Positions 1 through 37,731 of a DNA stretch of 37,731 nucleotides are shown here, one piece after another. The stretch comes from Lachnospiraceae bacterium (GTDB taxonomy: Bacteria; Bacillota; Clostridia; Lachnospirales; Lachnospiraceae): positions 1-37,731 of the forward strand of contig JAILPE010000097.1 in NCBI GenBank assembly GCA_024699645.1, given 5' to 3'. Each line of letters opens with the position of its first letter. The first letter of the stretch is position 1. The notes beneath the pieces are model-generated. The model searched no databases. It had not been told where the DNA came from and saw nothing but the letters and a program-made list of their open reading frames with translations. Both the position numbers and the translations under genes were made by a program.

Positions 1-37
1 TGGGACCGGGAAGAAAAAAGTTTTATGGAGGAATACC

Positions 38-2299
38 ATGAAAGGTAAAGGGTTTATTAAACTTCTCGCGACACTTGTTGTTATTGCAATACTCGGTGTG
101 GTCGTGATAGTAGGTGTCAATAAGGATCATGCAATGTCGGCGAGAGATGTAAAGCTCGGTCTTGACCTTGCGGGTGGAGTCAGCATTACGTATGAGACGG
201 TAAAAGAGGATCCTACAGCTGACGAGTTAAGTGATACGGTCTACAAGATGCAGAGACGTGCTGAAGCATTCAGTACCGAAGCTCAGGTTTATCCTGAAGG
301 AGATCGTCGTATCACGGTTGCCATTCCTGATATCACAGATGCCGATGAAGTACTTAAACAGCTCGGAGATGCGGGAAACATTTATTTTGTATACGGTATG
401 AGCAGTAAAGGCGTTGCGAATATAGCTTATTCGCAGGATCCCGTAAGTCTTGCGACATCAACTACGCTTGCAAGAAGCCTTGACGAAATCATCGCTGACG
501 GCGACGTGGTTATTGACGGTACTCATATTACGGGTGCTTCGGCTGATATTATAACAAATCAGCTCGGAATGACCGAAAACATCGTCAGACTTAATCTTAA
601 CGATGAGGGACGTACAAGATTTGCCAGCGCTACAAGCTATTGCTACGGATATTACGGAAGCAATTCTTTGAACAACATAATCGCTATTGTTTATGATAAC
701 GAAGTCATCAGTGCACCTCAGGTTGCGGCAGTTATCAGCGACGGAGTTGCAACTATTTCGGGGCAGAGAGACTATGATGAAGCTAATATCCTTGCTTCCA
801 CGATCAGGATCGGTGCCCTTCCTCTTGAACTTTCAGTTCTTCGTTATTATGTAGAAAGTGCAAAGCTTGGTCTTGACGCACTTACTACGAGCCTTATCGC
901 CGGTCTTATCGGCTTTGTGCTCATTATAATCTTTATGATCGCATTCTACAGGATCCCCGGAGTTGCTTCGGCACTTGCGCTCCTGTTCTATATCGAGCTC
1001 ATGATAATCTGTCTGAATGTTTTCAATGTCACCCTGACATTGCCCGGTATTGCAGGTATCATCCTTTCGGTAGGTATGGCCGTTGATGCCAATGTCATCA
1101 TCTTCACACGTATCAGAGAAGAGATCGGAACAGGTAAAACAGTCAGATCTGCCATCAAGGTTGGTTTCCATAAAGCTCTTTCGGCCATTGTGGATGGTAA
1201 TGTTACAACCATTATCGCTGCCATCGTGCTTTTTGCTCTCGGATCGGGAACAGTAGTCGGATTTGCCCAGACACTCGCTATCGGTGTTGTACTCTCAATG
1301 CTCACAGCGCTTATAGTCACCAAGTTCGTACTCGGCGGATTATTTGAAGCCGGTTGTACAAAGGTCGGCCTTTACGGAACAAAGGTTGAAAAGCCTGCAA
1401 AGCCTTTTGTAAAGCATTTTCCCAAATTCATCTGTATTTCTGCGGTATGTATTATCGTCGGAATAGTAGGAATCTTTATAAACTTCGGTAAGTATGATGC
1501 ACCGTTCAATTACGGTCTTGATTTCGCAGGCGGAACCGCTACATCGATCACATTTGATGACGGAATCCCTGCAGATGCACAGAGCACTCTCGAAAAGCTC
1601 GTTCTTGATACTGTAAAGGAGAAAGCTGAACTTTCGACAGTTGAAAGCGAGAACATGATAACCGTTAAGACAAAAGAGCTTTCGACAGAAAACAGAGCAT
1701 TACTCACTCAGGCAATCATTGATAAATTCGGAGTAAGCGATGAGAACCTTTCGACCACGTCGGTAGGTTCGACTGTCAGCGGTGAGATGAAACGTGATGC
1801 AATTGTTGCCGTTATCGTTGCTACGATCTGCATGCTCATTTATATCTGGATCAGATTCCGCAACATCAACTTTGCTCTTGCGGCAGTTGTGGCACTTATC
1901 CATGATGTGCTTGTCGTTATCTCACTTTACGCTATCGATTCGGCAGGAATAACCGTAGGCAGCACATTTATCGCATGTCTGCTTACGATAGTCGGATATT
2001 CTATCAATGCTACGATCGTTATCTTTGACCGTATCAGAGAAAACATTGCCGAGAATCATAACCGCTACACATATGCCGAGATCGTGAACAGAAGTATCAC
2101 ACAGACGTTCAGCCGAAGCATCAATACTTCGCTCACAACATTTATCGCAGTATTCTTCCTTGCTGTTATGGGCGCTACTTCGGTAAGAGAGTTTGCAATC
2201 CCGCTTATTGTCGGAATAGTAGCAGGTACGTTCTCATCGATCTGCCTTACGGGCGGACTTTGGTATACACTTCAAAAGAAGTTAAAGAAGGAAGTCTGA
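38..2299 (+). CDS. secDF: Fused protein translocase SecDF
   Basis: 753-aa ORF; SecD-like N-terminal half (LGLDLAGGVSITYE, GMAVDANVIIFTRIREE) and SecF-like half (YGLDFAGGTATSI, VGYSINATIVIFDRIREN); RBS tatggaggaa. Confidence 0.95.
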   Translation: MKGKGFIKLLATLVVIAILGVVVIVGVNKDHAMSARDVKLGLDLAGGVSITYETVKEDPTADELSDTVYKMQRRAEAFSTEAQVYPEGDRRITVAIPDITDADEVLKQLGDAGNIYFVYGMSSKGVANIAYSQDPVSLATSTTLARSLDEIIADGDVVIDGTHITGASADIITNQLGMTENIVRLNLNDEGRTRFASATSYCYGYYGSNSLNNIIAIVYDNEVISAPQVAAVISDGVATISGQRDYDEANILASTIRIGALPLELSVLRYYVESAKLGLDALTTSLIAGLIGFVLIIIFMIAFYRIPGVASALALLFYIELMIICLNVFNVTLTLPGIAGIILSVGMAVDANVIIFTRIREEIGTGKTVRSAIKVGFHKALSAIVDGNVTTIIAAIVLFALGSGTVVGFAQTLAIGVVLSMLTALIVTKFVLGGLFEAGCTKVGLYGTKVEKPAKPFVKHFPKFICISAVCIIVGIVGIFINFGKYDAPFNYGLDFAGGTATSITFDDGIPADAQSTLEKLVLDTVKEKAELSTVESENMITVKTKELSTENRALLTQAIIDKFGVSDENLSTTSVGSTVSGEMKRDAIVAVIVATICMLIYIWIRFRNINFALAAVVALIHDVLVVISLYAIDSAGITVGSTFIACLLTIVGYSINATIVIFDRIRENIAENHNRYTYAEIVNRSITQTFSRSINTSLTTFIAVFFLAVMGATSVREFAIPLIVGIVAGTFSSICLTGGLWYTLQKKLKKEV

Positions 2300-4038
2300 T
2301 GAAATCCGCATGGACCATTCTTAATAAATTAGGCGACGAGGCCGCCATATGCGCCGAAACAGGGTGCCCCAAAGTGGTGGCTCGTCTGCTCGTGAATAGA
2401 GATGTATGTGAAAAGGAAGCTGTAAGACGCTTCCTTTTTCCAAAGACAGAAGATTTTTACGATCCTTTCCTGATGAAAGGAATGAACCGCGCGTGTGACC
2501 TTATCGTCGACGCGATCGAAAGAGGGAAAAAGATCAGAGTTGTCGGCGATTATGATGTTGACGGCGTTATGTCGTCGTATATCTTAAGTGAAGGACTTGC
2601 CGCATTCGGAGCCGATGTGGATGTATACCTTCCGCATAGGGTGCGTGACGGCTATGGGATCAATTCTGAGATCGTGACAAAAGCTTTCGAGGACGGAACA
2701 GAAGTTATTGTTACCTGTGACAACGGGATATCTGCATTTGAAGCGGCAGAAAAGGCGAAAGAACTCGGAATAACCATGATCGTTACGGATCATCATGAAG
2801 CGGGGGAAGAAATACCGCCCGCCGATGTCGTTGTCGATCCTAAGCAGAAGGGATGTACATATCCCTACAGAGAGATTTGCGGAGCGGTGGTCGCCGCCAA
2901 GTTTATTGAGGCGATCGGAATAAAAACGGGTAAAAACATCAAGGCCTCTGATTATCTCGAATATATGTGTCTGGCCACGGTATGTGATGTTGTTCCGCTT
3001 GCAGATGAAAACAGGGCTATCGTTTCGCTTGGAATGGATGTACTCAGAAAGACTGAAAATCTTGGCCTTAAGGCTCTTATAGAGGTTAAACGGATCGATC
3101 CCGCGGACATAAACGAATATAAGATCGGATTTGTTTTGGGGCCGTGCATAAATGCGGCGGGCAGGATAGATGATGCCATGACGGCGCTTTCTTTATTAAA
3201 TGCGAAAAGTCCGCAGGAGGCACAACGACTGGCGCTCATATGCAGTGATCTAAACGACCGAAGAAAAGCCATGTCAGCCGAAGCTCTTGAAAAAGCAAAG
3301 AAAATAATAGGGATCCCCGGAGACGATGAAAGAGTTTTGGTGGTCCTTATCGAAGACTGCCATGAGAGCATACTCGGGATCGTGGCCGGAAATATAAGAG
3401 AAGCGTACAGCAGACCCGCAATCGTAATGACATATTCGGGAGAACTATTAAAAGGGTCCGCCAGAGGCGTGGAGGGATACAGTCTTTATGAAGCTCTGAC
3501 ATCGTGCCGGGAGCTTCTCGTCAAATACGGAGGACATGCACTTGCGGCGGGATTGTCGCTCGAAAAGGATAATCTTGAACGGTTTAAGGAAAAGATAAAT
3601 AGTATATGGCCTTTGAAGCCGGAAGAGATGCTGCCTGTGGTCAGGCTTGATGCAGAGGTTCCGTTTGAGATGATGACGATTGAAACGGTGGAATGGATCT
3701 CAAGACTTGCACCCTTTGGAGCACCTAACGACAAGCCTCTTTTTGCGGAACGCGAACTTTCCGTGATATCGATTTCCTACATGGGAAAAGAAAACAGTTC
3801 GCTCCGATTTAAACTGAAAACCCGGGCGGGAAGTTTTGTGACAGCTGTCAGCTTCCTTAAAGCGGAGGAAACGGTCGAAAAGCTTACGAGGCTGTTTGGA
3901 AAAGAAGAGGTCAATAAAGCTTTTGCGGGAATATCGAATTCGATAAAGATAACCGTTGCGTACGAGTCACAGATCAACGAATACAGAGGTTTATGCGAAG
4001 TGCAGATGATACTTCGGGATATATATGAAAAATGTTAG
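2299..4038 (+). CDS. recJ: Single-stranded-DNA-specific exonuclease RecJ (DHH family)
   Basis: DHH motifs (VVGDYDVDGVMSSYIL, VTDHHEAGEEIPPADVVVDPKQ), C-terminal GGHALAAGLSLE; likely start is the ATG at 2299 (TGATG overlap with the secDF stop), not 2260. Confidence 0.93.
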   Translation: MKSAWTILNKLGDEAAICAETGCPKVVARLLVNRDVCEKEAVRRFLFPKTEDFYDPFLMKGMNRACDLIVDAIERGKKIRVVGDYDVDGVMSSYILSEGLAAFGADVDVYLPHRVRDGYGINSEIVTKAFEDGTEVIVTCDNGISAFEAAEKAKELGITMIVTDHHEAGEEIPPADVVVDPKQKGCTYPYREICGAVVAAKFIEAIGIKTGKNIKASDYLEYMCLATVCDVVPLADENRAIVSLGMDVLRKTENLGLKALIEVKRIDPADINEYKIGFVLGPCINAAGRIDDAMTALSLLNAKSPQEAQRLALICSDLNDRRKAMSAEALEKAKKIIGIPGDDERVLVVLIEDCHESILGIVAGNIREAYSRPAIVMTYSGELLKGSARGVEGYSLYEALTSCRELLVKYGGHALAAGLSLEKDNLERFKEKINSIWPLKPEEMLPVVRLDAEVPFEMMTIETVEWISRLAPFGAPNDKPLFAERELSVISISYMGKENSSLRFKLKTRAGSFVTAVSFLKAEETVEKLTRLFGKEEVNKAFAGISNSIKITVAYESQINEYRGLCEVQMILRDIYEKC

Positions 4039-4051
4039 GCAAATATGTCTG

Positions 4052-4080
4052 TTGCAACAAAACGACAAGAAATGTATAAT
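4052..4080 (+). promoter_or_regulatory. Sigma-A promoter upstream of galM
   Basis: TTGCAA (4052-4057), 17-nt spacer, TATAAT (4075-4080). Confidence 0.65.
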
Positions 4081-4106
4081 CAATCAAGATGAGGAGGACA
4101 GGAAAA

Positions 4107-5156
4107 ATGTCTGTAACGGTTTCAGATTTTGGATGTTTAAAGGATGGCTCAAGAGCATCTCTTTTTACGATAAGGAACAAGAATGGGATAAGCGTTGAGA
4201 TCACAGATTTCGGAGCAAATCTTGTACGTCTCTTCGTACCCGACAGAAACGGAAAACTTGATGATATTGTACTCGGATTTGACGATGTAAAGGGTTACAC
4301 CGTAAACCCGTCATATTTTGGAAGTACGATAGGAAGAAATGCCAATCGTATCGGAAATTCAACATTTACGCTTGACGGAGAAACCTATAAGCTCGAAGTC
4401 AACGATAACGAAAACAATCTTCACAGTTCATTCGACGACGGATATAACAAGCGATTCTTTAAAGCAGAGATAAAGCCCGATGACAGCGTTACTTTCTCTC
4501 TTTTCAGCAAAGACGGCGATCAGGGATTCCCGGGTAACTTAAATATGAGCGTTACATACAAGCTTACCGACGATAACGAACTTGTTATAAGCTATACGGG
4601 TAAATCTGACAAGGATACGGTCTTTAATCCCACAAATCACAGCTATTTTAATCTCAGCGGTCATGACTCCGGGAGTGTGATGCACTGCAAGCTCAAACTC
4701 TTCTCGAAAGAGCTTACACCCGTTGCAGAGGGAAGTATACCGACCGGAGAGATCATGAAGATCGCAGGCACACCTTTCGATTTCTCGGAACTTACAACTA
4801 TCGGAGACAGGATTGATGATAAAAACGAACTCTTAGGGATCGGTTTGGGATACGATATCAATTATGTCATAGACAAGAAGGGACGCGAGTACGGATGTGC
4901 GGCTGTCCTTGTTGACGAAAAGAGCGGAAGGTCGATCACTGCATATACCGATCTGCCCGGTGTACAGTTATATACCGGAAATTGCATCAAAACCCAGAAA
5001 GGAAAGGGCGGCGTTACATATAAAAAGCGTAACGCAGTATGTCTTGAAACACAGTTCTATCCGGATGCCATTAATCATCCGGAGTTCCCTCAGCCTGTTC
5101 TTAAAGCGGGTGAAGAATTCACAAGCACAACCACTTATAAATTTGGGGTTTGCTAA
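4107..5156 (+). CDS. galM: Aldose 1-epimerase (galactose mutarotase)
   Basis: ITDFGANLVRLFVPDRNGKLDDIVLGFDD, GSTIGRNANRI, NPTNHSYFNLSGH; ATG 4107 preceded by GAGGAGG. Confidence 0.92.
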   Translation: MSVTVSDFGCLKDGSRASLFTIRNKNGISVEITDFGANLVRLFVPDRNGKLDDIVLGFDDVKGYTVNPSYFGSTIGRNANRIGNSTFTLDGETYKLEVNDNENNLHSSFDDGYNKRFFKAEIKPDDSVTFSLFSKDGDQGFPGNLNMSVTYKLTDDNELVISYTGKSDKDTVFNPTNHSYFNLSGHDSGSVMHCKLKLFSKELTPVAEGSIPTGEIMKIAGTPFDFSELTTIGDRIDDKNELLGIGLGYDINYVIDKKGREYGCAAVLVDEKSGRSITAYTDLPGVQLYTGNCIKTQKGKGGVTYKKRNAVCLETQFYPDAINHPEFPQPVLKAGEEFTSTTTYKFGVC

Positions 5157-5250
5157 AAACAGAGCGATATTAAAATGAAAAGCCGGGATAGGACTCCCAC
5201 GGGCATTTAAGGCAACGGCAAAAATATTTCAAATGAAGAAAAAGAAAGGG

Positions 5251-5270
5251 CGGTCATGGGGAGATGACCG
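5251..5270 (+). promoter_or_regulatory. Perfect hairpin adjacent to the RBS of the sulfhydrylase-type gene
   Basis: CGGTCAT-GGGGAG-ATGACCG, 7-bp stem directly followed by TAGGAGG. Confidence 0.5.
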
Positions 5271-5285
5271 TAGGAGGAAAACAAA

Positions 5286-6566
5286 ATGAACGGATATTCA
5301 AAAGAAACCAATTGTATACTTGCGGGCTGGACACCCGGACAGGGTGAATCAAGACAGGTGCCGATCATTCAGAGCACCACATTTAAGTATGACACAAGCG
5401 ATGCTATGGGAAAGCTTTTCGATCTTGAAGCTGAGGGATATTTCTATACGAGACTTCAGAATCCCACAAACGATCATGTGGCAGCCAAGCTTGCCGAGCT
5501 TGAGGGCGGAGTTGCCGGAATGCTCACGTCTTCGGGTCAGGCCGCAAACTTCTTTGCTGTATTTAATATCTGTGAAACGGGAGATCATTTCATAGCTTCA
5601 TCTTCAATCTATGGCGGAACTTATAACCTTTTCGGCGTAACGATGAAGAAAATGGGCATCGAGGTTACTTTTGTTGATAACGAGATATCCGAAGAGGAAC
5701 TTGATAAGTGCTTCAGACCCAACACCAAGTGTGTATTCGGCGAGACGATAACCAATCCTACCGTCAATATCTTTGATATCGAAAAATTTGCAAAGGCTGC
5801 TCACAGCCACGGTGTTCCGCTCATTATGGACAACACTTTCGCAACACCGATCAACTGCAATCCCATAAAGTTTGGTTGTGATATCGTAACACATTCGACC
5901 ACAAAGTATCTTGACGGACATTCGGTTTGCGTCGGCGGAGCGATCATCGACAGCGGCAACTTTGACTGGATGGCTCATGCCGAAAAATTCCCCGGACTTT
6001 GCACTCCCGACGAAAGTTACCACGGGATCACATATGCAACGAAGTTCGGTAAGGCCGCATATATCACGAAAGCAACGGCACAGCTCATGAGAGATTTTGG
6101 TGCGATCCAGTCTCCCCAGCATGCGTTTTATCTTAATATCAGCATCGAGTCACTCGCGCTCAGGATCAAGCGTCATTGCGAAAGTGCCCTTAAGATCGCA
6201 AAATTCCTTGAGAAGCATGAGAAGGTTGCTTGGATCAACTATCCCGGCCTTGAGAGTGACAAGAACTATGCACTTGCTCAGAAATACTGCCCGAACGGGA
6301 CGTGCGGCGTAATGGCGTTCGGCATCAAGGGCGGAAGAGATGCTTCAATCAGATTTATGGACAATTTAAAGCTTGTATTTATCGATACACACGTTGCGGA
6401 TGCCAAGTCGGGTGTACTTCATCCCGCAAGCCATACGCATCGTCAGCTCACTGATGAGCAGCTCAGAGAGGCGGGTATCAATCCTGATCTTATCAGATTC
6501 TCCGTAGGTCTTGAGGATCCCGATGAGATAATCGAAGATATCAAGCAGGCACTTGATAAGGCTTGA
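5286..6566 (+). CDS. O-acetylhomoserine aminocarboxypropyltransferase / Cys-Met metabolism PLP enzyme
   Basis: YFYTRLQNPTNDHVAAKLAELEGGVAGMLTSSGQAA, DNTFATPINCNPIKFGCDIVTHSTTKYLDGH (PLP-Lys region). Confidence 0.9.
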   Translation: MNGYSKETNCILAGWTPGQGESRQVPIIQSTTFKYDTSDAMGKLFDLEAEGYFYTRLQNPTNDHVAAKLAELEGGVAGMLTSSGQAANFFAVFNICETGDHFIASSSIYGGTYNLFGVTMKKMGIEVTFVDNEISEEELDKCFRPNTKCVFGETITNPTVNIFDIEKFAKAAHSHGVPLIMDNTFATPINCNPIKFGCDIVTHSTTKYLDGHSVCVGGAIIDSGNFDWMAHAEKFPGLCTPDESYHGITYATKFGKAAYITKATAQLMRDFGAIQSPQHAFYLNISIESLALRIKRHCESALKIAKFLEKHEKVAWINYPGLESDKNYALAQKYCPNGTCGVMAFGIKGGRDASIRFMDNLKLVFIDTHVADAKSGVLHPASHTHRQLTDEQLREAGINPDLIRFSVGLEDPDEIIEDIKQALDKA

Positions 6567-6603
6567 AAAATGTTAAACTCTTGGATGATCGAAGGAATGC
6601 GCG

Positions 6604-6655
6604 GAAGCGAAACCGCTTCTGAATGGTAAGAGTAATGTCGGAAGCGAAAACGCTT
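6604..6655 (+). repeat. Two near-identical tandem hairpins upstream of the permease
   Basis: GAAGCG-AAAC-CGCTTC (6604-6619) and AAGCG-AAAA-CGCTT (6642-6655). Confidence 0.55.
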
Positions 6656-6750
6656 ATTGCTTAATGAATAATGCGGATATTTATGTATATCTGTTTGCGT
6701 AAATACCCGAATTATAAAAAAACAATTATAATTTAGGAGGGGTTTGTTTT

Positions 6751-8115
6751 ATGAAAATGATTTACCAGGTGGATGACAGACCGGCGTTTTCAAAGGTTAT
6801 CGTCTTCGCAATCCAGCAGTTACTTGCGATCATGGCTGCAACTCTTGTTGTGCCGATCAACGTTAGCGCAGATGCAGGTCTTGTCGGCGCTGATGCCATG
6901 AGTCCTGCGGCAGCACTCTTTGGAGCCGGTGTCGGAACACTTGTTTACATCCTTTTCACCAGAAAAAAGAGTCCGATGTTCCTTGGATCATCCTTCTCAT
7001 TCATTCCTTCAATGATCGCTGCGTTTGCAGGTGCTACGAGTGTGGCTCTCGGCTATGCGGGCATCCTTATCGGTGCGGTTCTTGCAGGTCTGGTTTATGT
7101 TGTTCTTTCGTGTATTGTTAAAGCGGTTGGTGTTAACTGGATCGCAAAGATCATGCCTGCTGCAGTTATCGGACCCACGGTTGCGATCATAGGTCTCGGT
7201 CTTGCGGGAAGTGCGGTAGGACAGCTTAAAACCGCTTCGGCAGGCGGCCACGAGCTTATCGCGATCCTTTGCGGACTCGTTACTCTTGGAGTGACAATGA
7301 TAGCTTCTGTTTTCGGAAAGAAGACAGCCAAGCTCATTCCCTTCATAATCGGTATCCTTGCCGGATATGTATGTGCTGCGATCTTTACATTCATCGGTAT
7401 GGCAACGGATTGTGATGCGCTGATGATTGTCAACTTTGACGGACTTACGTCACTCTTTGCGGACGGTGTGACAGTCAAGAGTTTCTTTACGGTACCTGAT
7501 TTTACATTCCTTAAGGCATTCGGCGGATTCTCGGATTTCAGCTTTGGTTATTTCGGAACTGTAGCGCTTGCTTATGTACCCGTCGGATTTGTTGTTTTTG
7601 CAGAGCATCTTGCAGATCACAGAAATATGTCATCGATCATTGAAAAAGATCTCCTTAAAGAGCCCGGACTCAACAAGACCCTTCTCGGAGACGGTGTCGG
7701 CTCGATCGCCGGCGCATTCTTCGGTGGCTGCCCCAACACAACATACGGTGAGTCGATCGCTTGTGTGGCTATCACAGGAAATGCTTCTGTTTCATCGATC
7801 TACACAGCAGCAGGTCTTGCAATCGTGATCTCTTTCCTTTCACTCTTCGTAGGATTCTTTAATACGATCCCGCTTTGTGTAATGGGCGGTGTATGTATGG
7901 CTCTTTACGGATTTATCGCCGTAAGCGGTCTTAAGATGCTTAAGGATGTCGACCTTGATGACAACAGAAACCTCTTTACCGTATCTGTTATCCTTGTTGC
8001 GGGCATCGGCGGACTTGCACTTGATTTCGGCAACATCGTTATCACCAACGTTGCTACGGCGCTTATTCTCGGTATCATCGTAAATCTCGTCCTCGGGAAA
8101 AAGAAAAAGGCCTGA
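6751..8115 (+). CDS. Uracil/xanthine permease (NCS2 family)
   Basis: 454-aa polytopic protein; VPINVSADAG, GGCPNTTYGESIACVAITGNAS. Confidence 0.9.
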   Translation: MKMIYQVDDRPAFSKVIVFAIQQLLAIMAATLVVPINVSADAGLVGADAMSPAAALFGAGVGTLVYILFTRKKSPMFLGSSFSFIPSMIAAFAGATSVALGYAGILIGAVLAGLVYVVLSCIVKAVGVNWIAKIMPAAVIGPTVAIIGLGLAGSAVGQLKTASAGGHELIAILCGLVTLGVTMIASVFGKKTAKLIPFIIGILAGYVCAAIFTFIGMATDCDALMIVNFDGLTSLFADGVTVKSFFTVPDFTFLKAFGGFSDFSFGYFGTVALAYVPVGFVVFAEHLADHRNMSSIIEKDLLKEPGLNKTLLGDGVGSIAGAFFGGCPNTTYGESIACVAITGNASVSSIYTAAGLAIVISFLSLFVGFFNTIPLCVMGGVCMALYGFIAVSGLKMLKDVDLDDNRNLFTVSVILVAGIGGLALDFGNIVITNVATALILGIIVNLVLGKKKKA

Positions 8116-8131
8116 GATGTTAAACGTCAAA

Positions 8132-8198
8132 AAAGCCCGAGAGGCAAAAGACCGAAAAAGGCATGATCGGTAAAGACCGGAAAGCCTGAAAGGCAAAA
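8132..8198 (+). repeat. Short intergenic direct repeats, each an imperfect mini-hairpin
   Basis: AAAGCCCGAGAGGCAAAA (8132-8149) and AAAGCCTGAAAGGCAAAA (8181-8198). Confidence 0.5.
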
Positions 8199-8225
8199 TA
8201 GAAAGTTTTGAAAGAAAAAAGATAA

Positions 8226-10610
8226 ATGAATGAAAAATTCCGTCAGCTAAATGATGTTCAATTAGAGGCGGTTACTTGTACAGAGGGCCCGATGTTGATC
8301 CTCGCGGGAGCGGGGAGCGGTAAAACTCGGGTCCTCACGTACAGAACGGCCTATCTTATCGAGGAATGCGGTGTCAGTCCTTACAGTATCATGGCTCTTA
8401 CTTTTACAAATAAGGCAGCCGGAGAAATGAAGGAACGAATATCCTCGATCGTGGGACCCGGAGCCGAAAATATCTGGGTCAGCACTTTTCACTCTTCGTG
8501 TGTCAGAATACTCAGGCGTTTTATCGATCTTATCGGATACGGCAGAGATTTTACGATCTATGATTCCGATGATCAGAAAACGCTTATGAGGGATGTTTGT
8601 CGTTACCTTGACATAGACACGAAAAAATTCAAAGAGGGGAAAATACTCGGAGTGATCTCGTCTGCAAAAGATGAGCTTATCGATTCCGAGACTTTTGAAA
8701 AGAGATATGTGGGTGACCCTGCCTTTAAGGTGTTTGCGGCATGCTATAAGGAGTACCAAAAGAGGCTTGCGGCAAACAATGCACTCGATTTCGACGATCT
8801 TATCATGAAGACCGTAGAGCTCTTTAAAACGAGCGAGACCGCCGCAGAGTATTATCGTGAGCGTTTCGCCTATATAATGGTTGATGAATATCAGGACACG
8901 AACACCGCTCAGTTTGAGCTTGTTCGTCTTTTGGCGCGCCATCCGCTGCCCGATGGAGGTATCGTAAAGAATCTCTGCGTTGTCGGCGATGACGATCAGT
9001 CCATATATAAATTCAGAGGAGCGAATATCCATAACATCCTCGATTTCGAGAAGACATATCCCGATGCAAAGGTTATAAGACTTGAGCAGAACTACAGGTC
9101 TACCGGAAACATTCTCGAGGTTGCGAACGATGTTATTAAAAATAATATAGCTCGTAAGGAAAAGAAGCTTTGGACCGAAAACATCACGGGAGACAGTGTA
9201 CGGCTCATAAAATGTGAGAGCGACCGTGATGAGGCTGCGACGGTCGCAGAAGAGATCGAAGCGGGGACAAACGGCGGAAGACAGTTCTCCGACTATGCGA
9301 TCCTTTACAGAACAAATGCTCAAAGCCGTTCGTTTGAAGAGCGTTTTATCTCGATGAACATTCCCTACAGGATCATAGGCGGACAAAACTTCTATCAGCG
9401 TAAAGAAATAAAAGACATACTTGCGTATTTGAGAACAATCGCAAGCGGACGCGATACCGTCGCAATCAAAAGAATAATCAACGTTCCCAAGAGAGGGATC
9501 GGTCTTACATCGATAGATAAGCTTGATGAGTACAGTAATGAAAAGGGAATCTCTTTTTATGAGGCTATGCTTAACGTTGGCAGTATCCCGGGGCTTGAAA
9601 GGGCAGCGGGAAAGATCGAAAGTTTTGTAGCACTCATCGAAGTCATGAAGAGCAACCTTGGTTCGTCTGACAGCCTTAAGGATCTTATCGATGATATCAT
9701 TGAGCGTACCGGATATATGGATCATCTTGAAAAAGAGGACGATGACGAAGTTAAGGTACAGGAGAGGGCAGATAACATAAGTGAACTGATCTCCAAGCTC
9801 GCAACATACGAGGAGGAGGCGCTTGATGCCGGCGAAGTACCGACACTCGAGGCTTTCCTTGATGAAGTCTCGCTTGTTGCGGATATAGACAGTTATTCCG
9901 AAGACACGGATTGTGTTGTGCTTATGACGCTTCACAGTGCGAAGGGACTTGAGTTCCCGGTAGTCTATCTTGCAGGCATGGAAGACGGCATATTCCCCGG
10001 ATATATGTCCATAAATGCCGATGACCCCGAAGCCGAGATAGAAGAAGAGAGACGTTTGTGCTACGTTGGCATAACCCGTGCGAGAGAGTCTCTGATTCTT
10101 ACAGCGGCAAGGCAGCGAATGATCAGAGGACAGCTCTCGTTCAATCCGATATCACGTTTTGTCAAAGAAATCCCGAGACATCTTCTCAAGGTCAAGATGA
10201 CACGGGATGCCACATCAGCGGCATCCATCAGGCGTTCGTCCGATGACGGCGATAGTTATTCTCACGGAAAAATGCCTGAAGCTGACAGATCGGGAAGATT
10301 TTATCCGGGTCAAAATTCCTATATTTCCGAGCACCGAAACAAGAGCACGTCCGGAGCCGGGACGTCCGGCATGAGTGGGACAACCGGAAAAACTGTGGGA
10401 CTCGGTGCTTTTGAACAGATGGGGATCCATAAAGGAACTCCCAAAGGAAATGTGGATTATAAAGTCGGGGACACGGTAAAGCACGTTAAATTCGGAACCG
10501 GCAAGGTCCTTGAGATGGAGAAGAGCGGTGACGATTATAAGGTAACCGTTGACTTCCCGTCGGGACAGAGAAGAGTAATGGCGTCATTTGCCAGACTTGA
10601 AAAGGTATGA
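8226..10610 (+). CDS. pcrA: ATP-dependent DNA helicase PcrA/UvrD
   Basis: LAGAGSGKTRVLTYR, VDEYQDTNTAQFELV, VGDDDQSIYKFRGA, LEQNYRSTGNIL, MTLHSAKGLEFPVVYLAGMEDGIFP. Confidence 0.95.
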   Translation: MNEKFRQLNDVQLEAVTCTEGPMLILAGAGSGKTRVLTYRTAYLIEECGVSPYSIMALTFTNKAAGEMKERISSIVGPGAENIWVSTFHSSCVRILRRFIDLIGYGRDFTIYDSDDQKTLMRDVCRYLDIDTKKFKEGKILGVISSAKDELIDSETFEKRYVGDPAFKVFAACYKEYQKRLAANNALDFDDLIMKTVELFKTSETAAEYYRERFAYIMVDEYQDTNTAQFELVRLLARHPLPDGGIVKNLCVVGDDDQSIYKFRGANIHNILDFEKTYPDAKVIRLEQNYRSTGNILEVANDVIKNNIARKEKKLWTENITGDSVRLIKCESDRDEAATVAEEIEAGTNGGRQFSDYAILYRTNAQSRSFEERFISMNIPYRIIGGQNFYQRKEIKDILAYLRTIASGRDTVAIKRIINVPKRGIGLTSIDKLDEYSNEKGISFYEAMLNVGSIPGLERAAGKIESFVALIEVMKSNLGSSDSLKDLIDDIIERTGYMDHLEKEDDDEVKVQERADNISELISKLATYEEEALDAGEVPTLEAFLDEVSLVADIDSYSEDTDCVVLMTLHSAKGLEFPVVYLAGMEDGIFPGYMSINADDPEAEIEEERRLCYVGITRARESLILTAARQRMIRGQLSFNPISRFVKEIPRHLLKVKMTRDATSAASIRRSSDDGDSYSHGKMPEADRSGRFYPGQNSYISEHRNKSTSGAGTSGMSGTTGKTVGLGAFEQMGIHKGTPKGNVDYKVGDTVKHVKFGTGKVLEMEKSGDDYKVTVDFPSGQRRVMASFARLEKV

Positions 10611-10647
10611 AGGTTATGATATATTTATATATCAGATAGTTATCATA

Positions 10648-10722
10648 GTACGTATCCTGTAAGACGGGAGGCACTGAGGTCGAAAGGTTCCCCGAGCCGG
10701 CGTCCCATAAGGCATACGGTAC
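10648..10722 (+). ncRNA. Candidate structured RNA element, no family recognised
   Basis: Closing helix GTACGTATCCT (10648-10658) with AGGCATACGGTAC (10710-10722), 11 bp with two single-nt bulges; inner GGGA/TCCC and GGC/GCC helices and a GAAA apical loop; located between pcrA and a small-protein ORF. Confidence 0.35.
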
Positions 10723-10773
10723 TGATAAAAATAGCGGTGAATATTGACAGTTATGGAAAGGTAGGGATTTACA

Positions 10774-11031
10774 ATGAAATTTTTCAGCAAGGATTCTGTA
10801 TCCGAAAAATTGAACGATCTTATCGCTCAGACAAAGCTTAACGATCTTATCCACAAGAAAGAGAAGAAAAATAACGGAATCGTTATCGCACTCGCCATAA
10901 TCGGTTCGGTAGCAGCGGTTGCAGTTATTGCTTATCTCGTATACAAGTGGGTTAATCCCAAATATATCGCTGAATTTGATGACCTCGAGGATGAGGATCT
11001 CGATGAGGACGACATCGACGGCGAGGTTTGA
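10774..11031 (+). CDS. Small single-TM protein with acidic C-terminus
   Basis: 85 aa; IVIALAIIGSVAAVAVIAYLVYKW TM segment, tail FDDLEDEDLDEDDIDGEV; plausible RBS region upstream. Confidence 0.8.
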   Translation: MKFFSKDSVSEKLNDLIAQTKLNDLIHKKEKKNNGIVIALAIIGSVAAVAVIAYLVYKWVNPKYIAEFDDLEDEDLDEDDIDGEV

Positions 11032-11051
11032 TCATCTGAAACTGAGATATC

Positions 11052-11095
11052 CCGGAGCGGGGTCAAAAACCTTTGGCCTGCTCCGGTTTTTCTTT
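11052..11095 (+). terminator. Intrinsic terminator
   Basis: CCGGAGC...GCTCCGG followed by TTTTTCTTT. Confidence 0.8.
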
Positions 11096-11187
11096 AATAT
11101 GACATCTGTTTCTCGCGGGATCTTTTTTTGGGGGACCGGGTTTTTAGCTTTGGGGACCGGGTAATAAATCATTGGAGGAGGAAAATC

Positions 11188-11817
11188 GTGAATAATAATT
11201 TTGATCATATAAGCAACATAGTTGCAAAGCTGAAATCGATCAATTACGTACAGCCGGGCGAGGTGCCGGGTATAGATCTGTATATGGATCAGGTCACAAG
11301 TTTCCTCGACGAACATCTTGAGACATCAAAACGCTACAGTGATGACAAGCTTTTGACCAAGACAATGATTAATAATTATACCAAGAACGATCTTCTTCCT
11401 TCGCCTGAGAAGAAAAAATACACCAAAGAGCATATGTATCTGCTCCTGTTTGTGTATTACCTTAAAAACATACTGTCGATTAACGACACGAGGAGCATCC
11501 TTCATCCCCTGACCGAAAAGTTTTTTAAGGGTGAAGGTGACGTCAATTATGAAAAGATATATGCCGAGATTTTTGAGATAGAGCAGGAACAAAGCTTTGA
11601 TGTAACAAGAGATGTTGTACACAAGTACAGAAAGTCAAGGAAGAGTTTTGAGAGCCTTGAAGAATGTGAAGACAAAGAGCTGCTCCAGATGTTTTCGTTC
11701 ATAAGCATGCTCAGTTTTGACGTTTATATGAAAAAACATATGATCGGGAAGATGATCGACGATTATTTCTCGAAGTTCGATACCAAAGAAACGGCAAAAA
11801 AGGACAAGGAACAGTAA
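11188..11817 (+). CDS. DUF1836-family protein
   Basis: SFLDEHLETSKRYSDDKLLTKTMINNYTKNDLLPSPEKKKYTKEHMYLLLFVYYLK; GTG start at 11188 with GGAGGAGG RBS rather than ATG 11128. Confidence 0.75.
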   Translation: MNNNFDHISNIVAKLKSINYVQPGEVPGIDLYMDQVTSFLDEHLETSKRYSDDKLLTKTMINNYTKNDLLPSPEKKKYTKEHMYLLLFVYYLKNILSINDTRSILHPLTEKFFKGEGDVNYEKIYAEIFEIEQEQSFDVTRDVVHKYRKSRKSFESLEECEDKELLQMFSFISMLSFDVYMKKHMIGKMIDDYFSKFDTKETAKKDKEQ

Positions 11818-11997
11818 ATTTCGGGATCGACCGTAGACCGGAACAGTGAAAAACCTACGGCCAAAGGAAAAAAACAGGAGATCGGAACGAAAAAACGTGG
11901 GGTGGGGAACCGCAGCGAAAAGGGTTAATCCGTCGCAAAGGATTGTCGATATATATTAATAATTGGATTTAGAAGAGAAACAACGGAGGTACTGTCT

Positions 11998-14900
11998 ATG
12001 AAAACGAAATTAGCCAAAATAATAAGCTTTTTGTGCATTGCCGCCATTGTGATAAGCCTTTTGCCGATGAATGTCGGAGAGAAGGAAGTTCATGCTGCCG
12101 AAACGGTTCCCGCCGAATCGACAGATACTTATTGTCTTGTTACGAGCGCAAAGCGTTATTTCAGCGGGGACGAGATCAACTATTCCGATTATGACAACGG
12201 AGCGAGAACCCTTCAAATCTACCTTTCGACAAAGGATGCCAATTCGCCCATAGTACTTGCTTCGGGAACCGCCATTGAGTGGAGAGCCGATAACCCGAAC
12301 GTTATCGGGATCGATACCGGAAGCAGTATGAATACAACTGTCAATCTTACGATCAAAGCACCCGGATATTCGGGTCTTACAGTTTCACTTACACCCCCCG
12401 GCAGCAGCGTTCCCATCGTTGCGGTTGCTTGTGTCATCAAGGTACCGCTTGAATGGGATGACGCCAACAATATAAAAGCAGCATCGAGTACTCCGGCAGG
12501 ATACGGACTTTTGACGGCCCAAAACGAAGACGGGCAAATGACGCTGCAACTATATACCGAAAACTCTTCAACGCACCCGGATTGTTATCATTACGTGAGA
12601 AGGCTGCGTAACGTCGACTATAATTTCCTGCCTGCTTCGGGCTATACCGGTAAAGTATCGAGCAATGCTCCCGCAGGCTCTTTCGAATCTACGGAATATG
12701 CACTAAACTGGACATCTACGGATAATTCCGTATGTACCGTCGACAGAGACGGTGTTATAACCGCCCATGCCGCGGGATTCTGCCGTATAAGCGTTACGAC
12801 AGATACGGGAGGCAATACGCTTTCGTTTAATGTTATTGTTGTGCCCGAGGCTGTCGTCACGGGGGTTACTACCGATTACAAATACAAATTTACCGCGAAA
12901 GCGATACAGGACAGTGAAAATGTAGTCATCAATACTAACGCATTCCATGCGGCGGATCTTGACTGGCATCTGTTTAAAGGCGAACAGATCCTCGAATCCA
13001 AAGATGTCACCAAAGATAAGGCATTTAAGGATAAGATCGATATCAGCGAAGCCACCGGAACGGTTACTTTAAAGAAGCTTCCCGCAGGTGTATATGTTCT
13101 CGGTGCAATACCGATAAAAAAGGATGATTCGTCGATACCGACTTACGATTACATTCAAAACAGACTGATAAATAAACTTCAGATAACGCTCGTTGTACCG
13201 TTGTCATTCGGAACGGACAGCCTGACGCTTAGTATTTATAATAAGGGAGAATCGTTCGATTCGTACGATATTATGGAAAATTCCAATCTCCCTGCCGATT
13301 CGTTCCACTTTACATCGAACAAAGATGAATTTGCGACCGTAGGACTTGAAGACGGTGTGATCGAAGCGGTTGCCAAAGGAAAGGCACGTATCACGGCAAC
13401 GCCTTATGTTTCGATCGATGAGCTTTTCGGATCGTTTGCATCTTCACCCGCAGACATTAACTACGACGGATCGAGCCTTAAGCTCGATGTCGAAGTTGTC
13501 GAGGGAATGGCTCTCAATACCACTGCGGAAACACTCTACAAGGGTGAGAGCTTTGTGATCAAGCTCGAGGCACCGAGTGAGTATTCCGGAAAGATTGAGT
13601 GGAAATCAGGAAATGAAAAGGTTGTTAAAGTAGACTCCTCGGGTGTTGTAACTGCTGTCGGAGTCGGTGATGCCAGCGTCTACTGCTATATATGGACCGA
13701 AAACGGAACAAAGAGGAGAGCAAGATGCCGCTTTAATGTTGTTGACGCGGTCAATGCGATAACCCTCAAATCAAGTACCGACTATGTGATGGTAGGTGAG
13801 AATCTTACCATTTCGGCCGATGTTTCGCCAAAGCTCAGTAAATCAACGCTCACATGGACCTGTTCGGATGAATCGATCACGTCGATAGCCGAGAAGTCCG
13901 ATCTGTCCATGACTATCACGGGTGTTAAGGAAGGAACGGTCGTTATCACGGCGCTCAACAAAGATAACGGTATCGTGGCTTCAAAGATCATCAAGGTTGT
14001 CAACAAGCTTGCGTCGCTCACGCTTTCGGAACACGAGGTAACACTTCCACAGTCACAGAAGTATTATCAGCTGTATGTTGTATGTACCCCGGCGCTTCCC
14101 GAAAATCAGAAGCTTGAGTGGAAATCATCAAACAAAAAGGTAGTTACCGTTGATTCAAACGGTAAGGTAACGCTTGTTAAACCCGGAACGGCCGTTATAA
14201 CCGTTGTTTCGGAAAACGGTCTTACAGACCAATGTACGTTTGTTGTGACACAGGGTATTACCGATATCACGCTTGACAGTACCGAGATAACGATCTATGT
14301 AGGAGAAAAACAGCGTATCACATATACGATCAAGCCCGATAACGCTTCGAACCTTAAGCTTAAGTGGAACGTTCTCGATTCCAAGGTTTGTTCGGTTGAC
14401 AGCAGCGGATATGTCACAGGTAAGAATGCGGGAACGACGGTTGTTACCGTAGAGTCTACCGACGGTACCGGCATATTCAAGATGATAACCGTGCATGTCC
14501 TTCAGTCGGCCAAATCGATCAAGCTCGATATCGTTTCGATAACGATGAATGTCGGAGAGCATTATCTCCTTGAAGTAGCACTCAATCCCGTCACATCATC
14601 GGATGTGCTCACGTTTGAGAGTACCAATACCAAGGTTGCGACTGTTTCCAAAAACGGTAAGATAACAGCAAAAGCAAAAGGAAACTGCGTTATCTTCGTA
14701 AGAACTTCGGGTGGGCTTTCGACATATTGCTCGGTCGAGGTCGTCCAGCAGGTTACAGGGGTCAGCCTGAATCTTAATGAAGCTACGATTCATGTCGGAG
14801 AAGAGCTGACGCTTGAAGCAACCGTTTCACCCAAGAATGTTTCCGACGACTCGCTCACATGGTCGTCAAACAATACTCAGATCGCAACTGTAGACAAGAA

Positions 14901-15990
14901 AGGTACGGTTAAGGGTATTAAGGGCGGAACCACACTTGTCAGATGCGTTACCGATGACGGTGATTTTATGGCATATTGTATCGTTACCGTCATAGAAAAC
15001 GTAACGGTCATTAACCTTCAAGAAGAGGCCGAGGTCGGAGTCGGAAAGAAACTCAGGCTCGAAGCCACTATCGTAAATGAAGGCGCAACAAATAAAAAGT
15101 TAGAATGGTCTACGGACGATTCCAAGATCTGTAAAGTCAATGAAAAAGGCGTACTTTTGGGCGTTAAGGTCGGAAAGACCGTGATAACCGCTTCGGCAAC
15201 GGACGAGAGCGGAGCATATGCGCAGTGCGAGGTTACTGTCATTGACGGTACGGATGAAATCGAGATCAACGGCGAAGACCAGCTTATAAACATGATAGTC
15301 GGAGAATCGAGAAAGATCAGATTCTCGACGGTTCCCGCAAGCACCACTTATAAGCCTTTGTGGACAAGCGAGAACGAAAAGATAGCCGTTGTAAACAAAA
15401 ACGGTCAGATCTCGGCTCTTTCGGCGGGAACAACAACGATCATAGCGACAGCCAGGGATAACCCCGATGTCAAGGCTTACGTCACTGTTATGGTAAGCAA
15501 CCCTGTATTCGCTACAAACGTAATATTCTCCGATTCGGAAGTTATCATGACTCCGGGAGAATCAAAGACCGTACCGTTTACAATAGTTCCTTCGAACTTT
15601 ACGGAATCTTACACATGGAGCAGCGACAACCCCGTCGTGGCATCGGTTGACGAAAAGACAGGAAAGATTTCGGCCAAGTCGGTCGGATCTGCATCGATAA
15701 CGCTTATGACAAAATCCGGAAAGAAAGGCTCAGTCAGAGTATTTGTCGTAGGCCTGAGCAGGACGAACATTAAGCTTGCGCAGTACGAATCAAATAAGAT
15801 AAAGCTTGAGATAGACGGAACGGGTTCAAATACGCTCACCGTGCGCTGGGATACCGACAATCAGGCAATCGCCGATATATCCAACGGAACGATAACGGCA
15901 AGAAAGGTCGGAAAGACAAAGGTTTATGCGGTTGTCAACGGCAGAAGTCTTGCATGTACGGTTGAGGTAATCAAGAATAAAAAACGCTGA
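11998..15990 (+). CDS. Large secreted protein with multiple bacterial Ig-like (BIG2) domains
   Basis: Signal peptide MKTKLAKIISFLCIAAIVISLLPMNVGEKEVHAAE; repeated pattern 'L.W.S.....A.VD..G.V.....G...I' across the ORF. Confidence 0.88.
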   Translation: MKTKLAKIISFLCIAAIVISLLPMNVGEKEVHAAETVPAESTDTYCLVTSAKRYFSGDEINYSDYDNGARTLQIYLSTKDANSPIVLASGTAIEWRADNPNVIGIDTGSSMNTTVNLTIKAPGYSGLTVSLTPPGSSVPIVAVACVIKVPLEWDDANNIKAASSTPAGYGLLTAQNEDGQMTLQLYTENSSTHPDCYHYVRRLRNVDYNFLPASGYTGKVSSNAPAGSFESTEYALNWTSTDNSVCTVDRDGVITAHAAGFCRISVTTDTGGNTLSFNVIVVPEAVVTGVTTDYKYKFTAKAIQDSENVVINTNAFHAADLDWHLFKGEQILESKDVTKDKAFKDKIDISEATGTVTLKKLPAGVYVLGAIPIKKDDSSIPTYDYIQNRLINKLQITLVVPLSFGTDSLTLSIYNKGESFDSYDIMENSNLPADSFHFTSNKDEFATVGLEDGVIEAVAKGKARITATPYVSIDELFGSFASSPADINYDGSSLKLDVEVVEGMALNTTAETLYKGESFVIKLEAPSEYSGKIEWKSGNEKVVKVDSSGVVTAVGVGDASVYCYIWTENGTKRRARCRFNVVDAVNAITLKSSTDYVMVGENLTISADVSPKLSKSTLTWTCSDESITSIAEKSDLSMTITGVKEGTVVITALNKDNGIVASKIIKVVNKLASLTLSEHEVTLPQSQKYYQLYVVCTPALPENQKLEWKSSNKKVVTVDSNGKVTLVKPGTAVITVVSENGLTDQCTFVVTQGITDITLDSTEITIYVGEKQRITYTIKPDNASNLKLKWNVLDSKVCSVDSSGYVTGKNAGTTVVTVESTDGTGIFKMITVHVLQSAKSIKLDIVSITMNVGEHYLLEVALNPVTSSDVLTFESTNTKVATVSKNGKITAKAKGNCVIFVRTSGGLSTYCSVEVVQQVTGVSLNLNEATIHVGEELTLEATVSPKNVSDDSLTWSSNNTQIATVDKKGTVKGIKGGTTLVRCVTDDGDFMAYCIVTVIENVTVINLQEEAEVGVGKKLRLEATIVNEGATNKKLEWSTDDSKICKVNEKGVLLGVKVGKTVITASATDESGAYAQCEVTVIDGTDEIEINGEDQLINMIVGESRKIRFSTVPASTTYKPLWTSENEKIAVVNKNGQISALSAGTTTIIATARDNPDVKAYVTVMVSNPVFATNVIFSDSEVIMTPGESKTVPFTIVPSNFTESYTWSSDNPVVASVDEKTGKISAKSVGSASITLMTKSGKKGSVRVFVVGLSRTNIKLAQYESNKIKLEIDGTGSNTLTVRWDTDNQAIADISNGTITARKVGKTKVYAVVNGRSLACTVEVIKNKKR

Positions 15991-16061
15991 CGGACTTGAA
16001 AAGCATCTTTGATTGTTGTATCGTTATTTATTGAAAAAATGCGTTTCAAGAGGAGGAGCAT

Positions 16062-16754
16062 ATGCCCTGGTGTCCCAAGTGCAGAACAGAATATCAGGAA
16101 GGGATCGAAAAGTGTGCCGATTGCGGCAGCGACCTTGTTGATGAGTTGCCCGAGGAAGAAATCCCCGAGGAAAACGATACCGATATTGAGATCGAAAGTA
16201 TCGAAGAAGGTATAGATGAAGAAGGCCTCATAAATCCCGAAGATCTTTCGGAAGAGGAGCTGGAAGAGTTTAAATCGCAGATCAAGCGTAGCCGCGAACC
16301 TGCGAAAGTATATGTAAGTAAAGCGGACGAAAGCCGTGACATGGTTCAGACAGCCGTGACTTTTCTTGTGTTCGCTGTCATACTTATAGTACTTTTTGTG
16401 CTCGGAGCACTTGACGTTATCCCGTGGTTTTCGTCAATCCCTTCCGTCATAGTTCTCGGAGCTATGTCACTCGGATGTTGTCTTGTAGGCATTAATGCGG
16501 CAATGAGAGCCCGCAGGGCCCAGGAAAAGGTCGGAGACGAAGAGAAGATCAAAGAGAGCGTTCAGACCTGGCTTGACGAGCATGTCGTTAAAGAAAACAT
16601 TGAAGAGATGTTTGCCTCGGTAGAACCTGAGGAAGTCAAGTACATGAAAGAGATCGAGTATGTCAAGGATGAACTCATGAAAGAGATCGAAGGACTTGAC
16701 GAAGCTCTTGCCGATACGATGGTAGAGGCGTATTTTGACGAACATATAAACTAA
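16062..16754 (+). CDS. Zinc-ribbon membrane protein, function unknown
   Basis: N-terminal CPKCRTEYQEGIEKCADCGSDL, two predicted TM helices, acidic linker; RBS gaggaggag. Confidence 0.8.
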   Translation: MPWCPKCRTEYQEGIEKCADCGSDLVDELPEEEIPEENDTDIEIESIEEGIDEEGLINPEDLSEEELEEFKSQIKRSREPAKVYVSKADESRDMVQTAVTFLVFAVILIVLFVLGALDVIPWFSSIPSVIVLGAMSLGCCLVGINAAMRARRAQEKVGDEEKIKESVQTWLDEHVVKENIEEMFASVEPEEVKYMKEIEYVKDELMKEIEGLDEALADTMVEAYFDEHIN

Positions 16755-16778
16755 ACTGTTAAGATAAGATCAGTGAAC

Positions 16779-16826
16779 AACCGCCGCGAACTCGCGATAT
16801 TTACCGGCACGAGTCAGGCGGTTTTT
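16779..16826 (+). terminator. Probable intrinsic terminator
   Basis: AACCGCC (16779-16785) pairs GGCGGTT (16817-16823), T run 16822-16826; internal CGCG-AACT-CGCG. Confidence 0.6.
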
Positions 16827-16912
16827 CCAAATAGTTGTGATCTCCGCTTTGCGGCCGAATAGCCGCGAACCACGCAGCAAACATGTCGATGATCCCGAAA
16901 GGAGCACGTACT

Positions 16913-18781
16913 TTGAGAAAACTTGCATTAAGTGACGAAATACTCGAAAGCATTGATAAGCCGGCACGATATATCGGGCACGAGATCAATGCCGTTATGA
17001 AAGACACATCAAAGGTGGATATACGCTTTTGTATGTGTTTTCCCGATGTCTATGAAGTAGGAATGTCACATCTCGGCATTATGATCCTTTATGATATGTT
17101 TAACAGGCGTGAAGATACGTACTGTGAAAGAGTCTATTCACCATGGCCCGATCTTGACGCGATCATGAGGGAAAAGCATATCCCTCTGTTTGCCGTTGAA
17201 AGTCAGGATCCCATAAAGGATTTTGATTTCCTCGGGATAACACTTCAGTACGAGATGTGTTACACAAATGTTCTGCAGGTGCTCGATCTTTCGGGTATAC
17301 ATCTTATGGCCGATGAACGCGGTGAGGACGAACCGATCGTTATCGGTGGCGGGCCCTGTGTTTATAACCCCGAGCCTATAGCCGATTTCTTTGATATCTT
17401 TTACATAGGCGAAGGGGAGACTGTGTATTATGAAATGCTTGATACATATAAGCGTATCAAAGCAGAGGGCGGTAAAAGAAAAGATTTCCTCAAGGCCGCT
17501 TCACATATAGAAGGCCTTTACGTACCCTCTCTTTATGAAGTGGAGTACGGGCCGGACGGTCTTATCTCACATTTCGGACCGAAGGATGATGCGCCTGCGA
17601 AGATAAAGAGACAGGTGGTCAAAGACATGTCGGATACCTATTATCCGGAAAAACCGATAGTTCCGTATATAAAAGCAGTTCAGGATCGTGTAACGCTCGA
17701 GATACAGCGGGGCTGCATAAGAGGTTGCAGATTTTGCCAGGCCGGATGGATATACAGACCGGTAAGAGAGAGAAGTCTCGAATTCTTAAAACGATATGCC
17801 ATAGACATGATAAAAAATTCCGGTTACGAGGAGATAAATCTCAGCTCGCTCAGCTCCAGTGATTATACAAAGCTTAAGGAGCTTCTTGATTTCCTTATAA
17901 CGGAGATGGGAAACCGCAAGGTTAATATTTCTCTTCCGTCACTCAGGATCGATGCATTTGCGCTTGATGTAATGGGAAAGGTTCAGGATGTTAAGAAAAG
18001 CTCGATAACATTTGCGCCTGAAGGCGGAACCCAGTATATGCGTGATGTCATTAACAAGGGACTTACCGAGGAACAGATACTTACGGGCGCACTTGATGCG
18101 TTTAAGCTCGGATGGAACAAAGTAAAGCTTTACTTTATGCTCGGACAGCCCTTTGAAAGGGATGAGGATGTCATGGGCATTCCGATCCTTGCCGACAAGA
18201 TCGCCAGAGAATATTATGAAAACATTCCCAAGGCTACGAGAAACGGAAAGGTCGCAATTACTGTAAGCACATCGTATTTTGTTCCGAAGCCTTTTACTCC
18301 GTTCCAATGGGCGGCACAGATCACGCCCGATGAATACCTCAGAAGGAAGAGTCTCCTTCGAAGTACTCTTGCGGAACAGCTTAATGCAAAGAGTATTAAA
18401 TACAACTGGCATGACAGCGATACGTCGATCCTTGAGGGGCTGCTCGCAAGGGGCGACAGGAGGGTCGGAGCCGTTATACTTGAGGCTTATAAGAACGGCG
18501 CGCTTTTTGATGCGTGGACGGATCACTTTGATATGAAGAGATGGACCGACGCTCTCAAAAAAACAGGAATAGATATGGATTTCTATACAACAAGGGAACG
18601 AAGCACCGATGAGATCCTTCCGTGGGATTTTATAGACGCGAGTATATCAAAGAAGTTCCTTGCACGTGAGTATGAAAGGTCTAAGCAGGGGCTTGTAACG
18701 CTCAACTGCCGTCAGAGATGCTCGGCGTGCGGCTGTAATGAGTGGAATACGGGCGTTTGTGTGGAAACGAGAAACAAATAA
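16913..18781 (+). CDS. TIGR03960-type B12-binding/radical SAM protein
   Basis: EIQRGCIRGCRFCQAGWIYRPVRERS radical SAM Cys motif, C-terminal Cys-rich tail; likely TTG start at 16913 after AAAGGAG. Confidence 0.88.
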   Translation: MRKLALSDEILESIDKPARYIGHEINAVMKDTSKVDIRFCMCFPDVYEVGMSHLGIMILYDMFNRREDTYCERVYSPWPDLDAIMREKHIPLFAVESQDPIKDFDFLGITLQYEMCYTNVLQVLDLSGIHLMADERGEDEPIVIGGGPCVYNPEPIADFFDIFYIGEGETVYYEMLDTYKRIKAEGGKRKDFLKAASHIEGLYVPSLYEVEYGPDGLISHFGPKDDAPAKIKRQVVKDMSDTYYPEKPIVPYIKAVQDRVTLEIQRGCIRGCRFCQAGWIYRPVRERSLEFLKRYAIDMIKNSGYEEINLSSLSSSDYTKLKELLDFLITEMGNRKVNISLPSLRIDAFALDVMGKVQDVKKSSITFAPEGGTQYMRDVINKGLTEEQILTGALDAFKLGWNKVKLYFMLGQPFERDEDVMGIPILADKIAREYYENIPKATRNGKVAITVSTSYFVPKPFTPFQWAAQITPDEYLRRKSLLRSTLAEQLNAKSIKYNWHDSDTSILEGLLARGDRRVGAVILEAYKNGALFDAWTDHFDMKRWTDALKKTGIDMDFYTTRERSTDEILPWDFIDASISKKFLAREYERSKQGLVTLNCRQRCSACGCNEWNTGVCVETRNK

Positions 18782-18827
18782 GACCTACAGAGAGAGACTT
18801 GAATTATAGTACAGAACAGGAGGCGCC

Positions 18828-19637
18828 ATGACGCTAAGGATCAGATTTGCCAAGTACGGGGCATTAAGGTTTATCGGACATCTCGATGTGATGAGATACT
18901 TTCAAAAAGTCATCAGACGTGCCGATCTCCCCGTCAGATATTCTCAGGGGTTTACTCCCCATCAGATCATGACGTTTGCCCATCCGCTTTCACTCGGTGT
19001 TTCAAGTGATGCGGAGTATATGGAGGTGGATTTTGCCGAAGAGCTTGATGAGCGTGAGGTTTTTGACAGGATGAGCGCTCAGATGAGCGAAGGGTTTGCA
19101 CTCCTTTCGTGCTCAAAGCTGCCCGAGGTACCCGAAGGAACTCACAGGGACAGCCTTATGTCGCTTGTATCGGCGGCTGAGTATATGATATCATGGAAAG
19201 ACGGATATTCGGAGGTACCCGGCGAGGACAGGCTGCGCGCGGCAATCGGAGAGTTCTTTTCGGGGGAAAGCATTGTAGTTGAAAAGAGTACAAAAAAGAC
19301 GACGGAAGATACGGACATAAAACCGTATATCTACAGGATATATCCGCAGGGAGATGCTTTCCTTGACGCGGAGGATCCGGGATTTTACGGTGATAAGAAC
19401 ATAACAAGGTCTTTTGCCGAAGGAATCGACAATACCGCTCATGCGGACACATTTGAGAACGGAAGAAAATTCTTTGTCTGTGTTGCGTCGGGATCGGCGA
19501 TGAACATTAAGCCGGCACTTGTAACGGAAGCTCTTTGCGGAGTTCTCGGGATTGAGTATAACAGACATGCGTTCGCTCTTCACAGGATGGAGACATATAA
19601 GAGAATCGGAGGGAATCTCGTTCCCCTTGACATGTAA
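18828..19637 (+). CDS. TIGR03936-type / DUF2344 protein
   Basis: RIRFAKYGALRFIGHLDVMRYFQKVIRRADLPVRYSQGFTPHQIMTFAHPLSLGV; directly follows the TIGR03960-type gene as is typical. Confidence 0.88.
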   Translation: MTLRIRFAKYGALRFIGHLDVMRYFQKVIRRADLPVRYSQGFTPHQIMTFAHPLSLGVSSDAEYMEVDFAEELDEREVFDRMSAQMSEGFALLSCSKLPEVPEGTHRDSLMSLVSAAEYMISWKDGYSEVPGEDRLRAAIGEFFSGESIVVEKSTKKTTEDTDIKPYIYRIYPQGDAFLDAEDPGFYGDKNITRSFAEGIDNTAHADTFENGRKFFVCVASGSAMNIKPALVTEALCGVLGIEYNRHAFALHRMETYKRIGGNLVPLDM

Positions 19638-19675
19638 GAAAATCGGAGGGAATCTTGTCCCTCCGGGCAGGTAAG
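19602..19675 (+). repeat. 37-nt tandem duplication spanning a stop codon
   Basis: agaatcggagggaatctcgttccccttgacatgtaag / aaaatcggagggaatcttgtccctccgggcaggtaag. Confidence 0.7.
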
Positions 19676-19686
19676 GAAGGTACAAA

Positions 19687-20868
19687 GTGAAAGATCTGGT
19701 GATCGTTAAAGACAAAGATAAGGTGATCACAAGCTTGTTCGATGGGAACGAGCTTGTTGAAGTACAGATCGAAGACCTTGAGGCAGGGGAGTTACTCGGT
19801 AAGATATATCTCGGAAAGGTTAAAAATATAATATCCAATATAAATGCGGCCTTTGTCGAGATCGAAGGAGGACGGATGTGCTACCTTTCACTTGACGAAG
19901 TCGTTAATCCTGTGTGCGCCGGAGTGTTTCATGACGGACCTTTAAGAGCCGGAGATGAGATCATAGTACAGATCACGAAAGAAGGAAGTGCACTTAAAGC
20001 ACCTCAGGCGACGGCAGATTTTTGCCTTACCGGAAGATATCTCGTTCTTGTTCACGGAAGAAATGTTCTGGGCATCTCGAAAAAGGTTGAGGATCCCGGG
20101 GAGAGAACAAGGCTAAAGTCGATAGTCGGAGATTTTACCCGTGAAAAATGCGGTTTTATAATCAGGACAAATGCGATGTACTGTGACGAAGCCATGTTGA
20201 GAGCTGAAGCGGAAAATCTGCTTGAGGTATATGACAGACTGGTCACCGAGGGTGTTCACAGAAAGCCGTTTTCACTTTTGTACAGAACAAAACCTTCGTA
20301 TATTTGGGCGGTCAGGGATCTTTGCAGTACCGATATCGACAGGATCAGGACAAATGACGAAGAGATCTTTGATTCTGTGATCGAATACATGAAAACAACC
20401 GGACAGGACGACACAGATAAGGTCGAATTATACATTTCGGAGGGACCGCTCGACCTTTGCGGATTATACAAGCTTAAAGATAAGATAGAAGATGCCCTCA
20501 AGGAAAGAGTGTGGCTTGAAAGCGGAGCTTTCCTTGTTATCCAGCCGACTGAGGCATGCACTGTGATCGATGTGAATACGGGCAAGGCCGTCAGTGGCAA
20601 AAAGGGACAACAGGAAACATTTTTCAGGATAAACATCGAGGCCGCCAGAGAAGTGGCAAAGCAGCTCAGACTCAGAAATCTCTCCGGGATCATAATAATA
20701 GATTTTATAGATATGGTCGGCGGGGAACACAGAGAAGCCCTGATGAAAGAGCTCAGGGATCTTTGCAAGGAAGACAGGATACCCACAAGGGTTGTAGATA
20801 TGACGAAACTCAATCTTGTTGAGATCACGAGAAAAAAGACCAGAAAACCCCTTGCACAGCAGGTGTAG
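19687..20868 (+). CDS. rng: Ribonuclease G/E family protein
   Basis: GKIYLGKVKNIISNINAAFVEI S1-like region; AFLVIQPTEACTVIDVNTGKAV; IIIIDFIDMVGGEHREAL; GTG start. Confidence 0.9.
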   Translation: MKDLVIVKDKDKVITSLFDGNELVEVQIEDLEAGELLGKIYLGKVKNIISNINAAFVEIEGGRMCYLSLDEVVNPVCAGVFHDGPLRAGDEIIVQITKEGSALKAPQATADFCLTGRYLVLVHGRNVLGISKKVEDPGERTRLKSIVGDFTREKCGFIIRTNAMYCDEAMLRAEAENLLEVYDRLVTEGVHRKPFSLLYRTKPSYIWAVRDLCSTDIDRIRTNDEEIFDSVIEYMKTTGQDDTDKVELYISEGPLDLCGLYKLKDKIEDALKERVWLESGAFLVIQPTEACTVIDVNTGKAVSGKKGQQETFFRINIEAAREVAKQLRLRNLSGIIIIDFIDMVGGEHREALMKELRDLCKEDRIPTRVVDMTKLNLVEITRKKTRKPLAQQV

Positions 20869-20963
20869 GGCCAAACTCCAACTCATCCGGGAAGCGGGCG
20901 GATAGGCAATGGTTTCGTTTCGTGAAGTAATCATAAACATATCTTCAAGATTTGAAAGATTTC

Positions 20964-20992
20964 TTTACAAAGCGGGTATGTTTAAGTATAAT
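20964..20992 (+). promoter_or_regulatory. Sigma-A promoter upstream of the CheX-like gene
   Basis: TTTACA, 17-nt spacer, TATAAT. Confidence 0.65.
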
Positions 20993-21123
20993 TAGCTACG
21001 GGAGAAGAATTATCCTTAAAGGGGTACAGGTCATCTTGGACTGGCTGTTAACGGGGGACGTTGATCGACATGTATCTCTTAAAAATAGGAAAATGTACTA
21101 TTGAAAGGAGAGTAGCTGAATAT

Positions 21124-22008
21124 ATGGTGAATCAGCTTTTTGGAAACTATCTTGTCAGGAAGGGACTGATAAGTAAGGAGCAGCTCGGACAGGCCATCGA
21201 ATCACAGAAAAAGGTTCGTGTTAAGCTTGGACTCATTGCGGTGTCCGAAAAACTCATGACGGCGGAAGAAGCGGCAGAGGTTAATAAGCTTCAGGCTGTT
21301 ATGGATAAGAGATTCGGTGATATTGCCGTAGAAAAAGGATATCTGACGGATGATCAGGTAGGTCGTCTTCTCGGGCTTCAGGGAAATCAGTATCTTACAT
21401 TTGCTCAGGCAATAACCGATAACGGTTTTATGACTCTTGATGCTTTTGAAAAAGCATTTGTTGATTATCAAAAGGAACTTAACTTTACCGCCACCGATAT
21501 GGACTCAATAAAGTCGGGCGATGCCGACAGGATCGTGCCTCTTTTTGTTCCCGAGGGGACGGATCCCATACAGGTTGAGTATATAAGCGTTGCGGTTAGA
21601 ACGATCATCAGACTTATCGACAGCGATGCTTATATCGGAAGTGCGTCGTGGGGACGCAATGAAAGCTTTGACGGTGCTGCGGTTCAGAACCTCAGAGGAG
21701 ACAGAGCTGCCGGTCTTGCTTTCGGAGGAAACGGTGATTCGCTTCTTTCAATCGCTGAAACATTCGGCAAAGAAGAGTTCCCCGAGGTGGATCTTGATGC
21801 TCTTGATTCTGTTGCTGAATTTATCAACTGTATCAACGGTCTCTTTGCAACGGGTATTGCTTCAAAGATCAAGCTTGACATGCTTCCTCCTTCATACAGA
21901 AACGGACTTGTCAAATTAAGCGCAGATCGCCTTGTTAAGATGCCTGTTAATATTTTAGGACGCGAAGTTATGCTTGTTTGTGCTTTTGGTTCAACTATTT
22001 CAATATAA
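21124..22008 (+). CDS. CheX-like chemotaxis protein with N-terminal GspE/MshE-N-like repeats
   Basis: LVRKGLISKEQLGQAIESQKK / VEKGYLTDDQVGRLLGLQ repeats; C-terminal CheX/CheC-like region (INCINGLFATGIASK); paired with CheY. Confidence 0.65.
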   Translation: MVNQLFGNYLVRKGLISKEQLGQAIESQKKVRVKLGLIAVSEKLMTAEEAAEVNKLQAVMDKRFGDIAVEKGYLTDDQVGRLLGLQGNQYLTFAQAITDNGFMTLDAFEKAFVDYQKELNFTATDMDSIKSGDADRIVPLFVPEGTDPIQVEYISVAVRTIIRLIDSDAYIGSASWGRNESFDGAAVQNLRGDRAAGLAFGGNGDSLLSIAETFGKEEFPEVDLDALDSVAEFINCINGLFATGIASKIKLDMLPPSYRNGLVKLSADRLVKMPVNILGREVMLVCAFGSTISI

Positions 22009-22024
22009 TTAAGGGGGGAAAGAT

Positions 22025-22378
22025 ATGGCTAAGATATTGATCGTGGATGATTCAAGAACCTCACGCAAGGTTTTAAAGACCATCCTCGAAGAGGGAGGAC
22101 ACGAAGTAATAGGTGAGGCAATCGACGGAATGGACGGCCTTACAAAGTTTAAAGAGCTTTCACCCGATATTACAACACTCGATATAACGATGCCTGTTAT
22201 GGACGGACTTCAGGCACTTAAAGCGATCAAAGAAGTTGACAGTGCTGCCAAGATAGTCATGGTTACGGCTGCCGGACAGCACACAAATATGGTTGATGCT
22301 CTTAAGCTCGGCGCATCCGAATTTGTGACCAAGCCTTTTGAGTCAGAAGCTATACTTGCAGTTATCAATAAGATGTGA
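22025..22378 (+). CDS. cheY: CheY-like response regulator
   Basis: ILIVDDSRTSRKVLKTILEEGGHEVIGEAIDG...DITMPVMDG...TAAGQ...KPF; single receiver domain. Confidence 0.9.
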   Translation: MAKILIVDDSRTSRKVLKTILEEGGHEVIGEAIDGMDGLTKFKELSPDITTLDITMPVMDGLQALKAIKEVDSAAKIVMVTAAGQHTNMVDALKLGASEFVTKPFESEAILAVINKM

Positions 22379-22399
22379 TAATAATATAGTTATAAAGAA

Positions 22400-22480
22400 G
22401 ACGATTCCTGACGGATCAGTGGAGTTCACCACGTGGGATCGTCGTATACCGCAAGGTATATTAATGCCGACCGTCTGGGC
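22400..22480 (+). promoter_or_regulatory. ZTP (pfl motif) riboswitch aptamer
   Basis: P1 GACGATTCC/GGGATCGTC; GTGGAGTTCACCACGTGGGA; conserved 3' segment GCCGACCGTCTGGGC; located upstream of pflB. Confidence 0.88.
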
Positions 22481-22516
22481 AACTTCAAAACGAAGTTGCC
22501 CTTCTTTTATTTTCCG
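22477..22516 (+). terminator. Riboswitch expression-platform intrinsic terminator
   Basis: GGGCAACTTC-AAAAC-GAAGTTGCCC followed by TTCTTTTATTTT; 5' arm overlaps the aptamer GGGC. Confidence 0.88.
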
Positions 22517-22571
22517 GAAAAGAAGGGCATGATGATTATTGACCCGGCACATTTAGAAAAGGAGAGAGATC

Positions 22572-24797
22572 ATGGAAGCCTGGAACGGATTTAAGGGTAC
22601 AAAATGGCAGGAAACGATCGATGTAAGAGATTTCATCATGAACAATCACGAGTCATACGAAGGAAACGGAGATTTCCTTGCGGGTGCCACGGAGAGAACG
22701 AAGAAGCTTTCTCATAAGCTTGACGGTCTTTTTGAACTCGAGATGAGATTCGGAGGTGTCCTTGACATCGATACTCAGCATGTAACGTCGCTTTTAAACT
22801 ACAAGCCCGGATACCTTGATAAGGAAAATGAGCTTATTGTAGGTTTACAGACGGACAGACCGCTCAGACGAGGAGTAAATCCTTTCGGTGGTCTCAATAT
22901 GACACGTAAGGCATGTCAGGCATACGGTTATGAGCTTTCGGAAAAAGTGGAGGAAGAATTCCTTTACAGAACGACTCATAATGACGGTGTTTTCCGCGTT
23001 TACAACGAGGAAATACGTAAAGCGCGTCACGCGGGGATAATCACAGGCCTTCCCGATGCTTACGGAAGGGGAAGGATCATCGGCGATTACCGAAGAGTGG
23101 CTCTTTACGGTGTTGACAGACTTATCGAAGAAAAGAAGAAAGACAAAGAAGCTCTTGCAGCAAATCCCTGCGACGCTGAGACGATCAGACGTCTCGAAGA
23201 GCTTTATCAACAGATCAATTTCCTCGGAAAACTCAAGGAAATGGCTCTTCTTTATGAAATCGACATCAGCAAACCCGCAACCGACTCAAAAGAAGCGGTT
23301 CAGTGGCTCTATTTCGGATATCTCGGAGCCATCAAAGAACAGAACGGCGCAGCGATGAGTCTCGGCAGGGTTTCTACATTCCTTGATATTTATTTCCAAA
23401 GAGACTTGCGTGAAGGCAGATATGACGAGACGGCAGTTCAGGAGATAATCGATGATTTTGTCATGAAACTCCGTATGGCAAGACACCTGCGTACCCCCGA
23501 ATATAATGAGCTCTTTGCCGGTGATCCCATGTGGATCACGGAGTCAGTCGGCGGTATGGCGCTTGACGGATCGACGCTTGTTTCAAAGACATCTTTCAGA
23601 ATACTCAACACTCTTTATACGCTCGGACCTTCCGCTGAGCCGAACCTTACGGTGCTTTGGTCGAAAGATCTGCCTGAAGGTTTTAAGGATTTCTGTGCAA
23701 AGGTTTCCTGCGATACACATGCCATCCAGTACGAAAACGATGACCTTATGAGACCGATCTACGGCGACGATTACGGCATCGCCTGCTGTGTTTCGGCTAT
23801 GCGTCTCGGAAAGGACATGCAGTTCTTCGGCGCACGCGCAAATCTTGCAAAGCTTCTTCTGATGAGCCTTAACGGAGGCAAGGACGAGCGTTATGATATG
23901 CAGATCGGACCCGAGATGCCTGTTTATGAAGACGAATACCTTGATTATGACAAGGTCATGGAACGTATGAGCTTTTATCGCGACTGGCTTGCGTCAACAT
24001 ATGTAAAGGCTATGAACATGATCCATTACATGCATGACAAGTATGCATACGAGAAAACACAGATGGCACTTCATGACACCGACGTTCACAGATATATGGC
24101 ATTCGGAGTTGCGGGTCTTTCGGTTCTTACCGATTCGCTCTCTGCGATCAAATATGCCAAGGTTCGTACCATCCGTGATGAAAACGGCCTCATTAAGGAC
24201 TTTGAGACGATTGGCGAATTTCCGTGCTACGGCAATGATGACGACAGGGTAGATATGATCGCCGTAGAACAGACAAAGCTCTTCCTTGAAGCGCTTAAAA
24301 AGAATCCGACTTACAGAAATGCGGAACACACACTGTCTGTTCTTACCATTACGTCCAATGTTATGTACGGAAAGAAAACAGGAAACACGCCGGACGGCAG
24401 AAAAGCCGGGGAACCTTTCGCACCCGGAGCAAACCCCATGCACGGAAGAGACAAGAACGGAGCCCTTGCATCGCTTAATTCGGTTTCAAAGCTTTCGTAT
24501 CAGACATGCAAGGACGGCATCAGCAATACATTCTCGATCATTCCTGCGGCTCTCGGTCATTCGTGGGAAGAGAGAAGGAGCAATCTCATAAACATACTTG
24601 ACGGATATTTCGCTCGGGGAGCGCATCATCTTAATGTCAATGTACTCGACAGAGAACTCCTTATCGATGCAATGAAGAATCCCGAAAAGTATCCGACGCT
24701 TACGATAAGAGTTTCGGGTTATGCGGTTCTCTTCAACAAACTGACACTTGAGCAGAAGAAGGAAGTTATCAGCAGAACATTCCATGAGGGCGTATAA
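22572..24797 (+). CDS. pflB: Formate C-acetyltransferase (pyruvate formate-lyase)
   Basis: Adjacent Cys pair [14 protein letters not shown]; glycyl-radical motif [15 protein letters not shown]. Confidence 0.96.
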
Positions 24798-24822
24798 ATC
24801 GGGACCTCAGAGAAAAGGAGCT

Positions 24823-25584
24823 ATGAGCGAAAAAGACAATTTTGTGGATAACGGTTCGTTACAAACAGGTAGAATCCATTCTATAATGAGTATGGGCGGC
24901 GTGGACGGACCCGGCATCAGGTGTGTCGTGTTCCTGCAGGGATGCTCTGTCGGTTGTGCGTACTGTCATAACCCCGACACGTGGACGAGAGAAGGCGGCG
25001 ATCTCATGAGCAGTGATGAGGTCGCTCAAAAAGTCCTTCGCTACAGGACATATTTCGGAAAAAACGGTGGACTTACCGTTTCGGGTGGTGAACCGCTTAT
25101 GCAGGCTGCATTCGTCAGCGAATTATTCGGCCTGATGAAAAAAGAAGGAATATCGACATGCCTTGATACATCGGGGCACGGATGCACGGGTGAAAAACTT
25201 GCCGCGCTCCTGAAGAATACCGACATAACGCTGTGCGATATCAAGTTTACTTCGCAGGAGGACTATAAGCGTTATTCCAACGGATCGCTCGATGTTGTGA
25301 AGAATTTCCTCGAAGAGGCGTCGAAAGCCCACGTGAGGATCTGGATAAGGCATGTTGTGATCCCGGGGATCACAGAAAACGAGGAAGGTATAAAAAGACT
25401 CGTTCGGATCGCTGAGTGTTACGAAGGGGTTGAGCGTATCGAACTGCTTCCGTTTCACAAGATGTGCATTCCGAAATATGAGGCACTCGGCATACCTTTT
25501 CAGCTCGCGGATGTTCCGGAGTGCACAGGAAAACGCATAAAAGAGCTTCAGATGCTGATACCGGAGAAATATGCCGGCGGATAA
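24823..25584 (+). CDS. pflA: Pyruvate formate-lyase activating enzyme
   Basis: GGVDGPGIRCVVFLQGCSVGCAYCHNPDTW; start ATG 24823 after AAAAGGAG. Confidence 0.95.
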   Translation: MSEKDNFVDNGSLQTGRIHSIMSMGGVDGPGIRCVVFLQGCSVGCAYCHNPDTWTREGGDLMSSDEVAQKVLRYRTYFGKNGGLTVSGGEPLMQAAFVSELFGLMKKEGISTCLDTSGHGCTGEKLAALLKNTDITLCDIKFTSQEDYKRYSNGSLDVVKNFLEEASKAHVRIWIRHVVIPGITENEEGIKRLVRIAECYEGVERIELLPFHKMCIPKYEALGIPFQLADVPECTGKRIKELQMLIPEKYAGG

Positions 25585-25621
25585 CAGCCGGCCACCGGGG
25601 AGCACACGGGACTGATGAGAC

Positions 25622-25662
25622 AAATAGAAAAAGCGGCCTTTCCCGACTGCTTTTCTATTTTC
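25622..25662. terminator. Probably bidirectional intrinsic terminator
   Basis: AAATAGAAAAAGC / GCTTTTCTATTTT, A/T tracts on both sides. Confidence 0.65.
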
Positions 25663-25724
25663 ATATTTGCCGGTGCTATGGTATAATCTAAAAGGTTTTG
25701 AATGGTTAATCGGAGGTTTTTAAA

Positions 25725-26696
25725 ATGGATGTCAGAAAACTGATCAAAATTTGTGAAGGTAGACATGTCTACATACAGACGCACAATTTTCCGGACCCCG
25801 ATGCTATTGCATCCGCATATGGTCTCCAAAAGTTGTTTGGACATTTTGGGATCGGATCGACGATCATTTACGTCGGAAAGATCGATAAGATCAGCACAAC
25901 AAAGATGATAGAGATATTTGATATTGAGATGTTCTCACATGACAGCATCTCGGATAAGCTTACAAACGACGATTATATCATCTGCGTTGATTCTCAAAAG
26001 AATGCCGGCAATATCCTTGATGTTACGGGAGAGGAAATCGCCGCGATCGATCATCATCCCACATTTGTACAGGTTGAATACAAATATTTCGATCAAAGGA
26101 TTGTGGGTGCATGTGCTACGATCATAACGGGATATTTTAAAGATCTCGGTATAATACCCGACAAAAACACAGCAACTGCATTGCTCTACGGCATTAAGAT
26201 GGATACGCTTCAGTTCGTGAGAGGCGTAACGCCGGAGGATATTGATGCGTTTAGATTCCTTTTTGATTATATCGATAAGGAATCACTTCTTATGCTTGAA
26301 GGCAATAACATGGAATACAAAGATCTCCAGGCCTACGGTGCAGCAATCGAGAATATACAGCTTTACGGTTGCGCGGGATTTTCCAAAGTTGAATTTGCGT
26401 GTCCCGACGCGCTTATAGCGATACTCTCCGACTTTATCCTTGCTTTGATTGAAGTTGAGGTCGCTATCGTATATAGTGAGAGAGATGACGGTGTGAAGTT
26501 CTCTGTCAGATCCGAAAGAACACAGGTTAATGCCGGTGAGGTTACAAGAAAGGCTCTTGAGGGTATCGGAAGCGGCGGAGGACATGCAGCCATGGCAGGA
26601 GGTTTTGTCACTAAGGAAGCATTTGAAAAGCTTGGCAATTATCCCGACGACGTGATACGCGACAGATTTGTGAAAGCAATGGGAGATAACATCTGA
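25725..26696 (+). CDS. DHH/DHHA1 phosphoesterase (NrnA/pAp phosphatase-like)
   Basis: THNFPDPDAIASAYGL; AAIDHHPTFVQ; GSGGGHAAMAGGFV. Confidence 0.85.
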   Translation: MDVRKLIKICEGRHVYIQTHNFPDPDAIASAYGLQKLFGHFGIGSTIIYVGKIDKISTTKMIEIFDIEMFSHDSISDKLTNDDYIICVDSQKNAGNILDVTGEEIAAIDHHPTFVQVEYKYFDQRIVGACATIITGYFKDLGIIPDKNTATALLYGIKMDTLQFVRGVTPEDIDAFRFLFDYIDKESLLMLEGNNMEYKDLQAYGAAIENIQLYGCAGFSKVEFACPDALIAILSDFILALIEVEVAIVYSERDDGVKFSVRSERTQVNAGEVTRKALEGIGSGGGHAAMAGGFVTKEAFEKLGNYPDDVIRDRFVKAMGDNI

Positions 26697-26766
26697 GCCT
26701 TGAAGAATCTGTGAAAACAGAAAAAGGGCCCGAAGTCAATTTTAAAGAGGTTGAAGAAAGGACTCT

Positions 26767-27600
26767 ATGGGAATATACATAGGAAATCATGTTTCATCAT
26801 CAGGCGGATTTGTTGCGATGGGTAAAAGAGCGCTTGCTGTCGGAGGCAATACATTTGCGTTTTTTACGCGAAATCCGAGGGGCGGCTCGGCAGCCGCGAT
26901 AGATCCGGAAGACGCGAAAGGACTTATCGCTCTTATGAAAGAGCATAATTTCGGGAAGCTTGTCGCACATGCACCTTATACGATGAATCTCTGCTCCGAT
27001 AAGGAAGACATAAGAACGTTTGCGCGGAATATGCTCGCGGATGACATAAAAAGAATGGAATACATTCCGGGAAACTACTATAACCTTCATCCGGGGTCTC
27101 ATGTGGGACAGGGAGAAGAAGCAGCAATAACGCTTATAGCCGATGCCCTCAAAGAAGTGGCTGTTCCGGGCATCTCAACGACTGTTCTGCTTGAAACTAT
27201 GGCGGGAAAAGGAAGTGAGGTCGGAAAAACTTTTGAAGAGCTCGCTCAAATAATGGATATTCTCGGTAATCCGAAGGAAATCGGGGTATGTTTGGATACC
27301 TGCCATGTGTGGGACGGCGGTTATGATATCGTTAACGATCTTGACGGTGTTCTGAAGCGTTTTGATGATGTCATCGGACTCGAGAGGCTTTTTGCGGTCC
27401 ATATAAACGACAGTAAGAACGTACTTGCCGCACACAAAGACAGACATGAGAAGATTGGGGACGGCAATATAGGCGCGGAGGCCTTAAAGCGTATCGTAAA
27501 CCATCCGGCACTGAAAGATAAGCCCTTTATCCTTGAGACACCTTGTGATGATGAAGGGTATAAGCGTGAGATCAGTCTCATAAGAGGATGGGTAAAATAA
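26767..27600 (+). CDS. nfo: Endonuclease IV
   Basis: GNHVSSSGGFVAMGKRALAVGGNTFAFFTRNPRGG; NLHPGSHVGQGEE; GVCLDTCHVWDGGYD; VHINDSKN. Confidence 0.95.
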   Translation: MGIYIGNHVSSSGGFVAMGKRALAVGGNTFAFFTRNPRGGSAAAIDPEDAKGLIALMKEHNFGKLVAHAPYTMNLCSDKEDIRTFARNMLADDIKRMEYIPGNYYNLHPGSHVGQGEEAAITLIADALKEVAVPGISTTVLLETMAGKGSEVGKTFEELAQIMDILGNPKEIGVCLDTCHVWDGGYDIVNDLDGVLKRFDDVIGLERLFAVHINDSKNVLAAHKDRHEKIGDGNIGAEALKRIVNHPALKDKPFILETPCDDEGYKREISLIRGWVK

Positions 27601-27635
27601 AAGCACATGACAAATGATTTGGAGGACTAAAGTAG

Positions 27636-28562
27636 ATGAGATTTTTCTTTATCGATCTCGAAAATGTAAGAAGTAACGGACTTGAAGGAGTGCTTTCTCT
27701 TGAAGCCGATGATCAGGTTTTTATATTCTACAGCGAGAATGCAAACAATCTGACAATACCGACGCTTGAGAATATCAATAACAGCAAGGCGACCGTTAAG
27801 TTCATCAATACAAACTTTGTCGGATCGAATGCGATGGATTTTCAGATCGTTTCGCTGCTCGGCGCAATGATAGAACGTTACAAAAAAGGATTCTTCTCGA
27901 TCGTAAGTCATGATAACGGTTTTAAATCGGCACTGACCTTTTGTGAAAGGTATTTTACCGATTATCCGATCAGTCTCGGGAAATTTGACAATATAATCTC
28001 CGCGATCGCTTATGATCTTAAGCATCCCATAAACGGAGCCATCGAGGGAAACGGTGCGATAAAGAAGAAAAAGAAAAAGACAGACGGTGCGGACAGGCGT
28101 CAGCAAGATGATGACAAGGCTGTCATCACGGGACGAAAAGACGTTGAAGACAGTGCTTCGCAGGACGAAGGAACCGCTGAAAACGACAAGACAACACCGG
28201 GCGGAGAAAAGAGCACATCATCGGAGAGCGGCCAGAATCAGGAAAAGCGGGCAAAACGGAATCGTCGCAGAAGAAAAGCATCTTCTGATACGGATGATGC
28301 GGTAAAAAGAGGCCAAAATTCTACTGAACCTGTTTCGGCAGGACCGGATATGAAATATATATATGATTATCTCAAAGACATCCTTAGCGTTAAAACAATT
28401 GATGTATATGCCTCCAAGATTCATGAAGCTTTGCTTGTAGCAAACAACAAAGATGAACTTCACAAATTCTTTAAAAACAAATGCGGAGAAGATGAGGGAG
28501 AAGCGCTGTTTAAATTGTTACAAGGAGACTTTGAGAACATGAAAAGACAGGCTCGAAAGTAA
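27636..28562 (+). CDS. PIN/NYN-like domain protein, putative nuclease
   Basis: MRFFFIDLENVRSNGLEG acidic N-terminus, SNAMDFQIVSLLGAM, IVSHDNGFKSAL; low-complexity charged linker; helical C-terminal domain. Confidence 0.7.
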   Translation: MRFFFIDLENVRSNGLEGVLSLEADDQVFIFYSENANNLTIPTLENINNSKATVKFINTNFVGSNAMDFQIVSLLGAMIERYKKGFFSIVSHDNGFKSALTFCERYFTDYPISLGKFDNIISAIAYDLKHPINGAIEGNGAIKKKKKKTDGADRRQQDDDKAVITGRKDVEDSASQDEGTAENDKTTPGGEKSTSSESGQNQEKRAKRNRRRRKASSDTDDAVKRGQNSTEPVSAGPDMKYIYDYLKDILSVKTIDVYASKIHEALLVANNKDELHKFFKNKCGEDEGEALFKLLQGDFENMKRQARK

Positions 28563-28637
28563 TTTTTGATAAAACAATTCCCAAAGAAAACCCTTGTATA
28601 TCATTTTGAGTATAATTCGTAAATGTGAAAAATAATG

Positions 28638-28666
28638 TTGAAAATTATTTCTATTTGTGCTATTCT
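28638..28666 (+). promoter_or_regulatory. Sigma-A-like promoter
   Basis: TTGAAA, 17-nt spacer, TATTCT. Confidence 0.5.
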
Positions 28667-28754
28667 ATTTGGAGAAGGGTACGGTTTATGATTCTTTTGG
28701 GTCATGTCCGAATGGGAGGCACAAGGTGAATTATTACACAAGGGGATGCATTAG

Positions 28755-30047
28755 ATGCCTAATTATAAAATCCAACAGTATGATAAACTCACGGGTTTGC
28801 CTTTCTATGAAGATTTCCTTGCGTTAGCAGAGGAAGCTAAAGAGAAGCAGTTGTCCGATGATGAACAGTTTGTTGTCATCGCGATGGACATATCAAATTT
28901 CAAATTCATCAATCAAATATATGGATACGAGATCGGTAATCAATTACTTCAAAGTCTTGTAAATATCACGGTTATTGACAATTATCATTGCGTGACCGCC
29001 TGCAGACCCTATTCTGATCATATTTTGGGTCTTTACAGAACTCCGAAGGACCCCGATCTTTTTGACTATGGTCTGAAAAAGTATAACGATAAATTCATCA
29101 GCGAAAATACAAGACAATTCCAGTCAGTGCTTTTACACCTTCAGTGCGGTGTATATATCCTCAAAGATTCTCACGAGAAGATAGTGGCATGCGTAGACCG
29201 TGCAAACATGGCACGACGCAGCATGAAAGGAGATTATTCCACTCCTTACGTGATCTTCAGTGAAGAAATGTACAAAGGAAAAGAGAAGACTTCTGAGATC
29301 ATTTCCATTTTTGAATCGGCACTTAAAAATAATGACATACTTGTTTATTATCAGCCCAAGGTTAACATCAGAACAAAAAAACTTGAAGGTGCCGAAGCGC
29401 TCAGCAGGATAAAGTGTCAGAACGGCAGGATCATGGCTCCCGGTGAATATATACCGATACTTGAGAGCAGTGGAAGGATCATCGATCTGGACTTCTTTGT
29501 TATGAGATCGGTATTCAGCATGATCAAACAGCTTCTTGAGATAGGAAGCGAACCTGTTACGGTTTCAATCAACCTTTCACGTATACATTTTTATAATTCA
29601 CGTATGGTTGAGGAGATCATAAAGGTATTTAAACCGTTTAACATCCCTCCGAAATATATTGAATTTGAAGTGACGGAGTCTGCTTTTATTTCGGAATCCG
29701 GGATCATTTCCGATAAGCTGATACAGCTTAAACAATTCGGATTCATGGTTAGCATGGATGACTTCGGTACAGGATACAGCTCTCTTCATTCACTTTCGGT
29801 ATTGCCGATTGATGTGGTGAAATTTGACAGAAGCTTCATTAAGAACAGTACACGAAGCCCTAAAGGTCTTAAGATATTAAGCGGTCTGATATCTCTTTGT
29901 AAGCAGATTGATTTTGACGTGATTTGCGAGGGAGTTGAAGATACCGATGAAGAGCAGATCGCTCTTGATTGCGGATGTGAACATGTTCAGGGATATGTTT
30001 ATGATAAGCCTCTTCCCGAAGACGAGTTCCTTCTTAAATATATCTGA
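28755..30047 (+). CDS. Degenerate-GGDEF/EAL protein, putative c-di-GMP phosphodiesterase
   Basis: EGAEALSRI, DDFGTGYSSL, ICEGVED, VQGYVYDKPL retained; GGDEF position reads PYSDH. Confidence 0.9.
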   Translation: MPNYKIQQYDKLTGLPFYEDFLALAEEAKEKQLSDDEQFVVIAMDISNFKFINQIYGYEIGNQLLQSLVNITVIDNYHCVTACRPYSDHILGLYRTPKDPDLFDYGLKKYNDKFISENTRQFQSVLLHLQCGVYILKDSHEKIVACVDRANMARRSMKGDYSTPYVIFSEEMYKGKEKTSEIISIFESALKNNDILVYYQPKVNIRTKKLEGAEALSRIKCQNGRIMAPGEYIPILESSGRIIDLDFFVMRSVFSMIKQLLEIGSEPVTVSINLSRIHFYNSRMVEEIIKVFKPFNIPPKYIEFEVTESAFISESGIISDKLIQLKQFGFMVSMDDFGTGYSSLHSLSVLPIDVVKFDRSFIKNSTRSPKGLKILSGLISLCKQIDFDVICEGVEDTDEEQIALDCGCEHVQGYVYDKPLPEDEFLLKYI

Positions 30048-30068
30048 TGATCGATCGTCGAGAATACG

Positions 30069-30101
30069 AACCCCGTACTAATTTTAAGTACGGGGTTTTT
30101 T
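30069..30101 (+). terminator. Intrinsic terminator
   Basis: AACCCCGTACT...AGTACGGGGTTTTTT. Confidence 0.9.
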
Positions 30102-30196
30102 GAACTGTAATCGGGAACATGATATGCCTACACATGCAGTCTGTGATGCTGTGCTCACGACTTTTCGGAGAGAGTTCTCTCATGTGAAAATTGGAG

Positions 30197-30225
30197 TTGC
30201 ATAAAAATTAATTAAAGAGTATAAT
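30197..30225 (+). promoter_or_regulatory. Sigma-A promoter
   Basis: TTGCAT, 17-nt spacer, TATAAT. Confidence 0.65.
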
Positions 30226-30284
30226 TCAGAATCGCAAGTCAGTATATATGAGAATTTTTTTATATCGAGAAAGGGAATTTAGAA

Positions 30285-30788
30285 ATGAAAAAATCAGTTA
30301 GAATAGTTACAGTACTTATGCTTGTTGCTGTTATGGCATTAAGCCTTACCGCTTGCGGTATTGATATTAACAAGGTTGCAGGAAAGTGGCATGTAGAATC
30401 GGTTAACGGAAAGTCTGCAGCTGATTTCGCAGCAGAGTTCGGTTCAATCGAAGCAGGTGTTCAGAAGGTTGTTGATATCTCCGAGAAGGAAACATCGATC
30501 ACAGCTATCATTGACGGTGCTGTTTCAACATCTAAGGGCGAGACAGTTATCAGATCAAACGGTATTGAGGCAACGATCGACGGAACTCTTTTCCCCTTCA
30601 AGTACGATGAGGAGAAAGATACTCTTTCATACTCTATCGATGTGAACGGAACACAGTATGATTATATTTATTCAAGAGGCGACTTTGATTTCTCAGATCT
30701 TTCGGGTTCTGTAGCAGGCGAGCAGGCTGCTGCTGAAGAGTACACTGAAGAAGGCGAGTACGCTGAAGAGTATGAAGAGGAAGAATAA
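30285..30788 (+). CDS. Small lipoprotein with acidic Glu/Tyr tail
   Basis: Lipobox MALSLTACG; tail EEYTEEGEYAEEYEEEE. Confidence 0.85.
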   Translation: MKKSVRIVTVLMLVAVMALSLTACGIDINKVAGKWHVESVNGKSAADFAAEFGSIEAGVQKVVDISEKETSITAIIDGAVSTSKGETVIRSNGIEATIDGTLFPFKYDEEKDTLSYSIDVNGTQYDYIYSRGDFDFSDLSGSVAGEQAAAEEYTEEGEYAEEYEEEE

Positions 30789-30790
30789 GA

Positions 30791-30817
30791 ATAAGCTTGG
30801 TATCCAAGTGCTTATTA
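30791..30817 (+). other. Strong hairpin just after a stop codon, no U tract
   Basis: AATAAGCTTGG-TAT-CCAA(GT)GCTTATT. Confidence 0.5.
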
Positions 30818-30924
30818 CGACAGACGGGTTGTGATTATCCGATCGTAAGTTAGGGTATGATGACCGATCCAAGTAAAGTGTTTTTATTTGTGACTTGCAA
30901 TATTTTTAGTGAAAACTGAATGAT

Positions 30925-30949
30925 ACCCTCCGGCATTACGCCGGAGGGT
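30925..30949 (+). other. Perfect 10-bp hairpin upstream of the C11 peptidase, no U tract
   Basis: ACCCTCCGGC-ATTAC-GCCGGAGGGT. Confidence 0.6.
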
Positions 30950-31043
30950 GTTGTGCAAAAAGAAATTTATCTCGGTAAGAGAAGACCCTCGCGTCTTAAA
31001 GTTGTGGGATTATGACAAAGTTGAATCTTATAAGGTGGTATTA

Positions 31044-33290
31044 ATGAAAAAATCTATTTTATCTCTTTTACTTGTACTGGCGTTGATCCTTTCGGCCTGC
31101 TCTTCGGAGGAACCTGAGAAGCAGCCCGATACCGGTGTAAATACAGCAGAGACAAATAAGGAAGACAAAACTGACTCCGGTGTTCAGAACACAAATGCGG
31201 ATGTTAATGAACCGGTCGCTGCAGAAAAGAACACTTTCGGATTTTCAATGAAAGTCAATAACAGTGACGGAAAAATGCAGATCTCACGTGCTGTAAAATC
31301 GAACGTGAGCATGGGTGATGACGGAGTTTGGACCATATTTGTGTATTTGTGCGGAACCGATCTTGAAAGTGGGGGCGCCGCCGCTACGGGTGATGTGGCA
31401 CAGATGCTTGAATCACAGGGTAGTGACAATGTACGCTTCATCATTCAGACAGGAGGCACGAGCACTTGGAATAACGAAATGTTCGCGCAGGGAAAAGCCG
31501 AACGTTATATAGTTCAGAACGGCGATATCAATCTTGTTGATACCGTTGAATTAACGAATATGGGTGACCCCGGGACGCTTGCTTCGTTCCTTAAGTGGGG
31601 TGTCAATAATTATCCTTCGGAGAAAATGGGTCTTGTATTTTGGGATCATGGAGGAGGAAGTATTACCGGAGTTTGTGTTGATGAGCTGTTTGGGCTTGAC
31701 ACATTATATCTGAGCGAGATCAACACGGCTCTTTCATCCGTTTACGAAGATATGACCGATAAATTTGAGTTTATCGGATTTGACTGTTGCCTTATGGGAA
31801 CAGCAGAGACAGCAAATATTCTTGCTACATATGCGCGATATATGTACGGATCCCAGGAGACCGAGCCCGGTTCGGGATGGAATTATACGGCAATATCGGA
31901 CTATCTTGTTTCCAATCCTTCGGCTAACGGTGCCGAGCTCGGAAAGGCCCTTGCTGACAGCTTCTATGAAGAGTGTAGGGAATGCGGTCAGGAGAGTATG
32001 AGCACAATGACAGTTGTCGACCTTTCGAAGCTTGATGATTTCATAGTTGCATTTAATGATTATGCCGGACGTCTTTACGAAGCTTGTCAGAACGAAGACA
32101 CTCTCGGTGCGATCGTAAGATGCATAGCTGAGGCAGAGAACTTTGGCGGAAACAACAAAAGCGAAGGCTATACCAATATGGTCGATATCGGCGGAATTGT
32201 TGACGCATGTAAGGAATATGCCGATCCGGGTAATGTTAAGGATGCTTTAAAACAGTGTATATCATACAATAAGAATGGATCGAGCCACAGAAAGGCATCA
32301 GGTCTTTCTGTATACTATCCTCTTCAGATACAGGGTTCAAATGAGCTTAAAGTATTTTCGGGAATCACGATAAGTCCTTATTACATGTCGATTGCCGATA
32401 TGGTCGCAACCGGTTATACCGACAACGGATACAGTAATACGGTGTTCTTTACCGATGACGGTGAATGGAGCAATGAAAACTGTGAATACGACTATTTCGA
32501 TACGGAATACTTTGATTACGCCGATGAAGAAGATGACGGACTCAGTGAGCTTATTACTTTTGAAGAAGAACCTTTTGTAAATGAAGATAATATATTTGAA
32601 TTTACGCTTGATGAGAACGGAATTGCTTGGGCAACCAGTGTTTGTGGGTATATTCAGTACAAAATCGATGATGTCGGTGTGGAACTCGGAGAGACGGTAG
32701 AAGTTAACGGAGATTGGGAAACAGGCAGATTTGAAGACGGCTTTGACGGTTATTGGTATTCGCTTCCCGATGGACAGCTTCTTGCCACATATGTGGTTGG
32801 TTACGACGAAGACGAGGACAAGGCGATTTACACTTCTCCCGTGTTGGTAAACGGAGAAAGGACCAACCTCAGATTTACTTTAAGTGATTCTGATATCGAA
32901 GTCGTTGGTACCTGGGACGGTATCGACGAAGACGGAATGGCGGCAAGAGAGATAAAGAAGCTTAAAGACGGTGATGTTATCGTTCCAATCTATTTCTATG
33001 ACATTGAAGGCAGCGAAGAGTATGAAGCTGACGAAGAGTATGTAGAAGGCGACGAGTATGAATGGGATGAAGATGATGAGCTGACATATTCTCTTCTTGA
33101 AGAGGGAGATTATATGTACTTGTTCTTTATCGAGGATGCATACGGAGATTTCTATGTGAGTCCCTATGTTGAGTTCAACGTCGATGAAAACGGTGAAGTA
33201 TTCTATCTGGAATCAGACGATTCGGATGAGCACGAAAACGATGACGACGATGACTACGAGTACGATGATGATTATGAAGATTGGGACTGA
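31044..33290 (+). CDS. Clostripain-type (C11) cysteine peptidase lipoprotein
   Basis: Lipobox LILSACS; WTIFVYLCGTDLESGG; VFWDHGGG (His); FIGFDCCLMG (Cys); very acidic C-terminus; start ATG 31044. Confidence 0.9.
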   Translation: MKKSILSLLLVLALILSACSSEEPEKQPDTGVNTAETNKEDKTDSGVQNTNADVNEPVAAEKNTFGFSMKVNNSDGKMQISRAVKSNVSMGDDGVWTIFVYLCGTDLESGGAAATGDVAQMLESQGSDNVRFIIQTGGTSTWNNEMFAQGKAERYIVQNGDINLVDTVELTNMGDPGTLASFLKWGVNNYPSEKMGLVFWDHGGGSITGVCVDELFGLDTLYLSEINTALSSVYEDMTDKFEFIGFDCCLMGTAETANILATYARYMYGSQETEPGSGWNYTAISDYLVSNPSANGAELGKALADSFYEECRECGQESMSTMTVVDLSKLDDFIVAFNDYAGRLYEACQNEDTLGAIVRCIAEAENFGGNNKSEGYTNMVDIGGIVDACKEYADPGNVKDALKQCISYNKNGSSHRKASGLSVYYPLQIQGSNELKVFSGITISPYYMSIADMVATGYTDNGYSNTVFFTDDGEWSNENCEYDYFDTEYFDYADEEDDGLSELITFEEEPFVNEDNIFEFTLDENGIAWATSVCGYIQYKIDDVGVELGETVEVNGDWETGRFEDGFDGYWYSLPDGQLLATYVVGYDEDEDKAIYTSPVLVNGERTNLRFTLSDSDIEVVGTWDGIDEDGMAAREIKKLKDGDVIVPIYFYDIEGSEEYEADEEYVEGDEYEWDEDDELTYSLLEEGDYMYLFFIEDAYGDFYVSPYVEFNVDENGEVFYLESDDSDEHENDDDDDYEYDDDYEDWD

Positions 33291-33313
33291 TGAGTCTTCA
33301 TGAGCGATTTACA

Positions 33314-33342
33314 GACCGTAAGCTATGCTTACGGTCTTTTTT
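33314..33342 (+). terminator. Intrinsic terminator
   Basis: GACCGTAAGC-TAT-GCTTACGGTC-TTTTTT. Confidence 0.92.
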
Positions 33343-33456
33343 ACAACAAGAATACCCACAAAAAGTGACGTTGAGCAAAAATAATTACAAAAACAATACT
33401 AAACTGGATTAAACCAAGCGAATATGAGAAACAAAATTCAAAACCTATAAAATGTG

Positions 33457-33485
33457 TTGCAAAAAATGGCGATCAGCGGTATACT
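33457..33485 (+). promoter_or_regulatory. Sigma-A promoter
   Basis: TTGCAA, 17-nt spacer, TATACT. Confidence 0.6.
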
Positions 33486-33526
33486 CTAAAGTGTGTTTTT
33501 ATAATAACTACTACAAGGGGTAATAC

Positions 33527-36469
33527 ATGAAGAAAAGCTCGCCTAAACTTAAAATGCTGATCGTTGATGATGCTTTCACAAACAGAATATTGTTAAGTGA
33601 AGCTTTTGACGATGACTTTGAAATCCTCATGGCTGAAAACGGTGAAGTGGCTCTTGATCTGCTTCATAAGAATAAGGATGTCGCTATTGTGCTCCTTGAT
33701 CTCATTATGCCGATCATAGACGGATTTTCTGTGCTTCAGGCAATGATTGAGGATTCCGAGCTTTGTGAGATACCCGTTGTCGTTGTAACATCTGCCGATG
33801 AGATCGAAAATCAGGTTCGTGCTTTTGATCTCGGTGCTGCCGATATCCTTACAAAACCACTTAACATCCAGCTGATCAGACACAGGATCAGAAACATAAT
33901 CGCCCGCAGCTCTCAGAAGCTTTTGAATGATGATAAGCGAGTTCCCGTCTTCAGAAAGTTCCTTTCGGAACAGGTACACGACTCAAAGACCGGTCTTTTT
34001 AACAGAAATTCATTCTGCAAGAAGACGCGTGAGGTTATAGATAAGAATCCTAAGGTTGTTTTTGTTATTTTCAGGATTGATATTGACGGATTCAAAGTCA
34101 TTAACGATGTATACGGCATTTCTGAGGGCGATCGTTGTCTTTCGGAAATGGCGAACATGTTCCGTGGCTTTGAGGCTGACAATACGGTGTTCGGACGTTG
34201 GGAGGCAGATCATTATGTCGGCTGTATGCCCATGGAGGACTTCAACAGGCATAATGTTGCCAATACATTTACGAGCCCCATTAACGATTCGAGGTTCGAT
34301 TTCGATGTGACAAGACGTATGGGCGTTTATGTTGTTGAAAACAGAGAACTTGATATCAGCCTGATGTGTGACAGGGCGCTTCTCGCCTTAAAGAGCATAA
34401 AGGGTAAATACGAGAGCCATGTAGCGTACTACAGTGAGGATATGCGTCAGGAGCTCATTGAGAGTCAGCAGATCGTTAACGAGATGAATGCTGCCCTTGA
34501 TGACGGTCAGTTCATAATATATATCCAGCCTCAGTTTAATTATGATACGAACAAGCTTCACGGCGGTGAGGCGCTTGTGAGATGGAAACATCCCAATAAA
34601 GGCATCATCATGCCCGGTAAATTCGTCCCTATTTTTGAAAAGAACGGATTTATCACACATCTTGATCAGTTTGTGTGGGAAGAGGTATGTAAGCTGCAAC
34701 GCAAGTGGCTTGACGAAGGGCGTGCGGTAGTGCCGATATCGGTCAACGTTTCGAGAATGGATATAGCCAGCCTCAGGCTTGTCGATCATTTTGTAAAACT
34801 TATCGGAAAGTATGAGATTCCCACAGAGCTTTTGAGAATCGAGATCACGGAGTCCGCATATATGGACAATCCGTCTCAAATGATCGAGACGGTAAGCAGG
34901 CTTCGCGAGGCAGGTTTCAGCGTAGAGATGGACGACTTCGGAAGCGGATATTCGTCACTGAACACGCTCAAAGATGTTACGGTCGATATGCTTAAGCTCG
35001 ATATGAAATTTATAGAGGGCGGGAAGAACGCGGAAAGAGGCGGAAGCATATTAAGTTCTGTCATAAGAATGTCCAACAGGCTGAATCTCGCGGTTTTGGC
35101 AGAAGGTGTTGAAACCAAAGAACAGGCTGAGTATCTGAAGAGTATCGGATGTATCTACATGCAGGGTTATTATTTTGCCCGTCCGATGCCCGTTAACGAT
35201 TACGAAAGGATCCTTACAGGCAAAGAACATGAACTGCCGATCGCTGATATTGACGCTTATGGCGCCGATTCGACAGTTGATTTTCTTAATGCGTCTGTAC
35301 AGAGCACGCTCATATTTAACAGTTTTGTCGGAGGCACGGCAATAATCGGATTTGACGGTGAGGATGTTGAGACACTTCGTGTGAACGAGAAATTCTTTGA
35401 GGCCATAAGCGCCGACAGGGATAAGTTTAACGAGGGAGATTTCAGTATTCTTGACGACCTGAATAAAGAAAACAAGGCAAAGCTCTTTGAAACTTTCAAT
35501 AATGCGGCGAGCGAGGGAGTTGAGAAAAGCTGTGAAGTTATGTATACCAGAGACGGCAAGGAGGAAGTATATGTGTGCTTCCGTGTCAGATGCCTTGAAA
35601 CAAACGGAGAAAAGCATCTTTTGTACATAATGGTGGAGAATGTCACCGAAAGAGTGCTTTTGGTCAAGAACAATATCCGTCTGACGAACCGTATATCGGA
35701 TATTATGAACAAGGTTCCCGCAGGTATTGCCGAATTTGAGATCGCGGGAGATGATATCCATATCCTTTTCCATAACGATTTCCTTCCCGAAATATACGGA
35801 TATACGCCCGAAGAGTACGAAAAAGTTGTTATGCCCGATGTGGTTAAAACATTCCACCCGGATGATATCACGAAGATCATGGAGCTTGCCAAAGAGGCGA
35901 AGGAATGCGGCCTCAAGAAAGCGAATATCAGGTTCAGACACACAACGCTCGATGCGGGATACAAATGGGCGTTGGCGAATCTCGTCGTAACGCACATAAT
36001 AAGCGGACGTATATATGTAACCGGCATAATCGAGGATATAGACGAAAGAGTCGCAATGGAGACCAGGCTGTCGATACAGGAAAAAAGGTACGAAAGACAG
36101 CGATTGCTCATGGATTCGGTATTCTCTTCAATACCATGCCCCGTGATGCAGTTCTATCACAGCAGCAAGGATGACGCGTATCTTCTTGTTAACTGTAACG
36201 ATGCGGCCTATGGGTTGTTTGGATATAATGAGATAGATGAGTTCAAGAAAGATATTAACGGGAAAAAGAATACGTTTATTTCCGAAAAGAGTAAAGATTT
36301 CTTTGATACCATTGAGGATCTTACAAGTGGGAAGATCGATCATTGCGAACGTGGTATGATCATCAGAAAGCGGGACGGATCCGAACAGAGTGTTAAAGAT
36401 TATCTTTCAAGAATTGTTTTCGGAGATCAGGTGTTTGTCCAGCACATTATCATTACGGAAGACAAGTGA
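33527..36469 (+). CDS. REC-degenerate GGDEF-EAL-PAS hybrid signalling protein
   Basis: Receiver (MLIVDDAFTNR, VLLDLIMPIIDG, KPL); GGDEF position WEADH; EAL intact (GGEALVRWKHP, DDFGSGYSSL, LAEGVET); C-terminal PAS-like region (YGYTPEEYEKVVMPDVVKTFHPDD). Confidence 0.9.
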   Translation: MKKSSPKLKMLIVDDAFTNRILLSEAFDDDFEILMAENGEVALDLLHKNKDVAIVLLDLIMPIIDGFSVLQAMIEDSELCEIPVVVVTSADEIENQVRAFDLGAADILTKPLNIQLIRHRIRNIIARSSQKLLNDDKRVPVFRKFLSEQVHDSKTGLFNRNSFCKKTREVIDKNPKVVFVIFRIDIDGFKVINDVYGISEGDRCLSEMANMFRGFEADNTVFGRWEADHYVGCMPMEDFNRHNVANTFTSPINDSRFDFDVTRRMGVYVVENRELDISLMCDRALLALKSIKGKYESHVAYYSEDMRQELIESQQIVNEMNAALDDGQFIIYIQPQFNYDTNKLHGGEALVRWKHPNKGIIMPGKFVPIFEKNGFITHLDQFVWEEVCKLQRKWLDEGRAVVPISVNVSRMDIASLRLVDHFVKLIGKYEIPTELLRIEITESAYMDNPSQMIETVSRLREAGFSVEMDDFGSGYSSLNTLKDVTVDMLKLDMKFIEGGKNAERGGSILSSVIRMSNRLNLAVLAEGVETKEQAEYLKSIGCIYMQGYYFARPMPVNDYERILTGKEHELPIADIDAYGADSTVDFLNASVQSTLIFNSFVGGTAIIGFDGEDVETLRVNEKFFEAISADRDKFNEGDFSILDDLNKENKAKLFETFNNAASEGVEKSCEVMYTRDGKEEVYVCFRVRCLETNGEKHLLYIMVENVTERVLLVKNNIRLTNRISDIMNKVPAGIAEFEIAGDDIHILFHNDFLPEIYGYTPEEYEKVVMPDVVKTFHPDDITKIMELAKEAKECGLKKANIRFRHTTLDAGYKWALANLVVTHIISGRIYVTGIIEDIDERVAMETRLSIQEKRYERQRLLMDSVFSSIPCPVMQFYHSSKDDAYLLVNCNDAAYGLFGYNEIDEFKKDINGKKNTFISEKSKDFFDTIEDLTSGKIDHCERGMIIRKRDGSEQSVKDYLSRIVFGDQVFVQHIIITEDK

Positions 36470-36477
36470 TACGGATG

Positions 36478-36640
36478 GGAGATTTGCCGTAAAGTACAGG
36501 AGATGGGTAAATTGGACAGGAGGTATGCCTGCAAAAGTACAGAAGATGGATAAAATGGATAGGAAATATGTCACAAAGTACATAAGATGGGTAAAACATG
36601 TGGGAAATATGTCGTAAAGTACAAGAATGATGAATTGTAT
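36478..36640 (+). repeat. Degenerate 41-43-nt tandem repeat, about 4 copies
   Basis: Units start 36478, 36519, 36562, 36603; consensus GGAaATaTGyC.yaAAGTACAgrAGATGGgTAAAatggayA. Confidence 0.75.
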
Positions 36641-36701
36641 ATACAATAAATACGATTGAAAATAAAATAATAGTAAATTAACATATATTTCGAAAAAATG
36701 G

Positions 36702-36730
36702 TTGACAACTTCGAAATACGGGAGTATAAT
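36702..36730 (+). promoter_or_regulatory. Perfect-consensus sigma-A promoter driving the repeat array
   Basis: TTGACA (36702-36707), 17-nt spacer, TATAAT (36725-36730). Confidence 0.85.
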
Positions 36731-36736
36731 TCAGTC

Positions 36737-37065
36737 ATACCAAACAGAAAGGTAGACAAAATCTTTTTAGGAGGTACGGTCCAACAAAAACATAAGTAGG
36801 TCGTAGTCGACCAACCCACGGAACTATACTTACAAAGGAGGTACATTCCAAAGGATACTTAAGTTAAGGTCATAAGACCAAGTGGATTACCGGAAGGAAA
36901 CTGAACAAGGAGGTACGGTCCAAAGGAAATATGTGACTGATCTTAGTTGATCAAAATCCGGAACTATAATTACAGAAGGAGGTACGGTCCGAAGGAGACA
37001 TAAATCTTTATGAATGATATATGATGAGGGCATCGGAATGAAAGTGGAAGCCGATGCCCGTTCGC
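36737..37065 (+). ncRNA. Candidate repeat-array RNA: four ~70-nt AGGAGGTACGGTCC units
   Basis: Units at 36769, 36836, 36908 and 36977; hairpins at unit offset ~30 in units 1-3; end hairpin GGGCATCGG...CCGATGCCC (37028-37059); no sizeable convincing ORF; 5' end inferred from promoter. Confidence 0.55.
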
Positions 37066-37169
37066 TTTATATAGATCATGAACGGAAACAGTCACTTAAG
37101 ATATGTGACACTTACAAAAGATGACAGGACGAAGAAGACTCCCATGGCGGGAGATCTAAGGAGGTTTGT

Positions 37170-37391
37170 ATGGCAGGAATCGATATAAGTTCAATGGATC
37201 CCTATTCAATAGCAGACATGTCTGTTGCTATGAGTACAGTTAAGGTACAAAATCAGGTAGCCACGTCGGTGCTGGCTAAGACTATGGATGTTACCGAGCA
37301 GGGCGGACAGGCGCTGATCGACATGATGAGATCCTCAATGGAGAGGTCTGTTAATCCTGCCGTCGGCGGTAATGTGGATGTCAGAGCCTGA
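37170..37391 (+). CDS. YjfB-like putative motility protein
   Basis: 73 aa, MAGIDISSMDPYSIADMSVAMSTVKVQNQVATSVLAKTMDVTEQGGQALIDMM; RBS TAAGGAGG. Confidence 0.75.
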   Translation: MAGIDISSMDPYSIADMSVAMSTVKVQNQVATSVLAKTMDVTEQGGQALIDMMRSSMERSVNPAVGGNVDVRA

Positions 37392-37447
37392 ATTCTATGA
37401 TGTGTTTTTTTTGTGTGAATTTTTTGAACAAAAAACAAAATTAAGTG

Positions 37448-37476
37448 TTGACAATCTTAAAATCGGACTGTATAAT
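37448..37476 (+). promoter_or_regulatory. Consensus sigma-A promoter for tRNA-Gly
   Basis: TTGACA, 17-nt spacer, TATAAT. Confidence 0.85.
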
Positions 37477-37516
37477 CGAACTTGCGTGTTGAGGAAGACG
37501 CGCGAAAGTGAATAAT

Positions 37517-37588
37517 GCGCGAGTGGTACAGTGGTAGTACGTCGCCTTGCCAAGGCGAAGATCGCGGGTTCGATCCCCGTCTCGCGCT
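37517..37588 (+). tRNA. tRNA-Gly (anticodon GCC)
   Basis: GCGCGAG/CTCGCGC acceptor; anticodon arm TCGCC-TTGCCAA-GGCGA; GGTTCGATCC T loop; no encoded CCA. Confidence 0.95.
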
Positions 37589-37730
37589 CTCAACGAAAAG
37601 ACATCCAAAGGGATGTCTTTTTTCGTTGAGAGCGCGTAGACGGGAGGATCATGTTTCCTTGAAGCATGGAAACATGATCCCCTCAGAGTGCAGGTGAACC
37701 TCTGCACTCTGAGCGACGCATCACTCGCTC
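37572..37730. repeat. Chain of long inverted repeats downstream of and overlapping tRNA-Gly
   Basis: Near-perfect IR 37572-37606/37611-37650; perfect 13-bp 37646-37658/37668-37680; perfect 12-bp 37682-37693/37702-37713; 6-bp 37711-37716/37725-37730. Confidence 0.75.
37591..37627 (+). terminator. Intrinsic terminator after tRNA-Gly
   Basis: AAAAGACATCC-AAAG-GGATGTCTTTTTT. Confidence 0.85.
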
Positions 37731-37731
37731 A

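Follow-up and report, generated by a model that had tools for sequence, protein, structure and literature searches.

The window is a complete contig of 37,731 nucleotides from a Lachnospiraceae assembly of 2.13 Mb. It contains an array of repeated units between a gene for a Response_reg-GGDEF-EAL-PAS protein (upstream) and a gene for a YjfB_motility protein (downstream). The array is preceded on the plus strand by a sigma-A type promoter (36702–36730), proposed in a preliminary description of this DNA and borne out here: TTGACA (36702–36707) and TATAAT (36725–36730) are separated by 17 nt and match the consensus at 12 of 12 positions, with a start site expected near 36737. The stretch from the EAL gene to the promoter also contains three imperfect copies of a direct repeat (36454–36636; 58-nt match, with 84 and 41 nt from one start to the next), which are distinct from the array units. 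Elsewhere in the window, a ZMP/ZTP riboswitch occurs at 22394–22487, above the Rfam cut-off.

The array consists of four plus-strand units with AGGAGGTACRNTCC cores, starting at 36769, 36836, 36908, and 36977 (spacings of 67, 72, and 69 nt), as had been described. Units 1, 3, and 4 open with AGGAGGTACGGTCC and unit 2 with AGGAGGTACATTCC; a single base follows, then a codon at a set distance (the codon slot) and a stop codon in its frame. Unit 1 (36769–36795) has AGGAGGTACGGTCC and an A, followed by ACA AAA ACA TAA, with the ACA slot at 36784 and the stop at 36793–36795. Unit 2 (36836–36862) has AGGAGGTACATTCC and an A before AAG GAT ACT TAA (slot AAG at 36851, stop at 36860–36862). The longest frame is that of unit 3 (36908–36940), in which AGGAGGTACGGTCC and an A precede AAG GAA ATA TGT GAC TGA (slot AAG at 36923, stop at 36938–36940), and unit 4 (36977–37003) has AGGAGGTACGGTCC and a G before AAG GAG ACA TAA (slot AAG at 36992, stop at 37001–37003). 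The in-frame stops of units 1–4 are at codons 3, 3, 5, and 3, and with slots of ACA, AAG, AAG, and AAG the window bears out the earlier observation that every core lacks a well-spaced start codon. Unlike the window units, those of relatives frequently have AUG at exactly that spacing. A search of the whole 2.13-Mb genome gave good unit matches in the window array only.

A candidate terminal micro-ORF, ATGAATGATATATGA (ATG AAT GAT ATA TGA, encoding MNDI*; 37010–37024, plus strand), lies immediately 5' of a 9-bp end hairpin. Its translation is uncertain because its SD spacing is long (about 12 nt). Relatives read MNYIG*, MSYIV*, or MNVID* at this position, and in distant loci a MDSIV*, MDEIV*, or MKLLEIH* micro-ORF is often last, abutting the terminator; ATGAATGATATATGA may be the equivalent of these terminal micro-ORFs. 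The end hairpin itself (GGGCATCGG/CCGATGCCC; 37028–37036/37051–37059, plus strand) is terminator-like, with a poor T-tract. As no canonical T-run follows it in the window (GTTCGCTTTAT), termination here is uncertain, and a terminator was not called. Across the family, a permissive scan placed a terminator-like hairpin 3' of 85% of loci, as compared with 48% of control segments.

The linkers of units 1–3 contain hairpins with different stems (all plus strand), which had been taken to suggest selection on structure. That of unit 1 (GGTCG/CGACC; 36799–36803/36808–36812) is invariant in six relatives and shows no covariation, and that of unit 3 (TGATC/GATCA; 36938–36942/36949–36953) is paired in all six, with one one-sided change. 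The hairpin of unit 2 (GGTC/GACC; 36868–36871/36876–36879) is paired in 65% of cells, and is broken or replaced in some relatives, another hairpin standing in its place in one of them (G017). Compensatory change was found in none of 23 pairs among the six relatives and hairpin 2 is not kept throughout, which leaves the earlier suggestion unsupported; conserved secondary structure was rejected for this absence of covariation support. In most distant arrays, A-rich linkers take the place of the hairpins.

Conserved copies of the array exist. The same layout, adjoining yjfB, is present in six same-genus genomes (the window's included). In comparisons of close relatives, the unit 1 core is unchanged in six relatives, barring one spacer base in one genome, and unit 2 is missing from one (G011). 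The in-frame TGA of unit 3 is retained in six relatives while codons 3–5 vary, this TGA also being within the conserved hairpin arm. In more distant genomes of the genus, the same unit forms an array at another site, in 3–9 copies and with A-rich linkers in place of the hairpins. The contigs matched by a two-unit pattern number 26, and each bears the label Clostridia or that of a group within it (e.g., Lachnospiraceae, Oscillospiraceae, Ruminococcus, and Eubacterium). A sequence-only unit model matched 83 of 299 sampled Lachnospiraceae genomes and 16 of 393 genomes in a class-wide sample, ten of these 16 being outside Lachnospiraceae; in a phylum-wide sample of 399 searched at a stricter cut-off, no genome besides the window's own matched. 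Many sampled genomes are MAGs, and a few single unit matches are ordinary gene starts (e.g., L132 and L133). Arrays have 1–11 units, mostly at one locus per genome and at two in some. Because the layout is kept in six same-genus genomes and unit arrays recur in dozens of genera, the window array is beyond chance.

No Rfam 15 family matches over the window array, even at E≤1, nor do any match 47 relatives' loci at gathering cut-offs, and a known RNA family was rejected on this ground. Phage or plasmid origin was also ruled out, there being no match in phages or plasmids; two IMG/VR matches to the two-unit pattern (L208 and L209) are due to chance, lying within a protein whose RYGP codons are repeated, and are not arrays. 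Relevant papers on the motif or the terminal peptides were not found in the open-licence literature, and an earlier description elsewhere is possible. The window array is apparently one copy of an undescribed Clostridia family of stand-alone RNA genes, in keeping with the preliminary description of a putative promoter-driven, non-coding, multi-site RNA outside Rfam.

Of 120 array loci, 61% are preceded by a promoter matching at least 11 of 12 consensus positions, as compared with none of 175 control windows. The neighbouring genes differ by lineage and occur in either orientation, the downstream gene often being on the opposite strand; they include a hydrolase, GltA-like, UDG, SufBD, an AraC regulator, and an ECF transporter, among others. 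No conserved protein gene was found beside the arrays at loci across lineages. Since the neighbours vary in both identity and orientation, the product of the locus is likely to be the RNA itself. An association with tRNA or rRNA genes was rejected, as none lie near most loci within the stretches read. A 6S RNA gene adjoins one array (L109:1771–1949), and another array (L096) is close to where an rRNA operon ends.

Unit statistics were drawn from 323 unique units at 125 loci. Units have the order SD, conserved UACRGUCC spacer, codon slot, and in-frame stop; the AUG or non-AUG slot with its stop, like the breadth of the family, goes beyond the preliminary description. The core consensus is GAGGUAYRGUCC, which is conserved across genera and in which G2, G3, C10, and C11 are essentially invariant, as are the TA positions. 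The slot is thirteen bases past the G of GAGG, 9 nt after the SD, and this spacing is fixed. About half of the units have AUG in the slot, and the remainder have mostly AAG, ACA, CCA, AAA, or AUC (AUG 135, AAG 83, CCA 27, ACA 20, CCG 15, AAA 13, UUG 12, and AUC 10 among the 323). With GUG, AUU, AUA, and CUG nearly absent, most non-AUG slots hold codons that do not serve as starts. Every one of the four units of the window has such a non-start slot, as do about 36% of units overall after weighting (53/148).

A stop follows in the frame of the slot, usually at codon 3, also in units without a start codon. An in-frame stop within five codons occurs in 82% of start-slot units and 91% of non-start units, as compared with 20–45% for the other frames. 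Among independent units (below 70% identity; independence weights are approximate), stops in frames 0, 1, and 2 number 61, 16, and 21 for start-type units (p = 5e-9) and 44, 13, and 13 for non-start units (p = 4e-7). The figure for codon +3 is inflated because the model used for gathering loci includes TAA. Units having no stop by codon +3 provide a test independent of TAA in the search model, and the corresponding counts are 20, 3, and 5 (start-type) and 10, 0, and 2 (non-start); the statistics were chosen, out of many that could have been used, while viewing the data, and this last test is the least affected. At codon +3 of non-start units, TAA drifts to TTA or GAA more often than to TAG or TGA, and a sequence motif therefore fits as well as a stop does.

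The units do not appear to form part of a protein-coding gene. Unit spacing has a median of 56 nt and is even modulo 3, which excludes one long reading frame; a long ORF or repeat protein was thus ruled out, the spacing being no multiple of three. Reading the core itself as coding (RYGP...T*) was rejected because T never occurs at position 12, which speaks against a proline codon, and no upstream in-frame start for this reading was seen in the units read. Nor is the motif a generic RBS of these bacteria, as the GAGGTAYRGWCC-N-ATG pattern occurs 16 times in 20 genomes, always inside array loci.

The preliminary description had raised pairing with the anti-SD of 16S rRNA, and this gained support. 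With the 16S end GGATCACCTCCTTTCT taken from same-order genomes, the predicted mean duplex energy of units is -16.5 kcal/mol versus -14.0 kcal/mol for spacer-shuffled units (sd 0.12), about 2.5 kcal/mol thus coming from the spacer on top of the SD. The four window units are predicted to pair at -14 to -18 kcal/mol. The predicted duplex has a 2-nt AC bulge flanked by two paired parts, AAGGAGGU with ACCUCCUU and GGUCC with GGAUC, which together give an extended helix of AAGGAGGU-AC-GGUCC against GGAUCACCUCCUU. For pairing, the favoured spacer ACGGUCC ranks with the best 3% of random 8-mers. The common spacers ACAGACC and ACACUCC pair no better than many random 8-mers, and 16S pairing therefore accounts for only part of the conservation. 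The perfect complement GUGAUCC would be stronger yet is unused, which indicates that UACRGUCC is conserved by something beyond 16S pairing. Firmicutes ribosomes are known from Staphylococcus aureus to accept extended start-proximal SD helices (PMC13009471), and a non-translated SD without a start, STAB-SD, can bind 30S and protect RNA (PMC4113751).

Several explanations of the array may be weighed against these data. Titration of CsrA for motility control, as first proposed, draws on the window itself, whose genome encodes CsrA (G000:C97), whose units bear AGGAGG and mostly AAGGA, and whose array is flanked by the EAL/GGDEF gene and yjfB; the CsrB/CsrC and RsmX/Y/Z sponges are likewise stand-alone RNAs with repeated SD-like, GGA-bearing units. 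Unlike in those systems, most array genomes lack CsrA: PF02599 is undetectable in 48 of 83 array-bearing Lachnospiraceae genomes, and its association with arrays is not positive (odds ratio 0.64, p = 0.09), and a CsrA sponge was rejected as the general function. GGA also varies, with G at -1 of GAGG in just 52–76% across the family and ACGAGG in many units. The arrays do not present repeated ANGGA in hairpin loops; cores are not consistently in such loops, and those of the window lie outside conserved ones. As for motility, only close relatives of the window (six genomes) share the EAL/YjfB neighbourhood. The array is far from yjfB in several same-genus genomes, and eight others have no array at E≤0.1 and a yjfB match in all eight; the link was rejected because the neighbours are lineage-local. 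We consider the CsrA proposal very improbable. A sponge for a different RNA-binding protein, one recognising GAGGUACRGUCC, would suit a 12-nt core that is multi-copy and strongly conserved beyond the needs of 16S pairing, and the general layout is like that of CsrB/RsmZ-type sponges. Such a sponge requires target mRNAs with the same site, and its likelihood is weakened by the restriction of the exact SD-spacer-AUG to arrays in the 20 genomes. With unit matches nearly confined to arrays, no conserved protein gene adjoining them, and a start-stop reading frame that would be unexpected, this explanation seems unlikely.

Two further explanations invoke translation of the array or its end. The RNA might be a cis-acting leader or attenuator of yjfB, in which ribosomes on the units or the terminal micro-ORF set readthrough of the hairpin at 37028–37059. 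In the window lineage yjfB is about 110 nt 3' of this hairpin, a position kept in close relatives; the hairpin lacks a strong T-tract in the window, and many members of the family have a micro-ORF directly next to the hairpin. We nevertheless find this quite improbable, as the downstream gene differs elsewhere, often lying on the opposite strand, and yjfB has an SD of its own (AAGGAGGTTTGTATG). The array might instead be a series of micro-ORFs that are toxic or regulatory through peptidyl-tRNA drop-off, in the manner of the phage lambda bar minigenes, or that encode short functional peptides (MDSIV, MKLLEIH). Many relatives indeed have units of SD, AUG, one to four codons, and a stop, using all three stop codons, and the terminal peptides recur with synonymous codon changes. 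The non-start slots of the window and of about a third of weighted units make this improbable, and second codons are so diverse that no specific tRNA or peptide is indicated.

The repeated RBS, the codon slot at a fixed distance, and the in-frame stop suggest instead that this is probably a ribosome-capturing RNA, and not one that codes for protein or soaks up CsrA. The architecture, conservation, promoters, frame bias, pairing potential, and lack of conserved neighbours can be read directly from the sequence; from these we infer that the RNA would be expressed, would bind ribosomes, and would have a consequence for translation. That the array is a stand-alone, multi-site, ribosome-capturing RNA of a Clostridia-wide family is the explanation that we favour, and we hold it to be an evenly balanced proposition. 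The window region would then be the gene for a stand-alone RNA of about 300–350 nt. Each unit would be a docking site, at which AAGGAGGU pairs with the anti-SD and GGUCC can extend the helix into the adjacent 16S tail. AUG units would permit a start followed by immediate termination, and AAG, ACA, CCA, or AAA units would hold a 30S subunit or ribosome without efficient initiation. As units are 50–70 nt apart, one subunit per unit would be possible. The RNA would titrate or sense free 30S subunits or ribosomes, or be stabilised by them, and would act in trans and not on a neighbouring gene. The start-less in-frame units could have arisen by gene conversion from units with AUG, or could be decoded in the absence of AUG. 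A broader proposal, which we advance tentatively and with some doubt, is that of a new RNA class regulating translation globally by ribosome docking on tandem sites, start-less micro-ORFs included; in its strongest form, the extended SD helix would set in-frame decoding from non-AUG slots, such as AAG, ACA, and CCA.

Among known systems, the cry3A 5' stabiliser of Bacillus thuringiensis (STAB-SD; PMC4113751) has a similar SD, complementary to the 16S 3' end and without a usable start, as is the case for all four window units. STAB-SD is a single element in the leader (5' UTR) of the protein-coding mRNA that it stabilises, whereas the tandem copies here constitute an entire RNA that stands alone in most lineages, and its units, unlike STAB-SD, have a conserved spacer, codon slot, and stop. 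The extended SD sites of S. aureus (PMC13009471) share the start-proximal extension of the SD/anti-SD helix; unlike the arrays, they are lone initiation sites of genes, not tandem and not fixed in spacer sequence. The bar minigenes of phage lambda have the form SD-AUG-codon-stop (cited in PMC8012679). They resemble the units of many relatives in being minimal ORFs that recruit ribosomes and end after one or two codons; the window units (ACA/AAG/AAG/AAG) do not take this form. Bar minigenes are not known to form arrays or to have the conserved UACRGUCC spacer. ToxI of type III toxin-antitoxin systems has promoter-driven tandem repeats with a terminator-like hairpin at the end, as do the arrays, whose units differ in being longer and in having SD/stop logic. 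A type III antitoxin RNA was ruled out, as there is no conserved downstream toxin gene and the neighbours vary.

Ribosome capture by this RNA, if real, would make it a dedicated regulator of translation capacity across a family that is dominant in gut and rumen, and tens of natural array variants are at hand for tests. The frame that persists in start-less units poses a testable question, the reach of the extended SD helix on Clostridial ribosomes. Whatever the mechanism, many commensal genomes have here an RNA gene that is unannotated, absent from Rfam, and preceded by near-consensus promoters.

Other short elements recur among the arrays. GACGAGAAAGU is found in many relatives' array RNAs (L104, L106, L121, L158, L159, L167, and L171), and UUUAUAUAGAU recurs elsewhere in the family. 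Two short ORFs also repeat from genus to genus, a second recurrent one, MKGR(G/D/A)P*, and a terminal one, MKL(L/Q)EIH* (L094, L109, L120, L122, L159, and L161).
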